DNA of 64,000 bases from Morococcus cerebrosus (GTDB lineage: Bacteria > Pseudomonadota > Gammaproteobacteria > Burkholderiales > Neisseriaceae): NCBI RefSeq assembly GCF_022749515.1, contig NZ_CP094242.1, positions 868,001 to 932,000 of the forward strand, read 5' to 3'. This document shows positions 1-64,000 of the stretch, piece by piece. Both the position numbers and the translations under genes were made by a program. Positions within the stretch are counted from its first letter, which is position 1. Every line of letters begins with the position of its first letter. The notes beneath the pieces are model-generated. The model saw only the letters and a list, made by a program, of their open reading frames with translations. It was not told the origin of the DNA and did no database searches.

Positions 1-129
1 CCCAAATGGCGCACCGTGCATTCCTACTTCCAGAGATGGACCGAACCACGCGAGAGTGGCATCAGCATCCTTGAGGAAGCATTAAAAAAATCAGGTAGTT
101 GCGGAGCACCGCAAGCAGGGGCGCCATGA
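1..129 (+). CDS. IS5-family transposase OrfA, C-terminal part
   Basis: This is the end of the first transposase frame, matching residues 61-102 of the intact OrfA at 56241-56549. It contains a run of seven A residues near 85-91. That run is a plausible slippery site for frameshifting into the overlapping second frame, which together would give a full-length DDE transposase. Confidence 0.7.
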   Translation, partial: PKWRTVHSYFQRWTEPRESGISILEEALKKSGSCGAPQAGAP

Positions 130-163
130 AGCAACTACTTTCCTGATTATTGATGCGCAGAGT

Positions 164-613
164 GTGAAGAACACGGATACCGCCATGGAAAAAGGCTACG
201 ATGCGGGCAAGAAGGTTAGCGGTATCAAGCGACATATAGCGGTTGACACGCAAGGTTTGCCGCATGCCCTTGCGGTAACGACGGCGGATGTTACGGATAG
301 AAAAGGCTGCCTGGTGGCATTGGAACGTGGGCGGGATAATCTTGGTGCGATACAAAAAATCCTTGCTGACGGTGGTTACACGGGTAAGGCATTTGCTTCG
401 TCGGTACAGGAGTTGATTGGTGCGGAGGTAGAGATTGCCAAACGAAACGAATTGCACCGTTTTGCAGTATTGCCGAAGCGATGGGTAGTAGAGCGCAGCT
501 TTTCCTGGTTGGAAAAGAACAGGCGGCTTTGGAAAAACTGCGAGCGTAAGTTGAGTACCAGTCTGCAAATGGTAGCTTTGGCTTTCTTGGGAGTCCTGCT
601 ACGAAGACTATGA
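164..613 (+). CDS. IS5-family transposase OrfB (DDE domain)
   Basis: The frame encodes the catalytic half of an IS5/IS427-type transposase. The same frame is open upstream of the nominal GTG start and reads LIIDAQSVKNTDTA, which includes the first catalytic Asp. Further on come ILADGGYTG (second Asp) and VVERSFSWLEKNRRL (the Glu of the YREK-like motif). Because the first Asp lies before the GTG, the active protein is probably an OrfA-OrfB frameshift fusion. The copy at 56584-57033 is identical. Confidence 0.8.
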   Translation: MKNTDTAMEKGYDAGKKVSGIKRHIAVDTQGLPHALAVTTADVTDRKGCLVALERGRDNLGAIQKILADGGYTGKAFASSVQELIGAEVEIAKRNELHRFAVLPKRWVVERSFSWLEKNRRLWKNCERKLSTSLQMVALAFLGVLLRRL

Positions 614-621
614 ACACGCTC

Positions 622-1935
622 TTAGCAACTTACCGGCTGGCTGGCTACGTCTTCCCCTTGTTTAGACACCAAAAGCTGGTCGACTTTCAGATTTTCGGTG
701 TCGATGATTTCAAATTTATAGCCCGCGTAAACCAAAAAATCGGTGCGTTTCGGGATTTTGCGCAGGGAATACATCATAAAGCCGGCGATGGTTTCGTAGT
801 TTTCCGAATTGGGAAATTCCTCAATGTCCAACGCGCGCATTACGTCGGCGAGCGGCGTGGCGCCGTCCACCAGCCAGGTATCTTCGGTGCGGCGGATAAT
901 TTGCGGCTCTTCTTCGGTATTGACCAGCTCACCCATGACGATGCTCATCACGTCTTTCAGTGTTACCACGCCGACCACCAGCGCATATTCGTTCACCACC
1001 ACGGCAAAGTCTTCGCCGGAAGTTTTGAAGGTTTCCAAGACATCGTAAAGCGACAGCGTGTCTGGGATGAACAAGGCTTTGCGCAACACGCGCTTGTCGG
1101 TCAGGCGGACGTCTTTTTCTTTTAAAAACAAGGTCAGCAGCGTATGCGACTCGATGTAGCCGATGACGCGTTCCAAATCGCCGTCGCACACCAAGAATTT
1201 GTTGTGCGGTTTTTCCGACATCATTTCCAACACGGTATCGCTGCCGTCGTTTTTATCGAAATAGGCGATGTATTCGCGCGTGCTCATGGTGGAAGTTACC
1301 GTGCGCGCCTGCATGTCGAAAATATTTTCAATCAGGTAGTGTTCCTGCTCTTTCAACACGCCAGCCTGCGCGCCCGCATCGACCACGGCGTAAATGTCTT
1401 CCGAGGTCAGCTGCTCTTGGCGGACGGTGGAAATTTTGAAGAGTTTGAATATCGCGTTCGCCAGTCCGTCAAATGTCCAAACGAAAGGCTTTAGGATAAA
1501 AATCAAAAACATCATCGGCCGCACGATGCGCACCGCCACCGCTTCGGGATGGGTCATCGCTATGCGCTTGGGCATCAGGTCGGCAATCAGGATGAAGCTG
1601 CCCGTGACCAGTGCAAACGTCAGCAGCGACGCGGCCGTACTGCCCCAACTGCCCGCGTTTGCCAACAAACCGCCAAAATAAGGGCGCACCGCCGCTTCGC
1701 CGACGATACCGGCGAGAATGGCGACGGCGTTCAAACCGATTTGGACGACGGTGATGAAGCTGCCCGGCTGCTGCTGCATATTGAGCACATCCAGCGCGCG
1801 AGTGTCGCCGCCGTCTTTTGCCATCACTTGCAATTTGATTTTGCGCGCCGAGGCGAGCGCGAGTTCGGAACAGGAAACAAATGCGCTGATGACAATCAGC
1901 AGGCACAATAATAATAAGGCTTCGAGGATATTCAT
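622..1935 (-). CDS. CNNM/CorC-family membrane protein (DUF21-CBS-CorC_HlyC)
   Basis: Start MNILEALLLL; an upstream TTG at 1956 adds seven residues but has no better ribosome site. The N-terminal ~190 residues carry the hydrophobic DUF21 segments, followed by a CBS pair (about 200-330, including VVNEYALVVGVVTLKDV) and a C-terminal CorC_HlyC domain (about 345-425, including TWLVDGATPLADV and YETIAGFMM). Members are inner-membrane proteins linked to Mg2+/Co2+ homeostasis; the older label hemolysin is not supported as a function. The last codons abut the IS5 element, so the C-terminus may have been altered by insertion. Confidence 0.85.
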   Translation of the reverse strand: MNILEALLLLCLLIVISAFVSCSELALASARKIKLQVMAKDGGDTRALDVLNMQQQPGSFITVVQIGLNAVAILAGIVGEAAVRPYFGGLLANAGSWGSTAASLLTFALVTGSFILIADLMPKRIAMTHPEAVAVRIVRPMMFLIFILKPFVWTFDGLANAIFKLFKISTVRQEQLTSEDIYAVVDAGAQAGVLKEQEHYLIENIFDMQARTVTSTMSTREYIAYFDKNDGSDTVLEMMSEKPHNKFLVCDGDLERVIGYIESHTLLTLFLKEKDVRLTDKRVLRKALFIPDTLSLYDVLETFKTSGEDFAVVVNEYALVVGVVTLKDVMSIVMGELVNTEEEPQIIRRTEDTWLVDGATPLADVMRALDIEEFPNSENYETIAGFMMYSLRKIPKRTDFLVYAGYKFEIIDTENLKVDQLLVSKQGEDVASQPVSC

Positions 1936-2020
1936 GAAAAACGGTGTGTATGGCAAACAGAAGACATTTTAGCATTAAAGGTCGTCTGAAAAATTCAGAC
2001 AACCTTTTTGCCAGTCATAC

Positions 2021-2374
2021 TTACCAATCGCGCGGGGCAACCAGTTCTTCGATGTCCGCATCTTCAAAGCCGTAGCTTTGGGCGATGTATTCCATATCGG
2101 TGGCAATCGTGTCTCTAGCGACAGTCTCGATTTCGCTGTCGTTTTCATCAAACTCTTCAGCCAATTCGTTGAAGCGTTCGGTAGCTGCGTGGGTTAGTTC
2201 GTATAGGGCGTCGAGATTTTCGGGCTGTTCGGTTTCGATTTGGCGGCACAGTTCAACCAGGATGTTTTCTCCTTTTTGCACGAGTTTGTGCGGGAAATAA
2301 TCGTCGTCGTACATATCCTGCAAAAAGGTGTGGTTTGCCAATTCGGTGTTGTTCAGTTGATGACGTGTAGTCAT
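2021..2374 (-). CDS. DUF5713-like acidic hypothetical protein
   Basis: This is a soluble, strongly acidic protein of 117 residues with no signal peptide or membrane segment. The start is set by a good ribosome site (AAGGAAA) just before ATG. The sequence resembles the uncharacterised DUF5713 family: helical, rich in Glu/Asp, ending EELVAPRDW. It lies downstream of the NYN gene on the same strand, but a DUS hairpin separates the two, so they are probably not one transcript. No function can be inferred. Confidence 0.6.
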   Translation of the reverse strand: MTTRHQLNNTELANHTFLQDMYDDDYFPHKLVQKGENILVELCRQIETEQPENLDALYELTHAATERFNELAEEFDENDSEIETVARDTIATDMEYIAQSYGFEDADIEELVAPRDW

Positions 2375-2412
2375 GATTTTCCTTTTCTATTTAGCAGATG
2401 GATTTTAAAAAA

Positions 2413-2473
2413 AGGTCGTCTGAAAGCGCAGCTTCAACGAAGTTAAAACGGTTTTGAGGTTTTCAGACGACCT
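2413..2473 (-). terminator. DUS inverted-repeat terminator
   Basis: AGGTCGTCTGAA at 2413-2424 pairs with its complement at 2462-2473 across a loop of about 37 nt. It lies 3' of the NYN gene. Confidence 0.6.
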
Positions 2474-2520
2474 CTGTGGATTGTGGGCGGCAGATTAGCT
2501 TTTTCCTTCAAACATATGGC

Positions 2521-3693
2521 TTAACTTTTGGCGGTAAAGCGTTTGTTGACGCGCAGGCGTTCGCCGCGGCCGGCTTTTTTGATTTCCAGCCAGTCGGTGT
2601 AGATGGCGTGGATGAGGTGGTTTATGGTTTCAAAGCCGTATTGCTGCGGGTCGGTGCCTTGTGCGGCGAGTTGCTTCGATACGTCGCTCAAACGCGCCCA
2701 GCCTTGTTCGTCGGCGTGGGTATCGACTGCCTGCTGCACGGCGGGGATCACGCGGGTAACGGGCAGTTTGCTGCTTTTGGTGGCGGGTTCGGGTTTTGCG
2801 GGTGTTGGTTGCGCGGTGTCTGCCGCAGGGCTTGGCGCGGTGTTTTCGTTCTTGGCTGGGTTGGGTTGCTTGCCGCGCGTTTTGCGTTTTGGTGCGGCGT
2901 TGGGGTCGTCTGAAACGGTTTCTTCTGCTTGATGGCTTGCCACCGGGTTTTCAGACGACCTCTCTGCCGGCTTGTCGACGGATTTACGGCGGCGGACTTG
3001 GAGTTGGTTGTTGTCGGTGCGGTGTTCGAAGATGTCGAAGGATTTGATGAGGTCGGAGAGTTTGCCGTAGCCGTACAGCCTTGAGTCGAAATCGGGATTG
3101 ATTTTGCTGATGTAGCTGCCGATGGGGCCGAGGTTTGCCCAGCCGAGGTCGTCGGCGTTTTCGCGCACGGCGCGTTTGAGCAGGGACAGCGCATCAGGGG
3201 CGGCGGCTGGGGTGTTTTTGCCGCTGTTCTTCTCTTTTTCTTGGCGTTGTTTTTCGGGACGGAAGATTTCGGTGTAGATGAATTTGTCGCAGGCTTTGCG
3301 GAAGGCTTCGGGCGTTTTCTTTTCGCCGAAACCGTACACGGTCAGCCCGCTTTCGCGCAGGCGGCTTGCCAGTCGGGTAAAGTCGGAATCGCTGGATACG
3401 ATGCAGAAGCCGTCGAAATTGCCGCTGTATAGCAAATCCATCGCGTCGATGACCAGCGCCATATCGGTGGCGTTTTTACCTTTGGTGTAGGCGAATTGTT
3501 GGACGGGGATGATGGCGTGGGGCAGGAGGGCGGCTTTCCATTTGGAAAGGCCGTGGCTCCAGTCGCCGTAGATGCGCTTGACGCTGGCGATGCCGTATTT
3601 GGCAACTTCTTCAAGCAGGCGGTCGATGATGTCGGCGGGGGCGTTGTCGGCGTCGATGAGGACGGCGAGTTTTTTGTTGGCCAATGTGGTCAT
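2521..3693 (-). CDS. NYN (PIN-like) domain protein with LOTUS/OST-HTH domains
   Basis: Residues 8-150 form an NYN/limkain-b1-type PIN-like nuclease fold: AVLIDADNAP with the first acidic residues, then TDMALVIDAMDLLYSG, and SSDSDFTRLASRLRESG. A LOTUS/OST-HTH domain follows at about 165-235 and another at about 320-385, separated by a Pro/Lys-rich low-complexity linker. NYN proteins are predicted RNases, and LOTUS domains bind RNA or RNA-protein complexes, so an RNA-processing role is likely but unproven. The acidic nuclease residues appear intact. The protein is probably cytosolic. Confidence 0.85.
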   Translation of the reverse strand: MTTLANKKLAVLIDADNAPADIIDRLLEEVAKYGIASVKRIYGDWSHGLSKWKAALLPHAIIPVQQFAYTKGKNATDMALVIDAMDLLYSGNFDGFCIVSSDSDFTRLASRLRESGLTVYGFGEKKTPEAFRKACDKFIYTEIFRPEKQRQEKEKNSGKNTPAAAPDALSLLKRAVRENADDLGWANLGPIGSYISKINPDFDSRLYGYGKLSDLIKSFDIFEHRTDNNQLQVRRRKSVDKPAERSSENPVASHQAEETVSDDPNAAPKRKTRGKQPNPAKNENTAPSPAADTAQPTPAKPEPATKSSKLPVTRVIPAVQQAVDTHADEQGWARLSDVSKQLAAQGTDPQQYGFETINHLIHAIYTDWLEIKKAGRGERLRVNKRFTAKS

Positions 3694-3720
3694 GGGGACT
3701 CCGTGGTATTCATGTCAGTC

Positions 3721-3754
3721 GAGGTCGTCTGAAAACCGGTTTTCAGACGACCTC
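3721..3754 (-). terminator. DUS palindrome terminator after mdh
   Basis: A perfect 34-bp palindrome made of two facing DUS (GAGGTCGTCTGAAAACC and its complement) sits 7 bp past the mdh stop codon. Confidence 0.75.
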
Positions 3755-3760
3755 GATCTT

Positions 3761-4747
3761 TTAAAGCATATCTTGTATGGCGGCGCGTTCTTCTTCCAGC
3801 TCCGCCAGTGTTGCGGCGATGCGTTGGCGGCTGAATTCATCCGACAAGTCCAAGCCTTGGACGATGCGGTAGCTGCCTGCGTCGCAAATGACGGGGAAAC
3901 CGAAAATCAAACCTTCGGGGATGCCATAAGAGCCGTCGGAGGGGACGCCCATCGTTATCCATTTGCCGCTGCTGCCGAGCAGCCAGTCGCGCAGGTGGTA
4001 GATGGCGGCATTCGCGGCGGAGGCGGCGGACGACGAACCGCGCGCGGCGATGATGGCGGCACCGCGTCCGGCGATTTTCGGCATGAAGACTTCGGTGTTC
4101 CAATCGGGTTCGGTAATCATGTCTTTGACGGACTCGCCGTTGCTGGTGGCGTAGCGGTAGTCGGCGTACATGGTCGGGCTGTGGTTGCCCCAGACGCACA
4201 TTTGCTCGATGGAAGGAATCGGGCGGTTGATTTTCTCGGCGACTTGGCTGACGGCGCGGTGGTGGTCGAGACGCATCAGGGCGGTGAAGTTTTCCGGCGG
4301 GATGTCGAGCGCGGATTTCATGGCGATGTAGGCGTTGGTGTTGGCAGGGTTGCCGACGACGAGGACTTTGACGTCGCGATGGGCAACTTTGTTCAATGCC
4401 GCGCCTTGTACTTTGAAAATTTCGGCATTGGCGTGCAACAGGTCGGCGCGTTCCATGCCTTGCGTACGCGGGCGCGCACCGATCAAGAGGGCGATGTCGG
4501 CATCTTTGAAGGCGATTTCGGGGTCGTCTGTGGCGAAGATGTCGGCAAGGAGCGGGAAAGCGCAATCCTGCATTTCCATAATCACGCCGCGCAATGCCTG
4601 CTGCGCCTGTGGCAGATCGAGCAGTTGCAGGATAACGGGTTGGTCGCGTCCGAGCATAATGCCGCCGGCGATACGGAACAGGGTCGCATAGGCAATTTGC
4701 CCTGCGGCGCCGGTAACGGCGATTTGGACGGGGGGCTTAAGCGTCAT
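3761..4747 (-). CDS. mdh: malate dehydrogenase
   Basis: This 328-residue protein has the length of proteobacterial NAD-dependent malate dehydrogenases. The Rossmann motif [10 protein letters not shown] is at about 10-19. The substrate loop arginines are in [18 protein letters not shown] contacts in [13 protein letters not shown], the catalytic Asp in LDHHRA and the catalytic His in [11 protein letters not shown]. It interconverts malate and oxaloacetate in the cytosolic TCA cycle. The ribosome site AAGGAAA supports the start. Pathogenic neisseriae are reported to rely on membrane malate:quinone oxidoreductase instead, so presence here fits a commensal lineage. Confidence 0.95.
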
Positions 4748-4817
4748 ATTTTTCCTTTTGAAGTCGTTGTTTTACTTGGTTTGCGGATTATAACAGCATT
4801 GAGTATTAGAGAATGAA

Positions 4818-4857
4818 AAGGTCGTCTGAAACTGGGAATAGATTTTCAGACGACCTT
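4818..4857. terminator. DUS inverted repeat between mdh and IS1655
   Basis: Facing DUS (AAGGTCGTCTGAAA and its complement) around a 12-nt loop. It lies upstream of mdh and downstream of the IS30 transposase, which reads toward it. Confidence 0.6.
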
Positions 4858-4870
4858 GGATTCGGATTTC

Positions 4871-5918
4871 AAGTGCAACACTAGGGTACCAGTGGTTGGA
4901 ACAGATTTAAGAATAAAACACTTGGCGTTTCGTAGCCAAGTGTTTTTCTCGGCCGGTGGTTCAACTCATCTTGAACCCTGCGTATCTCCCGATCGCTGAT
5001 GTTTCGGAAATCGGTTTGTTTGGGGAAATATTGCCGGATGAGTCCATTGGTGTTCTCATTCAGCCCTTTCTCCCAAGAATGGTAAGGGCGGCAAAAATAG
5101 GTTTTCGCCTTCAAGGCTTTGGCTATTTTGGTGTGTTGGTAGAACTCTTTGCCGTTATCCATGGTGATGGTGTGGACTCTGGCTTTATATGCCTTTAATA
5201 CCCTAATGGCCGCCCGGGCAGTGTCTTCGGCTTTTAAGTTCTTTAATTTGCAGATGATGGTGTAGCGGGTAGTGCGTTCGACCAAGGTCAATAACGCGCT
5301 TTTCTGATTTTTGCCGACGATGGTGTCGGCCTCCCAATCGCCGATGCGGGTTTTCTGGTCGACGATAGCAGGTCGGTTCTCTATGCCGACGCGGTCGGGC
5401 ACTTTGCCTCTGGTCCATGTGCTGCCGTAGCGTTTGCGGTAGGGTTTGCTGCATATTCTGAGGTGTTGCCACAAAGTGCCGCCGTTGCTTTTGTCTTGGC
5501 GAAGGTAGCGGTAAATGGTGCTGTGATGGAGTGTGATCCCGTGGTGTTTATGCAGGTAGGCACATACTTGTTCGGGACTGAGTTTGCGGCGGATAAGGGT
5601 GTCGATGTGTTGAACCAGCTGCGAATCGAGCTTATAGGGTTTTCGCCGGTGCTGTTTGGTCAGCCGGCTTTGCTTCTGTGCTTTTTCGGCGCTGTATTGC
5701 TGTCCTTGGATGCAGTGCCGCTTGATTTCGCGGCTGATGGTGCTTTTGTGGCGGTTGAGCTGTTTGGCGATTTCGGCGATGGTGCAGTGGCGGGACAGGT
5801 ATTGGATATGGTATCGTTCGTCTTGGGTCAGTTGTGTGTAGCTCATGGCAATCTTTCTTGCAGGAAAGGCCGTATGCTACCGCATACTGGCCTTTTTCTG
5901 TTATGGAAAGTTGCACTT
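4871..5918 (-). mobile_element. IS30-family element, IS1655-like
   Basis: The element is bounded by AAGTGCAAC at 4871-4879 and its complement GTTGCACTT at 5910-5918 and contains one IS30 transposase gene. It lies between mdh and the FAD-linked oxidase without breaking either. The target duplication is short and unclear (TTT-type flanks). IS1655 is a common neisserial IS30 member; an exact assignment needs a database match. Confidence 0.85.
4881..5846 (-). CDS. IS30-family transposase
   Basis: 321 residues, normal IS30 length. An N-terminal helix-turn-helix (about 5-50; MSYTQLTQDERYHIQYL and HKSTISREIKRH) is followed by the DDE integrase core: first Asp in GDWEADTIVG, second in TITMDNGKEF, Glu in KGLNENTNGLIRQYFPK. 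The C-terminus ends LNHRPRKTLGYETP, a family hallmark. The frame is uninterrupted, so the element may still be active. Confidence 0.93.
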   Translation of the reverse strand: MSYTQLTQDERYHIQYLSRHCTIAEIAKQLNRHKSTISREIKRHCIQGQQYSAEKAQKQSRLTKQHRRKPYKLDSQLVQHIDTLIRRKLSPEQVCAYLHKHHGITLHHSTIYRYLRQDKSNGGTLWQHLRICSKPYRKRYGSTWTRGKVPDRVGIENRPAIVDQKTRIGDWEADTIVGKNQKSALLTLVERTTRYTIICKLKNLKAEDTARAAIRVLKAYKARVHTITMDNGKEFYQHTKIAKALKAKTYFCRPYHSWEKGLNENTNGLIRQYFPKQTDFRNISDREIRRVQDELNHRPRKTLGYETPSVLFLNLFQPLVP

Positions 5919-5969
5919 CAAATGCGAATCCGCCGACCTTTTCGATTTTGGCAAATACTGAAATATTGC

Positions 5970-7337
5970 TTACGGCAGGAGTTTGCCCGGATTCATGATG
6001 TTGTGCGGATCAAGCTGGGCTTTGATGGCGCGCATCAGGGCGATTTCGGACGGGGTGCGGACGCTGGGGAGCCAGTGTTTCTTGATGGTGCCGATGCCGT
6101 GTTCCGCCGCGATGGTACCGTGGCAGGCGAGGATGTGTTCATAGACGATGCTGTTGACGGCATCTTCGTAGCAGTAAGCATCGTTGCTCAAGACGTCGGG
6201 CAGGAAGGTGTTGTAATGCAGGCTGCCATCGCCCAAATGTCCGAAGCAGACAATTTGTATACCCGGAAAACGGGTTTCTAAGGCGGGGGCGCATTGATGG
6301 ACAAAGGTGGCGACTTGGGCAATTGGGACGGCGATGTCGTGTTTGATGCTGGTGCCGAGCTTGCGCTGGGAGGCAGAAATGTTTTCACGCAGCGTCCACA
6401 GATCGAGGCGCTCTTGTTCGGATTGCGCGATGATGCTGTTTTCTTGGCCGTTTTGATAGAGGAACTCGGCAAGTTTTTCGTCGAGCGCGGCATCGGGAAC
6501 GGAATCGGTCAGTTCGAGCAGGACGTGCCAGTTTGCATCGGTCGGCTGTTTGAGATGACTGAACTCGGAAGACAATGCCAAAGCGTAGCGGCTGATCAGC
6601 TCGAAACTGGTCAGTCGTTCGGCAAAATGCCCTTGTACGGCTGTTAAAAGCTGTACGGCAGATTCGATGTCATCCAAACCTACCCACGCGGTGGCTGTGG
6701 TTTGCGGACGGGCGAAGAGTTTGAGCGTGGCGGCGGTGATAATGCCGAGCGTGCCTTCGCTGCCGATAAAGAGGTGGCGCAGGTCGTAGCCGGTGGTATT
6801 TTTGTGCAGCGGTTGGAGATGGGAAACAAGTTCTCCATTAGGTAGGACGACTTCCAAACCCAATACCAAGTCGCGCATACTGCCGTAGCGTAAAACGTTT
6901 AATCCGCCGGCGTTGCAGGCGATGTTGCCGCCGATTTCGCACGAGCCTTCGCTGGCAAGACTGAGGGGGAACAGTCTGCCTGCTTCGGCTGCCGCTTTTT
7001 GGACGTTTTGCAGGATTACGCCCGCCTCAACGGTGATGCTGTTGTCGGCAAGGTTGATTTCGCGGATGCGGTTGATTTTGGAAAGGTTGAGCAGTACGCC
7101 GCCGGAAGCTACCGCTGCGCCGCACAAACCGGTATTGCCGCCCTGTGGGGTAACGGGGATACGGTGTTCAAAACAAAACCGCATGATTTCTTGTACATTT
7201 TCTATGGAATGCGGTTGCAAGATGATGTCCGGTTCGGAAACAAAGCGGCGGCGCTGGTCGTTTAACAGGGCCGGAGTGGCTTCGAGGATTTCGGCGGGGG
7301 AAAGGAATTCAAGAAAACGGTCGTACAGATTGGGCAT
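5970..7337 (-). CDS. FAD-binding oxidoreductase (FAD-linked oxidase, GlcD/D-lactate dehydrogenase-like)
   Basis: This is a PCMH-type flavoprotein of about 455 residues. The FAD-binding half contains VTPQGGNTGLCGAAV, SLASEGSCEIGGNIACNAGG and FIGSEGTLGIITAATLKL. The C-terminal FAD-oxidase_C half contains CFGHLGDGSLHYN and the metal-binding AAEHGIGTIKKHWL. The family oxidises 2-hydroxyacids (D-lactate, D-2-hydroxyglutarate, glycolate); the exact substrate cannot be told from sequence. The chosen start is ATG (MPNLYDRF); an upstream TTG at 7349 would add four residues. IS1655 lies just past its stop. Confidence 0.85.
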   Translation of the reverse strand: MPNLYDRFLEFLSPAEILEATPALLNDQRRRFVSEPDIILQPHSIENVQEIMRFCFEHRIPVTPQGGNTGLCGAAVASGGVLLNLSKINRIREINLADNSITVEAGVILQNVQKAAAEAGRLFPLSLASEGSCEIGGNIACNAGGLNVLRYGSMRDLVLGLEVVLPNGELVSHLQPLHKNTTGYDLRHLFIGSEGTLGIITAATLKLFARPQTTATAWVGLDDIESAVQLLTAVQGHFAERLTSFELISRYALALSSEFSHLKQPTDANWHVLLELTDSVPDAALDEKLAEFLYQNGQENSIIAQSEQERLDLWTLRENISASQRKLGTSIKHDIAVPIAQVATFVHQCAPALETRFPGIQIVCFGHLGDGSLHYNTFLPDVLSNDAYCYEDAVNSIVYEHILACHGTIAAEHGIGTIKKHWLPSVRTPSEIALMRAIKAQLDPHNIMNPGKLLP

Positions 7338-7425
7338 AACGGGCAGCAAGGATGGTTTATGTGTGTACGGAGGATTATATAGCGGATAAGGGAAGCGAAA
7401 AACGGTAAAGGTCGTCTGAAAAACA

Positions 7426-7458
7426 AAAAAGCAGGATACAATCCGTATCCTGCTTTTT
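7426..7458 (-). terminator. Rho-independent terminator of the Ala-rich lipoprotein gene
   Basis: A 14-bp stem (AAAAAGCAGGATAC with its complement) with a 5-nt loop and T-tracts on both strands lies 15 bp past the lipoprotein stop. Confidence 0.85.
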
Positions 7459-7472
7459 TAACTGTAAAAATA

Positions 7473-7751
7473 TTATTTTGCAGCAGAAGCGGCTTCAGTA
7501 GCGGCAGAGGCAGCTTCGGTAGCGGCAGAAGCAGCTTCAGTAGCAGCAGAAGCGGCTTCGGTAGCAGCGGCTTCGGTAGCAGAAGCAGCGGCTTCGGTAG
7601 CAGAAGCAGCAGCTTCAGTAGCAGCAGAGGCAGCTTCGGTAGCAGCAGATGCAGCTTCAGAAGCGGCAGAAGCAGCAGTGTCAGCAGCTTTGTCGCCACA
7701 AGCAGCCAGAGCCAAAGAGAACAAAGCAGCAGCGATCAGAGATTTTTTCAT
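7473..7751 (-). CDS. Ala/Glu/Thr-rich repeat lipoprotein
   Basis: 92 residues from MKKSLIAAALFSLALAAC; the start is fixed by GAAGG before ATG, and the longer frame upstream is spurious. The lipobox LAAC predicts a lipoprotein with Cys18 acylated. The mature part is almost entirely heptad-like repeats of the type AASAATE, near-perfect at the DNA level, which should form one long helix. Such repeats expand and contract by slippage or recombination, so length may vary between strains. Its role is unknown; by analogy with Lpp-like proteins it could be a periplasmic coiled-coil spacer, but this is speculative. Confidence 0.75.
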   Translation of the reverse strand: MKKSLIAAALFSLALAACGDKAADTAASAASEAASAATEAASAATEAAASATEAAASATEAAATEAASAATEAASAATEAASAATEAASAAK

Positions 7752-8322
7752 TTTGAGACCTTCTTTAAATCGATTTAAATAAAAACGGAACGATTGAAAA
7801 CGGCATAAAGCCGTTCCCTTAGAGTAAAAATTCATTGCTGAATTTCCTGCATTATGCCCCACAGGATGGCTCGGCGCAACGATACAGACGAATTAGTAAT
7901 CTTTTAGTAACTTCTAATCAATCCGGAATGGACGAAAGTTGTGGAAGAAACTAATCCACATAGATTGTTACCTAGGGTACATTTGAAATAAACTGTATAG
8001 TAAAATTTATTGATTTCATGTATTTATAATTAAATAATGCACAATCTGCCTCTATTTCTGATTTGTTTGAATAACCTGCATAAAACCATTATGCATAGAA
8101 ATACAAGTTGTAAAAAAGTTACACAATTATAAAAATTATCAAAATTTACACTTCCGTCTGTCGCAGGTTAAATATTATTTATCTGAATTAACGATTGTTA
8201 ATTTGTGAATATTAGGATAAATCTCCGTACATGACGGCGGTGTGTTAAAATGTTTTGGATTTGTTGGCAGAGGGTTGTCAATAAAGCCTGTTTTGATAAA
8301 CGGTCATGATAAAGGATAAAGA
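7752..8322. other. AT-rich intergenic region between divergent lipoprotein and slyD genes
   Basis: About 570 bp with no supportable ORF. It must hold the promoters of the minus-strand lipoprotein and plus-strand slyD. The section 7970-8240 is markedly AT-rich with many short A/T tracts. I see no RNA gene or clear operator. Confidence 0.5.
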
Positions 8323-8802
8323 ATGGCTATTAAAAAAAATTCCGTGGTTTCGCTTCACTATGAAATGTACGATGCGGATAACCAACTGCTGGACAAAACC
8401 GAAGAACCCATCGCCTATCTGCACGGCGGATATGACGGCATTTTCCCTTTGGTGGAAGAAGCTTTGCACGAGAAAAACGTCGGTGATACCGTTGAAGTCG
8501 CGCTGTCTCCCGATGATGCGTTCGGCGAACAAGATCCCGGCCTGGTGCGTATCGAAGATGTCAGCGTATTCCCGGTTGAAGTGGAAGTCGGCATGATGTT
8601 CGAAGCCGATGATCCTGAAACCGGCGATGTCTTGGTTTATCGCGTAACCGATGTAGCAGACGGCAAAGCCGTAGTAGACGGCAACCATCCGCTTGCCGGC
8701 ATGAAAATCTTGTTCAAAGCGACAGTTGACAGCGTGCGCGATGCGACTGAAGAAGAAATCGTACACGGCCACGTTCACGGTCCGCACGGTCATCATCACT
8801 AA
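8323..8802 (+). CDS. slyD: FKBP-type peptidyl-prolyl cis-trans isomerase SlyD
   Basis: 159 residues. The split FKBP domain has its N-terminal strand at 3-30, then EPIAYLHGGYDGIFPLVEEAL, the insert-in-flap chaperone domain at about 70-120, and the return strand NHPLAGMKILFKATVDSVRDAT. The tail GHVHGPHGHHH is a short His-rich metal site typical of SlyD. It is a cytosolic prolyl isomerase and chaperone, and in other bacteria aids nickel delivery. The tail is shorter than in E. coli and lacks its Cys residues. Confidence 0.92.
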   Translation: MAIKKNSVVSLHYEMYDADNQLLDKTEEPIAYLHGGYDGIFPLVEEALHEKNVGDTVEVALSPDDAFGEQDPGLVRIEDVSVFPVEVEVGMMFEADDPETGDVLVYRVTDVADGKAVVDGNHPLAGMKILFKATVDSVRDATEEEIVHGHVHGPHGHHH

Positions 8803-8822
8803 TTAATCTAATTTGAAACAAT

Positions 8823-8873
8823 AAAAGGTCGTCTGAAAACAGGATTGGGTTTCTGTTTTCAGACGACCTTTTT
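8823..8873 (+). terminator. DUS inverted-repeat terminator after slyD
   Basis: AAAAGGTCGTCTGAAAACAG pairs with its complement across an 11-nt loop, followed by a T run. Confidence 0.8.
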
Positions 8874-9077
8874 ATATCCTGCAAACCCATACCCAAATAT
8901 AGATGAAACATTCCGACAACCATCAAAATTGAGCTGCCCCTATCGCCCAAAAATTTTGGGATAAGTCAAACTAAGCAGGGAAATTCTGGTCTGAACGGTT
9001 GTTTTCTCTGAATTATGGGAAACATTCAATCTTATTTATATTAAGATTCGGTTTATTGTAAACAGGCGAATTGTGTC

Positions 9078-12000
9078 ATGAGCGAACATTTGGAAGAGCA
9101 GGCTGCAGGCTTGGGTATTGATTTGGGTTTCCACGACATCGGTGGAATTTATCATGCGGCCAAGCCCGAGGTTTTGGAAGGGATTATTAAGGCTTTGCAG
9201 CAGGACGGTTTTTCAGACGACCTTTATGCGGATACTTTGGTCGCGCATGAAAACGGTCGGGAATCTTTGCGACTGCCTGCTGAGTTTCATGGTGCGGCTG
9301 AAGTTTGCTTGGAAGACGAAGCGGGCGGACGGCAGGTTTTGCCGTTGAACTATGGCGAAGACGGCGTGCTTTGGGTTGCGCTGCCGGCTTTGGCTTGCGG
9401 CTATTACACTTTGTCTGCGGAAGCGGAAGGCGGCGTCCGCAAGGTGCGGCTGGTGGTTGCGCCGCAGTCGGTTTATCAGCCGAAAACGCTGGAACACGGT
9501 TTGCGCATGAACGGGCTGACCACGCATTTGTACAGCCTGCGTTCGCAACGGAACTGGGGCATTGGGGATTTTACCGATTTGCTGGATTTGATGGCGTTTG
9601 CGGCGGATAAGCAACTGGATTTCGTCGGCATCAATCCGCTGCATGCGCTTTTCAGTGCCAAGCCTGCTTTTGCCAGCCCGTACAGCCCGTCTTCGCGCGA
9701 ATGGCTCAATCCGATTTATCTGGATGTGGAAAAGGTCGGCGCGTTTACTTACAACGAAAAGCTGAAAAACTGGCTCAAGCAGCCGAATATCTGCCAGCGC
9801 ATTGCGGCGTTGCGGATTACGGAAACCGTCGCTTATACGGCGGTTTGGGCGTTCAAGCGCGATGCTTTGCAGAGGGCGTTTGACGCGTTTGAAAACGACG
9901 GATGCGAAGCCGCCGAACAAGAGCGGGCGGCATTTGACGCCTTTGTCGAAGAACGCGGCTGGGCTTTGGAAGGCTTCGGTTTGTTTGAGGCGTTGGATCA
10001 GTATTACAACCGCTCCGGTGAAGTGGGTTGGCTGTCTTGGCCGGCGGAGTTTCATGATCCGCATGGTGAGGCAGTTCAAAGATTTGCACAGGGCCATCGC
10101 CGCGAAATCCGTTTTTATATGTGGCTGCAATGGCTTTGCGCGGAGCAGTTGCGCGAAGTGAACGAGACGGCTGCGGCGCGCGGCGTGAAGCTGGGGATTT
10201 ACGGCGATTTGGCGGTCGGCGTAGCACGCGGCAGCGCGGACACTTGGCTTAACCGCGCCGATTACTGCATGGATATGGCGGTCGGTGCGCCGCCCGATCC
10301 ATTCAGCCCGACGGGACAAAACTGGGATTTGCCGCCGCTCAATCCGATGATGTTGAAGCACACGGGCTATGAGAAGTTCGTCCGCCTTTTGCGTGAAAAT
10401 ATGCGGCTTTACGGCATCTTGCGCATCGATCATGTGATGGCTTTGTGCCGTCTGTGGTGGGTTGCGGGCAAGACGGCGGACTTTGGCGCGTATGTGCATT
10501 ACGACGCGGATGTGATGTTTGCCATCCTGGCTTTGGAAAGCCGGCGGAATCGATGCGTGGTCATCGGCGAGGATTTGGGAACGGTACCCGACCAAGCGCG
10601 GTATTTGCTGAACCGTTATCAGGTGTTTTCTTATAAGGTCGTGTATTTCAGCAAAGGCTGGCACGGCTTTGAATTACCCGAAGAATATCCCGAACAGGCG
10701 ATTACGGTGGTCAGTACGCACGATGTCGCGCCCTTGGCAGGCTATTGGACGGGCAAGGATTTGGATTTGATGTTCCGCTTGGGTACGATTCCCGATGCGG
10801 AAACTTTTCAGACGACCTTGGAAGCGCGCGAACACGACAAGTCGGATTTGTTCGATAAATTGAAACACGCAGGCTGCCTGCCTGCCGACGCCGAGATGTC
10901 CTCTGAAATTGACGAAACGCTGTTAACCGCCTTGCACCGGTATGCCGCCATGAGCCGCAGCAAACTGTATGCGGTGCAGCTGGAAAACCTGCTGGGTATG
11001 AGCGACAACCTGAATGTGCCGGGCGTTTCCGAGGGTTATCCCAACTGGGCGCGCAAAATGCCCGTCGCGCTTGAAGATTTTCCCCACAACCGCCTGATGG
11101 GCGGCCAACTTGCCATGATTGGAGAGGTACGCATGAAGAAAAACAGCCGGATGAAGCCTTATCACGAGCTTGACCAAGTCGAACGCGACACGGTCGAAAG
11201 CCTGTTTCTTGCCACCCACAGCGATTTGTTCGCCTATTTGGGACGACACCGCCTTGCCGAAGGCGACGAGGTCGTGCGGACCCTGATTCCGAACGCTTCG
11301 GGCGTGGATATTGTCAACCGAGAAAGCGGCGAGGTGATTACGTCGTCTGAAAAAGTCGATGAACGCGGATTCTTCGTTGCCGTGCTGCCCGAAGGCGCGC
11401 CCGACTATGCTTTGAACGTCCGTTATACCGAAGATGCCGAGCCTGTGCGCGAAGAAGACCCATACCGCTTCGGCTCCGCCTTGAAAGACATGGATTCTTG
11501 GTTGCTGGCGGAAGGCAAACACCTGCGTCCGTATGAAACTTTAGGCGCACATTTTGCCGAAGTGGACGGCGTGAAAGGCGTGAGCTTTGCCGTATGGGCG
11601 CCGAACGCGCAGCGCGTTTCTGTCATCGGCGAATTCAACCACTGGGACGGCCGCCGCCACGTCATGCGTTTCCACCGCGACAACGGCATTTGGGACATCT
11701 TCATCCCCGCCGTCAAACTCAACGCCCTCTACAAATTTGAAATCCGCGATGCCAACGGCAATGTACGGCAAAAAACCGACCCGTATGCCTTCGGCGCAGA
11801 ATTGCGTCCGAATACCGCGTCTGTCGTGCGCGGTTTGCCGGAAAAAGTGGACACACCCGACTTCCGCGCCCGCGCCAACGCCATTGATGCGCCCATCAGC
11901 ATTTACGAAGTGCATTTGGGTTCGTGGAAACGCAATCCCGAAAACAACTTCTGGCTGACTTACGAACAGCTCGCCAAAGAATTGGTCGCATACGTCAAAG

Positions 12001-13388
12001 ACATGGGCTTCACCCATATCGAATTCCTGCCCGTTTCCGAATACCCGTTTGACGGCTCGTGGGGCTATCAGGCGACCGGATTGTATGCGCCGACCAGCCG
12101 TTTCGGTTCGCCCGACGAGTTGCGCGCCCTGATTAAAGCCGCCCACGACGAAGGCATCGGCGTCATCCTCGACTGGGTGGTCGGACACTTCCCGACCGAC
12201 GACCACGGGCTTGCCAAGTTTGACGGCACCGCGCTGTACGAACACGCCGATCCACGCGAGGGCTACCACCAAGACTGGAACACCCTGATTTACAACTTCG
12301 GCAGGAACGAAGTCAAAAACTTCCTGCAAGGCAATGCCCTGTATTGGATAGAGCGTTTCGGTTTCGACGGCATCCGCGTGGACGCCGTCGCCTCCATGAT
12401 TTACCGCAACTACTCGCGTAAAGACGGCGAATGGATACCCAACCAATACGGCGGCCATGAAAACCTCGAAGCCATCGCCTTCCTGCGCGATACCAACACC
12501 ATGCTGAAAGAGGTTGTCCCCTCCGCCACCGAAATCGCCGAAGAATCCACCTCGTTCGCCAACGTAACCCGCCAAGAAGGCTTGAACTTCAGTTACAAAT
12601 GGAACATGGGCTGGATGAACGACACCTTGCGCTACATGATGGAAGACCCCATCAACCGCAAATACCACCACAACAAAATGACCTTCGGCATGATGTACCA
12701 ATACAGCGAAAACTTCGTTCTGCCACTCTCGCACGACGAAGTCGTACACGGTAAACGCTCGCTGCTCGGACGGATGCCCGGCGACTGCTGGCAGCAATTT
12801 GCCAACCTGCGCGCCTACTACGGCTTCATGTACGGCTTCCCCGGCAAAAAACTCCTGTTTATGGGCAACGAGTTCGCGCAAGGCAGGGAGTGGAACTACA
12901 ACGAAGGGCTGGATTGGTTCCTGCTCGACCAAGAAGGCGGCTGGCACAAAGGCGTACAAAATTTTGTGCGCGATTTGAACCGCGTCTATAAAGACACCGC
13001 GCCGCTTTACCAGCTCGACCAATGGCCGGAAGGCTTCGAATGGCTGGTCGCCGACGACGGCAACAATTCCGTCTTCGTCTTCGAACGCCGCGACCGCGAA
13101 GGCAACCGCGTCATCGTCATCAGCAACTTCACGCCCGTCGTCCACGACAGCTACCGCTTCGGCGTGAACGAAGCCGGCGAATACCGCGAAATCCTCAATT
13201 CAGACGACCCCGGTTACAACGGCAGCGGCGTATCCGCCGGACAAACCCTGCAAACCGAAGAAATCTGGTCGCACGGCAGACCCAATTCGCTCGCTGTCAA
13301 AGTACCGCCGCTGGCAACGGTTTACCTCTACAAAGCCGCCCAGCCGAGTGCAACGGACTCAACCGATCAGGCAGAAGGCGAAGCGTAA
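9078..13388 (+). CDS. MalQ-GlgB fusion: 4-alpha-glucanotransferase / 1,4-alpha-glucan branching enzyme
   Basis: One uninterrupted frame of 1436 residues joins two complete glucan enzymes. Residues ~1-700 are a GH77 4-alpha-glucanotransferase: nucleophile Asp in LRIDHVMAL (~450), acid/base Glu in [14 protein letters not shown] (~498), third Asp in [12 protein letters not shown] (~549). Residues ~705-1420 are a GH13 branching enzyme with a CBM48-like region ([19 protein letters not shown]), nucleophile Asp in [10 protein letters not shown] (~1102), acid/base Glu in EIAEESTSF (~1155) and [13 protein letters not shown] (~1219). Both active sites look intact. The first would lengthen or rearrange alpha-1,4 glucans and the second add alpha-1,6 branches, so one chain could build branched glycogen-like glucan. 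Separate genes are usual. A DUS within codons 45-50 encodes FSDD. Confidence 0.92.
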
Positions 13389-13450
13389 GTTTGGGCTGAA
13401 CTTGTTTTTTTGAACACAGAAAGACAGGTTCAAACCAACCGCTTTGTCTG

Positions 13451-13495
13451 TTTCAGACGACCTTTTGAGATGAAGGGGTCGTCTGAAATTTTTTT
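13451..13495 (+). terminator. DUS inverted-repeat terminator after malQ-glgB
   Basis: TTTCAGACGACC at 13451 pairs with GGTCGTCTGAAA near 13477-13488, followed by a run of T. Confidence 0.75.
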
Positions 13496-13580
13496 GGATG
13501 GCAGATAAAGGTTGATATGCCCGATTACATCGGTTTTGACTGGTAAGGGATGTTGTGTAACGACAAACAGGTATAACAAA

Positions 13581-13633
13581 AGGTCGTCTGAAAATACTTT
13601 CCTCTTCATTGAGGCTGAGTTTTCAGACGACCT
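13581..13633 (-). terminator. DUS inverted-repeat terminator after the VIT gene
   Basis: Facing DUS at 13581 and 13622 lie just past the stop of the minus-strand VIT gene. The region 13389-13637 holds no gene, only these hairpins. Confidence 0.65.
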
Positions 13634-13637
13634 CCGT

Positions 13638-14330
13638 TCAAACTGCTACACCCGCCAGTTTGCCGATCATACCCGTAACCACCAACGCCGCCACACCCCA
13701 CAGGCACACGCGCAGGACGGCGGGAGCGACGGGTGCGCCGCCGAGTTTGGCGGAGGCGTAGCCCAGCGCGGCGAGTCCGAACAAAGTGGTCACCGCCAGC
13801 GTAGGGATCAGGGCGGTGGGGGCAGTCAGCGCGATCAGCAGAGGCAGTATGGCGCCGGCGCAGAACGAACCGGCGGAGGCAAGAGCGGCCTGCATGGGCT
13901 TGGCAGCGGAGGTTTCGGTGATGCCGATTTCGTCGCGGGCATGGGCGGAGAGCGCGTCGTGTTCCATCAATGCTTGCGCGACTTCGGCGGCAAGCGCGTC
14001 GGACAAACCGCGGCGGCGGTAGATTTCAGTCAGTTCTGCCAGCTCGGCATCGGGGTTGGCTTCCAATTCGTAGCGTTCTTTGTGCAAGTCGGCTTTTTCT
14101 GTGTCCGACTGGCTGGATACGGAAACGTATTCCCCCGCCGCCATCGAAACCGCGCCGCCGATAAGGGCGGAGACGCCCGTCAGCAGCAGGGTTTGGAAAT
14201 CGGGGGCGGCGGCTGCGACCCCCGTCAGCAGCGAGGCGGTGGAAATCAGGCCGTCGTTCGCGCCCAATACGCTCGCGCGCAGCCAGTTGTTGCGGTTGCT
14301 GAAATGGCGTTCGCTGTGTTGTGAATACAT
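13638..14330 (-). CDS. VIT1/CCC1-family iron/manganese transporter
   Basis: 230 residues with the family's layout: an amphipathic N-terminus (NRNNWLRASVLGANDGLISTASLL), two membrane segments, a central acidic cytosolic helix pair (~75-135, rich in Glu and His), then three hydrophobic segments. The GANDGL and GGAVSMAAGEYVSVSSQSD motifs are diagnostic. Relatives move Fe2+ or Mn2+ across membranes and lower cytosolic metal. Metal choice cannot be read from sequence. Confidence 0.88.
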   Translation of the reverse strand: MYSQHSERHFSNRNNWLRASVLGANDGLISTASLLTGVAAAAPDFQTLLLTGVSALIGGAVSMAAGEYVSVSSQSDTEKADLHKERYELEANPDAELAELTEIYRRRGLSDALAAEVAQALMEHDALSAHARDEIGITETSAAKPMQAALASAGSFCAGAILPLLIALTAPTALIPTLAVTTLFGLAALGYASAKLGGAPVAPAVLRVCLWGVAALVVTGMIGKLAGVAV

Positions 14331-14515
14331 GGCAGTGTTCCGGCGGTGTTTTGTGTTATGGTAGCACCGTATCGGTTTATCGGGGCGGCGTAATCATATG
14401 TTGGCGCGCTGAAAATCTGTCCACACTTGATAATCATTGTCGCTTAAACGGGTTTGTGGTATAAATCCTAGAAATTTAGCTCTAAACTCTAATAACTGCC
14501 GATTAACCGAGAATC

Positions 14516-15946
14516 ATGATGACACACACCGAATCAAGCGCGCAGCCGTCAACTATGGACACGGCTGCTTTTTTAAAGCACATCGAATCCGCATTCCGCC
14601 GCATTTTTTCAGACGACCTCAACCTCATGCAATACCTGCCCGAAGACAAATGGCTTGCCTTGAAGCAGGCGGGTTTGCTGTTGCCCTTCCTCGACAAAAA
14701 ACACGGCGGCCGTAAGGGCAGTCAGTTTGAAATCCAAGAAGTCCTGCGGATTGCGGGGCATTACGGCGTGCCCGTTACCTTGCGTACCGGCATCGAAGGC
14801 GCGCTGGTGTTGCAGCCTCTGCAAGAGTTTGGCGACGAAGCGCAAGTCGCGCAAGGTTTGGACATGGTTTTCAAAGGCGAGGGCGGCGGTTTGGGTATTA
14901 CCGAACCCGAAACCTCCGGCGCGGCGATTGCCCGCGAAATGCAGTCCTACTACGAATACATCGACGAACAAACGATTTACGTCAACGCCGCGAAATATTG
15001 GCAGGGCAACTCGCAGAGCGACTTTCTCCTCGTTGCCGCCAAAGAGCGCAAAAACGGCAAACTCTCCAAAGTCATCAACCTGCTGCTCGTTCCCAAACAA
15101 TACATCCGCTACGAAGCCCTCGCATCCGAAGGCCTGCGCGCCGTCCGTTACGCCGTCAACCGCATTGATGCCCAAATGCCCGCCGCCGCCATCATGAAAC
15201 TCTCGCAGAGCGACGCCGCCGGTTTGCGCGCGTTCCAAAACATCTTTATCCGCAGCCGCCTGCAACTGATCGGCATGACGCACGGCATCATGGAATACAT
15301 CCTTGACAACCTGAACCGATACGTCCGCCACGACATCAAATTCGTTGATTACGAACGCCGCGAAATCCAACGCCGCCATCAGGTTTCCGAGATTCTTTAC
15401 CGCTACGTCTGCCATTGCGTTTCGCCCGTTGCCCCCGTCGCCCATCAGCTGATGGAGGCAAACATCATCAAAACCCTCGCCACGGAATACACTTACGCCG
15501 CAGCCCAAATGTTGCAAAAACTTTTGGGCGCGAAGGGTTTTGAACGCGGACACACCGCCAGCAATATCGCTATCGACATCCGCCCCTTCACCATCTTCGA
15601 AGGTCCGAACGATATGCTTTATGCCGAAATTTACGACCAGTTCGTCCGCGCTACCGCCGAAGAAAAAGAAGCAGGCATTAAGTTGGACAAAAACCAAACC
15701 CTGCTCAATCGTCTGCAAACCGATGCCCGCTTTGCCGCCGTTGCGCGCGACTACACTTTACCCGAAGATATCCGCAGCTTCCTGCAGGAACGCACCCTGA
15801 CCGACGCCTGCGCCTTGCAAAAAGTCTTTATCGGCAAAATCATCGCCCGACTCTTCGCCTTCGTACAGGCGGAACACGAAGACACCGCAGCCTTCCTGTT
15901 GAACGACATCCGCAAAGATATATTGGATTGCCGATATTGCGGTTGA
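14516..15946 (+). CDS. acyl-CoA dehydrogenase family protein
   Basis: 476 residues with an acyl-CoA dehydrogenase fold. There is an N-terminal helical domain (~1-115), a middle beta domain with GLGITEPETSGAA (FAD/acyl contacts, ~120-235), then a helical C-terminal domain with LLGAKGFERGH and TIFEGPNDMLYAEIYDQF. The last resembles the YEGTNEI flavin-contact segment of the family but is divergent, and the C-terminus extends ~75 residues beyond the core. The substrate is unknown. Two ATG codons stand in tandem at the start. An internal DUS encodes FSDDL near residue 32. Confidence 0.8.
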   Translation: MMTHTESSAQPSTMDTAAFLKHIESAFRRIFSDDLNLMQYLPEDKWLALKQAGLLLPFLDKKHGGRKGSQFEIQEVLRIAGHYGVPVTLRTGIEGALVLQPLQEFGDEAQVAQGLDMVFKGEGGGLGITEPETSGAAIAREMQSYYEYIDEQTIYVNAAKYWQGNSQSDFLLVAAKERKNGKLSKVINLLLVPKQYIRYEALASEGLRAVRYAVNRIDAQMPAAAIMKLSQSDAAGLRAFQNIFIRSRLQLIGMTHGIMEYILDNLNRYVRHDIKFVDYERREIQRRHQVSEILYRYVCHCVSPVAPVAHQLMEANIIKTLATEYTYAAAQMLQKLLGAKGFERGHTASNIAIDIRPFTIFEGPNDMLYAEIYDQFVRATAEEKEAGIKLDKNQTLLNRLQTDARFAAVARDYTLPEDIRSFLQERTLTDACALQKVFIGKIIARLFAFVQAEHEDTAAFLLNDIRKDILDCRYCG

Positions 15947-15960
15947 TGTACTAACACACA

Positions 15961-16018
15961 CGGGGATGAAGAGGCAATATTGTGTGAAAATGACATAGCC
16001 TCTTCATCCCCGTTTTCT
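15961..16018 (+). terminator. terminator after the acyl-CoA dehydrogenase gene
   Basis: A 15-bp stem (CGGGGATGAAGAGGC with its complement) around a loop of about 22 nt is followed by TTTT. Confidence 0.75.
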
Positions 16019-16194
16019 ATTTATTTGAGAGATTAGAGTGGAATCCAGCAAAGAAGGCATTGGTTGATGGTCAGCCTTAAATTACGATATATTGGGTTTC
16101 TTAGTATTTTCAGACGACTTTGTTTTTAAAAATTCATTTTAGGATTAATTAATGAGAAATTTTTTGTGGATACTTTATACAACATAGAGATTTG

Positions 16195-16272
16195 AGAAAA
16201 ATCGAATGTAAATCTAAAGAAATATTGGAGGAATTTAAGGATAATGCCAAGCACCCTGAACGTAAACTTTAA
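16195..16272 (+). pseudogene. remnant 3' end of a second copy of the adjacent lipoprotein gene
   Basis: Reading from AGA at 16195 the bases encode RKIECKSKEILEEF, then KDNAKHPERKL and a stop. This is nearly the same as the C-terminus of the lipoprotein at 16302-17132, and the similarity continues into the bases after the stop. No start or upstream part remains; 16019-16190 shows no other gene. Confidence 0.85.
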
Positions 16273-16301
16273 TTTTTACAGCAGATAATAAGGAATAGTT
16301 G

Positions 16302-17132
16302 ATGAAGTATTTTACCGTAAAAAAATTATATGCCGCCTTCTGCCTGTTGCCGTTTTTAATCGCTTGCAATCCGCCACAAAAAAACGATGCACAGGCTGTA
16401 TTTGATCAAAAAGAGAGTCGTTATCCCTATCCGCATCATGATACGGTCGGCAATTTTGGGGGAATCCCTATCCGTTTTTCGTCATACATTACACCCGGTC
16501 CCGTTGTCAGTTACGAAGACACGCCGAGTGGTTTGTCGAAGGAATGGGAAACCTATGATCCGCCGCCTCGAACCTTAGAATCGCCTCTGACCGGATTTTT
16601 AGTTATATGGAACCTGAAAACGGACGAGATTTTCGATTTGCGAAATCAGACGGGATTTGATTATTATGATGCCATGGATTATCCGGAAAACCCTTGGGTG
16701 GAGTTCAGCTATCATGCGGATAAAACGCCTTGGTCATTGGACTTTTTGACCAAGAAACTGGAGAGGGATTTAAGGTATAAACCTACTCTTCCAGAATATA
16801 GTTTTAAGTCTACGGGTGAAAAACTATACGGATTGGAGGTATATAAACAACTTGAACCCAACACCAATACAAAAACAACTGATACGCTTTTTATAGGTAG
16901 GGATAAGAATGGGAACGTAACAACTTATATTTCCTGTTTCGATAACAACAAAAATGAATCGATTAATCCTCCATGCAGCCACAATTTTCTGTCAGGCAAT
17001 AATCCGTATATCACATTTGATGCCTCATACAGCAGGTTTTATTTGAAAGACTGGAGGAAAATCGAAAGTCAGTCCAAAAAAATATTGGAAGAATTTAAGG
17101 ATAATGCCAAGCATCCAGAACGTAAACTTTAA
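16302..17132 (+). CDS. hypothetical lipoprotein, possibly an immunity-type protein
   Basis: 276 residues starting MKYFTVKKLYAAFCLLPFLIAC; the lipobox LIAC predicts a lipoprotein. The mature protein has no family I recognise; it is polar, with WETYDPPPRT, LTGFLVIWNLKTDEIFDL and a Lys-rich C-terminal helix. The remnant of a second tandem copy lies just upstream, and an unrecognised soluble protein follows 30 bp downstream on the same strand. A duplicated lipoprotein next to a variable soluble protein is typical of secreted-effector/immunity loci, but no effector domain is visible. The start is taken as ATG 16302 behind AAGGAATAG. Confidence 0.65.
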   Translation: MKYFTVKKLYAAFCLLPFLIACNPPQKNDAQAVFDQKESRYPYPHHDTVGNFGGIPIRFSSYITPGPVVSYEDTPSGLSKEWETYDPPPRTLESPLTGFLVIWNLKTDEIFDLRNQTGFDYYDAMDYPENPWVEFSYHADKTPWSLDFLTKKLERDLRYKPTLPEYSFKSTGEKLYGLEVYKQLEPNTNTKTTDTLFIGRDKNGNVTTYISCFDNNKNESINPPCSHNFLSGNNPYITFDASYSRFYLKDWRKIESQSKKILEEFKDNAKHPERKL

Positions 17133-17162
17133 CTTTTACAATAGAAAAGAAAGGAATTGAAA

Positions 17163-18233
17163 ATGCCTGCAACCATTAGATTAAACGATATTGAGCGCTA
17201 TCAGAATATGATTAAAACACAAGGCGTACAAGGTGCTATCCGTGTTTACGAAGAACTTTTGTCCAAAGGCTACGACTATGCGGGTTGGGCAAAAGGCGTT
17301 GCCAAAGGCGATACCGTAACGGGCGAAGCCGCCATTCTGTTTATGGAGGAAACCTCGGGACGGAAATTAAGTGAAAGTAAGCTGAATGAAATCCGTGTCG
17401 ATATGGCTAAGGGGTATCTTGATGCATTAACAGTTCAAATGAGCAAAACGGGTCAAACCGATACCGATGTTAAATTTGAAAAAATCCGCGATTTCCACGA
17501 AAAAGCGTTCATTAAGCACAAATTGAGCTTGAAGAACTGGACACTTGAAGAGCCTATGCGCCTGCTGGGTAAATACGGACACGGTAAAGCGACGCAGGAA
17601 AGAGTATGGCAGGATCTTGCCAAGACTCAGGGAGACGGGCCGGATGCGGTGGCGGCAAGTGCTGTGTTATACCTGACCGTTGCCGATTTTGCCGACGGTA
17701 TGATCGAAGTCGATAAAAACGGCAAGTATTTTCCCAGACCGCAGGCAGTTACGCCTTATTCCCTGCCTGTTTATGGATATGCGGAGGGTTTCCATCGCGT
17801 TGACGTGGAAGACCAAAAGCGGGCGTTAGGCTGGCTGAAACATGCGGCACAATGGCGTTCGCTTTCCAAAACGTTTGCAGATGCCCAAGACGCTGTCGAA
17901 CAAAAGGAGTGGCTGGCAATGAGCACCTCTTTAGAGCAAGGAATTTACGCAGGAATGGACAGTCAGGATACGGGGAAAAACAGTATCGAAGTTGCGGAAT
18001 CAAACCGCTCCCAATCTGCGGAAGAAAGATTTAAGCATATCGTTAACGGATTGCTGAACGATACAGACGGTTCGTTTGCCAAACAGTTGTTGGCAGAGAA
18101 TCCGAGCAGCAGTGAAATATATGAGAAGGGAGTGGCGGCATACAGAGAAGAAGTCCGTCAGGCCGAACTGGCTTCAGTACAACAGCAGGAAATGGTGCAG
18201 CAGGAACGCTCCCGAGGAATCAGTCTGTCTTAA
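17163..18233 (+). CDS. hypothetical soluble protein downstream of the lipoprotein
   Basis: 356 residues from MPATIRLNDIERYQNM, preceded by AAAGGAATTG. It is mostly helical by composition, with no signal peptide or membrane segment. Noticeable parts are GAIRVYEELLSKGYDYAGWAKGV, a Gly-rich stretch EAAILFMEETSGRKL, and a Gln-rich C-terminal helix (QQQEMVQQERS). I do not recognise the family. The short gap to the lipoprotein suggests co-transcription, and a DUS hairpin terminator closes the unit. Confidence 0.6.
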   Translation: MPATIRLNDIERYQNMIKTQGVQGAIRVYEELLSKGYDYAGWAKGVAKGDTVTGEAAILFMEETSGRKLSESKLNEIRVDMAKGYLDALTVQMSKTGQTDTDVKFEKIRDFHEKAFIKHKLSLKNWTLEEPMRLLGKYGHGKATQERVWQDLAKTQGDGPDAVAASAVLYLTVADFADGMIEVDKNGKYFPRPQAVTPYSLPVYGYAEGFHRVDVEDQKRALGWLKHAAQWRSLSKTFADAQDAVEQKEWLAMSTSLEQGIYAGMDSQDTGKNSIEVAESNRSQSAEERFKHIVNGLLNDTDGSFAKQLLAENPSSSEIYEKGVAAYREEVRQAELASVQQQEMVQQERSRGISLS

Positions 18234-18249
18234 ATAAATACTTGAATAA

Positions 18250-18285
18250 GTCGTCTGAAACTAAATATTTTGTTTTTCAGACGAC
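18250..18285 (+). terminator. DUS inverted-repeat terminator
   Basis: GTCGTCTGAAA pairs with TTTCAGACGAC 14 nt further on. It closes the lipoprotein/hypothetical pair. Confidence 0.7.
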
Positions 18286-18395
18286 CTAAGCGATAGTGAA
18301 GTCTATTGTTTCAACTGTCAGAATAATATAAAGCGATTGTGTAGCGTGGGCTTTGCCCACGAATAAATTAAATAAACATTGCAGGAAAGAAGAAA

Positions 18396-18590
18396 ATGGC
18401 AAAATTTTTAAATACCAGCGGTACAACGTATTACTTGGAGGAGTTAATTAAAAATGCACAGGAACGGCTTTATTTGATTAGCCCTTATCTAAAATTAAAC
18501 GATAGGGTAAAAGAGCTTTTAGAAGACAAAGACCGCATGAAAATCGATGTGCGGATTGTAATGGAGAATATAAATTACTTGAAACTATAG
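18396..18590 (+). pseudogene. phospholipase D-like protein, N-terminal part (gene split by insertion)
   Basis: The first 55 codons (MAKFLNTSGTTYYLEELI through MKIDVRIV) match the start of single-HKD phospholipase D-like proteins. After GTA at 18558-18560 the frame runs into foreign sequence and stops nine codons later. The family's next residues (YGKSELQPSEAAWL) appear at about 19315, so the gene was once continuous and now carries an insert of about 755 bp. Confidence 0.8.
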
Positions 18591-18736
18591 CACAGCAACT
18601 CGGAAATAATCGTAATGTATCAGGTAGAATTGATCTATTTACAGAATTAAAGGCCTGTCAATCTTGCAGCAATGTTATTTTAGAGTTTAGAAATCGCTAT
18701 CCAAATATTCAATTAAATATTTTTACAGGAAAATAG
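18561..18736 (+). pseudogene. C-terminal fragment of a deaminase-fold polymorphic toxin
   Basis: The frame from 18563 reads GEYKLLETIAQQLG, then GRIDLFTELKACQSCSNVI and LEFRNRYPNIQLNIFTGK, then stops at 18736. The pattern of a beta strand, ELxxCxSC, a helix ending in F, then YPNI and a final strand is the C-terminal zinc-binding half of nucleic-acid deaminase toxins found at the tips of MafB/CDI/T6SS-type proteins. The upstream HxE half is absent, so the fragment should be inactive. It starts within 3 bp of the break in the phospholipase D-like gene. Confidence 0.7.
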
Positions 18737-18740
18737 AATC

Positions 18741-19124
18741 ATGGGAAAAATAAAAAATTATATAGAATTCAAGAAATTATTTAAAAATATAACGGAAAAA
18801 TTTGTCAGAGATTTAGATATAACATTAATTGAAGCAGCTGAATATTCTATAATTGAATTCGAAATTTATTTATCTGAATATCCGGAAGATAGTACATTTA
18901 TTTTTACAGCATGGGCAATCTATCTGTTAGAAAATAACTGTCTCAATGAAAGAGGAAAAGATAATTTTTTCATCGCGGAAATGAAAAAATGTTATCAACA
19001 AACTAATTTGGATAGAATAAAATCTATCTATTCTTCGAGTGACTATCATATTTTTGCTAAGGATGTAAACAAGATTCAACAAACATTTAAATTAAATCTT
19101 GCCAATATCATGCAGCAAGAGTAG
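18741..19124 (+). CDS. putative immunity protein for a deaminase toxin
   Basis: 127 residues, AT-rich, acidic, single domain, without signal peptide. It starts 5 bp after the toxin fragment's stop (AGGAAAATAGAATC before ATG), the usual spacing of a toxin-immunity pair. The family is not recognised, so the call rests on position and size. As its toxin partner is only a fragment here, it may act as an orphan immunity gene protecting against relatives' toxins, or be decaying cargo. Confidence 0.6.
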   Translation: MGKIKNYIEFKKLFKNITEKFVRDLDITLIEAAEYSIIEFEIYLSEYPEDSTFIFTAWAIYLLENNCLNERGKDNFFIAEMKKCYQQTNLDRIKSIYSSSDYHIFAKDVNKIQQTFKLNLANIMQQE

Positions 19125-19234
19125 CAACTGTATTTTTAACCCCGTCGGGCAAAAATACCAAAAACGGTAAATCACTAAAAATACTTTTATACCGCCGCAG
19201 CAGCAAGCTGTAGCCTGCATGAAACCTAAAATCC

Positions 19235-19921
19235 ATGCGTAAGGTGTGTGCTCCAGCACACACGCATTCCATGATTTACGGCTCAATGCCGTCTGAAAAG
19301 CTCACAATTTTTCAGTATGGTAAAAGTGAATTGCAGCCATCAGAGGCAGCTTGGTTGAAAAATTTAAATTATGTTCGTACAAGCTATTGTCCGAATCTTC
19401 ATGCAAAATGTTACGTCAGCGAAGATGCTTGCATTATTACAAGCCTGAATTTATATGAATTCAGCCAAGTAAATAATAATGAAATGGGTATCTTGCTGAA
19501 GCGTAGTGAAGATGGGGAAGTCTATCAAGATGCTTATAGCGAAGCGCAGCGTATTATCCGTATTAGCGATGAAGTTAAGATTTCAGTTGACGTCGTAGAA
19601 AAAGAGCAAGTGGCGCAGAAAAGTCAAAATGCAGAAATTGCTAAAAAATACGATACATTGACTGTCGCTAAGCTGGCAGAAAAATGGGGAGTAACGACGG
19701 AAGAATGCAATGCGAAACTGTGTCATGCAGGTTTGCAGGAAATAGACGGTAAGTTCTACCGTTTGACAGATACAGGTAAGAAAGCCGGTGCACTTATCAA
19801 AAAAGGACGTTACGGATATTTTATTGTGTGGCCGGATAGTTTGACATTGGAAATGGTCGAAGCGGCTGGCAATAATCAGAAAGATTTGCTGGATAGGTTT
19901 ATTAGCTGGCTTATCAGTTAA
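19235..19921 (+). pseudogene. phospholipase D-like protein, C-terminal part (gene split by insertion)
   Basis: From about 19315 the frame encodes YGKSELQPSEAAWLKNLNY, then the single HKD-type site NLHAKCYVSEDACIITSLNLYEFS, and a C-terminal region that may bind a partner (TVAKLAEKWGVTTEECNAKL, ~130-150). The residues before this, from 19235, come from inserted DNA. A start within the insert could still yield a protein with the HKD site but lacking the first 55 native residues. One HKD motif implies a dimeric active site in this family. Confidence 0.75.
19286..19297 (+). repeat. AT-type DUS (ATGCCGTCTGAA), foreign dialect
   Basis: This is the meningococcal/gonococcal DUS spelling, unlike the AGGTCGTCTGAA used almost everywhere else in the window. 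It lies about 17 bp inside the right boundary of the insert in the phospholipase D-like gene. Confidence 0.85.
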
Positions 19922-19945
19922 ATTTTTTACAAGTATTCAAAGTAT

Positions 19946-19983
19946 AGGTCGTCTGAAAGCAATCCGTACTTTTCAGACGACCT
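19946..19983 (+). terminator. DUS inverted-repeat terminator
   Basis: Facing DUS with a short loop after the phospholipase D-like gene. Confidence 0.7.
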
Positions 19984-20011
19984 TCAAACCCAAATAGAGG
20001 AATACCCAAGC

Positions 20012-21064
20012 ATGTACCGTTACATCCTCCACCGCCTATTACTCTTAATCCCCACGCTGTTGGGGATTTTGGCGATTACTTTTGCCGTTATCCAATTCGT
20101 GCCGGGCGGGCCGGTGGAGCAGATGGTGCAGCAGTTGACGCATGGTGCGGTCAGCGGCGAGACGGCGAATGCGACGGCGGGCAATATCATGAAAAACGGC
20201 AACCGCATCAGTCCGGAAGATTTGGCGGCGTTGAATGCGCTGTACGGTTTCGACAAGCCGCCGCTGACGCGGTTTGCGGATATGGTGTGGCGGTTTGCCC
20301 GTTTTGATTTGGGCAAGAGTTTTTTCCATCATGAAACCGTGTTCGAGCTGGTCAAACAGAAAATGCCGGTGTCGATGAGTTTGGGCTTGTGGACGTTTTT
20401 CCTGACTTATCTGATTTGTATCCCGTTGGGCATTGCCAAGGCGGTGCGCGACGGCAGCCGTTTTGATGCGGTAACGGGGATGGTGGTGCTGGTCGGTTAT
20501 ACCATACCGCCGTTTGTGTTGGGTTTGGTGCTGCTGGTGTTGTTCGGCGGCGGCAGCTTTTTTGCGTGGTTCCCGCAGGGCGGTTTGGTCGGCGATGATT
20601 TCGACACGCTGTCGTGGGCAGGCAAAATCAAGGATTATCTGTGGCACATGGCGCTGCCGATTACGGCTTCGGTGGCGGGCAGTCTGGCGGTAACGACGGT
20701 GTTGACGAAAAACGTGTTTCTTGAAGAAATCCGCCGCCAATATGTCTATACCGCCCGCGCCAAGGGTTTGCCGGAAAAGCAAATTTTGTGGAAACACGTT
20801 TTCCGCAACGCGATGATTCCGCTGATTACCGGCTTTCCCGCCGCCTTTATCGGCGCGTTTTTCACCGGCAGCCTGCTGATTGAAACCTTGTTCTCGCTCG
20901 ACGGGCTGGGGCTGCTTTCCTACGAGGCGGTGATGAAGCGCGATTATCCGGTGGTGATGGGGACGCTGTATGTGTTCACGCTGATGGGTTTGCTGGCGAA
21001 ATTGGTGTCGGATATTTCTTATTCGTGGGTCGATCCGCGCATTCATTTCGGCGGACAGAAATAG
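20012..21064 (+). CDS. yejB: ABC transporter permease, YejB-like
   Basis: 350 residues with six hydrophobic segments: MYRYILHRLLLLIPTLLGIL at the N-terminus, a long periplasmic loop (~30-110), then the binding-protein-dependent permease domain with the EAA-type loop YTARAKGLPEKQILWKHVFRNA (~240-262). It belongs to the dipeptide/oligopeptide permease family and fits YejB of the peptide importer YejABEF. The partner permease follows 27 bp downstream. No substrate-binding protein (YejA) gene is in the window. Confidence 0.85.
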   Translation: MYRYILHRLLLLIPTLLGILAITFAVIQFVPGGPVEQMVQQLTHGAVSGETANATAGNIMKNGNRISPEDLAALNALYGFDKPPLTRFADMVWRFARFDLGKSFFHHETVFELVKQKMPVSMSLGLWTFFLTYLICIPLGIAKAVRDGSRFDAVTGMVVLVGYTIPPFVLGLVLLVLFGGGSFFAWFPQGGLVGDDFDTLSWAGKIKDYLWHMALPITASVAGSLAVTTVLTKNVFLEEIRRQYVYTARAKGLPEKQILWKHVFRNAMIPLITGFPAAFIGAFFTGSLLIETLFSLDGLGLLSYEAVMKRDYPVVMGTLYVFTLMGLLAKLVSDISYSWVDPRIHFGGQK

Positions 21065-21091
21065 GTCGTCTGAAAAATATGTTTCTGAATC

Positions 21092-22138
21092 ATGACTGAT
21101 AAACCTTTCCAAACCATGAAAACACACACCTCAAACCCCACTTGGCAGGCATTCAAACAACACAAACGCGGCTGGTTCGCGTTGCGGGTTTTAGCCGTTT
21201 TGTTCGCCGTCGCGCTGCTTGCGCCTTTGTGGAGCAACGACAAGCCCTTGTGGATACGTTATCAGGGCGAATATTATTTTCCGCTGGTAAACGAATACAA
21301 CGAAACCGTGTTCGGCGGCGATTTCGACACGCCTGCCGATTACCTCGATCCGCTGATACGCGGCAACATCACGTCAAACGGTAATTACGCCGTTTATCTG
21401 CCCAATCCCTACGACGCCGATACGCTCAATGATTTCGACACGCAGCCTGACCCTGCAAGTCCGTCCGAAAGGCACTTGCTCGGCACGGACGACCGCGGTC
21501 GTGATGTCTTGGCGCGTTTGGTTTACGGATTCCGCGATTCCCTGTTGTTCGCCCTTGCGCTGACTTTGGTAACGACCGTAATCGGCGTGATCACCGGCGC
21601 GGTGCAGGGTTATTTCGGCGGCAAGACCGACCTTTTGATGCAGCGTTTTATCGAAATCTGGGGCGGGATGCCGGAGCTTTACCTCTTGATTATCCTGTCT
21701 TCGTTTTTTAATCCCAGTTTGTTGATTTTGCTGGCGTTGCTGTCGCTGTTTGGTTGGATGGGGCTGTCCGACTACGTCCGCGCCGAGTTTTTGAAAAACC
21801 GTCAGGCAGATTACGTTTTGGCGGCGCGTTCGATGGGCGTGGGCAACCGCGCGATTATGTGGCGGCACATCCTGCCCAACAGCCTGACGCCCGTATTGGC
21901 GTTTCTGCCTTTTCGTATCTCCGGCGCGGTGCTTGCGCTGACCAGCTTGGATTTCCTCGGTTTGGGCGTTCCCGCGTCGCAGGCGAGTTTGGGCGAACTC
22001 TTGGCGCAGGGCAAGGACAACTTAGACGCTTGGTGGATAGGCTTGTCCACCGTCGGTACGCTGACGGTTATGCTGCTTTTGCTGGTGATGATAGGCGAGG
22101 GCTTGCGGCAGGCGTTTGACGTGCGCGCTAGGGGATAG
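21092..22138 (+). CDS. yejE: ABC transporter permease, YejE-like
   Basis: 348 residues. One N-terminal membrane segment (GWFALRVLAVLFAVALLAPLW) is followed by a large periplasmic region, LLGTDDRGRDVLARLVYGFRDSL, and the permease core with EAA loop YVLAARSMGVGNRAIMWRHILP. The long periplasmic domain including EYYFPLVNEYNETVFGGDFDTPADY is typical of YejE. With YejB it would form the membrane channel of a peptide importer. An internal ATG at 21116 is an alternative start. Confidence 0.87.
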   Translation: MTDKPFQTMKTHTSNPTWQAFKQHKRGWFALRVLAVLFAVALLAPLWSNDKPLWIRYQGEYYFPLVNEYNETVFGGDFDTPADYLDPLIRGNITSNGNYAVYLPNPYDADTLNDFDTQPDPASPSERHLLGTDDRGRDVLARLVYGFRDSLLFALALTLVTTVIGVITGAVQGYFGGKTDLLMQRFIEIWGGMPELYLLIILSSFFNPSLLILLALLSLFGWMGLSDYVRAEFLKNRQADYVLAARSMGVGNRAIMWRHILPNSLTPVLAFLPFRISGAVLALTSLDFLGLGVPASQASLGELLAQGKDNLDAWWIGLSTVGTLTVMLLLLVMIGEGLRQAFDVRARG

Positions 22139-22247
22139 TATAAGCACGGAAATTCTGAGGGAGCGCCCATTGATGGGCAACCCGTGCCTTTAGAAGTTTC
22201 AGACGACCTCTATAATATTTTACTCACTTCATTTTTAAAGAATTTCA

Positions 22248-23789
22248 ATGAACCAAACACACAATACAAACTTCTACGAAATGCTGACCGCTGCCTGCCG
22301 TAAAAACGGCAAAGGGACTGCGGTGTTCAATGATAAAGAAAAAACCACTTACCATGCACTCAAGCAGGAAGTCGATGCCGTAGCCGCATATCTGCAAAAT
22401 ATGGGCGTCAAATTCGGCGACAAAGTGGCTTTGGCGGTATCCAATTCGCCGGAGTTTATCAGCGCCTATTTTGCCGTCTCCGCCATCGGCGCGGTTGCCG
22501 TACCGATGAATACGTTTTTGAAAAACAACGAATACGCGTATATTTTGAACGACTGTAAAGCGCGGTTTATGTTTGCTTCGGCAGGTTTGCAGAAAGAATT
22601 GAAGGGGCTGAAAAAACAGACCCGCGTCGAGAAAATCATTTGGATAGGAGAAGCGAAAGCAGCGGACGAAGCCGATGTGCGTTTTGAAGAAGCGCGCCGT
22701 TTTTCGGGTACGCCCGATTTGAGCCACCAGCCGAAAATCGATGATTTGGCGCATATTATTTACACTTCCGGCACGACAGGCCACCCAAAAGGCGCATTGA
22801 TCAGCTATGGCAACCTGTTCTCCAACCTTGAGGGCATCGAGCGCATCTTTAAGATTACCAAACGCGACCGCTTCGTCGTGTTCCTGCCGATGTTCCACAG
22901 CTTTACGCTGACGGCCATGGTGTTGCTGCCGATTTATATGGCGTGTTCGATTATTTTGGTGAAATCCGTTTTCCCGTTCTCCAATGTTTTGAAACAGGTT
23001 TTATTCAAACGCGCGACCGTGTTTTTAGGCGTGCCCGCGATTTACACCGCCATGAGCAAGGCGAAAATCCCTTGGTATTTCAGATGGTTCAACCTCGTCC
23101 GTCTGTTTATCAGCGGCGGCGCGCCTTTGGCGGAACAAACCATCCTCGACTTTAAAGCGAAGTTCCCGCGTGCCAAGCTTTTGGAAGGCTACGGCTTGAG
23201 CGAATGCTCGCCCGTCGTCGCCGTCAACACGCCCGAAAGGCAAAAAGCCCGCAGCGTCGGCATCGCCTTGCCCGGATTGGAAGTCAAAGCCGTCAACGAC
23301 GAATTGGTCGAAGTACCGACGGGCGAAGTGGGCGAACTCATCGTCAAAGGCGGTTCGGTCATGCAGGGCTACCTGAATATGCGCGATGCCACGGACGAAG
23401 CCATCGTCAACGGCTGGCTGAAAACAGGCGATTTTGTCACGATAGACGAAGACGGCTTTATCTTTATCGTCGACCGCAAAAAAGACCTGATTATTTCCAA
23501 AGGGCAAAACGTTTATCCGCGCGAAATCGAAGAGGCGATTTACAAACTTGACGCCGTCGAAGCCGCAGCCGTCATCGGTGTGAAAGACCAATATGCCGAC
23601 GAAGAAATCATTGCCTTTATCCAACTCAAAGACGGCGAAACGTTGGACGAAGCCGACGTGCGCGCCCATTTGCGCGGACATTTGGCGAATTTCAAAATCC
23701 CCAAACAGATTTACTTTAAAGACGAACTGCCGAAAAACGCCACGGGCAAAGTGTTGAAACGGGTGTTGAAAGAGCAGTTTCAGAAATAA
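22248..23789 (+). CDS. AMP-dependent acyl-CoA synthetase (long-chain fatty acid-CoA ligase type)
   Basis: 513 residues of the ANL superfamily. The P-loop motif is IIYTSGTTGHPKGALIS (~170), followed by GYGLSECSPVVAVN, the hinge/adenylate region WLKTGDFVTIDEDGFIFIVDRKKD (~395-420) and the catalytic C-terminal Lys in LPKNATGKVLKR (~500). It activates a fatty acid with ATP and CoA. It sits between yejE and the yejF-like gene, so it splits the transporter operon; all are on one strand and might be co-transcribed. Confidence 0.9.
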   Translation: MNQTHNTNFYEMLTAACRKNGKGTAVFNDKEKTTYHALKQEVDAVAAYLQNMGVKFGDKVALAVSNSPEFISAYFAVSAIGAVAVPMNTFLKNNEYAYILNDCKARFMFASAGLQKELKGLKKQTRVEKIIWIGEAKAADEADVRFEEARRFSGTPDLSHQPKIDDLAHIIYTSGTTGHPKGALISYGNLFSNLEGIERIFKITKRDRFVVFLPMFHSFTLTAMVLLPIYMACSIILVKSVFPFSNVLKQVLFKRATVFLGVPAIYTAMSKAKIPWYFRWFNLVRLFISGGAPLAEQTILDFKAKFPRAKLLEGYGLSECSPVVAVNTPERQKARSVGIALPGLEVKAVNDELVEVPTGEVGELIVKGGSVMQGYLNMRDATDEAIVNGWLKTGDFVTIDEDGFIFIVDRKKDLIISKGQNVYPREIEEAIYKLDAVEAAAVIGVKDQYADEEIIAFIQLKDGETLDEADVRAHLRGHLANFKIPKQIYFKDELPKNATGKVLKRVLKEQFQK

Positions 23790-23981
23790 TAAGCGTTCAG
23801 ACGACCTCGGTTTGCGGGTTTGAATCAGAGGTCGTCTGAAAAGCAGAAAGCAGATGTTTGTTGGGCGCGATTTTTGTTCATCATCAGATATGGCTTACTG
23901 CTTCGTAAAGATTTCTGCCCGTGCGGCGGGTATTGCCGATTTGATTCCACCCGTTTTCCGTTTTCAGACGACCTCGATACC

Positions 23982-25529
23982 ATGACAAAACCCATCCTTG
24001 AAATTGAAAACCTAAACGCCTTTTTCCCCGGCAAGCAAGTCCTGCACAATGTCAGCCTGAGCGTACAGACCGGCAGGAAACTGGCATTGGTCGGTGAGAG
24101 CGGCAGCGGTAAAACTGTGTTGGCGCAGGGCATTATGCGGCTGAATCCGCTGGTGTCGTTTGACGGTCGTCTGAAATTTGACGGCAACGATTTGCTGACC
24201 CAATCCGAACGTGCCCTGCAAAAGCTGCGCGGGCGGGAAATCGGCATGGTGTTCCAAGAACCGATGACCGCGCTTAACCCCGTGATGCGCGTCGGCGCGC
24301 AGATTGCCGAAGTGCTGACCCTGCATCTGGGTTTGGACAAAAAACAGGCATGGGCGAGGGCGGTCGAACTCTTGGCGGAAACCGGCATCCGCGAGCCTGA
24401 GCAGAAAGCCTTTGCCTATCCCTTCCAGCTTTCTGGCGGACAGCGGCAGCGGGCGATGATTGCGATGGCGGTTGCCGCCGAACCCAAGCTCTTGATTGCC
24501 GACGAACCGACCACCGCCTTGGATGTCGCCGTGCAGGCGCAGATTCTCGATTTGTTGGCGCGCTTGCAGCAGGCGCACAACATGACCATGCTCTACATCA
24601 CCCACGACCTGAACCTTGTCTGCCGCTTTGCGGACGACGTCGCCGTGATGCGCGGCGGACGCATTGTCGAAACGGGCGCAGCGGCGGAAGTGTTCGCCCG
24701 TCCGCAACACGAATACACGCAAATGCTGTTGAACGCCGGCGCCGCGCGCAAGGTCGTACCTTTGGCGGACAACCCCGCCACCGTCTTGCAGGCGGAGCAG
24801 CTTTCCGTCGCCGTCAAAGAAACGGCAGGCTGGTTCAAAAAACGCAGCAAAACCCTGCTGGAGCCGGTTTCCTTCGATTTGAAAGCGGGCGAAACGCTGG
24901 GCATCATCGGAGAAAGCGGCTGCGGTAAAACCACGCTGGCAAAAGCCGTGATGCACCTTATCGATGCGGAAGGCCGTCTGAAAATCAACGGTGAAGCTTG
25001 GACGCGCGAATCGAGACGCGACATCCAAATGGTGTTCCAAGACCCGTTCGGCGCATTCAACCCGCGCATGAACGTCTTTAACATCGTTTCCGAAGCCTTG
25101 CGCGTCCACGAACCCGATTTGTCCCGCGCAGAAATGCGGCAGCGCGTGCAAGACGTATTGCGGCAGGTCGGACTGCCCGAAGACGCGCTCGAACGCTATC
25201 CACACGCCTTTTCCGGCGGACAACGCCAGCGGCTCGCCATTGCCCGCGCCATCATCGTCCGCCCGAAAATCCTCGTTTTGGACGAACCGACCAGCGCGCT
25301 CGACGTACAATGGCAGCAACAGATTCTGGAGCTGCTCGCCGATTTGCAGAAAAAACACGGTCTCAGCCTCATCATCATCAGCCACGACCTCGCCGTCATC
25401 CGCGCCCTGTCGCACCGCGTGATGGTGCTGAAAGACGGCAAAATCGTCGAAGAGGGCGGCTGCGAAACCGTATTTGCCAACCCTTCCAGCGATTACACGC
25501 GCCATCTGATGAGCTTTAGGGCAGGCTGA
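23982..25529 (+). CDS. yejF: ABC transporter ATP-binding protein with two nucleotide-binding domains, YejF-like
   Basis: 515 residues from MTKPILEIENLNAFFPG. Two complete ABC domains are present: Walker A GESGSGKT (~39) and GESGCGKT (~310), signature motifs QLSGGQRQRAM and FSGGQRQRLA, Walker B LLIADEP and ILVLDEP. Fused tandem domains are the YejF/GsiA layout. The frame is open upstream to 23820, but that part is DUS-derived and noncoding. It would energise the YejB/YejE channel upstream despite the intervening acyl-CoA synthetase. Confidence 0.9.
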   Translation: MTKPILEIENLNAFFPGKQVLHNVSLSVQTGRKLALVGESGSGKTVLAQGIMRLNPLVSFDGRLKFDGNDLLTQSERALQKLRGREIGMVFQEPMTALNPVMRVGAQIAEVLTLHLGLDKKQAWARAVELLAETGIREPEQKAFAYPFQLSGGQRQRAMIAMAVAAEPKLLIADEPTTALDVAVQAQILDLLARLQQAHNMTMLYITHDLNLVCRFADDVAVMRGGRIVETGAAAEVFARPQHEYTQMLLNAGAARKVVPLADNPATVLQAEQLSVAVKETAGWFKKRSKTLLEPVSFDLKAGETLGIIGESGCGKTTLAKAVMHLIDAEGRLKINGEAWTRESRRDIQMVFQDPFGAFNPRMNVFNIVSEALRVHEPDLSRAEMRQRVQDVLRQVGLPEDALERYPHAFSGGQRQRLAIARAIIVRPKILVLDEPTSALDVQWQQQILELLADLQKKHGLSLIIISHDLAVIRALSHRVMVLKDGKIVEEGGCETVFANPSSDYTRHLMSFRAG

Positions 25530-25679
25530 ACTGTCGGATAGGTCGTCTGAAAAACATTAGCCAATCCCGATGGCAACCTTACAAAAAAGCTATTACACTT
25601 TTGCGACACTTGAAATTTTCAGCCCCAAGCCCTATCCTGCACAACATCTGATTCAATTTGACACAAAAAGGAAAAACTC

Positions 25680-26012
25680 ATGAGCAGCGAACTGATTATC
25701 CACACCACCGATGCAAATTTCGAACAAGACGTTTTGAAATCCGACGTTCCCGTATTGCTCGACTTCTGGGCACCTTGGTGCGGCCCTTGCAAAATGATCG
25801 CTCCGATTTTGGACGACATCGCCGCCGAATTTGAAGGTCGTCTGAAAGTCGTCAAACTCAACATCGACGAAAACGAAGCCACCCCTGCTAAATTCGGCGT
25901 ACGCGGTATCCCGACGCTGATGGTGTTCAAAAACGGCGAAAACGTCGCCACCAAAGTCGGCGCTTTGGCAAAAGGTCAATTGACTGCATTTGTAAACGCT
26001 TCTTTGGCTTAA
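25680..26012 (+). CDS. trxA: thioredoxin
   Basis: 110 residues, classic thioredoxin length. The active site is [10 protein letters not shown] (~28-37), the cis-Pro motif is [11 protein letters not shown], and the conserved buried Asp is in LLDFWAP. It is the cytosolic disulfide reductant for ribonucleotide reductase and other enzymes. An intact DUS within the gene encodes GRLK. The start follows AAAAAGGAAAAACTC, a good ribosome site. Confidence 0.95.
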
Positions 26013-26024
26013 GTTTCAACAACG

Positions 26025-26058
26025 CAAAAGGTCGTCTGAAAATTTTCAGACGACCTTT
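26025..26058 (+). terminator. perfect DUS palindrome terminator after trxA
   Basis: AAAAGGTCGTCTGAAAA and its complement stand face to face with no extra loop bases, followed by T residues. Confidence 0.85.
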
Positions 26059-26102
26059 TTGCTATAATTCTCCATTTCCCCGAACCAAAAACAGGCGGCA
26101 AT

Positions 26103-28127
26103 ATGGAAGTCATCCAATACCCAAATTCCCCCTTCAAACTCCACCAACCCTTCCCACCCGCTGGCGACCAGCCCACTGCCATTGCCGGCCTGCTCGAAGG
26201 GCTTTCAGACGGCCTGGCCTATCAAACCCTGCTCGGCGTAACCGGTTCGGGCAAAACCTACACCATGGCCAACGTCATCGCCCAAAGCGGCCGCCCCGCC
26301 ATCATCATGGCGCACAACAAAACCCTTGCCGCCCAGCTTTATGCCGAAATGCGCGAGTTTTTCCCTGAAAACGCGGTGGAATATTTCGTCTCCTACTACG
26401 ACTATTACCAGCCCGAAGCCTATGTGCCCAGCCGCGATTTGTTCATCGAAAAAGACAGCGCGATTAACGAACACATCGAGCAAATGCGCCTTTCCGCCAC
26501 CAAAAACCTGATGACGCGCGACGACGTGATTATCGTCGCCACCGTGTCCGCCATTTACGGTATCGGCGACCCGACCGAGTATCAACAAATGGTGTTGTCC
26601 GTCAAAGAAGGCGACACCATCGAGCAGCGCGACATCATCGCCACGCTCGCTTCCATGCAGTACGAACGCGGCGATTTGGACTTTAAACGCGGCAGCTTCC
26701 GCGTGCGCGGCGACGTGATTGACGTGTACCCCGCCGAAAGCTCCGAAAACGCCTTGCGCATCAGCCTGTTCGACGACGAAATCGACCGCCTCGATATGTT
26801 CGACCCACTTTCAGGCAGCCTGCACCAGCGCGTCGGCCGCTACACCGTCTTCCCGTCCAGCCACTACGTTACCCCGCGAGACACCGTCTTGCGCGCCTGC
26901 GAGTCCATCAAAGAAGAATTGCGCGAACGCATCGAATTTTTCGCCCGCGAACAACGACCCGTCGAACAACAACGCATCGAACAGCGCACCCGCTTCGACC
27001 TCGAAATGCTCTACGAAATGGGCTTCTGCAAAGGCATCGAAAACTACTCCCGCCACTTCTCCGGCAAAAAAGAAGGCGAACCGCCGCCCACACTGATGGA
27101 CTACCTGCCCGACAACGCCATCATGTTCATCGACGAAAGCCACGTTACCGTCACCCAAATCGGCGGCATGTACAAAGGCGACGCCTCGCGCAAGCAAAAC
27201 CTCGTGGACTACGGCTTCCGCCTGCCTTCCGCCCGCGACAACCGCCCACTCAAATTCCACGAATTTGAAAAAGTCATGCCGCAAACCGTCTTCGTTTCCG
27301 CCACCCCCGCCAAATACGAAGAAGAACACGCCGGACAAGTGGTCGAACAAGTCGTCCGCCCCACAGGGCTGGTCGACCCCAAAATCATCATCCGCCCCGT
27401 CGCCACCCAAGTCGACGACTTAATGAGCGAAATCAACGACCGCATCCAAAAAGGCGAACGCGTACTCGTTACCACCCTCACTAAACGCATGGCGGAGCAA
27501 CTCACCGACTATTACAGCGAACTCGGCATCAAAGTGCGCTACTTACACAGCGATATCGACACCGTAGAGCGCGTTGAAATCATTAGAGATTTGCGGCTCG
27601 GACTGTTTGACGTACTCGTCGGCATCAACCTCTTGCGTGAAGGCTTGGACATCCCCGAAGTCTCCCTCGTCGCCATCCTCGACGCCGACAAAGAAGGCTT
27701 CCTGCGCTCCCACCGCAGCCTGATTCAAACCATAGGCCGCGCCGCGCGCAACGTGAACGGCGTTGCGATTTTGTACGCCGACAAAATCACCGACTCCATG
27801 AAAGCCGCCATCGACGAAACCGAACGCCGCCGCGAAAAACAGATTAAATTCAACGAAGAACACGGCATCATACCGCAGCAGATTAAAAAACAGGTCAAAG
27901 ACATCATCGACGGCGTGTACCATGAAGAAGACGGCGGCAAAGGTCGTCTGAAAGGCAAAAACAAGGTCAAAGTCGGAGAAATCCACAACGAAGAAGACGC
28001 GATTAAAGAAATCGCCAAACTGGAAAAAGCCATGCAGCAAGCGGCTAGGGATTTGCAGTTTGAAGAAGCGGCTGTTCTTCGTGATAGAATTCGGGGGATT
28101 AAGGAAGGGTTGTTGTTTGGGGCGTAA
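26103..28127 (+). CDS. uvrB: excinuclease ABC subunit B
   Basis: 674 residues, full family length. Helicase motif I is [16 protein letters not shown] (~42); the beta-hairpin that clamps damaged DNA is in [21 protein letters not shown] (~93-113); motif II is IMFIDESH, motif [14 protein letters not shown], and the C-terminal UVR motif is [23 protein letters not shown]. It loads onto lesions with UvrA and recruits UvrC in nucleotide excision repair. An AG-type DUS (complement of AGGCCGTCTGAA) lies within codons ~34-39, and an AGGTCGTCTGAA DUS near the end. Confidence 0.97.
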
Positions 28128-28172
28128 AATTTATGCTTTTGATTTTATATAGTAATTATTGAGGTTTCAGTT

Positions 28173-28808
28173 ATGTCCAATTTTGATGAAGTTGTTAGTA
28201 CATATCAAAAAAATAAAGAGAGAGTAGAATCACTAATTCAGATTTATAAAAATCTAGGAACAGAAAAGAAAAAGGGGAGAAAGTCTGTTTTACATACAGA
28301 TATATTACGTTCTTCAGTTGTATTTTTGCATGCATCTCTAGAAGAAGTAATGCGGGGTTTAGCAATTATTATATGGCCCACGAAAGATGCTAAATTTATT
28401 AATGATAGAGTGCCGTTATGGTCAGAGAAAAAAAAAGATAGATCTGATAAATTTTATTTAGGGGAATTACTTAATTTTGAACCTGACACAACAATTAGGG
28501 AGATAATCCAAGACTCTGTCAAACAATATATAGATTCAAAATTCACAATTAATAATGTTGGTCAACTAAAAAAAGAAATAACAGATTTAGAAATTTTTGT
28601 GAATATTTCTGACTCAGAAGCTCAAATATTAGAAGGTTTTTTTCAAAGAAGACATTCTATTGTCCATCATGCAGATAAAAATAATAATATTGGAGGAAGT
28701 GGAAACCATAGTACAAAAACAATTAAACCTAAGGATGTTGAGAAGTATATAACAGAAGTAGATAAGGTAATTCAGGCGTTATTTTGCGAAATGCAAAAGC
28801 AAGCGTAG
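28173..28808 (+). CDS. HEPN-like domain protein, AT-rich accessory gene
   Basis: 211 residues, all-helical by composition, in distinctly AT-rich DNA. The segment EGFFQRRHSIVHHADKN (~165-181) fits the Rx4-6H active-site motif of HEPN RNases, and the upstream VVFLHASLEEVMRGL resembles the first HEPN helix of the MAE_28990/RiboL-PSP type. HEPN proteins cleave RNA in defence and toxin systems. No antitoxin partner is visible. The last codons (KQA) lie in the GCAAGCGTAG repeat that follows, so the native C-terminus may have been changed. Confidence 0.6.
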   Translation: MSNFDEVVSTYQKNKERVESLIQIYKNLGTEKKKGRKSVLHTDILRSSVVFLHASLEEVMRGLAIIIWPTKDAKFINDRVPLWSEKKKDRSDKFYLGELLNFEPDTTIREIIQDSVKQYIDSKFTINNVGQLKKEITDLEIFVNISDSEAQILEGFFQRRHSIVHHADKNNNIGGSGNHSTKTIKPKDVEKYITEVDKVIQALFCEMQKQA

Positions 28809-29018
28809 CCCGTGTAAGGTATGTAGCAAGCGTAGGGTGGACACTTGTTGCCCACGTGTTCTTTGCTTGAGGCAGCCTGCATCTGCGTAAGCATAAATGC
28901 CCACCCTATATCCTAAAAAAGCAGCCTGCACTTTGAAACATCTCCAAAGTGCAGCAAGCCGTAGCCTGCATCCCTACCAACCGCGTGCGTGGCTGCGCCA
29001 CATACTTTACCTGCGGGC
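28809..29018. repeat. mosaic of short repeat fragments
   Basis: The stretch is built of pieces also found elsewhere in the window: GCAAGCGTAG, GTAGCCTGCAT, CGTGCGTGGCTGCGCCAC. No ORF is credible. The same pieces recur at 19200-19260 and 29745-29880. Confidence 0.6.
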
Positions 29019-29101
29019 AGCAAGCGTAGGTTGGGTCAAGACCCAACAAAACTGTTAAATTTCACAAAATGTTGGGTTTGCAACCCAACCTACATTTTGC
29101 T
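29019..29101. repeat. 83-bp palindromic repeat, copy 1
   Basis: It starts AGCAAGCGTAGGTTGGGTC and ends with the matching AACCCAACCTACATTTTGCT, so outer arms GTAGGTTGGGT / ACCCAACCTAC can pair, with inner arms GACCCAACA / TGTTGGGTT. It differs from copy 2 at only about three bases. It has the size and symmetry of a non-autonomous miniature element. Confidence 0.8.
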
Positions 29102-29171
29102 CAAGTGGCACATAATAAAAAGGTCGTCTGAAAACCGTGAATCTGTTTTCAGACGACCTTTGTTTCATTTC

Positions 29172-29254
29172 AGCAAGCGTAGGTTGGGTCAAGACCCAAC
29201 AAAACCGTTAAATTTCACAACATGTTGGGTTTGCAACCCAACCTACATTTTGCT
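29172..29254. repeat. 83-bp palindromic repeat, copy 2
   Basis: A near-identical direct copy of 29019-29101; a DUS hairpin (29118-29161) lies between them. Degenerate relatives are at about 35030-35107, 39338-39396 and 42102-42140. Confidence 0.8.
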
Positions 29255-29314
29255 GTCCCTCATATCAAATATTCTCTTATTTTAGCACCTCACCAAAAAT
29301 TTTCGGAATAAATA

Positions 29315-29345
29315 TTGACTTTAACCTTAGGTCAAAGTTTATGAT
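29315..29345 (+). promoter_or_regulatory. MerR-type promoter of the DUF305 gene
   Basis: TTGACT (29315) and TATGAT (29340) are 19 bp apart, too far for a normal sigma-70 promoter but typical of MerR-family-activated ones. The spacer carries the dyad CTTTAACCTTAGGTCAAAG. This suggests control by a metal- or stress-sensing MerR-type regulator not encoded in the window. Confidence 0.65.
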
Positions 29346-29379
29346 TTGTGCTCCTTCAGTTATCACATAGGCGAAAAAC

Positions 29380-29775
29380 ATGAAAAAACTTATGACTTTT
29401 ATCACACTTAGCGCTATTGCAATTTCAAATTATGCCCAAGCTAATGAACAACCGCATCAAGCACACATGAATATGCCAATGTCGACAGATTCTGCAATGC
29501 AACAAGAATTAATGCAAGGCATGGATCAAATGAATCAAGACATGATGGCAGCTGCGCAATATAAAGATCCTGATGTTGCTTTTGCAGCAGGTATGTTGCC
29601 ACACCATATTGGCGCAGTAAAAATGGCGGAAGTTGAATTAAAATACGGAAAGGATCCTGAAATGCGTAAGCTTGCTGAGGATATTATTAACGCACAACAA
29701 GCGGAAATTGAACAAATGCAAAAATGGCTTAAAGCACACAACAAAAAAGCAAGCCGTAGCCTGCATCCCCGCTAA
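29380..29775 (+). CDS. DUF305 family periplasmic protein, probably metal-related
   Basis: 131 residues with an N-terminal signal peptide (MKKLMTFITLSAIAISNYAQA). The mature part is Met/His-rich (HQAHMNMPMSTDSAMQQELMQGMDQM) followed by the DUF305 core FAAGMLPHHIGAVKMAEVELKYG and AEIEQMQKWLKAHN. DUF305 proteins such as CopM are linked to copper tolerance and have ferritin-like helices. The MerR-type promoter upstream fits metal induction. The last residues (KASRSLHPR) are encoded by a GCAAGCCGTAG repeat, so an insertion probably replaced the original end. The gene is AT-rich and may be acquired. Confidence 0.8.
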   Translation: MKKLMTFITLSAIAISNYAQANEQPHQAHMNMPMSTDSAMQQELMQGMDQMNQDMMAAAQYKDPDVAFAAGMLPHHIGAVKMAEVELKYGKDPEMRKLAEDIINAQQAEIEQMQKWLKAHNKKASRSLHPR

Positions 29776-29936
29776 CCGCGTTCGTGGCTGCGCCACACAC
29801 CCCACCTGAGGATGGCACAAACTTTAAAACCAAGGTGTAGGGTGTGTGCGGTACGCACGCACGCGTTCTTTGTCGTTCAAACCATTGTTTCAAACTTTCA
29901 GACGGCCTCAAACGTCGTCCGAAAACCTCTAGCATA

Positions 29937-29980
29937 AAGGTCGTCTGAAAACTGATTTGGCGTTTTCAGACGACCTTTTG
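29937..29980 (-). terminator. DUS inverted-repeat terminator after the MFS gene
   Basis: Facing DUS with flanking A and T runs lie downstream of the minus-strand transporter stop. Just upstream, at about 29897-29909, is an AG-type DUS (complement AGGCCGTCTGAA). Confidence 0.7.
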
Positions 29981-30007
29981 CTGATTTTAGGCTGTCGATA
30001 CAGTTAT

Positions 30008-31327
30008 TTAAGAGCTAATTTCCTCCAGCGTCCTGCCTTTCGTTTCTTCGCCTAAAGCCAAAATTACCAATACAATCAGCATCATCACGCCGGCGAACAT
30101 CATGAATATATTGCCGAATCCGCCGCTGCCGCCAATCATCGCGGCAACCGCCATCGGTGCAAGAATGCCGCCCGCCCGTCCGATTGCGCCTGCCCAGCCG
30201 GAGGCGAAGGCACGGAAGCGGAGAGGGTAGAGTTCGGGTGTGTAGGTGTATAAAACGCCCCATGCGCCGAGGTTGAAGAACGACATCAGGCTGCCCCACG
30301 CCATGACTTCGGCGGCGCTGCTGCTTTGCCCGAAAAACCACGCGCAGACGGCGCAGGCGGCGAGAAAGCCCGCCAAAGTCGCTTTACGCCCGATTTTTTC
30401 CACCAATGCCGCCGCCGCGATGTAGCCGGGCAGTTGCGCGACTATCATCACCAGCACATATTCAAAGGTTTTGACCACCGTATTGCCTTGTTCGACCAAG
30501 AGTTTCGGCAGCCAAGTAAAAATGCCGTAATAGGAAAAGACGATGCCGAACCAAACCAGCCAAAGCATCAGCGTGCGTCGTGCGAAAGGCTGTTGCCATA
30601 GTTGCATAAAACGGATGCGCTGTTTTTCCTGTTGCGGCGGTGCTACGGCTGTTGTGGCGGGCGTAATCCCCGCTTCCTCTTCCAAGCGGCTGACCAGCCG
30701 GTGCGCCTCGTCGGTTTTGCCTTGCGAGAGGAGGTAGGGTACGGATTCAGGGATGAATTTCAACACCAGAGGGATATACACAATCGGCAACGCGCCGATT
30801 AAAAACGCGCTGTGCCAGCCGAATTTTGGGATAAAGAAATAGGAAGCGAGTGCGGCGGCAAGCCAGCCCAAGCCCCAAAAACTTTCCAGCAACACGATGA
30901 ACCGACCGCGTACTTTCGGCGGGGCGTATTCGCTGACCAATGACACCGCGACAGGGAGCTGTCCGCCCAGTCCTACGCCGACAAAGAAGCGGCAGGTAAG
31001 TAGTGTTGCAATGTCAGGTGCAAAGGCGCATAGGCCTGTCGCCGTGCTGTACACTGCCATGGTCGCGGCAAATACGGTTTTCCTGCCGAAGCGGTCTGCC
31101 AGCCAGCCGCTCGCTACCGCCCCCAGTGCCATGCCGATAAAGGCGATGCTGACTATCCAGCCCAGTTGCGCCGGCTGCAAACCCCATTCTTTGCCCAATG
31201 CGGGCAATATAAACGACACGATGCCGGTATCCATTGCGTCAAACAGCCAGCCGATGCCGACCAATACCAATAATTTGTAGTGGAACCTGCCCGGCGGCAA
31301 TGCTTGCAGGCGGGAAAGAATGTCCAT
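30008..31327 (-). CDS. MFS transporter (sugar/aromatic acid porter type)
   Basis: 439 residues from MDILSRLQALPPGRFHYKL behind AAGGAGA; the open frame upstream is noncoding. Twelve hydrophobic segments are readable. Loop 2-3 has the MFS motif SGWLADRFGRKTV, segment 4-5 has SEYAPPKVRGRF, and loop 8-9 has VEKIGRKATLAG. The N-terminal LFDAMDTGIVSFILPAL (Asp in TM1) is typical of the aromatic acid/metabolite:H+ symporter branch related to niacin and benzoate transporters. Substrate unknown. It ends GEETKGRTLEEISS, a common MFS tail. Confidence 0.88.
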   Translation of the reverse strand: MDILSRLQALPPGRFHYKLLVLVGIGWLFDAMDTGIVSFILPALGKEWGLQPAQLGWIVSIAFIGMALGAVASGWLADRFGRKTVFAATMAVYSTATGLCAFAPDIATLLTCRFFVGVGLGGQLPVAVSLVSEYAPPKVRGRFIVLLESFWGLGWLAAALASYFFIPKFGWHSAFLIGALPIVYIPLVLKFIPESVPYLLSQGKTDEAHRLVSRLEEEAGITPATTAVAPPQQEKQRIRFMQLWQQPFARRTLMLWLVWFGIVFSYYGIFTWLPKLLVEQGNTVVKTFEYVLVMIVAQLPGYIAAAALVEKIGRKATLAGFLAACAVCAWFFGQSSSAAEVMAWGSLMSFFNLGAWGVLYTYTPELYPLRFRAFASGWAGAIGRAGGILAPMAVAAMIGGSGGFGNIFMMFAGVMMLIVLVILALGEETKGRTLEEISS

Positions 31328-31404
31328 CTTGATTCTCCTTTGGGGTTTTGAGGAAGTATATATAGCAGATTCGCTTGATTTTTGATACGGTATTTGCCGG
31401 CGGC

Positions 31405-31511
31405 CGTCATTCCCGCGCAGGCGGAAAACCGTCGAAAACTTTGAACAACAGATGTTTGAAAAACGGTTGCCGAAATTCAAAAGTGGATTCCTGTCTGAGC
31501 GGGAATGACGG
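31405..31511. repeat. neisserial intergenic mosaic element flanked by dRS3-like repeats
   Basis: ATTCCCGCGCAGGCGGAAAA (31409) and ATTCCTGTCTGAGCGGGAAT (31487) follow the dRS3 pattern ATTCCC-N8-GGGAAT with small changes and enclose about 58 bp of RS-type sequence. Such units are typical of Neisseria and promote recombination. The rest of 31328-31640 holds no gene. Confidence 0.7.
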
Positions 31512-31609
31512 CATGGATGCTTTTGATTTGGTCTTACATTAGAGTTTTTGCGAAATTGGGTGTTACCGGAAAGCAGACCCGGTGCTTGAGCGTGTACTGA
31601 AAACGTTTG

Positions 31610-31640
31610 AGGCCGTCTGAAAATTTTCAGACGGCCTTTT
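31610..31640 (-). terminator. AG-type DUS palindrome terminator
   Basis: AGGCCGTCTGAAAA faces its complement directly after the osmoprotectant ATPase stop. The spelling is AGGCC, not the AGGTC used by most terminators here. Confidence 0.8.
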
Positions 31641-32495
31641 CTAAACATCCATACCGTTTTGTGCACAATGCTCCCTTACCCGCGCTTTGCCGTCCGCGTC
31701 CAAACGGCGGTAAAGATTGATGACTTCCTCGGCGGAGGTGGTGTTTTCCGGCTGCGCCGTGCCAAACAGGGAGCGCACATAATCATCCGCCGGATGGTTT
31801 TGAATATCCTGCGGCGTATCGACCTGCACCAGCCTGCCTTGGTGCATCACGCCGATGCGGCAGGCGAGTTTGGCGGCTTCGTTCATGTCGTGGGTAACGA
31901 AAACGATGGTGGTGCCGAGTTTTTTGTGAATCAACGACACGGTTTCTTGAAGGGAAGCACGGGCGAGCGGGTCGAGGGCGGAAAAGGGTTCGTCCATCAA
32001 CAAGATGTCGGGTTTGGCGGCGATGGCGCGCAGGATGCCGATGCGTTGCTGTTCGCCGCCGGAGAGTTCGTGCGGATAGCGGTTTAGGTAGGTTTCGGGC
32101 GGCATACCGACCAGCTCGAGCAGTTCGTTCACGCGCGATGTGCGCTTCGGTTTGTCCCAGCCCAAAATATCGGGCATCAGCTCGATGTTTTGCCGAACGG
32201 TCATGGTCGGGAACAGGGCGATTTGTTGCAGCACATAGCCGATGCGGTGGCGCAGCCCGCGGATGTCGTAATCTTTGATACGCCTGCCGTTGAAATAAAC
32301 ATCGCCGTCGGTCGGCTCGGTCAGCGCGTTAATCATGCGCAGCGTGGTCGATTTGCCGCTGCCCGAACCGCCCACCAACACGAAAAACTCGCCTTGATAA
32401 ATGGTCAGATTCAGTTCGTTCACAGCGGTGTGGTTGTCGTAGCGTTTGCTGACGTTTTTGAATTCGATCAGCGGGGTATGTTCAGGCTGCATCAT
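31641..32495 (-). CDS. osmoprotectant (glycine betaine/choline-type) ABC transporter ATP-binding protein
   Basis: 284 residues from MMQPEHTPLIEFKNVSKRY. Walker A is VGGSGSGKSTTLRMINAL (~37-54), Q-loop YVLQQIALFPTMTVRQNIELM, signature ELSGGEQQRIGILRA and Walker B ILLMDEPFSALDP. The Q-loop and start resemble OpuCA/OpuBA. The matching permease/binding-protein fusion is at 42672-44201, about 10 kb away. The gene starts inside the last codons of the NmrA-like gene (14-bp overlap), implying translational coupling. Confidence 0.87.
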   Translation of the reverse strand: MMQPEHTPLIEFKNVSKRYDNHTAVNELNLTIYQGEFFVLVGGSGSGKSTTLRMINALTEPTDGDVYFNGRRIKDYDIRGLRHRIGYVLQQIALFPTMTVRQNIELMPDILGWDKPKRTSRVNELLELVGMPPETYLNRYPHELSGGEQQRIGILRAIAAKPDILLMDEPFSALDPLARASLQETVSLIHKKLGTTIVFVTHDMNEAAKLACRIGVMHQGRLVQVDTPQDIQNHPADDYVRSLFGTAQPENTTSAEEVINLYRRLDADGKARVREHCAQNGMDV

Positions 32496-33345
32496 AAATA
32501 TCCTTTGCAACTTCGACAAAACGGCGCGGCTCATGTTCCAATAATTTCGGCAGGTCGTCTGAAGCGGTGGCAAGTTCGCCTTTGGCAATGGCGGTGTAGG
32601 TGGAAACCCATGCTTCAATCTGCCAGTCGGGCGTATCAGGGTACGCGGCTTTGCGGCTGGCAAAGGCTTCTTCCATGGTTTCATTGTGGTAGCGGTGCGG
32701 TTTACCGGTGATTTTGGTTAGGACGGCGGCTATTTCAGTAAAACTTAATGATTGGGAACCTGTCAGCGTGTAGGTTTGATTATCGTGGCGGTGGTTGCCG
32801 CATGCGATGTCGGCGATGACGTTTGCCGCCGCTTGGGCAACATCGCGCTGCGAAACGCAGGCAACGCGCCCATCGTCGGCAGGGCCCGCGATGATGCCGT
32901 CTGCGTTGACAATCGTTGCCATCATCTCGCTGTAAAAATTGTCGCGCAGAAAGGTGTAACGCATATTTGTTTGCCGGATCGCATTTTCGGTAACCGCATG
33001 GGTGCGCGCCAGCGTGAAGGTGCTGTCCAACGCCGCCTGTGCAAAAGAGAGATAAACCATATGTTGCACGCCCGCTTCCGAAGCAGCCTGCACCAAAGTC
33101 AAATGCTCTTGTTCGCGCGTCGGGCTCTCGGCAGCGGACACCATAAACAGCACGTCCACCCCGTTTAACGCCTGCTTGGCAAGCTCCAAATCGTCATAGG
33201 CAAACCGCCGCGCTTCGCAGTTCGGCAGGGCGGGCGCTTTGGTGGGGTTGCGCAGCGGCAGAATCAGCGGCAGTCCGCGTGTGTTCAGATGACGGGCGAC
33301 CATGCCGCCGATGTTGCCGCTGGCGCCGGTGATGGCGATGTTCAT
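32482..33345 (-). CDS. NmrA-like NAD(P)-binding oxidoreductase
   Basis: 287 residues of the atypical SDR / NmrA family. The N-terminal nucleotide motif is MNIAITGASGNIGGMVARHL, followed by DVLFMVSAAESPTREQEH, AGVQHMVYLSF and YTFLRDNFYSEMM. The form is close to QorB-like quinone reductases and redox-sensing regulators; it lacks the classic YxxxK. The substrate is not predictable. Its 3' end overlaps the start of the osmoprotectant ATPase gene. Confidence 0.83.
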   Translation of the reverse strand: MNIAITGASGNIGGMVARHLNTRGLPLILPLRNPTKAPALPNCEARRFAYDDLELAKQALNGVDVLFMVSAAESPTREQEHLTLVQAASEAGVQHMVYLSFAQAALDSTFTLARTHAVTENAIRQTNMRYTFLRDNFYSEMMATIVNADGIIAGPADDGRVACVSQRDVAQAAANVIADIACGNHRHDNQTYTLTGSQSLSFTEIAAVLTKITGKPHRYHNETMEEAFASRKAAYPDTPDWQIEAWVSTYTAIAKGELATASDDLPKLLEHEPRRFVEVAKDIYDAA

Positions 33346-33451
33346 GGGGAACTCCTTGGGAAGTGGAGAGAAATAATAGGGGAAGGGTAGCTGAAAAAGA
33401 GGCTTTAGGGTAGACGGGTTTTCAGACGACCTTTTAGAAGTAGTAAAGGTC

Positions 33452-33487
33452 GTCTGAAAACCGATATGAAGATTTTTCAGACGACCT
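33452..33487 (-). terminator. DUS inverted-repeat terminator of the hydrolase gene
   Basis: AGGTCGTCTGAAAA and its complement enclose a short loop just past the stop at 33502. A further DUS complement stands at 33420. Confidence 0.65.
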
Positions 33488-33501
33488 TCGAATCACAGAA
33501 C

Positions 33502-34482
33502 TCATTTCTCCCGTTTCTGCTGCATCAGCCAGTCACGGGCGGGTTCGAGCAGGTAGGCATAATCAAACGAATACATATGCTCCGCGCCTTTGTTGGCGGT
33601 GTTTGCGGGAATTACTGTATTCGGCGTGAAGCGGATGAAGTTGATGCGTCTGCCTTGGGCAAGTATTTGTTGGACTTTTGCGTTTTGTTCGGACTGCGGC
33701 AGTTTGGCGGAAAACTCGGTTTCGGCGTAGGCGACTTTGTTTTGTCGCAGCATTTCGCCGACTTGCGCCATGCCTGCCGATGCCTTAGGGTCTCCGGCAG
33801 AAACGGTGTAGATGAATTTCGCCCGCGTTAACGGTTTCAACACGTTGATGTCCCATTGGCTGCCGACGAACATGGAAGCGGCAAAAAGATTCGGCTCAAT
33901 GCTGTTGAGATAAAAGGAAATCATGCCACCCATGGATTGGCCCGTGGTGTAAACACGGTCGGGGTCAATCGGTTTTTCAGCCATCAGGCTTCTGACAAGG
34001 CGCAGGGTCATGCCGACTTCGTTCGTGGTTTGCCATTGGTCGTTTACCGCCGTTTCGGTGTAGGACGGCACGAGGACGAACGCGGGGTGTTTCGCCTGCG
34101 CTTCGTCGGTAGCCCAAATAATGCCGCCGTAGCCCTGCATCAGCGGGGCTTTCACGCCTTTGCCTGCGGTGCTGGCATCAGCGATGAACATCACCAGCGA
34201 GTATTTGCGGCCGGGTTCGAGGTTTTTCGGCGTGTAGAGGTTGTACTGCATTTCTTTACCCGTTTGCGGGTCTTTGAAGGTCAGCACTTCAAAACGCGGG
34301 GCGATTTGCTCGCGCAGGGCGAGCAGGCGGCTGTCGTAGGCTTTGTCCGCTCCGCCATACTGTTTGTCCCAAGCGGGATTTTGTGTGCTTTGGGCGGCGG
34401 GGCTGTTTTCAGCGGTGTTTTGCGTGGCGGTGCAGGCTGCCAGCAGCAGGCCGGCGGCGATGACGGTGGCGGTTTTTTTCAT
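33502..34482 (-). CDS. alpha/beta-hydrolase lipoprotein (esterase/peptidase-like)
   Basis: 326 residues with lipobox LLAAC (MKKTATVIAAGLLLAAC), so lipid-anchored. The hydrolase domain has VYTTGQSMGGMISFYLN with the nucleophile Ser in GQSMGG (~200), ASMFVGSQWD, and a candidate catalytic His in KGAEHMYSFDYAYL near the C-terminus. A poly-Ala/Asn/Gln linker follows the lipobox. It resembles secreted feruloyl-esterase-like or prolyl-peptidase-like hydrolases. Substrate unknown; location likely periplasmic or surface. Confidence 0.8.
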   Translation of the reverse strand: MKKTATVIAAGLLLAACTATQNTAENSPAAQSTQNPAWDKQYGGADKAYDSRLLALREQIAPRFEVLTFKDPQTGKEMQYNLYTPKNLEPGRKYSLVMFIADASTAGKGVKAPLMQGYGGIIWATDEAQAKHPAFVLVPSYTETAVNDQWQTTNEVGMTLRLVRSLMAEKPIDPDRVYTTGQSMGGMISFYLNSIEPNLFAASMFVGSQWDINVLKPLTRAKFIYTVSAGDPKASAGMAQVGEMLRQNKVAYAETEFSAKLPQSEQNAKVQQILAQGRRINFIRFTPNTVIPANTANKGAEHMYSFDYAYLLEPARDWLMQQKREK

Positions 34483-34514
34483 GAGATTACTCCTTAAAAG
34501 GTTGAGGGAAACAG

Positions 34515-34961
34515 TTAATTTGCTTTCACGCCCAAGCGGTTCAGCGCGTCAATGGCAGGCTGGGAAACATGGTCGCCACGTGCGACGGATTTCTGATACC
34601 AGCGCACGGCCTGGGTCATGTCTTTTGCCGTGCCGATACCGTTTTCGTAGCAATAGCCCAGCCAGTATTGCCCCGTGATGTCGCCCGCTGCGGCAGCCTG
34701 CGTGAAGTAGGCGAAAGCGGTTTGTGCATTTTTGGCGACGCCTTCGCCGTTCAGATACATCAGTCCCAGATAACGCGGCGCTTTCATATGCCCCGCCTGC
34801 TGCGCCTGCTCAAAGTAGGGCTTGGCGTGTCGGTAATCCTGTTTTTGATACAGGACGATGCCTTCGTCCAGCAGGGCTTTCGCCTGCTCGTTATGATGCG
34901 GAACGGCAGAACAGGCGGCCAGAAGGGCGGTAGCGGCAAGCGCGGATAGTTTGGATTTCAT
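34515..34961 (-). CDS. Sel1-repeat lipoprotein
   Basis: 148 residues with lipobox LLAAC (MKSKLSALAATALLAAC). Two to three Sel1/TPR-like repeats follow: APRYLGLMYLNGEGVAKNAQTAFAYFTQAAAAGD and GQYWLGYCYENGIGTAKDMTQAVRWYQKSVARGD. Sel1 proteins mediate protein-protein contacts in the envelope. It lies 32 bp upstream of the hydrolase lipoprotein gene on the same strand, so the two probably form an operon. Confidence 0.85.
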   Translation of the reverse strand: MKSKLSALAATALLAACSAVPHHNEQAKALLDEGIVLYQKQDYRHAKPYFEQAQQAGHMKAPRYLGLMYLNGEGVAKNAQTAFAYFTQAAAAGDITGQYWLGYCYENGIGTAKDMTQAVRWYQKSVARGDHVSQPAIDALNRLGVKAN

Positions 34962-35269
34962 GGGTGTTTCCTTAAAGTGAGGGAAATGGGGATTTTAGGA
35001 ATATCATGCGGTTACAGCAAGCGGCGGGGTGCAACAGGCGTAAATTGCGTCGAGATCCAACAAAACCGTTTAATTTTTCTAAAACGTTGGGTTTATCAAC
35101 CCAGCCTACTTGTTTGGGAGGCGAAATTGTCTAAGTCACCGTCAGATTGGCTGTAAAGGTCGTCTGAAAAGTAAAAAAGCAGTCCGCAACTTCATTTTGA
35201 AGGTGCGGACTGCTTTTGTTTGGACTCAGTTAAGGTTGTGCTTTCAAGCTGCCTTGCATCTACGACCGT
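34962..35269. other. intergenic region with a degenerate palindromic repeat, DUS and hairpin
   Basis: No gene seen. It holds a decayed relative of the 83-bp repeat (about 35030-35107), one DUS (35157) and the strong hairpin listed separately. Confidence 0.6.
35174..35217 (-). terminator. long hairpin terminator
   Basis: AAAAGCAGTCCGCAACTTC pairs with its near-perfect complement around a 5-nt loop; T run on either strand. It is probably the terminator of the ferric-reductase-like gene. Confidence 0.75.
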
Positions 35270-36559
35270 TTAGCGGAATTCAAACAACTCCAAATGTTGC
35301 GACCGCGTTTTTAGGCTGCCTGAGATGCTGCGAGTGAAATTGCGGTTGCCACAAAGCCATAGGCTGCGGTTTGCACTGTCGCGGACAGTCTGCCCGATAT
35401 GTTCGGCGGTGAGCCTTTGGGTTTCGGAGGGGATATAGTGGAAATTGACATTGGCTTGTTGTGCTAAATTTTGCCAGTGGGCGAGCGTTTCGGCAGGTAG
35501 GTTTCTATCGGCATGAAACCAGTCTATTGGCTGGGTGGCGGGCTGTTTGGCCAGTTCATTGAGTCGTGCGAGAAATGGGGTAAAACCGATACCGTTGCTG
35601 ACCCAGATTTGCGCTTGTCCATCGGAAAAGTCGAATCGTCCGTATGCGCCGTCGATTTGCACGGTGTCGCCGATATTCAGGCGCTGCGGCAGGCGGCGGG
35701 TGTAGTCGCCCAAGTCTTTGATCACGAGCGTGAGCTGTTGGTTATCAGGCTGCCAGTCGGAGGCGATGGTAAAGGGGTGGCTTTCTCCGTGTGCGCGTAA
35801 AAAGAGGAATTGTCCTGCGCGGTGTCCTTGCCATTTCGGGGTGTTCAGGGTCAGGGAGAGCAGATTGCCGTTTTGATTTAGGGCGGATACGGTGGCGTTT
35901 TGCGGATTGCCGATGCGCTTGAACAGGGCAATCAGCGAGCAGGCGATGCCTGCAAGTAAGGCTGCGATGAGCAGCCATCCCAGCGGTTGCGACCAATAGG
36001 CAAAATTTGCCAGTACGATGGTGTGCCACACGAGCGCGAGATAAACGGGGACGATAAGTATGTGGAGTTTGGCAAACCAGCGGTAGGGTATACGTTTGAT
36101 GAGGGCGGCGACAAGCAGGACGATGGCGACATAAAAAGCAATTTCGCCAACTTCTTCGGCAAAGTGGCGTTGGGTAGCCAGCCAATCTTTTAACGTCAAT
36201 ATTTCCTGCATCGGCGGGCGTGGCGGACGTTTTCCGTCAATCAGACCAAGTTCGATAAGCCATTTGGGGAATTGTTTGCAGGTCCAATGTAGGATGCTGC
36301 CTGAAAGGGCAATGATGCCGAGCCATTTGTGCAGGCGGTACATTTTGTCCAGCCCGCCGAGCGGCGTTTCCAGCATTTTGGGACGCACGGCAAGTATCAG
36401 ACAGCCACTCATGGCCAGTATGCTGATGGTGCCAGTTAGTTGCAGCAATAGGTTGCGTACCGGAAATACGCCCCACTGGTCTGGAAATGATGTAGCAAGC
36501 AGCCATAAAGCGAATATGCCGCCGAAAAATATGGCTAGGGTAAATTTAATGTTTTTCAT
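35270..36559 (-). CDS. ferric reductase-like transmembrane protein with FAD/NAD-binding domain
   Basis: 429 residues. Six hydrophobic segments at ~1-210 carry heme-type histidines (YRLHKWLGIIALSGSILHW, AKLHILIVPVYLALVWHTIVL). The C-terminal half is a ferredoxin reductase-type domain: GQFLFLRAHGESHPFTIAS (FAD), VQIDGAYGRFDF, and SNGIGFTPFLARL (NAD(P)). This is the NOX/FRE superfamily layout: electrons from cytosolic NAD(P)H pass through FAD and hemes to an acceptor across the membrane. The acceptor (ferric iron, oxygen or other) is unknown. Confidence 0.87.
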   Translation of the reverse strand: MKNIKFTLAIFFGGIFALWLLATSFPDQWGVFPVRNLLLQLTGTISILAMSGCLILAVRPKMLETPLGGLDKMYRLHKWLGIIALSGSILHWTCKQFPKWLIELGLIDGKRPPRPPMQEILTLKDWLATQRHFAEEVGEIAFYVAIVLLVAALIKRIPYRWFAKLHILIVPVYLALVWHTIVLANFAYWSQPLGWLLIAALLAGIACSLIALFKRIGNPQNATVSALNQNGNLLSLTLNTPKWQGHRAGQFLFLRAHGESHPFTIASDWQPDNQQLTLVIKDLGDYTRRLPQRLNIGDTVQIDGAYGRFDFSDGQAQIWVSNGIGFTPFLARLNELAKQPATQPIDWFHADRNLPAETLAHWQNLAQQANVNFHYIPSETQRLTAEHIGQTVRDSANRSLWLCGNRNFTRSISGSLKTRSQHLELFEFR

Positions 36560-36679
36560 GGTAGTGGTCCTTACGGATGGGAATATGAAGCGGTCTGCGC
36601 TGTTTGTGGGGATTGTATGTGGGGAAAATTAGATGGAAATTATTGGTGTGGGTCAGGGTGGGAAGGGTTTACCTGTTGA

Positions 36680-36722
36680 GGTCGTCTGAAAAGTTTAAAA
36701 CAACCTGACCTTTTCAGACGAC
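36680..36722 (-). terminator. DUS inverted-repeat terminator
   Basis: Facing DUS lie between the ferric-reductase-like gene and the frameshifted gene; the second DUS arm overlaps the end of the frameshifted gene at 36714. Confidence 0.6.
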
Positions 36723-37792
36723 CTGAAAAGCAGCAACCCGTTTCATTGGCCATGATTCCGTTGTCCAAACGCGTTCAAATTCTTCGGCGAAACCGTGTTG
36801 TGCGGCGTAGGTTTGCAATTGTTGCAGCCAGGTTTTCGGGGCGATGTCGGCGGCGGCGCGGGTGGTGTGCAGCAGGTAGGGGCGGGTATCGAAAGCTTGG
36901 ACGATGTGCTGGCTGACGGCGTTTAAGGCTTGGGGATTGTGGTCGGTTTGTCGGGCGATTTTTTCGTATTGCGACAGGGCGGCGGTTTTTGCGGTTTCGT
37001 GTTCGGCGACGGTTTGCGGGCTGTTTCGGGCGGTGGTAGCTTGGATGGTAATCAGGGGCGGCAGTTGCCCTTCGGTAAGCGCGGCGGCGAGGCGCAGGTG
37101 TCCGTCTAAAATCAGCCAGCGGTCGGACAGGGCGGGAAGTTCGTACACCAAGACGGGCGGCAGTTGGTTTTGCTGTGCGTGTTTGCGCCAATATTTCAGA
37201 CGACTGTCTTCGGCGTAGTGGGTTTCAGTGCGATGAAGCGTTCGGCTTGGGTATAAAAATTGTTGTCCAGTACGTCGAAACGGCTGCCTGAAAACAGCCA
37301 TTGGGCGTAGTTTTCGTCGGTTTCGGGCTGCCCTAAGGCGGTGTCGTGCCAGCATTCGCCCCATTGCGGCGGCAGGGGTTGGGCGGGGCGGTAGTCGAAG
37401 TGCCATTCGCCGATGCCGAGCAGCCCTGCGTTGTGGGTGGCGAGTTGTTCGATGAAATATTTGTTCCAAAACAGGCCTTGCTTTGCGGCGGGTTGGCGGG
37501 CGATGTGTTCGTTTACGCGGCTGCCGATGTGCCCGACGGGTTGGTATGCCTGCCAGCTTTCGGCGTAGCTGCGGATGAGGTAAACGTCGTATAAATCGTG
37601 GCTGAAGAACGACCAGAACATGGGTTCATCGTTGTAAGTCAGGCTGAGGCTGATACCGTCAGGCGTGTGGAGTTTCAGACGACCTTGCGTTTGACGGTCG
37701 ATATGCAGGGCGAGTCTGTTTGGGGAGGTGGGATTATGGGTCAGGTTGCCGCTGTATTGTTCCAGCGCGGCGGTTAGCGATTGGTAGTGCAT
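36714..37792 (-). pseudogene. frameshifted hypothetical protein with a ParB-like C-terminal motif
   Basis: Two overlapping frames make one protein. The 5' frame (37792 to 37196) encodes MHYQSLTAALEQYSGNLT through FNYRP-type and ERFIALKP, then stops at a TGA lying inside a DUS. The 3' frame takes over at about 37221 with THYAEDSRLKYWRKHA and carries LSDRWLILDGHLRLAAAL, like the DGHxRxxA element of ParB/Srx proteins. One extra C in the CCC run at 37220-37222 would restore one frame of about 355 codons. It is either a real single-base deletion or a sequencing error. Function unknown. Confidence 0.75.
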
Positions 37793-37813
37793 GGGGTGTC
37801 CTTTGTGAGGCGT

Positions 37814-38260
37814 TCAGCGATAACTGATGACGATCATCGTACTGCCGTCTTTATTGTGGTAATACGCGCCCGCATTGCCCCAGGCAAATTGACGGCATTT
37901 GCCGGATAACGATGCTTTAATGGAACAAGGGGCATCGCCCAGTTGTTTATTCAGCCATCGATCAAACTGTTTTCTGCGTTGTAATTCGCGCTCCTCCGAC
38001 CATGCTGCCCAGCTGTTGTCCTCGCCTATCGGGCAGAAGAATATGGATAAGCGCTCCAGCCGCTGCTGCTCGAACCGAGCGGTAAGGGTGTATTGTTCAG
38101 ACTGTTTGGTAAATGACAAACTGAAAAATGTTATTCCCGCTTGCAGATGATTCGGGCTGGATTTTGGGAAGGATGCAATCCAGTCATCAAGCGTGGTGCG
38201 TGCGCTAATCATGTTGCCGTCCGGCAGGGTAATGCTGCCGTTTTCAGGGTTTATCTTCAT
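37814..38260 (-). CDS. hypothetical protein
   Basis: 148 residues, soluble, with no signal or membrane segment and no family I recognise. The pattern MKINPENGSITLPDGNMISARTTLDDWIASFP followed by a beta-rich middle (LTARFEQQRLERLSIFF) and WAAWSEERELQRRKQFDRWL suggests a small alpha/beta fold. It is 21 bp upstream of the frameshifted gene on the same strand and may be co-transcribed. Confidence 0.55.
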   Translation of the reverse strand: MKINPENGSITLPDGNMISARTTLDDWIASFPKSSPNHLQAGITFFSLSFTKQSEQYTLTARFEQQRLERLSIFFCPIGEDNSWAAWSEERELQRRKQFDRWLNKQLGDAPCSIKASLSGKCRQFAWGNAGAYYHNKDGSTMIVISYR

Positions 38261-38339
38261 CGGTTTGAATGTCCAAATGTAGTTTTCAGACGACCTAAGA
38301 CCATGTTCGTTTTATCACGCCTTTAAGCCGCACGATTTT

Positions 38340-39281
38340 TCATTTCACCAACAACCGTCCCTGTCTCGCTAAATTCAAAGTCGCCAGCAACAGCAGCATC
38401 ACCAAGCCGGAGCCTGCGGTGGCGAGGAAATAGCCTAAAAACAGTAAACGCTCTTCGGCAATCAAATGGAAGCCGCAGCCTGTCATTGCCGCCAAACCGA
38501 ACGAGAAACCCCAAAAGCTGGGGCTGAATCCTTTTTCCAGCATCCAAGGCAGAAGGCGCAGCAGCAACAGGAATTGCAGGCAGCCGTAGCCGATTAAAAG
38601 CAGCGCGAAGGTGTCGATGTTCCCGCCCGATACGGCGAAATAGGCGCCGCAGCCGACAAAAGCGGGCGCAAGCTGAATGCCGACAATACCGCGCACAGGG
38701 GCGTTGACGGGTGTGCCGGTGCGCAAACGGCTCAATATGGCGGCTTCCAAGCTAAGCCATGAAAACAAACCCGCGCCCAAAAACAGCCAGGCGTAATCCG
38801 ACCAACCCAATACCGCCATTGCGGTCGCGCTGACAAAATTGGTGGCAACGGTGGGCAGGTAAACAATCGGCGTGGTGGCATCAAGGGTATGGACGCCGCG
38901 CCACAAGCCGCCTGCGCGGTACATGGCAAATGCCAACTGCCCCGCCGTTCCCAGCAAAATCAACCCTTTTGCCGGTAGCGTTTGATAGGGTAAGGCTGCC
39001 AAACCTGCCAGCATCGTGGTAATCGGAATCGCGCTGATGAAACAGCATTGCACCAAATCCTGCAAATCCTGCAAAAATTCGGGGCGGAAAAAACGGATTT
39101 TGATGATGTAGGCAATGACCAGCAGCAGCCAAAGCACAAAGGCAGCGGCTAACAGCGTTTCCGCAACCCAATTTGGCAAAAGCCCGATATGCGCGCCGTA
39201 ACGCCAAGACAAACCGAGCGCGAAAAGTCCCAACGGCATACTGAAATAGCTTAGTGGGACGGGAAATTTTTTGGTACTCAT
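38340..39281 (-). CDS. TDT/SLAC1-family transporter (TehA-like)
   Basis: 313 residues from MSTKKFPVPLSYFSMPLGLFALGLSWR; the longer open frame upstream is not credible. Ten short hydrophobic segments and the start PLSYFSMPLGLFALGLSWR are typical of the tellurite-resistance/dicarboxylate transporter (TehA, SLAC1) family, anion channels with a gating Phe. Substrate unknown. No tehB methyltransferase gene is adjacent. Confidence 0.82.
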   Translation of the reverse strand: MSTKKFPVPLSYFSMPLGLFALGLSWRYGAHIGLLPNWVAETLLAAAFVLWLLLVIAYIIKIRFFRPEFLQDLQDLVQCCFISAIPITTMLAGLAALPYQTLPAKGLILLGTAGQLAFAMYRAGGLWRGVHTLDATTPIVYLPTVATNFVSATAMAVLGWSDYAWLFLGAGLFSWLSLEAAILSRLRTGTPVNAPVRGIVGIQLAPAFVGCGAYFAVSGGNIDTFALLLIGYGCLQFLLLLRLLPWMLEKGFSPSFWGFSFGLAAMTGCGFHLIAEERLLFLGYFLATAGSGLVMLLLLATLNLARQGRLLVK

Positions 39282-39486
39282 GACAATGTGTGTGTTAAGG
39301 AAAGGCGGTAGTATAGCCGATTCAAATCGGTAAGCGCAGCTTGGGTCGAGACCCGATAAAGACGTTAAATTTGCCTGAGACATTGGGTTTTAGCATGAGC
39401 CGTTTTGGGTATGGATATGCTGATATTTGAGTTTATAAATTCGGTTTTCAGACGACCTTGTCAGATTCCGAGGTCGTCTGAAAAAG
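39282..39486. other. intergenic sequence with a decayed repeat
   Basis: It holds a degraded relative of the 83-bp palindromic repeat (39338-39396) and two facing DUS (about 39450-39482). No gene seen. Confidence 0.5.
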
Positions 39487-39589
39487 TATAGTGGATTGAC
39501 TTTAAAGCAGTACGGCGTTGCCTCGCCTTAGCTCAAAGAGAACGATTCTCTAAGGTGCTGAAGCACCAAGTGAATCGGTTCCGTACTAT
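39487..39589. repeat. Correia-type repeat-enclosed element, degenerate
   Basis: It begins TATAGTGGATTGACTTTAAA and continues GCAGTACGGCGTTGCCTCGCC, the left-end hallmark of Correia elements; the right end (CGGTTCCGTACTAT) is altered. It lies 3' of the small membrane protein gene. Confidence 0.7.
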
Positions 39590-39618
39590 CCGCCCTGCCT
39601 GGGCGGCGGCGCGGTTTT

Positions 39619-40017
39619 TTAGTACGCGCCCCACAGCATCAGCAGGGCGCACAATAAAAACAATATCCACTGGCCGAGTAGGAAATAATTTTTGCCGCGC
39701 GCACCGGCCATTTTAAGCTGTATCAGCCACACGGTGCACCACAGGCCCAGATAAACAGCAACAAAACGGGCAGCGGCGGCTTCCATACCGTCGAAAATCC
39801 GTGTGAACGCAAGCAGGCAGGCTGTGGCGGCCAGCAACAGCAAATCTACACTGACCAACTGGAAGACGCACACAGCCTGCATCCAGTTGCGCGTACCCTG
39901 TTGCGTGCTGTTTTCTGCATCGGGTTTCAGGCTTAAGGTTTCGCGGGTGCCGACAAAAAGATGGGCAAAAAATGCCACGGCCAACAGCAGGGCGGCGGCC
40001 GCAAAGGGAATGTTCAT
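39619..40017 (-). CDS. small integral membrane protein
   Basis: 132 residues from MNIPFAAAALLLAVAFFAHLF. Four hydrophobic segments (~2-22, 45-65, 80-96, 108-130) and few charges predict a four-helix inner-membrane protein. No family is recognised with confidence. It lies just past the displaced 3' end of the methyltransferase gene, so before the IS insertion it directly followed that gene. Confidence 0.6.
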   Translation of the reverse strand: MNIPFAAAALLLAVAFFAHLFVGTRETLSLKPDAENSTQQGTRNWMQAVCVFQLVSVDLLLLAATACLLAFTRIFDGMEAAAARFVAVYLGLWCTVWLIQLKMAGARGKNYFLLGQWILFLLCALLMLWGAY

Positions 40018-40076
40018 GTTATGCTCCGATTTTGATGGTTTGGCATATTTCTTCTCGATTGCGTTTATGGCGTTTT

Positions 40077-40144
40077 TCAAACAGGTTTGCGGAAGGTAAT
40101 GCAGTAAAAGCGGTTGCTCCACAGCAGCCGCGTTTTCTTTTCCT
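40077..40144 (-). pseudogene. displaced 3' end of the methyltransferase gene
   Basis: If the IS and one copy of its 5-bp target duplication are removed, the methyltransferase frame continues QEKKTRLLWSNRF, then YCITFRKPV and stops at 40077-40079. This is a typical class I methyltransferase C-terminal strand pair. In the present sequence these codons are cut off from their gene. Confidence 0.85.
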
Positions 40145-41374
40145 GAGACCTTTGCAAAATTCCCCAAAATCCCCTAAATTCCCATCAAGACATTTAGGGG
40201 ATTTCCCATGAGCACCTTCTTCCGGCAAACCGCACAAGCCATGATCGCCAAACACATCGACCGCTTCCCATTATTGAAGTTGGATCAGGTGATTGATTGG
40301 CAACCGATCGAACAATACCTGAATCGTCAAAGAGCCCGTTACCTTCGAGACCACCGCGGCCGTCCCGCCTATCCACTGTTGTCCATGTTCAAAGCCGTCC
40401 TGCTCGGACAATGGCACAGCCTCTCCGATCCCGAACTCGAACACAGTCTCATCACCCGCATCGATTTCAACCTATTTTGCCGTTTTGACGAACTGAGCAT
40501 CCCCGATTACAGCACCTTATGCCGCTACCGCAACTGGCTGGCGCAAGACGACACCCTGTCCGAATTGCTGGAACTGATTAACCGCCAACTGACCGAAAAA
40601 AACCTAAAAGTAGAGAAAGCATCCGCCGCCGTCATTGACGCCACCATTATTCAGACCGCCGGCAGCAAACAGCGTCAGGCCATAGAAGTCGACGAGGAAG
40701 GACAAGTCAGCGGCCAAACCACACCGAGTAAGGACAAAGATGCCCGTTGGACAAAGAAAAACGGCCTCTACAAACTCGGTTACAAACAACATACCCGTAC
40801 CGATGAGGAAGGCTATATCGAGAAACTGCACATCACTCCTGCCAATACCCATGAGTGCAACCATCTGTCCCCTTTGTTGGAAGGCATTGCCGAAGGTACG
40901 ACCGTCTATGCCGACAAAGGCTACGACAGCAAGGAAAACCGGCAACATCTGAAAGAGCATCAGTTGTTAGACGGCATTATGCGCAAAGCCTGCCGCAACC
41001 GTCCGCTGACGGAAGCGCAAACCAAACGCAACCGATATTTGTCGAAGACCCGTTATGTGGTCGAACAAAGCTTCGGTACGCTGCACCGTAAATTCCGCTA
41101 CGCCCGGGCAGCCTATTTTGGTCTGCTCAAAGTGAGTGCGCAAAGCCATCTGAAGGCGATGTGTTTGAACCTGTTGAAAGCGGCCAACAGGCTAAGTGTG
41201 CCTGTTGCAGCCTAAAAGGCGGCCCGGATGCCTGATTATCGGGTATCCGGGGAGGATTAAGGGGGTATTTGGGTAGAATTAAGGAGTGATTGGGGGCGGA
41301 AACAGCCGAAAACAGCCGAAAACCTGTGTTTGGGGTTTCGGTTGTCGGGGGAAAAGGAATTTTGCAAAGGTCTC
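40145..41374 (+). mobile_element. IS5-family element, IS1106-like
   Basis: The ends GAGACCTTTGCAAAATTCC (40145) and its complement (41356-41374) are 19-bp perfect inverted repeats. A TTCCT duplication flanks both sides (40140-40144 and 41375-41379), so the insertion is simple and probably recent. It has one transposase gene. Confidence 0.93.
40208..41215 (+). CDS. IS1106-like (IS5 family) transposase
   Basis: 335 residues, full length. The DDE residues sit in AVIDATIIQTAG, TVYADKGYDSKEN and TRYVVEQSFGTLHRKFRYARAAYFG. The N-terminal helix-rich part contains YPLLSMFKAVLLGQWHSLSDPELE, typical of IS5-group transposases. The frame is intact, so transposition competence is likely. Confidence 0.93.
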   Translation: MSTFFRQTAQAMIAKHIDRFPLLKLDQVIDWQPIEQYLNRQRARYLRDHRGRPAYPLLSMFKAVLLGQWHSLSDPELEHSLITRIDFNLFCRFDELSIPDYSTLCRYRNWLAQDDTLSELLELINRQLTEKNLKVEKASAAVIDATIIQTAGSKQRQAIEVDEEGQVSGQTTPSKDKDARWTKKNGLYKLGYKQHTRTDEEGYIEKLHITPANTHECNHLSPLLEGIAEGTTVYADKGYDSKENRQHLKEHQLLDGIMRKACRNRPLTEAQTKRNRYLSKTRYVVEQSFGTLHRKFRYARAAYFGLLKVSAQSHLKAMCLNLLKAANRLSVPVAA

Positions 41375-42061
41375 TTCCTGTACGGTTTCGGGGATGCAGT
41401 TTTCGATTTGTGTCAGGTCGAAATCGGTGTCTTGGAAGTAGTTCCGCGTGAATAGGCTTTTTTTGTATTGTTGTTGGATGAAGTCAGTGGTTTCGTCTGC
41501 GATCATGATTTTGGTACAGGGCTTGGCGAAGCGCAGCATTTCGTTGATGGCTTTTTGTTTGTCGCTGAAAAAATTAATGCCGCCCACATGGAATACGACA
41601 TCGAACATATTGTCGGCAAAAGGTAAGTCTTCGGCGTTGCAGTGTACCAAGTCCAAGCCCGTCGCTTTTTTCCGCCATACGTTGCGGCAGCGTGCCAACA
41701 TGCCGAGCGACAGGTCGGCACCGGTCAAATCCAGCTTGGCGGGGTCGATGCTGGCGGGCAGGTGGTTCAAATCGACGCCTGTGCCGATGGAGACGTAGAG
41801 CGCGGTGCAATCCTGCCGCCATTCCGGTTCGTTCATCAGGCTGCGCCGCATTTCGTTGATGCTGTTGCCGTATTTGAGGCGGGCTATCCAGCGTTCGCCG
41901 AAATCGTACCAACGGGCGAGGCGGTTGTACATTTTCATGTATTTGGCGTTGTCGCCTGTTACGTTGTCGGAATCGAGGAACAACAAGATGCCGTCTTGTT
42001 CGGGCGGAAGCGGGTTTTGCAGGGCGGGTTTGAGTTTTTGGATGAGTTTGGCGGAAGGCAT
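41279..42061 (-). CDS. class I SAM-dependent methyltransferase with an IS-altered C-terminus
   Basis: The protein starts MPSAKLIQKLKPALQN behind AGGAG. SAM motif I is LYVSIGTGVDLNHLP, followed by LTGADLSLGMLARCR (motif II), CNAEDLPFADNMFDVVFHVGGINFF (motif III) and EMLRFAKPCTKIMIADE. The natural frame runs to Glu of ETVQE at the IS junction (41375); the last ~31 residues (TFAKFLFPRQPK onward) are read from the IS end. The missing native tail is at 40077-40144. Losing the final strands may destabilise the enzyme. Substrate unknown. Confidence 0.85.
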   Translation of the reverse strand: MPSAKLIQKLKPALQNPLPPEQDGILLFLDSDNVTGDNAKYMKMYNRLARWYDFGERWIARLKYGNSINEMRRSLMNEPEWRQDCTALYVSIGTGVDLNHLPASIDPAKLDLTGADLSLGMLARCRNVWRKKATGLDLVHCNAEDLPFADNMFDVVFHVGGINFFSDKQKAINEMLRFAKPCTKIMIADETTDFIQQQYKKSLFTRNYFQDTDFDLTQIENCIPETVQEETFAKFLFPRQPKPQTQVFGCFRLFPPPITP

Positions 42062-42235
42062 GGTGCTTCTCCTGTTGAGGGTTGAGCGATGCGTATCTCG
42101 AGTCGGGATTCGACAAGGCCGTTAAAACATTGGATTCATCTGTCCGATTTATTCGGCGGGGTCGTCTGAAAGTTTGATGGGATGGGGAACAGGCGATTTT
42201 AGGGTGGCTGCGCCGTTGCTATGTTGATTGAAATA

Positions 42236-42271
42236 AAGGCCGTCTGAAATCGTGTTTCAAACGGCCTTTTG
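42236..42271 (-). terminator. AG-type DUS-like inverted-repeat terminator after the CsbD gene
   Basis: AAAGGCCGTCTGAAA and TTTCAAACGGCCTTT form the stem; the second arm has one change (CAAACGG). Confidence 0.75.
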
Positions 42272-42294
42272 ACATAGTTTAAGACAAGAGGGGA

Positions 42295-42543
42295 TTAGAA
42301 CTTGCTTTTGATGTCGTCAATCAGGTTTTCGGCTTTTTCTTTTGCCTCGTCAACCAGATGTCCTGCTTCTTCTTTGCCTTTTTTCAATACGTCGCTTGCT
42401 TTTTCCTCAATGTCGGCGGCAACTTCTTTGACTTTGCCGATGCCTTGTTGGATTACACCTTCTGCTTGGAGTTTGGAGTCGTTTAACAGTTCTCCGGCTT
42501 TTTCTTTTACATTACCGCTGATTTGGTCTAATTTGCCGCTCAT
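42295..42543 (-). CDS. CsbD-family stress protein
   Basis: 82 residues, hydrophilic and helical: MSGKLDQISGNVKEKAGELL then Glu/Lys-rich repeats (EKASDVLKKGKEEAGHLVDEAKEKAENL). The N-terminal half is the CsbD signature; the C-terminal half is LEA-like. CsbD proteins are general-stress-induced and of unknown mechanism. A half-Correia sequence (CCACTATAGTCTAATC, about 42581) lies upstream and may supply promoter elements. Confidence 0.82.
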   Translation of the reverse strand: MSGKLDQISGNVKEKAGELLNDSKLQAEGVIQQGIGKVKEVAADIEEKASDVLKKGKEEAGHLVDEAKEKAENLIDDIKSKF

Positions 42544-42614
42544 GATTCATTTCCTTGATGTTTATATTGATCGAGGATCCACTATAGTCTAATCAACGGC
42601 TTATTGCAACTTGA

Positions 42615-42669
42615 GGGGTCGTCTGAAAATCTGTTTCAACAAAATGAAAACCGTTTTTCAGACGACCTG
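42615..42669 (-). terminator. DUS inverted-repeat terminator of the osmoprotectant permease gene
   Basis: GGTCGTCTGAAAA and its complement lie adjacent to the stop at 42672. Confidence 0.7.
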
Positions 42670-42671
42670 AA

Positions 42672-44201
42672 TCATTTGCCCTTATCGTTTATCAAACCGT
42701 TTTTCTGTAAATAATCCCGCGCTACGTCCGCCGGTTTTTCTCCGCCCACTTTCACGCGGTAGTTCATTTCAGTCATTTCGGCTTCGCTGATTTTGCCTGC
42801 CAGTTTGTTTAATGTGTTCACGACGTCGGGATGCTGTTCGGCAAACTCAGTTTTCATCAGCGGCGCGCCTTGGTAGGAGGGGAAAAGGGCGATGTCGTCT
42901 GAAAGGACGGCGAGGCGGTATTGTTTGAGGTCGCTGTCGGTGGAATAGGCTTCGACGAGGTCGATTTTGCCGTTTAGGAGGGCGGTGTAGCGCAGGGCGG
43001 GTTCGAGCGTCGAGAGGTGGTTAAACTGTATGCCGTGTTGTCGCAGACCTTTGTAGCCGTCGGCGCGGTCGGTAAATTCGAGGGTAAAACCGACGCGGAT
43101 TTGGTTTTGCACGCGCTTGAGGTCGGATATTTTGTGCAGGTTGTGCGCGGCGGCGTAGTCTTGACTGACGGCGAGGGCGTAGGTGTTTTGGTATGCCATC
43201 GGCGGCAGAAAAGTCAGCCGGTGTTGTCGGGCAAGCAGATCTTTGGCGGTTTGGTAGGTCTGTTCGGGAGAAAGGCGGCGGTTTTGCTGTTCGGCGGGGA
43301 CTTTGACCAGACTTTCAAGGACGGTGCCGGTAAATTCGGGGTAGATGTCGATTTCGCCGCTGTTTAAGGCGTTGAACAGGAATGAGGTTTTGCCGAAATT
43401 GGGTTTAAGCATCACTTGCGCGCGCGGATTATTTTCTTCAATCAACTGTTTGTACATATTGATGAGGATGTCGGGTTCGCTGCCGAGTTTGCCTGCGATG
43501 GTGATTTTTTGTGCGGATGGGTTCGTTTGAAAAATCGGTGCCAAACCGATGGCGATAAGGATGGCAAGCAGGGCGGCGGTAATCGGCATTTTGCGCTTGG
43601 ACTTCTGCAGTATGCCGATGCCGCCGCTGACCAATACGGCGAGCAGGGCGGACAGCAACGCGCCGGTAAACGTCATCGCCATATTATTACGGTCGATGCC
43701 GAGCAAAATCAGGTTGCCCAAGCCGCCCGCGCCGATGAGCGCGGCGAGTGTTGCCGTGCCGATAATCAATACGGACGCGGTGCGGATGCCGGAAATCATG
43801 GCGGGCAACGCCATCGGCAATTCAATACGCCACAACGCCTGCCATCGGGACAAGCCGAACGCGGTGTGCGCTTCTTTGATGGCGGGATCGATTTGGCTCA
43901 AACCAAGATAGGTGTTCTGAAAAATCGGCAATAGGGCGTAGAGCGTCAGCGCAATCAAAACCGGCGGCGAACCGATGCCGACAAAGGGAATCAGCAAACC
44001 GAGCAGCGCGAGGGACGGAATGGTTTGCAGGATATTGGTCACTTGCAAAACACCTTCCGCCCAACGCCGTTTGTCCGCCAGCCACACGGCCAGCGGTACA
44101 GCAAGCGCGACGGCGTAAAGCAGGGCAATCAGGGAGAGGCGGAGGTGTTCAAGCGTCGCCTGCCACAGTTCGGCAGGTGGGACGGGAAGGAAATCGGGCA
44201 T
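42672..44201 (-). CDS. osmoprotectant ABC transporter permease/substrate-binding fusion (OpuCB-OpuCC type)
   Basis: About 509 residues. Residues ~15-215 are the permease with six hydrophobic segments and EAA-like EAHTAFGLSRWQALWRIELPMALPAMISG. After a seventh segment (ITAALLAILIAIGLAPIF) the rest is an OpuAC-type glycine betaine/choline-binding domain (KITIAGKLGSEPDILINMYKQLIEE, GEIDIYPEFTGTVLESL, RVGFTLEFTDRADGYKGL). The fused binding domain would sit at the outer face of the inner membrane. The matching ATPase is at 31641-32495, on the same strand but separated by unrelated genes. Start taken as ATG 44201; a TTG at 44219 is possible. Confidence 0.88.
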   Translation of the reverse strand: MPDFLPVPPAELWQATLEHLRLSLIALLYAVALAVPLAVWLADKRRWAEGVLQVTNILQTIPSLALLGLLIPFVGIGSPPVLIALTLYALLPIFQNTYLGLSQIDPAIKEAHTAFGLSRWQALWRIELPMALPAMISGIRTASVLIIGTATLAALIGAGGLGNLILLGIDRNNMAMTFTGALLSALLAVLVSGGIGILQKSKRKMPITAALLAILIAIGLAPIFQTNPSAQKITIAGKLGSEPDILINMYKQLIEENNPRAQVMLKPNFGKTSFLFNALNSGEIDIYPEFTGTVLESLVKVPAEQQNRRLSPEQTYQTAKDLLARQHRLTFLPPMAYQNTYALAVSQDYAAAHNLHKISDLKRVQNQIRVGFTLEFTDRADGYKGLRQHGIQFNHLSTLEPALRYTALLNGKIDLVEAYSTDSDLKQYRLAVLSDDIALFPSYQGAPLMKTEFAEQHPDVVNTLNKLAGKISEAEMTEMNYRVKVGGEKPADVARDYLQKNGLINDKGK

Positions 44202-44240
44202 AAGGTGCAAATCAAACAAAAAAGAACTTCACTACAGCAA

Positions 44241-44272
44241 AAGGTCGTCTGAAACATTTTCAGACGACCTCG
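44241..44272 (-). terminator. DUS palindrome terminator after the copper chaperone gene
   Basis: AGGTCGTCTGAAA and its complement with a 4-5 nt loop lie 6 bp past the stop of the minus-strand gene. Confidence 0.75.
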
Positions 44273-44277
44273 GAGGA

Positions 44278-44487
44278 TTATAAGACAGCGTCAAAGCCCC
44301 CATCTTCCACCGCCTCAATCAATGCGGCAGGATTGGTTTTCGCAGGGTCGAATTCAATGACCGCATTTTTGTTTTCCAAACTGACTTCGGCTTTGGCAAC
44401 GCCTTCCGTGTTTTCCAAAATACGGGTAACGCTTTTCACGCAGCCTCCGCAAGTCATGCCGCCGATATTGAGGGTAAGGGTTTCCAT
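44278..44487 (-). CDS. copZ: heavy-metal-associated domain protein, CopZ-like copper chaperone
   Basis: 69 residues, a single HMA domain: METLTLNIGGMTCGGCVKSVTRIL with the metal-binding MTCxxC. The ferredoxin-like fold ends EFDPAKTNPAALIEAVEDGGFDAVL. It carries Cu(I) in the cytosol to a P-type ATPase such as CopA, which is not in the window. The MerR-type promoter about 110 bp upstream, with a CCCC/GGGG dyad, fits CueR-type copper induction. Confidence 0.87.
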   Translation of the reverse strand: METLTLNIGGMTCGGCVKSVTRILENTEGVAKAEVSLENKNAVIEFDPAKTNPAALIEAVEDGGFDAVL

Positions 44488-44529
44488 AGGATTTCCTTTC
44501 TGTAAACGAATTGAGCCTAAAAGCGAATA

Positions 44530-44594
44530 AAATGTGATGGATTAACAAAAATCAGGACAAGGCAGAGAAGCGTACCATAGTTCAAATTCAATCA
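44530..44594. repeat. degenerate Correia-type element upstream of copZ
   Basis: TGATGGATTAACAAAAATC followed by AGGACAAGGC matches the inner side of Correia elements; the distal part (ACCATAGTTCAAATTCAATC) is altered. It lies between the copZ promoter and the gene, so it should be part of the copZ leader transcript. Confidence 0.55.
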
Positions 44595-44625
44595 ACTATA
44601 ACCCCAAATGTAGGGGAAAAGTCAA
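44595..44625 (-). promoter_or_regulatory. MerR/CueR-type promoter of copZ
   Basis: On the minus strand TTGACT and TATAGT are 19 bp apart, the long spacing of MerR-family promoters. The dyad CCCCTACATTTGGGG lies between them. With a copper chaperone downstream, CueR is the likely regulator. Confidence 0.72.
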
Positions 44626-44722
44626 GCAGGTCGTCTGAAAACCTGCCATCGTTTATCTGCATCATTTGAATCATCACGCTACCTTTGATTTGTCCCATTG
44701 CTCACAAAGAGTCAAATTGATA

Positions 44723-44750
44723 TTGTTATTTATTACAAATGCTGTATTAT
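44723..44750 (+). promoter_or_regulatory. candidate cas3 promoter
   Basis: TTGTTA and TATTAT are 16 bp apart in a very AT-rich stretch about 170 bp before cas3. A DUS at about 44818-44829 lies between promoter and gene. Confidence 0.5.
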
Positions 44751-44918
44751 GTTCGGGTAATTATAACAAATAAAATAATAACATCATAAGTTCCTAACTA
44801 TCTCCTTTATCCGTCATTCAGACGACCTCATTCCACAGATTTTCGATTTTTCAACACTTCAAGCCATTTATATGGCTTGTTCGTTAAATTTTGCGCGTTT
44901 TAAATTTGGAGAATCGAT

Positions 44919-47423
44919 GTGAATTTCGACTATATAGCCCACGCTCGCCAGGACTCATCAAAAAATTGGCATTCCCATCCCCTGCAAAAACATCTACAAA
45001 AAGTCGCCCAACTCGCCAAGCGTTTTGCAGGGCGTTATGGAGAGTTGTTTGCCGAATATGCGGGGCTTTTGCACGATTTGGGGAAATTTCAGGAAGCTTT
45101 TCAGAAATATATCCGTAATGCATCCGGCTTTGAAAAAGAAAATGCCCATTTGGAAGATGTCGAATCTACCAAGTTGCGCAAAATTCCGCATTCCACTGCC
45201 GGTGCCAAATATGCAGTAGAGCACCTTAATCCGTTTTTTGGGCATTTGCTGGCGTATCTGATTGCCGGGCATCATGCTGGGCTGGCAGATTGGTATGACA
45301 AAGGCAGTCTGAAAAACCGTCTGCAACAGGCGGATGACGAGTTGGTGGCATCTTTGTCGGGTTTGGTGGAAAGCAGTTTGTCCGAAGATTTTTTCCGGTT
45401 ATCAGATGATGATCTGAAGCGGGATTTTTTTGCATTTTGGAAAGAAGGAGCAAAGCTGGAAGAATTGCATATTTGGCTGCGTTTTCTCTTTTCCTGTTTG
45501 GTGGATGCCGATTTTTTGGATACCGAAGCCTTTATGAACGGCTATGCCGATGCGGATACTGCGCAGGCTGCCGGATTGCGGCCAAAATTTCCCAGTTTGG
45601 ATGAGTTGCACCGACGATATGAGCAATATATGGCGCAACTTCATGAGAAATCAGATAAAGATTCATTCTTAAACCAAGAACGCCATGCCATTTTGCAGCA
45701 ATCTTTTTCTGCCGCAGAAACCGACCGCACTTTGTTTTCTTTAACCGTGCCGACCGGTGGCGGTAAAACTTTGGCGAGCTTGGGGTTCGCTTTGAAGCAC
45801 GCGCTGAAATTCGGCAAAAAACGTATTATCTATGCTATTCCTTTCACCAGTATTATCGAGCAGAACGCCGATGTTTTCCGCAAAGCATTGGGCGATGACG
45901 TGGTATTGGAACACCACAGCAATTTGGAAGTGAAAGAAGACAAGGAAACTGCGAAAACCCGCCTTGCCACGGAAAATTGGGACGCGCCGCTGATTGTTAC
46001 CACCAACGTGCAACTGTTTGAAAGCCTGTTTGCGGCGAAAACCAGCCGCTGCCGCAAGATTCACAATATTGCCGATAGCGTGGTGATTTTGGATGAGGCC
46101 CAGCAGCTTCCGCGCGATTTCCAAAAGCCGATTACCGACATGATGCGGGTGCTGGCGCACGATTACGGCGTTACCTTTGTGTTGTGCACGGCGACTCAGC
46201 CCGAACTTGGCAAAAATATCGACGCATTCGGGCGCACTATTTTGGAAGGCCTACCGGACGTGCGCGAGATTGTGGCGGATAAAATTGCCTTATCGGAAAA
46301 ACTGCGCCGCGTCCGCATCAAAATGCCGCCGCCAAACGACGAAACACAAAGCTGGCAGGAAATTGCCGATGAAATTGCTGTCCGTCCGTGCGTTTTGGCA
46401 GTAGTCAATACGCGAAAGCACGCCCAAAAACTCTTTGCTGCCCTGCCTTCTGACGGCATCAAACTGCATTTGTCCGCCAATATGTGCGCCACACACCGTA
46501 GCGAAGTGATTGCGTTGGTTCGCCGATATTTGGCACTGTATCGCGCAGGCAGCCTGCACAAGCCCTTGTGGCTGGTCAGCACGCAGTTGATTGAAGCCGG
46601 CGTAGATTTGGATTTCCCTTGCGTGTATCGGGCGATGGCAGGGCTGGACAGCATTGCCCAAGCGGCGGGGCGGTGCAACCGCGAAGGCAAACTGCCACAG
46701 TTGGGCGAAGTGGTCGTGTTCCGTGCCGAAGAAGGCGCGCCCAGCGGCAGCCTGAAACAGGGGCAGGACATTACCGAAGAGATGCTGAAAGCAGGGCTGC
46801 TTAACGACCCACTTTCCCCGTCGGCATTTGCCGCATATTTTCGCCGGTTTAACGGCAAAGGCGATGTGGACAAACACGACATTACAAGACTTTTAACGGC
46901 AGAATCATCAAATGAAAATCCGCTGGCAATTAAATTCTGCACCGCTGCCGAACGTTTCCGCCTGATTGATAACCAAGGCGTGACACTCGTTGTGCCGTTT
47001 ATCCCATTGGCTCATTGGGAAGAAGGCGGCATTCCGCAAATTATCAAAGCAAACGAGTTGGACGATTTTTTCAGACGACATTTGGACGGCGTGGAAGTTT
47101 CAGAATGGCAGGATGTTTTAGACAAACAACACTTTCCTCAGCCAGCCGACAATTCCTTTGGGCAAACTGACTGCCCGCCGCTGCCTGAGCCGTTTGAAAG
47201 TTGGTTCAAATTTTTAGAAAACGATCCACTCAAACACAAATGGGTTTACCGCAAATTACAACGCTACACGATTACCGTGTATGAACACGAACTGAAAAAG
47301 TTGCCTGAACATGCCGTTTTTTCCAGAGCGGGGTTGCTGGTGTTAGATAAGGGCTATTACAAAGCCGTGCTTGGCGCGAATTTTGATGATATGGCTTGGC
47401 TGCCTGAAAATTCGGTTTTATGA
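44919..47423 (+). CDS. cas3: CRISPR-associated helicase/nuclease Cas3 (type I-C)
   Basis: 834 residues starting at GTG behind GGAGA. The HD nuclease domain comes first (HSH at 18-20, LLHDLGK with H52/D53, then AGHHAGLADWYD). The helicase follows: Walker A VPTGGGKTLASLGF (~280), DEAQ box VVILDEAQQLPRDFQ (~392), FVLCTATQP, and motif VI AQAAGRCNREG. It is recruited by target-bound Cascade to unwind and degrade DNA. It is separated from cas5c by 232 bp that hold a terminator, a pseudo-repeat and a new promoter, so it appears to be expressed apart from the Cascade genes. Confidence 0.97.
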   Translation: MNFDYIAHARQDSSKNWHSHPLQKHLQKVAQLAKRFAGRYGELFAEYAGLLHDLGKFQEAFQKYIRNASGFEKENAHLEDVESTKLRKIPHSTAGAKYAVEHLNPFFGHLLAYLIAGHHAGLADWYDKGSLKNRLQQADDELVASLSGLVESSLSEDFFRLSDDDLKRDFFAFWKEGAKLEELHIWLRFLFSCLVDADFLDTEAFMNGYADADTAQAAGLRPKFPSLDELHRRYEQYMAQLHEKSDKDSFLNQERHAILQQSFSAAETDRTLFSLTVPTGGGKTLASLGFALKHALKFGKKRIIYAIPFTSIIEQNADVFRKALGDDVVLEHHSNLEVKEDKETAKTRLATENWDAPLIVTTNVQLFESLFAAKTSRCRKIHNIADSVVILDEAQQLPRDFQKPITDMMRVLAHDYGVTFVLCTATQPELGKNIDAFGRTILEGLPDVREIVADKIALSEKLRRVRIKMPPPNDETQSWQEIADEIAVRPCVLAVVNTRKHAQKLFAALPSDGIKLHLSANMCATHRSEVIALVRRYLALYRAGSLHKPLWLVSTQLIEAGVDLDFPCVYRAMAGLDSIAQAAGRCNREGKLPQLGEVVVFRAEEGAPSGSLKQGQDITEEMLKAGLLNDPLSPSAFAAYFRRFNGKGDVDKHDITRLLTAESSNENPLAIKFCTAAERFRLIDNQGVTLVVPFIPLAHWEEGGIPQIIKANELDDFFRRHLDGVEVSEWQDVLDKQHFPQPADNSFGQTDCPPLPEPFESWFKFLENDPLKHKWVYRKLQRYTITVYEHELKKLPEHAVFSRAGLLVLDKGYYKAVLGANFDDMAWLPENSVL

Positions 47424-47424
47424 A

Positions 47425-47450
47425 AAATGCCCCTATTTCTAGGGGCATTT
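47425..47450. terminator. bidirectional terminator between cas3 and the pseudo-repeat
   Basis: AAATGCCCC and GGGGCATTT form the stem with an 8-nt loop and T runs on both sides. It starts 2 bp past the cas3 stop and also ends the minus-strand crRNA-like unit. Confidence 0.85.
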
Positions 47451-47506
47451 TGCCATTTTTAACATGGCATTATAGTTTCAACACACAGCCGCCCAAAAGC
47501 GACTGA
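47425..47506 (-). ncRNA. putative crRNA-like regulatory RNA: degenerate CRISPR repeat, pseudo-spacer, terminator
   Basis: On the minus strand 47506-47475 matches the array repeat at 28 of 32 positions, and its last 20 bases, including the GTGTGTTGAAAC handle, are perfect. All four differences are C-to-T; two turn stem G-C pairs into G-U, one is in the loop, one is outside, so the hairpin survives. The next bases (from 47474: TATAATGCCATGTTA and on) act as a spacer, and a strong hairpin built on ATGCCCC/GGGGCAT with TTTTT ends it at about 47425. There is only one repeat, so Cas5c would make a single 5' cut. A weak promoter (TTTCCA, 16 bp, GATTAT) can be read at 47540-47513. It resembles CreR/CreA-type RNAs that steer Cascade to cellular promoters. 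Confidence 0.75.
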
Positions 47507-47594
47507 CCGCTAATAATCCATTTAATCAATTGTATGGAAAGAGGTTTAGCGTAGGCATATTTTACAGTTTATTGAAAAAATAAGCGAATCACAC

Positions 47595-47624
47595 TTGACA
47601 TGAGTAGCATGGTAATACTAATAT
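47595..47624 (+). promoter_or_regulatory. sigma-70 promoter of the cas5c operon
   Basis: A consensus -35 TTGACA (47595-47600) and -10 TAATAT (47619-47624) are 18 bp apart. The predicted transcript start is near 47631, about 25 bp before cas5c. The -10 box lies inside the predicted pseudo-spacer target. Confidence 0.8.
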
Positions 47625-47636
47625 GGCTTTATAGAA
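47609..47636 (-). promoter_or_regulatory. predicted Cascade binding site directed by the crRNA-like RNA
   Basis: On the minus strand a TTC PAM (47636-47634) is followed by TATAAAGCCATATTA. The pseudo-spacer starts TATAATGCCATGTTA. Positions 1-5, 7-11 and 13-15 match; 6 and 12 do not, and those are the bases flipped out in Cascade-bound crRNA. Beyond position 15 the match fades, so binding without full R-loop and without Cas3 cleavage is expected. Confidence 0.72.
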
Positions 47637-47655
47637 TTATTAATGAGGAGTCGAT

Positions 47656-48300
47656 ATGAGTTTCATTTTAGAAATTAGCGGTGAGCTGGCGTGCTTTACC
47701 AGGCCTGAGCTCAAGGTGGAACGGGTTAGTTATCCCGTAATTACACCATCAGCAGCACGAAATATCCTAATGGCAATCTTGTGGAAACCCGCCATTCGAT
47801 GGCAGATACAGAAGCTCGAGATTCTCAAACCGATTCAGTGGACGAATATCCGCCGTAACGAAGTGGGAATCAAAATGAGTGAACGCAGCGGCTCGCTCTA
47901 TATTGAAGACAACCGCCAGCAGCGCGCATCCATGCTGCTGAAAGACGTTGCCTATCGCATCCACGCCGATTTTGACATGACAAGTGAAGCAGGCGAGGGC
48001 GACAACTACGTCAAATTTGCCGAAATGTTCAAACGGCGCGCAAAAAAAGGGCAGTATTTTCATCAGCCTTATTTGGGTTGCCGAGAGTTTCCCTGCCATT
48101 TCAGGCTGCTTGAAAAGGTTGAAGACGGTTTGCCGCGCGAAGACATCACCCAAGATTTCGGCTTTATGCTGTACGACATGGATTTCAGCAAATCCGACCC
48201 GCGCGATTCCAATAACGCCGAACCCATGTTTTACCAATGCAAAGCGATAAATGGCGTAATTACCGTGCCCCCAGCTAATAGCGAGGAGGTGAAACGATGA
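47656..48300 (+). CDS. cas5c: Cas5c (Cas5d), crRNA-processing subunit of type I-C Cascade
   Basis: 214 residues from MSFILEISGELACFTRPELKVERVSYPVITPSAARNIL, the typical I-C Cas5 start. In this subtype there is no Cas6; Cas5c itself cuts the repeat hairpin and stays on the 5' handle. The conserved QWTNIRRNEVG and YRIHADFDM segments lie in the RNA-binding core. The gene overlaps cas8c by 4 bp (ATGA). Promoter and ribosome site (GAGGAG) are directly upstream. Confidence 0.96.
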   Translation: MSFILEISGELACFTRPELKVERVSYPVITPSAARNILMAILWKPAIRWQIQKLEILKPIQWTNIRRNEVGIKMSERSGSLYIEDNRQQRASMLLKDVAYRIHADFDMTSEAGEGDNYVKFAEMFKRRAKKGQYFHQPYLGCREFPCHFRLLEKVEDGLPREDITQDFGFMLYDMDFSKSDPRDSNNAEPMFYQCKAINGVITVPPANSEEVKR

Positions 48301-50060
48301 TTCTGCACGCACTCACCCAATACTACCAACGCAAAGCCGAAAGCGATGGTGGTGTTGCCCCGGAAGGGTTTGAAAACAAAGAAATCCCGTTCATTATTGT
48401 TATAGACAAACAGGGTAATTTTATTCAGCTGGAAGATACCCGTGAGCTGAAAGGTAAGAAGAAAGTTGGCCGCACTTTTTTGGTGCCGAAAGGTTTAGGC
48501 AGGAGCGGTTCAAAATCCTACGAAGTAAGCAACATTTTGTGGGATCACTACGGTTATGTGCTTGCCTATGCCGGAGAAAAAGGGCAGGAGCAGGCGGATA
48601 GACAGCATGCCAGCTTTACCTCCAAAGTAAACGAATTGAAACAGGCGCTGCCCGATGATGCAGGTGTTGCCGCCGTTGCCGCCTTTTTGGCTTCTGCGGC
48701 AGAAAAAAGCAAAGCCATGCAGGCTCCAAATTGGGTGGAATGTGCCAAAGTCAAAGGCTGTAATCTCAGCTTCCGCCTAGTGGATGAAGCGGTAGATTTG
48801 GTTTGCCAGTCAAAGGCGGTTCGGGCATATGTGAGTCAAGCCAATCAGGCGCAGTCCGATAACGTCCCAAAAGGCATTTGCCTGGTAACGGGCAAGCCTG
48901 CGCCGATTGCGCGGTTGCATAACGCCGTGAAAGGCGTGAACGCCAAGCCCGCCCCGTTTACATCGGTAAATCTGTCGGCTTTTGAATCATACGGCAAAGA
49001 GCAGGGCTTTATCTTTCCCGTGGGCGAGCAAGCCATGTTCGAATATACCACCGCCTTGAACACTCTGCTTGCCGGTAAAAACCACTTTCGTATCGGCGAT
49101 GTAACGGCTGTATGTTGGAGCGCGAAACCGACTCCGTTGGAAGAGAGTCTTGCTTCGCTGATTAGCGGCGGCGGCAAAGACAATCCCGATGAGCATATCG
49201 ATGCCGTTAAAACCCTTTATAAAAGCCTGTACAACGGCCAATACCAAAAACCTGACGGCAAAGAAAAATTCTACCTTTTAGGCTTATCGCCTAATTCCGC
49301 GCGCATTGTCGTCCGCTTTTGGCATGAAACCACCGTTGCCACCTTATCAGAAGGTATTGCGGCGTGGTATGACGATTTGCAGATGGTGCGCGGCGAAAAC
49401 TCGCCGTATCCTGAATATATGCCGCTGCCGCGCCTGCTGGGAAATTTGGTGTTGGACGGCAAAATGGAAAACCTGCCGTCTGATCTAATCGCCCAAGTAA
49501 CCGATGCCGCACTTAACAACCGAGTTTTACCCGTCAGCCTGTTGCAGGCTGCTTTGCGGCGCAACAAGGCGGAACAGAAAATTACCTATGGCAGGGCAAG
49601 TCTGCTTAAAGCCTATATCAATCGCGCAATCCGCGCGGGTCGTCTGAAAAACATGAAGGAGCTAACTATGAGCTTAGATAGAAATCGCCAAGACATCGGC
49701 TACGTGCTAGGGCGGCTGTTTGCCGTGCTGGAAAAAACACAGGATGAAGCCAATCCCGGCTTAAATGCCACTATTGCCGACCGCTATTTCGGTTCGGCAA
49801 GTAGCACGCCGATTGCCGTATTCGGTACTTTGATTCGTTTGTCTAAACATCACCTGAGTAAACTGAATACGGAAAAATACAGGGGAAAACGAATTTTTTT
49901 AGAAAAACTTTTTCAAGAAATTATCGGAAAAATAGATAATTTCCCCAATCATTTGGATATTAACCATCAAGTTTTATTTGGGATCGGTTATTACCACCAA
50001 AAACAAGATTTTTTCCAATCCAACTCAACTGAAACAATTAAACAGGAGCAAACGCTATGA
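48297..50060 (+). CDS. cas8c: Cas8c (Csd1), large subunit of type I-C Cascade
   Basis: 587 residues of the Csd1 family: [37 protein letters not shown] at the N-terminus, then [37 protein letters not shown] and [18 protein letters not shown]. It recognises the PAM and helps recruit Cas3. An in-frame internal start at 49668 should also yield Cas11c. It overlaps cas5c and cas7c by 4 bp each, indicating coupled translation. Confidence 0.96.
49668..50060 (+). CDS. cas11c: Cas11c, small subunit translated from within cas8c
   Basis: An ideal ribosome site (AAGGAGCTAACT) stands right before an in-frame ATG at codon 458 of cas8c. The product of 130 residues starts [29 protein letters not shown] and is helical. 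Type I-C systems are known to make the small subunit by internal initiation in cas8c; size and position fit. Confidence 0.85.
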
Positions 50061-50908
50061 CTATTGAAAAACGCTACGACTTTGTCTTTTTATTTGATGT
50101 GCAAGACGGTAATCCTAACGGCGACCCCGACGCAGGCAACCTGCCGCGTATCGACCCACAAACCGGCGAAGGCTTGGTAACCGATGTTTGCCTGAAACGC
50201 AAAGTCCGCAACTTTATCCAAATGACCCAAAATGGCGAACATCACGACATCTTTATCCGCGAAAAAGGCATTTTGAACAACTTAATTGACGAAGCCCACG
50301 AGCAAGAAAACGTAAAAGGCAAAGAAAAAGGCGAGAAAACCGAAGCCGCCCGCCAATACATGTGCAGTCGTTATTACGACATCCGCACATTCGGCGCAGT
50401 GATGACCACCGGCAAAAATGCAGGACAAGTGCGCGGTCCCGTGCAGCTGACCTTCTCTCGTTCCATAGACCCTATCATGACCCTAGAACACAGCATTACC
50501 CGCATGGCGGTTACCAACGAAAAAGATGCCAGCGAAACCGGCGACAACCGCACTATGGGTCGCAAATTCACTGTCCCCTACGGCTTATACCGCTGCCACG
50601 GCTTCATTTCTGCCCATTTTGCCAAACAAACAGGCTTTTCCGAAAACGATTTAGAGCTGCTTTGGCAGGCACTTGTCAATATGTTCGACCACGACCATTC
50701 CGCCGCACGCGGACAAATGAATGCACGCGGGCTTTATGTGTTTGAGCACAGCGGCAGCTTGGGCGACGCACCTGCTGATAGCCTGTTCAAACGCATTCAG
50801 GTAGTCAAAAAGGGCGGAGTGGAAGTGGTAAGGAATTTTGACGACTACCTTGTCAGCGTGGACGATCAAAATCTTGGCGAAACCAAGCTGCTGCGTAAAT
50901 TAGGCTGA
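50057..50908 (+). CDS. cas7c: Cas7c (Csd2), backbone subunit of type I-C Cascade
   Basis: 283 residues. The N-terminal RRM-like strand [28 protein letters not shown] is the family signature, followed by [14 protein letters not shown] and [18 protein letters not shown]. Several copies polymerise along the crRNA spacer; each clips out every sixth base. Good ribosome site (AGGAGCAAACGCT) within the end of cas8c. Confidence 0.97.
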
Positions 50909-50910
50909 AA

Positions 50911-51561
50911 ATGACCAAACTTTCAGTCGAAAACCCAAGGGGAATTCAGGACACGCGCCTGATTCCTCTTTCTGCCTTGCAACACTATGCCTTCTGCCCG
51001 CGCCAATGTGCGTTGATTCACAACGAGCAGGCGTGGGCGGAGAACTATTTGACCGCGCAGGGCAAGGTGCTGCATGAGCGAGTGGATTCGGGCGAGCCGG
51101 AAACGCGCAAGGGCGTGCGCTTTGAGCGGACGGTGCATGTGTCGGCGGAGAAACTGGGCATCAGCGGCGTGTTGGATTTGGTAGAAATGGAAACGAAAAC
51201 AGGTCGTCTGAAACCTGTGGAATATAAGCGAGGCAAGCCCAAACCCGACCCGATGGACGAAATTCAGCTTTGCGCCCAAGGCTTGTGCTTGGAAGAAATG
51301 ACGGGGCAAACCATCTTCGAGGGCGCGCTGTGGTATATGCAAACCCGCCATCGCGTCCCCGTCGTGTTTTCAGACGACCTGCGCGCCCAAACACTCGCCA
51401 CCATCGCCGCTGTGCGCGAACTCCTAAACAGCGGCCAAACGCCGCCGCCCGACTACGGCAAACGCTGCAAAGCCTGCTCGTTGCTGGAAATTTGTCAGCC
51501 GGAGTTGTTTGGGAAACGGGATAGGAGTGTGGGGTATGTGGAGGGGTTGTTTGGGGAGTGA
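50911..51561 (+). CDS. cas4: Cas4 (type I-C), spacer-acquisition nuclease
   Basis: 216 residues. The first Fe-S Cys is in YAFCPRQCALIHNEQAW; the RecB-like nuclease has GVLDLVEM, LKPVEYKRGKPK and DEIQLCAQGLCLEE; three more Cys lie in CKACSLLEICQPELF. It trims pre-spacers and selects the PAM with Cas1-Cas2. It starts 2 bp after cas7c. A DUS lies at codons ~97-100. Confidence 0.96.
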   Translation: MTKLSVENPRGIQDTRLIPLSALQHYAFCPRQCALIHNEQAWAENYLTAQGKVLHERVDSGEPETRKGVRFERTVHVSAEKLGISGVLDLVEMETKTGRLKPVEYKRGKPKPDPMDEIQLCAQGLCLEEMTGQTIFEGALWYMQTRHRVPVVFSDDLRAQTLATIAAVRELLNSGQTPPPDYGKRCKACSLLEICQPELFGKRDRSVGYVEGLFGE

Positions 51562-51628
51562 ATCTTTTACTTTTATTAGTCTAATGACGAGATTACATAT
51601 TATTTGAGTTTTAGAAAATGAGGAACAT

Positions 51629-53077
51629 ATGTCTATTAAAATAGATAAATTTAATAATGAAATTATACCGTTATGGAATGAGGTTCAGAACGTTGTTAAT
51701 GGAATTAATGAAACACTTGTATCTGAATCATATATAGAAAATTTTGCTTATCTAAAAAAAATAACTGCTTTTTTGTCAGAAGCAATGTTTTGTATTGATG
51801 CAGATTATTTGCCTACGAGTTTGTTAAGTAATGTTAAAGCCTATTTAAATGAACTAAAAAATAATCTAAATTACAGCCAAAATTATTCAAACTCATATGT
51901 TCAAAATATAGAAAATAATTTAGATAATTTGTTGCAAATAGTATTCCCTTTTGTTCTACATAAAGGAAAAGCGATTAAAGGGCTGAGAGTAGGTTTGAAT
52001 GAATATTCAAAAACTATAAATGAACATGTGGAAAATGGATTTTCAGAAATAAAACTAACTCAAGAAAATGCAATTAAAATTAAATCTGAATTAGAGAATG
52101 AGTTAGATGAGTTTCAGAGAGTTAGAACTGAAATAGAAGAATATAGGGATTCAATATTTTCTAAGGATGGTATAAAAGATAATGTTGAAAAATTATTGAG
52201 TGATTCAGAGTCAAAATTATCTGAGATAGATGAGCTTCATAATTCAATTTATGAAGAAGATGGATTAAAACAAAAAATTGATGAGTTCTATTCAAATATT
52301 TCTGATAAAAATAAAGAAATTAATGAATTGAAAGAGGATAGTTCAACTACTTTGCAAGGGCTATCGAATTTTTACGATAAAATTTTTGGCAAAGATGATG
52401 GGAATGGAAAGAAAGCAGGTGGTTTAAAGCAAGAAATTGACCAAAGAAGAAGTGATTTAGATGAGTTCAAACAGAAACAAGAAGAGAGATATAATGAGCT
52501 TAATAAACAAATAGAAAATTTACTTCCGGGCGCAACTTCTGCTGGGTTATCTAGTGCGTATAGTGAAATGAGAAATAAATTTAGTAAAAATGCAGGATGG
52601 TATGGGTGGGCATTCTATTTCTCATTGTTCGTTTTGTTTATTACTGTTTTGTGTATAAAAGATGTAATGTTAGTAAGAGATATTCCTTTAGATAAAGGAA
52701 TTTGGATTAGTCTTCTTGTACTATTAGGAAATTTTGCCGTGAAAATGCCGTTTATAATTCCGGCATTATGGCTAGTAATATTCATATCAAGAAGACGAAG
52801 TGAGGCAGAAAGATTGTCACAAGAGTATGTGCATAAAGAGGTTTTAGCTAAGTCATATGATAGCTATAAACAGCAAATTGAGAAACTATCTAAAAAAGAA
52901 CAAGAAGAGTTATTGCCTGTGCTAATGGAAGGTATGATTAAGGCTATTTCCTTAAATCCAGCAGAAACATTAGATAAAAAACATCAAAGTGATAGTCCTA
53001 TTTCAGAAGTTTTAAAAGATAAGAACTTTATAGATTCTATTGTGGATAAAATAAAAGGTTCTTCTTCCAAATCCTAA
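51629..53077 (+). CDS. coiled-coil membrane protein inserted between cas4 and cas1
   Basis: 482 residues, much more AT-rich than the cas genes. Residues ~1-130 are helical; ~135-310 is a long heptad-type coiled coil with internal repeats (EEYRDSIFSKDGIKDNVEKLL, HNSIYEEDGLKQKIDEFY, SNFYDKIFGKDDGNGKKAG in turn). Two membrane segments follow (WAFYFSLFVLFITVLCI, ~335; IPALWLVIFISRRRSEAERLS, ~390), then an acidic tail. GAGGA before ATG is a good ribosome site. No family is recognised. Same strand, snug fit (67 bp after cas4, 33 bp before cas1) and foreign composition suggest a captured accessory gene, perhaps a membrane-acting defence effector. Confidence 0.7.
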   Translation: MSIKIDKFNNEIIPLWNEVQNVVNGINETLVSESYIENFAYLKKITAFLSEAMFCIDADYLPTSLLSNVKAYLNELKNNLNYSQNYSNSYVQNIENNLDNLLQIVFPFVLHKGKAIKGLRVGLNEYSKTINEHVENGFSEIKLTQENAIKIKSELENELDEFQRVRTEIEEYRDSIFSKDGIKDNVEKLLSDSESKLSEIDELHNSIYEEDGLKQKIDEFYSNISDKNKEINELKEDSSTTLQGLSNFYDKIFGKDDGNGKKAGGLKQEIDQRRSDLDEFKQKQEERYNELNKQIENLLPGATSAGLSSAYSEMRNKFSKNAGWYGWAFYFSLFVLFITVLCIKDVMLVRDIPLDKGIWISLLVLLGNFAVKMPFIIPALWLVIFISRRRSEAERLSQEYVHKEVLAKSYDSYKQQIEKLSKKEQEELLPVLMEGMIKAISLNPAETLDKKHQSDSPISEVLKDKNFIDSIVDKIKGSSSKS

Positions 53078-53110
53078 TAAAGTACGGACAAACCCCAAGG
53101 AGTTTTTCCC

Positions 53111-54124
53111 ATGCGCAAACTGCAAAACACGCTCTATATCACCACCCAAGGCAGCTATCTGCATAAGGAGCGGGAGACGTTGGTGGTGGAGCAGGAGCGT
53201 AAAAAGGTGGCGCAGTTGCCGGTGCATTCCATCGGGCATATTTTCTGTTTTGGCAATGTGCTGGTGTCGCCGTTTTTGCTGGGATTTTGCGGTGAAAATA
53301 ATGTGAATTTGACGTTTTTTACCGAAAACGGACGTTTCTTGGGGCGGCTTCAGGGGCGGCAGAGCGGTAATGTGCTCTTGCGTCGGGCGCAGTATCGGGT
53401 GTCGGAGCAAAATCCCGTGCCGATTGCGCGCAATATCATTGCGGCGAAGATTCAGGCGAGTAAGCGGGTGCTTCAGCGGCAGATTCGCAATTACGGCGAG
53501 AATGAGGCGATTCAAAGTGCGGTCGATGCTTTGAACATTTCGCTGCGGCAGTTGAAGGGCGCGGCGGAGCTGGACATGGTGCGCGGCATTGAGGGCGACG
53601 CAGCGGCGCGTTATTTCGGCGTGTTCGGGCTGCTTTTGAGCGAAAAAAGCGGCTTTTCTTTTGACGGGCGTAACCGCCGTCCGCCCAGAGACGGGGTGAA
53701 CGCGCTCTTGTCGTTTGTGTACAGCATTCTGGGTAAGGACATCAGCGGCGCGCTGCAAGGCGTGGGGCTGGACCCGCAGGTGGGTTTTCTGCACGCCGAC
53801 CGGCCGGGGCGCGACAGTTTGGCGCAGGATATTTTGGAAGAATTCCGTGCGTGGTGGGCGGACAGGTTGGTGTTGTCGCTGATTAACCGCGGGCAAATCA
53901 AACCGCAGGATTTTGTTACCGAGGCAAGCGGTGCGGTAAACCTGAAAGCCGAGGCGCGTAAGCTCTTGTTTCAAGCCTTGCAGGCGAAAAAGCAGGAGAA
54001 AATTGTGCATCCATTTTTAGGCGAGGAAGTGGAAATCGGGCTGCTGCCGTATATTCAGGCGATGCTGTTGGCGCGGCACTTGCGCGGGGATTTGGTGGAA
54101 TATCCGCCGTTTTTGATGAGATAG
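53111..54124 (+). CDS. cas1: Cas1 (type I-C), CRISPR integrase
   Basis: 337 residues. N-terminal beta domain LYITTQGSYLHKERETLVVEQ; the alpha domain has the catalytic Glu in ELDMVRGIEGDAAARYF, His in QVGFLHADRPGRDSLAQDILEEFR, and Asp in the same helix. QNTLYITTQGSYLHKE is a I-C type start. AAGGAG precedes ATG. With Cas2 it inserts spacers at the leader end. A DUS hairpin (54131-54170) lies between cas1 and cas2. Confidence 0.97.
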   Translation: MRKLQNTLYITTQGSYLHKERETLVVEQERKKVAQLPVHSIGHIFCFGNVLVSPFLLGFCGENNVNLTFFTENGRFLGRLQGRQSGNVLLRRAQYRVSEQNPVPIARNIIAAKIQASKRVLQRQIRNYGENEAIQSAVDALNISLRQLKGAAELDMVRGIEGDAAARYFGVFGLLLSEKSGFSFDGRNRRPPRDGVNALLSFVYSILGKDISGALQGVGLDPQVGFLHADRPGRDSLAQDILEEFRAWWADRLVLSLINRGQIKPQDFVTEASGAVNLKAEARKLLFQALQAKKQEKIVHPFLGEEVEIGLLPYIQAMLLARHLRGDLVEYPPFLMR

Positions 54125-54198
54125 GTTTGCAGGTCGTCTGAAAACGGGCTGGACATTTTCAGACGACCTCTGAAGCAGCCTGCACATGGGAATACAAA

Positions 54199-54492
54199 AT
54201 GCTGATGCTGATTACTTACGATATTTCGCTGGAAGATGCCGAAGGGCAGGCAAGGCTGCGGCGCGTGGCGAAATTGTGTCTGGACTACGGCGTGCGCGTG
54301 CAATATTCGGTGTTCGAATGCGACATCGCGCCAGACCAGTGGGTTGTTTTAAAAGACAAACTTTTGAAAACCTACAACCCCGAAACCGACAGCCTGCGCT
54401 TTTACCATTTAGGCAGCAAATGGCGGCGCAAAGTGGAACACCACGGCGCGAAACCGGCGGTGGATGTGTTTAAGGATACGTTGATTGTGTGA
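54199..54492 (+). CDS. cas2: Cas2 (type I-C)
   Basis: 97 residues: MLMLITYDISLEDAEGQARL with the ferredoxin-like first strand, VQYSVFECDIAPDQW and a C-terminal tail FKDTLIV. It forms the scaffold of the Cas1-Cas2 integrase. The array leader begins right after its stop. Confidence 0.96.
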   Translation: MLMLITYDISLEDAEGQARLRRVAKLCLDYGVRVQYSVFECDIAPDQWVVLKDKLLKTYNPETDSLRFYHLGSKWRRKVEHHGAKPAVDVFKDTLIV

Positions 54493-54681
54493 ATCGCGAA
54501 CCTGCGGTTCTCATGAAAATGCGGCAGGGTTGGCGAACTGGAATTGTTCTTTAACAATCAGGATATTGCGAATGCGGGTGTAACGGAAAAGGCTGTGTTA
54601 TACTTGCGTTCGCGCTTTTCTTGGGAGCCTAGCGAAATCGGGGCTGCGAAACCTGATGGAGCAAGGCTTTTGAGAGAGGCT
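54493..54681 (+). promoter_or_regulatory. CRISPR leader
   Basis: 189 bp between cas2 and the first repeat with no gene. It contains TTGTTCTTTAACAATCAGG and an extended -10 TGTTATACT at about 54596-54604, a plausible array promoter. In I-C loci this is the side where new spacers enter. Confidence 0.75.
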
Positions 54682-56175
54682 CCAGCCGCCTTCGGGCGGC
54701 TGTGTGTTGAAACCGTTTTTGATGGGTTTTTGTGCGGTTTTGTCGTTGCCAGCCGCCTTCGGGCGGCTGTGTGTTGAAACTGAAATAGTTATCGGCGACG
54801 TAGTTCAAGATGCCCCAGCCGCCTTCGGGCGGCTGTGTGTTGAAACTTTCGTAATACCCAAATCGCGGGCATCTTGTTCAATCCAGCCGCCTTCGGGCGG
54901 CTGTGTGTTGAAACATTTTCATATCTAACCCTTAAACAAGTAAATCAACCAGCCGCCTTCGGGCGGCTGTGTGTTGAAACAGCCTTTTGTACGGGGCTGG
55001 TCTGAGTTCAGCCTCCAGCCGCCTTCGGGCGGCTGTGTGTTGAAACATGCACCTCCCGAAAGGGCGGTTTTGTCAAAGCAATCCAGCCGCCTTCGGGCGG
55101 CTGTGTGTTGAAACCACGTTCAGGGTGTTGGTGCGGTCGAAAACCGCCCAGCCGCCTTCGGGCGGCTGTGTGTTGAAACAGGTCGTCTGAAAGACGCCGC
55201 AATCAAAAAAGCTCCAGCCGCCTTCGGGCGGCTGTGTGTTGAAACATTATCCTCAATTTGGCGAATAACTTTTGCTGCACCAGCCGCCTTCGGGCGGCTG
55301 TGTGTTGAAACTTCGCGGATGGCGAACATAACGGCTTTATTCAACCAGCCGCCTTCGGGCGGCTGTGTGTTGAAACAATCCTTATAAAGCCAAAAAGACC
55401 GAAACAGCAGAAGCCAGCCGCCTTCGGGCGGCTGTGTGTTGAAACACCTAATTGTAAATACCCGTGTTGATATACGGCCCAGCCGCCTTCGGGCGGCTGT
55501 GTGTTGAAACACTTGCGTATTCAGATCGGTGTAGCCGTTGCTGACTACCAGCCGCCTTCGGGCGGCTGTGTGTTGAAACTAATGAATTCGAGTCCTAAAA
55601 AACCAAGTCCATCCCAGCCGCCTTCGGGCGGCTGTGTGTTGAAACAAGAACATGGTAAAAATCGCAGCCCAATATTTTTTCCAGCCGCCTTCGGGCGGCT
55701 GTGTGTTGAAACTTTCAGTAGGAATTACAAGTTCGGGTATTCCATGCCAGCCGCCTTCGGGCGGCTGTGTGTTGAAACAGGTGGTTCAGACGACCTTAAC
55801 CAAAGCGACAGGCCCAGCCGCCTTCGGGCGGCTGTGTGTTGAAACTTTTTCCGATGTTTTGCCCTTTTTAAAATCCCTGCCAGCCGCCTTCGGGCGGCTG
55901 TGTGTTGAAACATCAATCAGATTGCACGAGGCGTTAGAAGTGTTCCCAGCCGCCTTCGGGCGGCTGTGTGTTGAAACGATGGTGCGGACGGCTGTGTATA
56001 GCAATAACTGCCCAGCCGCCTTCGGGCGGCTGTGTGTTGAAACCCATTTCTGCGCCGCGTCCTCTTGGGCGTAGTAGCCAGCCGCCTTCGGGCGGCTGTG
56101 TGTTGAAACCAGTGTGTATTTGTGTGTAAAGATTTTGACGTATCCAGCCGCCTTCGGGCGGCTGTGTGTTGAAAC
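54682..56175 (+). CRISPR. type I-C CRISPR array, 23 repeats and 22 full spacers
   Basis: Repeats of 32 bp run from CCAGCCGCC to GTGTGTTGAAAC, all identical by eye, at 54682, 54749, 54815, 54883, 54949, 55015, 55083, 55148, 55214, 55280, 55345, 55414, 55479, 55548, 55614, 55681, 55747, 55814, 55880, 55946, 56012, 56078 and 56144. Spacers are 33-37 bp. AGCCGCC and GGCGGCT form a 7-bp stem capped by TTCG, an unusually stable UUCG tetraloop in RNA; Cas5c should cut at its base and leave a GTGTGTTGAAAC-type handle. Spacers at 55180 and 55779 contain a complete DUS. After the last repeat only 24 bp of spacer-like sequence remain before the IS5 element. Confidence 0.99.
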
Positions 56176-56240
56176 GCGAACGCTCTCGTAAGGGTCTAAG
56201 AACGTGTTCATTGTCTCAGCCTCTGCTGTAAACTATCGGC

Positions 56241-56549
56241 ATGAACAGAAAAACCTACCCAAGCGATATCAGTCGCGAGCAATTTGCGCCTCTCCTTCCC
56301 CTGCTGGAAAGTGCCCGTAAACGCACAGCGCCACGCCAGGTGGACTTGTACGATGTCTTTTGTGCCATTCTCTACCTGCAACGCACTGGCTGCTCCTGGC
56401 GCGCTTTGCCGGGCGACTTCCCCAAATGGCGCACCGTGCATTCCTACTTCCAGAGATGGACCGAACCACGCGAGAGTGGCATCAGCATCCTTGAGGAAGC
56501 ATTAAAAAAATCAGGTAGTTGCGGAGCACCGCAAGCAGGGGCGCCATGA
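56241..56549 (+). CDS. IS5-family transposase OrfA
   Basis: 102 residues: MNRKTYPSDISREQFAPLLPLLESARKRTAPRQVDLYDVFCAILYL then GCSWRALPGDFPKWRTVHSYFQRW, the DUF4096-type N-terminal domain of IS427-group transposases. An A7 run near the 3' end (about 56505-56511) may allow frameshifting into OrfB. Confidence 0.85.
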   Translation: MNRKTYPSDISREQFAPLLPLLESARKRTAPRQVDLYDVFCAILYLQRTGCSWRALPGDFPKWRTVHSYFQRWTEPRESGISILEEALKKSGSCGAPQAGAP

Positions 56550-56583
56550 AGCAACTACTTTCCTGATTATTGATGCGCAGAGT

Positions 56584-57033
56584 GTGAAGAACACGGATAC
56601 CGCCATGGAAAAAGGCTACGATGCGGGCAAGAAGGTTAGCGGTATCAAGCGACATATAGCGGTTGACACGCAAGGTTTGCCGCATGCCCTTGCGGTAACG
56701 ACGGCGGATGTTACGGATAGAAAAGGCTGCCTGGTGGCATTGGAACGTGGGCGGGATAATCTTGGTGCGATACAAAAAATCCTTGCTGACGGTGGTTACA
56801 CGGGTAAGGCATTTGCTTCGTCGGTACAGGAGTTGATTGGTGCGGAGGTAGAGATTGCCAAACGAAACGAATTGCACCGTTTTGCAGTATTGCCGAAGCG
56901 ATGGGTAGTAGAGCGCAGCTTTTCCTGGTTGGAAAAGAACAGGCGGCTTTGGAAAAACTGCGAGCGTAAGTTGAGTACCAGTCTGCAAATGGTAGCTTTG
57001 GCTTTCTTGGGAGTCCTGCTACGAAGACTATGA
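56584..57033 (+). CDS. IS5-family transposase OrfB (DDE domain)
   Basis: 149 residues from a GTG; the same frame reads LIIDAQSVKN upstream, carrying the first catalytic Asp. Motifs as in the copy at 164-613, with which it is identical. Probably made as an OrfA-OrfB frameshift fusion. Confidence 0.82.
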   Translation: MKNTDTAMEKGYDAGKKVSGIKRHIAVDTQGLPHALAVTTADVTDRKGCLVALERGRDNLGAIQKILADGGYTGKAFASSVQELIGAEVEIAKRNELHRFAVLPKRWVVERSFSWLEKNRRLWKNCERKLSTSLQMVALAFLGVLLRRL

Positions 57034-57245
57034 ACACGCTCTCAGACGACCTTTTTTGTTGATATGGCATTAAACATTCAAAATGAGTTAATTTATAAAA
57101 TATCAATCGAAATATATATTTCAATAGAAAATTACCAAGATAAACCAAGAGGTAAACCTTGCAATGCAAACAGTTTTTATTTATATTCATGTTTAAGAAT
57201 AAAACACACTATCAATACTAAGCGAAAGAAAACACGGAGCACATT

Positions 57246-57446
57246 ATGTTTGTCTGCATCTGCAACGCCATTACCGACCACGAAATCAAAGAAACCATCG
57301 CCGCCGGCGCAAGTACGATGAGCGATTTGCAGGCTCAATTAGGAGTAGCTACTTGCTGTGGGTGTTGCAGCGAATTGGCTGCTTCGTTTCTGAATATCAA
57401 CAATGCCCAAACTACCATTACCGCTGGTATTAATGTTCAGTCTTAA
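57246..57446 (+). CDS. bfd: bacterioferritin-associated ferredoxin (2Fe-2S)
   Basis: 66 residues with the Bfd [2Fe-2S] layout: MFVCICNAITDHEIKETIAAG and CCGCCSELAASF, giving four cluster Cys (CxC ... CxxC). It reduces bacterioferritin so that stored iron is released. Upstream (57043-57245) is AT-rich with the perfect palindrome GAAATATATATTTC at 57109-57122, which might be an operator; a classic Fur box is not obvious. Confidence 0.9.
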   Translation: MFVCICNAITDHEIKETIAAGASTMSDLQAQLGVATCCGCCSELAASFLNINNAQTTITAGINVQS

Positions 57447-57464
57447 TTTCATCTAGAATTCAAA

Positions 57465-57508
57465 CAAGGTCGTCTGAAACCAAAATCTTTGGTTTCAGAC
57501 GACCTTTT
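57465..57508 (+). terminator. DUS inverted-repeat terminator after bfd
   Basis: AAGGTCGTCTGAAACCAAA and its complement enclose a 4-6 nt loop, followed by TTTT. Confidence 0.8.
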
Positions 57509-57609
57509 GCATCTACTCTAAAATAAAACAGTATATGCCGAACTGCCGTTTTGAAGTTAATCGGCTATACCTTACAATCTCGATTTCCGTTTACAGTAAA
57601 GAGTCTATT

Positions 57610-57858
57610 ATGAAACTGACGTTGATGTTTCGCGAATATTGCAGCCTCTGCCACAAAATGCGCGAACAGCTTAAACCATATCAAGAAAGATTTGGCTTTG
57701 AGCTGGAAATTCTTGATGTTGATGAAGATCCTGTCTTGGAGGAAAAATATAATGAACTTATCCCTGTTTTGCTTGATGGCGAAACAGAAATTTGCCATTG
57801 GTTTTTGGATGGGGAAAAATTGAAAACCTTTTTGGAAACAAAATGTGATGGGGTATAA
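57610..57858 (+). CDS. glutaredoxin-like protein (DUF836)
   Basis: 82 residues from MKLTLMFREYCSLCHKMREQL behind AAAGAG. The thioredoxin-fold start carries CSLC, then LEILDVDEDPVLEEKYNELIPVLLDGE with cis-Pro in IPVL. This matches the short glutaredoxin-like DUF836 family. Role in redox is likely; partner unknown. Confidence 0.85.
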   Translation: MKLTLMFREYCSLCHKMREQLKPYQERFGFELEILDVDEDPVLEEKYNELIPVLLDGETEICHWFLDGEKLKTFLETKCDGV

Positions 57859-58046
57859 CGGCTGAAAGTATTTCTGTTTTGATAAGTTGGTTTCGATAAA
57901 TTGAAAACAGCTCGTCTGAAAAATTTTCAAAGAATTTCAGGATTTTGTTCTTACGCTACCGCTATATGAATAAAAGGCTGCCTGATTTTTATTTCAGACA
58001 ACCTTTGAAATATCATGAGGGGTAAGCATCATCCCCTCTGTTTGGT

Positions 58047-58142
58047 TTAACCGGCTACGGGTGTAGTCGGAGCAACCGGTTTTCTGGTGAAGGAGGCGCG
58101 TTTTGCGGCTTGGTAAATAGCCAGTCGTCTGCGATGTGGCAT
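58047..58142 (-). CDS. 31-residue basic small protein
   Basis: ATG at 58142 follows AAAGGAAAAATA, a good ribosome site. The product reads MPHRRRLAIYQAAKRASFTRKP and ends VAPTTPVAG. It is rich in Arg/Lys at the N-terminus and Pro/Thr at the end. No family is recognised. It lies alone in a 540-bp gap between the glutaredoxin-like gene and rfbD, on the same strand as rfbD. Confidence 0.5.
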   Translation of the reverse strand: MPHRRRLAIYQAAKRASFTRKPVAPTTPVAG

Positions 58143-58364
58143 TATTTTTCCTTTCTGTGATTTAAAGGATTATCCCGAAACGAAAGATGAATAAAATCAT
58201 AAATTTACCGTTTAATAATCCTGTCGTTGATTGTTTATTGGGCTTTTATCGCTTATTCAATATATTGTGAGATGTTAGATTATAATGATAGCTGTTTTTT
58301 ATTTAAACTAAAAGATGAATTGTGTAAAGTTAAATGCCTGTTTCGTAAGGCTTGACGTTTATAT

Positions 58365-58392
58365 AAAAAAGCCCCTGATAACAGGGGCTTTT
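58365..58392 (-). terminator. Rho-independent terminator after rfbD
   Basis: AAAAGCCCCTG and CAGGGGCTTTT form a tight stem with a 4-nt loop, 10 bp past the rfbD stop. Confidence 0.9.
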
Positions 58393-58401
58393 CAGTAAAG
58401 A

Positions 58402-59265
58402 TTAGTCCAATTTACCGATGATGTCGTTTAAAGCTTTTTGCCAGTCAGAGGGTTTGATGCCGTAATCGTTTTCGATTTTTCGACAATCCATAATACTGTA
58501 CTCGGGACGTGGTGCAGGAAGAGGATATTGATCAGTGGTGATGGGTGTTAATTGCGGCATTTTGAAATTATTGTCATGTTTTAGTGCTGTTTGAAAGATA
58601 GTTTGACTGAATTCATACCAAGTAACAGATTTGTTGCCGCCGAAGTGGTAGATCCCTCTAGAAGGCGATGGGTGTTGCAAAAGGGTAATGATGGCTTGCG
58701 CCAAATCCCCCGCATAGGTCGGGCATCCGATTTGATCGTTGACAACGGAAAGGCTGTCTCGTTCTTTTGCCAAGCGCAGCATGGTTTTAACAAAATTATT
58801 GCCGTATTCGCTAAATAGCCAAGAGGTACGGATAATTGTGCTTTCCGGATTAGCGGCAAGCGCGAGTAGTTCGCCGGTGGCTTTAGTGCGGCCATATACG
58901 CTTTGCGGATTGGTGTAGTCATGTTCACGATAGGGCGTTTTGCTTGTCCCGTCGAAAACGTAATCGGTCGATACATGGATAAATCGGGCATGAACAGAAC
59001 GTGCCGCATCGGCAAGGTTGTGAACGGCTGCGGCGTTAACGGCAAATGCTGCAGGAACGTTTGTTTCTGCGCGATCGACAGCGGTATAGGCAGCGGCATT
59101 GACAATTGCATCGGGTTGAAAGCTTTGAACCATATTGCGTACAGCATCAGCATCTGTAATATCCAAGGAAGAGGAGTCAGTAGCAATCAGCTCCCAATTA
59201 TCAGGAAGTCGGTCTCGGAAGCAGTGTGCGAGTTGTCCTTTAGAGCCTGTCAGCAGAGTCCTCAT
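58402..59265 (-). CDS. rfbD: dTDP-4-dehydrorhamnose reductase-like protein
   Basis: 287 residues from MRTLLTGSKGQLAHCFRDRL behind AAGGAG. The Rossmann motif is TGSKGQLA, the catalytic motif FIHVSTDYVFDG with YGRTKATGE (YxxxK), and the C-terminal substrate part WYEFSQTIF and APRPEYSIMDCRKI. It would make dTDP-L-rhamnose, the last step of the Rml pathway, but rfbA, B and C are not adjacent, so it may serve another dTDP-sugar. Confidence 0.9.
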   Translation of the reverse strand: MRTLLTGSKGQLAHCFRDRLPDNWELIATDSSSLDITDADAVRNMVQSFQPDAIVNAAAYTAVDRAETNVPAAFAVNAAAVHNLADAARSVHARFIHVSTDYVFDGTSKTPYREHDYTNPQSVYGRTKATGELLALAANPESTIIRTSWLFSEYGNNFVKTMLRLAKERDSLSVVNDQIGCPTYAGDLAQAIITLLQHPSPSRGIYHFGGNKSVTWYEFSQTIFQTALKHDNNFKMPQLTPITTDQYPLPAPRPEYSIMDCRKIENDYGIKPSDWQKALNDIIGKLD

Positions 59266-59720
59266 GGTATATCTCCTTAATGAATATTGTTTCGGCAAGA
59301 TGGACATCATTATAGAGCAAACATCAGCTCTTAACAGCATTTTACGCCCTCACCGTTTTAAACTTATGTTTATCGGAAAATTTGAACGGGGTAAGGAACG
59401 ATCGTTGTAATGTCTCGCTAATATTTGGTGGTAAGATAAGACGAATGATGAAAAATTTTGTTTGAAGGGGAAAAAAGGAATCTCTGTTGTGGAAAAAAAC
59501 AATAAATAGTACGTTGAAATAAATAATATTATTTCGACAAAATAATCAATATCTTGTTTTTTAAAAAGGAATTATCATTAGAATAAAGTGTCAATTTAAA
59601 TTTGATTGCTTTAAAAAATGTTTCCATTCGTCTGAAATTTCAACCGTTAGCGAATTGAAAAACAGTTAATCATGAAATATCACTAGAATAACAGTGTAGG
59701 CAGTTTGATCAGTTTGCATT
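59266..59720. other. AT-rich intergenic region upstream of the RTX gene
   Basis: About 450 bp with no credible ORF. There is a single DUS-like core at about 59630 (TCGTCTGAAA). Confidence 0.5.
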
Positions 59721-59748
59721 TTGACAAAAGGCCTATGCTTCTTAATTA
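59721..59748 (+). promoter_or_regulatory. candidate promoter of the RTX-repeat gene
   Basis: TTGACA (59721-59726) and TAATTA (59743-59748) are 16 bp apart, ahead of the ribosome site GGGAGTG before ATG 59773. Confidence 0.45.
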
Positions 59749-59772
59749 CATATATTCTGGGAGTGATTTATC

Positions 59773-61209
59773 ATGACTTATCATTATGGCGGCTATTCTT
59801 CTAAAGCCCACTTCAACTCATACTGCCCTCCGGCTAAACCCTACAATCCTTACTGCCCTCCTAGCCATGGCGGTTTCGGTTACAAAGGCGGTTTCCATAA
59901 CTACGGTTCTTCACACGGCTTCAAAATGCCTCACGGCAAATTCGGTCATGGCGCCTACTGCCCTCCGCCGAAACCCGTGTACAAATGCATTATTATTGAT
60001 TTCAACTGCAATCCGGGTAAACCTTATTACCCTAAACCGGCTCCAAAACCGGTTCCTCCAAAGCATGTTGATCCTTACTGCCCACCGGTTGAACCAAAAC
60101 CACAGCCTCAACCACACCCACAACCCCAACCTAAGCCGCAGCCACAACCTCAGCCGCAGCCTAAACCTCAACCGCAGCCGCAGCCGCAGCCTAAACCTCA
60201 ACCGCAGCCCAAACCGCAGCCTAAACCCAACGATAAAGACTGCAAAGATTGTGTTGATGATCAAAACCAACAAAATACCTACGGACATGACGACAAAAAT
60301 CCGGGCAACATTATCCATGTTGATGGTTCGACCAAAGATAAAAATGGCCTGACCAATACCGTAGGTACTGATAAGAAAGATACCATTTACGGTACTAGTG
60401 GTGAAGACGTGATTTATGGCGGCGACGGTGCCGACGTGATTTACGGCGGTGACGGCAACGACACTTTGCAAGGCGGTAACAACGGCGACTCTCTGTACGG
60501 TCAAGGCGGTAAAGACTACCTGCAAGGCGGTGACGGTAACGACTACTTGAACGGTGGTGCCGACGCTGACATCATGCGCGGTGGTGATGGTAATGACGTT
60601 TACTTTGTTGATCACAAAGGCGACGAAGTTATCGAATATGGTAATTTAAACGGCGGTATTGATACTGTCCGTACAGTAATCGACTACACCCTGACCGACA
60701 ACGTTGAACACCTGTTCTTGCAAGGTTCCGGCAACCTCAACGGTACCGGTAACGCTCTGAACAACGACATCAACGGCAACTCCGGCAACAACCACCTGTA
60801 CGGCTTGGCAGGCGATGACTGCCTGGTTGGTAAAGACGGTAACGATTACCTCGACGGCGGTATCGGCAACGATGTCCTGATCGGCGGTACCGGCGACGAT
60901 ACCTACTTCTTTGATAAAGGTTACGGTCGTGACACCATCCAAGACGAAAGCGGTAACGATACCCTGCAATTCGGCAAAGGTATTTCTGCTTCCGACGTGT
61001 TGTTGAGCAAAACAGGCAACAGCCTGACCGTATCTGTCGGCGGCGGTGACACTGTTACCATTGACGACTGGTTCTCCGGTAACAACCATAAGATCGAAAA
61101 CTTCAAGTTTGCCGATGGCAGTACTTACGAAGTAACCGGTCATGGCGATTACTACTCTCTGTCAGCTGTAAACAGCATCCAACAACAAACCCAAGTGCCT
61201 AGCATCTAA
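59773..61209 (+). CDS. RTX-type calcium-binding repeat protein with Pro-rich linker
   Basis: 478 residues. The N-terminal ~115 residues are Tyr/Gly/Pro-rich with five YCPP(S/P/A/V) motifs and no classical signal peptide. Residues ~115-155 are a (PQ/KP)n linker from near-identical codon repeats. From ~195 come RTX nonapeptides (GGDGADVIYGGDGND, GQGGKDYLQGGDGND and later GNDYLDGGIGNDVLIGGTGDD) broken by a DUF-like insert (GDEVIEYGNLNGGIDTVRTVI, DNVEHLFLQGSGNLNGTGN). The end (FGKGISASDVLLSKTGNSLTVSVGG, WFSGNNHKIENFKFADG) is the haemolysin-type C-terminal region that carries the type I secretion signal. Likely secreted or surface-bound; no enzymatic domain seen. Confidence 0.85.
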   Translation: MTYHYGGYSSKAHFNSYCPPAKPYNPYCPPSHGGFGYKGGFHNYGSSHGFKMPHGKFGHGAYCPPPKPVYKCIIIDFNCNPGKPYYPKPAPKPVPPKHVDPYCPPVEPKPQPQPHPQPQPKPQPQPQPQPKPQPQPQPQPKPQPQPKPQPKPNDKDCKDCVDDQNQQNTYGHDDKNPGNIIHVDGSTKDKNGLTNTVGTDKKDTIYGTSGEDVIYGGDGADVIYGGDGNDTLQGGNNGDSLYGQGGKDYLQGGDGNDYLNGGADADIMRGGDGNDVYFVDHKGDEVIEYGNLNGGIDTVRTVIDYTLTDNVEHLFLQGSGNLNGTGNALNNDINGNSGNNHLYGLAGDDCLVGKDGNDYLDGGIGNDVLIGGTGDDTYFFDKGYGRDTIQDESGNDTLQFGKGISASDVLLSKTGNSLTVSVGGGDTVTIDDWFSGNNHKIENFKFADGSTYEVTGHGDYYSLSAVNSIQQQTQVPSI

Positions 61210-61237
61210 TCTCTGATTAGCAATACTTAGGATTGAT

Positions 61238-61286
61238 AAGGTCGTCTGAAAGCGTCTGCATCCGTGCAAAACGTTTTCAGACGACC
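61238..61286 (+). terminator. DUS inverted-repeat terminator after the RTX gene
   Basis: AAGGTCGTCTGAAA and its complement around a ~20-nt loop. Confidence 0.75.
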
Positions 61287-61376
61287 TATTTTGTAAACAA
61301 TCTGACCCAAAAATCCAAATTCGGATAAAATAACGGAATCCTGTTTAAACCGAGTCAGCGAAGGGAGAAACCTGAA

Positions 61377-62243
61377 ATGTCCGAAATCAGCTTGAAAAAG
61401 ATTTACTCCGGAAAAGTGCGAGATTTATACGAAATCGACAGCAAGCGCATGTTGATGGTCGCATCCGACCGATTGTCTGCATTTGATGTGATTTTAGACA
61501 ATCCGATTCCGGGTAAAGGAGAAATTCTGACGCAGATTTCCAATTTCTGGTTTCAAAAACTGGCGCATATCATGCCCAATCATTTTACCGGCGATACGGT
61601 TTATGACGTGTTGCCTGAACATGAAGCCAAAGCCATCGAGAAACGCGCGGTTGTCGCCAAAAAACTGACTCCTGTCAAAGTAGAGGCGATTGTGCGCGGT
61701 TATTTGGCGGGCAGCGGGTGGAAAGATTACCAAAAAAACGGTTCTGTCTGCGGCATCAAACTTCCCGAAGGGATGAAAGAAGCGCAGCAGCTTCCGGAAG
61801 TGATTTTTACCCCGTCCACCAAGGCTGCCGTCGGTGATCATGATGAAAACATCAGTTTTGAAGAATGCGAACGCATTATCGGTAAAGAGTTGGCGGCTGA
61901 AGTGCGCGCTAAAGCCATTCAGCTTTATACGGAAGCTGCAGAATATGCAAAATCACGCGGTATCATCATATGCGATACCAAATTCGAATTCGGGCTGGAT
62001 GAAAACGGTACGTTAACCCTGATGGATGAAGTACTGACGCCCGATTCCAGCCGCTTTTGGCCGGCGGATCAATATCAAGTCGGCACCAATCCGCCATCTT
62101 TTGACAAACAATTTGTTCGAGATTGGCTGGAGCAAAGCGGTTGGAACAAAAAAGCTCCGGCACCGGACGTCCCTAGTGATGTTATTCAGAAAACAGTTGA
62201 TAAATATCGGGAAGCATTAAATCTTTTAACCAAAGAATCATAA
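61377..62243 (+). CDS. purC: phosphoribosylaminoimidazole-succinocarboxamide synthase
   Basis: 288 residues, the long form of SAICAR synthetase. Motifs: [32 protein letters not shown] (ATP/start), [24 protein letters not shown], and [30 protein letters not shown]. It joins CAIR and aspartate in purine synthesis. The start follows GAAGGGAGAAACC. Confidence 0.96.
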
Positions 62244-62252
62244 ATTTGATAA

Positions 62253-62293
62253 AAGGTCGTCTGAAACACGGAAGCGCGTTTCAGACGACCTTT
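62253..62293 (+). terminator. DUS inverted-repeat terminator after purC
   Basis: AAAAGGTCGTCTGAAAC and its complement with a short loop, followed by TTTT. Confidence 0.8.
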
Positions 62294-62308
62294 TGCTGTC
62301 ATGAATGC

Positions 62309-62337
62309 TTGGATTTACTTACATTTGCTATTATAAT
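62309..62337 (+). promoter_or_regulatory. pnp promoter
   Basis: TTGGAT (62309) and a perfect TATAAT (62332-62337) are 17 bp apart, giving a leader of about 135 nt before pnp. Confidence 0.7.
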
Positions 62338-62391
62338 GCGCGTTTGGATTGACCGTTTGAGGTCGTCTGAAAAATATAGTTTTTACCAACC

Positions 62392-62463
62392 GCCGCACAC
62401 CTGAAACCCTAACTATGCACATTCTCACTTTTAGTGTGCATTATTAGTGTTTTAGCGTGCGGC
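62392..62463 (+). promoter_or_regulatory. structured 5' leader of pnp
   Basis: GCCGCAC (62392-62398) pairs with GTGCGGC (62457-62463), enclosing a second hairpin ATGCACA (62415-62421) / TGTGCAT (62435-62441). A long double-stranded leader just before pnp is reminiscent of the RNase III-dependent autoregulation of E. coli pnp. Confidence 0.6.
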
Positions 62464-62480
62464 ATTCTGAAAGGAACGAA

Positions 62481-64000
62481 ATGTTCGATAAACACGTTAA
62501 AACCTTCCAATACGGCAATCACACCGTTACCTTGGAAACCGGCGAAATCGCGCGCCAAGCCGCAGCGGCTGTTAAAGTATCGATGGGAGATACCGTTGTT
62601 TTGGTCGCTGTGACCACCAACAAAGAAGTCAAAGAAGGTCAAGACTTCTTCCCTCTGACTGTCGATTACCTTGAGCGCACTTACGCCGCAGGTAAAATCC
62701 CCGGAGGTTTCTTTAAGCGCGAAGGTAAACAAAGCGAAAAAGAAATCCTGACCAGCCGTCTGATTGACCGTCCTATCCGCCCGCTGTTCCCTGAAGGTTT
62801 CTACCACGATATCCAAATTGTTGCGATGGTGGTTTCCGTTGACCCTGAAATTGATTCCGATATTCCTGCCATGCTCGGCGCATCCGCTGCGCTGGTGTTG
62901 AGCGGCGTACCGTTTGCCGGTCCGATTGGTGCCGCACGCGTAGGTTATGTAAACGGCGTGTACGTATTGAACCCGACCAAAGCCGAATTGGCTAAATCTA
63001 AGCTGGACTTGGTGGTTGCGGGTACATCCAAAGCCGTTTTGATGGTGGAATCCGAAGCTAAAATCCTGCCTGAAGACGTGATGTTGGGTGCCGTAGTTTA
63101 CGGCCACGACCAAATGCAGGTAGCGATTAACGCCATCAACGAGTTCGCCGATGAAGTAAATCCTGAAGTATGGGATTGGAAAGCGCCTGAAACTAATGAA
63201 GAATTGGTTGCCAAAGTGCGCGAAATCGCAGGTGAAGCAATTAAAGAAGCATTCAAAATCCGTCAAAAACAAGCGCGTTCCGCTAAATTGGACGAGGCTT
63301 GGAATGCAGTGAAAGATGCGTTGATTACTGAAGAAACCGATACTCTGGCTGCCAACGAAATTAAAGGTATTTTCAAACATTTGGAAGCTGACGTTGTCCG
63401 CACCCAAATTTTGGAAGGTCAGCCGCGTATCGACGGTCGCGATACCCGCACCGTCCGTCCGCTGAACATCCAAACCGGCGTATTGCCGCGTACACACGGT
63501 TCTGCCCTGTTTACCCGTGGCGAAACCCAAGCCCTTGCCGTGGCGACTTTGGGTACTTCACGCGACGAGCAAATTATTGATGCGCTCTCCGGCGAATACA
63601 CTGACCGCTTCATGCTGCATTACAACTTCCCGCCGTATTCTACCGGCGAAGTAGGTCGCGTCGGCGCGCCGAAACGCCGCGAAATCGGACATGGCCGCTT
63701 GGCAAAACGCGCACTGGTTGCTGTATTGCCGTCCCCTGAAGAATTCAGCTACACCATGCGTGTTGTTTCTGAAATTACTGAATCCAACGGTTCGTCTTCT
63801 ATGGCTTCTGTCTGCGGCGGCTGCTTGAGCCTGCTGTCTGCCGGTGTGCCTTTGAAAGCACACGTCGCCGGTATTGCGATGGGTCTGATTTTGGATAACA
63901 ACAAATTCGCCGTATTGACCGACATTTTGGGTGATGAAGACCACTTGGGCGACATGGACTTTAAAGTTGCCGGTACGACCGAAGGCGTGACTGCGCTGCA
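62481..64000 (+). CDS. pnp: polynucleotide phosphorylase, N-terminal part (runs off the window)
   Basis: The first 506 codons of a protein of about 700. [27 protein letters not shown] is followed by the first RNase PH core ([26 protein letters not shown]), the helical linker, and the second core with [49 protein letters not shown] and [14 protein letters not shown]; the missing end would hold the catalytic Asp region's remainder and KH/S1 domains. It degrades RNA 3' to 5' using phosphate in the degradosome. AAGGAACG precedes ATG. Confidence 0.97.

Follow-up and report, generated by a model that had tools for sequence, protein, structure and literature searches.

In the available parts of the sources cited herein, CreR RNAs are described for type I and V-A systems as crRNA-like autorepressors whose guide is directed at the promoter of their cognate cas operon (review PMC12737573); the term I-C occurs 0 times in that review. 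The CreA antitoxin RNAs of CreTA and CrePA likewise employ a guide mechanism (PMC9458426, PMC12737573). RNA anti-CRISPRs (Racrs) consist of a solitary repeat unit and are also known for subtype I-C, in which crRNA processing is performed by Cas5 (PMC10651486). For the I-C Cascade of Neisseria lactamica the PAMs are TTC and TTT, expression is lowered when the complex is aimed at a −10 box, and a single repeat–spacer unit is functional without a second repeat (Geslewitz et al. 2023, PMC10865793); the available part of that paper makes no mention of a natural guide element. A literature search returned no report of an I-C CreR in Neisseria among the matches listed, which is weak evidence, the subscription literature lying mostly outside its scope. 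The survey of predicted CRISPR-derived regulatory mini-arrays by Shmakov et al. 2023 is said to describe standalone repeats with guides that partly match cas or cargo promoters, and its abstract reportedly names two-repeat mini-arrays and cas8 promoters as frequent.

The window analysed herein (the whole 64,000-nt stretch of Morococcus cerebrosus DNA) carries, on the minus strand of the gap between cas3 and cas5c, an element that with a probability of roughly 0.85 encodes a CreR-type, crRNA-like autorepressor composed of one repeat, a guide and a terminator, through which the operon would be placed under negative feedback. This is considered the best reading because the guide fits the cas5c promoter, covaries with it in relatives and has almost no counterpart when anchors are scrambled. 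As with described CreR RNAs, the predicted product is crRNA-like and has a guide for the promoter of the cognate cas operon; it differs in belonging to subtype I-C, in having a single repeat and a terminator where a second repeat would stand, and in being encoded antisense between cas3 and cas5c, with the RNA-processing nuclease gene as its target. The mini-arrays of Shmakov et al. 2023 are likewise reported to have a standalone repeat with a promoter-matching guide, whereas the window element has one repeat and the cas5c promoter as its target. It is best read as an I-C addition to the established CreR kind.

The genome is a single contig of 2.57 Mb, and its type I-C locus lies on the plus strand in the order cas3 (44919..47423), cas5c (47656..48300), cas8c (48297-50060), cas7 (50057-50908), cas4 (50911-51561), a 482-aa gene (51629-53077), cas1 (53111-54124), cas2 (54199-54492) and an array of 23 identical 32-nt repeats (54682-56175). 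The chromosome has a further CRISPR array (1402652-1403461), which is distant from the cas genes and shares the repeat end of the first. With up to one mismatch, GGCTGTGTGTTGAAAC occurs 37 times in the genome, comprising the 23 repeats of the window array, 13 of the second array and the solitary repeat, against 0 for a reversed control. An IS5-family transposase gene lies near the locus (40208-41215), and the predominant uptake-sequence variant, AGGTCGTCTGAA (63 copies), is presumably the N. mucosa/sicca dialect.

Within the 232-nt gap between cas3 and cas5c, the solitary degenerate repeat occupies 47475..47506 on the minus strand and is, apart from the 23 array repeats, the sole match in the window with 10 or fewer mismatches. 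It matches the array repeat at 28/32 positions, the final 20 nt being identical and the 11-nt 5′ handle intact. All four mismatches are C-to-T changes: that at position 1 lies outside the stem, those at 5 and 9 turn C–G into U–G pairs, and that at 12 falls within the loop. The predicted 8-bp hairpin accordingly still folds, at −11.4 kcal/mol compared with −17.3 kcal/mol for the array repeat, and the surrounding 108-nt minus-strand stretch has a folding z of −6.1 (0/200 shuffles equally good). Following the repeat is a 23-nt guide, TATAATGCCATGTTAAAAATGGC, at 47452..47474, read 5′ to 3′ from 47474 downwards on the minus strand. These results bear out an earlier note, made from the DNA alone, which had described the 28/32 repeat with its identical final 20 bases and handle, the placement of the four changes and some 25 nt of spacer-like sequence. 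Its strong terminator fared less evenly. A terminator-like hairpin is present at 47424..47451, with TTTTT following on the minus strand, although the minus-strand call is by eye: a scan of the region identified two terminator-like hairpins (0.3 expected), both on the plus strand and one of them this hairpin, the minus-strand version being unlisted most likely because its T residues pair into the stem. On the plus strand the same hairpin may serve to end cas3 transcription. A putative weak promoter for the guide RNA, TTCGCT-18-TAAAAT, was located by eye at 47559..47588 on the minus strand; it lies under the threshold of the consensus scan, which did not list it, and a promoter of this type was also seen by eye in two related loci, L029 and L033. 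In the free guide RNA, part of the seed is predicted to be hidden in a small hairpin.

The candidate target lies on the opposite side of the gap, at 47618..47633 of the minus strand; together with its PAM (47618-47636) it is outside the region covered by the earlier note, which named no target. The sequence TATAAAGCCATATTA, read from 47633 downwards, directly follows a TTC PAM (47634-47636), which is proper to the subtype. Over guide nt 1-15, mismatches to the target occur at positions 6 and 12 only, leaving 13/13 matches at nt 1-5, 7-11 and 13-15. In type I effectors each sixth base is flipped out and not read, so that within nt 1-15 every readable base matches. The target spans the −10 box TAATAT (47619-47624) of a σ70-type promoter of the cas5c operon (TTGACA-18-TAATAT, 47595..47624, plus strand, 10/12 consensus), together with the likely start site of that promoter. 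A promoter scan found one such site in the region and shuffles give 1.1, so the promoter call rests on its position, cas5c being the first gene after it, and on similar promoters in relatives.

With TTC required, 0/20,000 dinucleotide shuffles of the 152-nt target stretch reached 13/13 (best 12, twice), and without a PAM 0/3,000 did so (best 12, six times). Across the 2.57 Mb genome, TTC followed by the seed occurs without mismatch solely at the cas5c promoter. The next-best places number two, each with 2 mismatches, and one of these is the guide itself, the locus of which is flanked by AAC, not a PAM. Places with up to 3 mismatches number 15, compared with 30 for a reversed control pattern. 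Of the two regulator types that the earlier note had put forward jointly, CreR and CreA, the former is upheld by this seed match and its TTC PAM. The guide mechanism is shared with CreTA and CrePA, but the space from the target promoter to cas5c contains no toxin gene: only about 30 nt (31) separate the end of the −10 box from the cas5c start codon, and no ORF of at least 80 aa is found in the gap. CreA is unsupported here because no toxin gene fits into this space, although a toxin encoded farther along the operon is conceivable.

By Cas5c similarity, the closest named loci belong to Pasteurellaceae and a Moraxella (80-90%). Amongst 46 Neisseria genomes (one per species), 27 hold a Cas5c relative, and besides the window only one, G022, is close (86-97% over two overlapping matches); its cas5c looks frame-shifted because the match splits into these two parts. 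The element is present on the minus strand in all five loci of this lineage with a cas3–cas5c gap of 193-233 nt, namely those of the window, Necropsobacter (L029), Glaesserella (L030), Aggregatibacter actinomycetemcomitans (L033) and Moraxella (L034). No guide element was found in L031, L032 and L036, of the same lineage, where the gap is 23-38 nt. A further close Cas5c, that of L192 (genome G470; 84% across residues 15-160), comes from a cas5c fragment that has been rearranged, with no cas3 in the fetched stretch and no pair.

In an alignment of the five loci, the handle, the TTC and the target position are invariant. The repeat stems vary in sequence, a hairpin being predicted in 5/5, and inspection by eye shows a terminator-like hairpin together with a run of T residues in 5/5. 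The guides, in the order given above, are TATAATGCCAT, TATGATGCTAT, CATGGTGCTAT, TATAACTCCAT and TATGATACCAT, and the targets TATAAAGCCAT, TATGAAGCTAT, CATGGAGCTAT, TATAAATCCAT and TATGAAACCAT, respectively, each preceded by TTC. The seed varies at 5/10 positions amongst these loci, and every guide nonetheless matches its own target at 10/10 of nt 1-5 and 7-11 (50/50 cells), compared with 5-9/10 for cross pairs; of the 120 possible guide–target pairings, one reaches the full score of 50, and this is the true one. Guide nt 6 is mismatched in all five, and in L034 nt 1-5 and 7-11 match with 0 of nt 13-16 doing so. Where the earlier note had looked to conservation of hairpin, handle and first 15 guide bases, the handle and the predicted hairpin are indeed kept, whereas the first 15 bases are not simply conserved but covary with the promoter. 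Random decay of the pseudo-repeat amongst close relatives, which the note had named as a refutation, is not what these loci show. In four of the five loci and in Pelistega (L035), the distance between the first target base and the −10 box of the best consensus-like promoter is 14-20 nt, the positions in relatives being best-of-window picks without a shuffle control; in L033 the scan found no consensus-like promoter at that position near the target.

It could be argued that the element is the leftover of a decayed array, or a chance match beside a terminator, given that it is a single copy with 28/32 identity. The A. actinomycetemcomitans locus (strain HK_961) might be cited in the same vein, as its cas8c is matched in part only and cas7 and cas4 were not found; since it keeps a perfect 10/10 pair despite this broken cas set, a guide–target pair alone is no proof of present-day activity. 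Retention in four other species, with guide and target changing together around an invariant handle and TTC and an unmoved target position, and with chance controls near zero, renders such an origin extremely improbable, in agreement with the earlier note's view that neither chance nor decay would leave this arrangement. Strain HK_961 has another I-C locus besides, L233, which carries a guide of its own.

Marginally less remote, and still very improbable, is that the solitary repeat yields a decoy RNA titrating Cas5c or Cas7, the guide sequence being irrelevant. Racrs, which have the same solitary repeat unit, act in this manner in I-C (PMC10651486, available part). They derive from phages and plasmids, however, whilst the window element lies in a chromosomal cas locus and its guide, by covarying with the promoter, appears to matter. 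A similarity search of phages with a 501-nt stretch retrieved no record, and one of plasmids retrieved a single record, within cas5c. Scanning of viral contigs with a 16-mer recovered 15 stretches, none of which contains a detected cas3 or cas5c; six carry an isolated repeat, and the fetched stretch of these six shows no target following TTC or TTT, even with 1 seed mismatch allowed. Two viral contigs (L237, 5100-5190, plus strand; L243, 2889, minus strand) show isolated ends resembling a repeat, with the hairpin GGCCCCTCACGGGGCC some 40 nt beyond, and could represent Racr-like elements.

Returning to the autorepressor, its distribution was surveyed in 109 I-C-like loci totalling 614,615 nt and reaching as much as 6 kb upstream of cas5c, assembled from Cas5c matches with the exclusion of duplicates (L002/L028 of L036; L108-L112, L138, L143), L069 and places in genomes G473 and G458; for eleven distant loci (L018-L027, L047) the scan covered 1.5 kb upstream. 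Under a strict rule (guide after TGAAAC, target after TTC, identity at nt 1-5 and 7-11), pairs occur in 16/109 loci, against an average of 0.22 and a maximum of 2 for 60 scrambled anchors. Replacing the PAM by each of the 63 other trinucleotides gave 16 matches in total, with 0-3 for each (GTT the most with 3; TTT 2). In a separate scan, a TTT match in L197, with its guide at −476 and its target at −3717, has the look of a chance event, as do L026 and L056, which came from a looser-filter scan of 107 loci. In 92/109 loci, cas3 lies upstream on the same strand as cas5c. No in-gap pair was found in the 40 loci with a gap of 12-86 nt, little room being one reason. The 52 loci in which the gap measures 150 nt or longer include 16 with an in-gap pair (TTGAAA[CT]/TTC; these partly differ from the strict 16), or 20 when TTC, TTT or TTA is accepted. 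For 59 scrambled anchors, the corresponding values are 0 in all with TTC and an average of 0.08 with the three PAMs; shifting the in-gap guide by 1-5 nt in either direction gave 0, by −6 gave 2 and by +6 gave 0. In the remaining 32/52 gapped loci the strict rule is not satisfied with any of the three PAMs; some of them pair with 1-2 seed mismatches and others not at all.

The periodic mismatch seen in the window recurs in 35 pooled pairs, in which the match fraction is 0.86-1 at nt 1-5 and 7-11, 0.34 at nt 6 and 0.40 at nt 12, these pairs being chosen by seed from strict and relaxed pairs alike and including L179, which is without a repeat hairpin and may be chance. It is 0.66-0.83 at nt 13-16 (partly selected) and averages 0.35 at nt 17-24. 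Two metagenome-assembled genomes (MAGs), of Phycisphaeraceae (L044) and Fusicatenibacter (L045), carry a repeat-guide and TTC-target pair in the gap, and the arrangement is therefore not restricted to Proteobacteria. In MAGs of Muribaculaceae and Porphyromonadaceae (L042, −2414/−2246; L043, −2413/−2245 relative to cas5c), with compact operons, guide and target are both positioned upstream of cas3.

Most likely, then, the solitary repeat gives rise to a small guide RNA that steers the CRISPR complex to its own cas promoter and lowers expression, a proposal drawn from sequence comparison. The RNA would be transcribed from the minus strand and cut by Cas5c at the base of the hairpin, and the resulting handle-guide RNA would join Cas5c, Cas8c and Cas7 to cover the −10 box and start site of the cas5c promoter, a position from which repression of cas transcription would be expected. 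Because pairing extends over some 15 nt and no farther, binding should not provoke cutting by Cas3. When free Cascade is plentiful, it would shut its own operon, beginning with the RNA-processing nuclease gene; the operon would be released once Cascade is drawn off by crRNAs or anti-CRISPRs. As Cas5 processes crRNA in I-C, the target promoter drives first the very gene needed for maturation of the guide. The cas3 gene lies upstream of the target promoter and outside its control.

The operon downstream of this promoter also contains a variable slot between cas4 and cas1, occupied by a different gene in each species of the lineage (window 51629-53077; L029 13970-15124; L030 14217-15785; L031 14556-15263; L032 14065-15834; L034 13996-15621) and absent from L035. 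In the window the cargo is a 482-aa coiled-coil, membrane-type protein with weak matches to LmuB (E 3e-8) and DndD (E 8e-5) in a defence library, DUF4407 being below the cut-off. Elsewhere the slot holds an HNH-like protein (by eye, L029), an OLD-like ATPase (L030), an AriAB/PtuA-like ATPase (L034) and unrecognised proteins (L031, L032).

Guides that point at cargo occur in a sister I-C lineage, with Cas5c identity of about 55-60%, comprising 42 loci, L155-L169 from Neisseria and L193-L216 with L232-L234 from the family of the Necropsobacter genome holding L029. A guide–target pair is listed for 18/42 of these, and none for 24/42. In 17 a plus-strand guide precedes cas5c by 81-162 nt, and the target is far upstream at the start of the cargo (L158, L159, L162, L163, L165, L167 and L169 in Neisseria; L193, L194, L202, L203, L209, L210, L211, L214, L232 and L233 in the other family). 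From the cas3 stop to the first target base the distance is 7-26 nt in 15/17 and 235 nt in L193; for L233, the fetched stretch of which showed no cas3, a gap of 3,720 nt was assumed as a guess. Pairs following the strict seed rule are those of L159, L163, L193 and L211 (TTC), L162 (TTT), and L167, L203 and L209 (TTA), the other nine having one or two seed mismatches. The best promoter-like pair has a −35 box beginning 8-13 nt beyond the first target base in 8/17 and not in 9/17, a comparison without control.

Amongst the loci scanned for it, recognisable cargo includes GajA and GajB of Gabija (L165), SIR2 with HerA (L169, L209), KwaA and KwaB of Kiwa (L202), PD-T4-4_A (L211), a PDC-M48B protein (L167), NA37 proteins (L203, L232), a type III restriction enzyme (L233) and DUF2188 (L158); for further cargo proteins in L162, L194, L203, L211, L232 and L233 no family was matched. 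L212 carries a DSR2-like protein as cargo, and its guide aims near cas5c. From the placement of the targets, guide binding in this lineage would repress the cargo, and the gap is possibly a CRISPR-controlled back-up defence slot for swappable genes. Such cargo-bearing loci look much like CreTA/CrePA, and the arrangement resembles CrePA in particular.

With similar guides aimed at cargo in a sister lineage, and a variable slot downstream of the target promoter in its own, the window guide might be thought mainly to restrain the cas4–cas1 cargo gene in the manner of CreA/CrePA, repression of cas being a by-product. The target promoter adjoins cas5c, however, and the cargo is the fifth gene after it; moreover, Pelistega (L035) has a guide–target pair with a cas4–cas1 spacing of 8 nt and no cargo. 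This account is regarded as unlikely, although less so than either a relic or a decoy, and feedback on the cas operon is retained as the preferred reading. Seen across both lineages, there are about even odds that type I-C has a general guide-RNA control layer, in which the window type would exert feedback on the nuclease gene and an operon with plug-in cargo, and the sister lineage would keep interchangeable defences (Gabija, Kiwa, SIR2-HerA, PD-T4-4 and others) silent while Cascade works, an anti-CRISPR thereby releasing a second line of defence.

If the main reading is true, a neisserial I-C system, of the kind already used for CRISPRi, has a built-in RNA brake on its own expression, which matters to tool builders. 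The element suggests that a single repeat with a terminator is enough as a natural regulator, and the covariation from species to species provides ready-made matched and mismatched guide–promoter pairs. The cargo loci suggest that I-C Cascade may guard whole defence systems, and that back-up immunity triggered by anti-CRISPRs becomes directly testable. Within those loci, the three pairs with a TTA PAM (L167, L203, L209) match at 16/16 nt, including positions 6 and 12, where most TTC targets are mismatched, possibly reflecting a tuning of binding strength.
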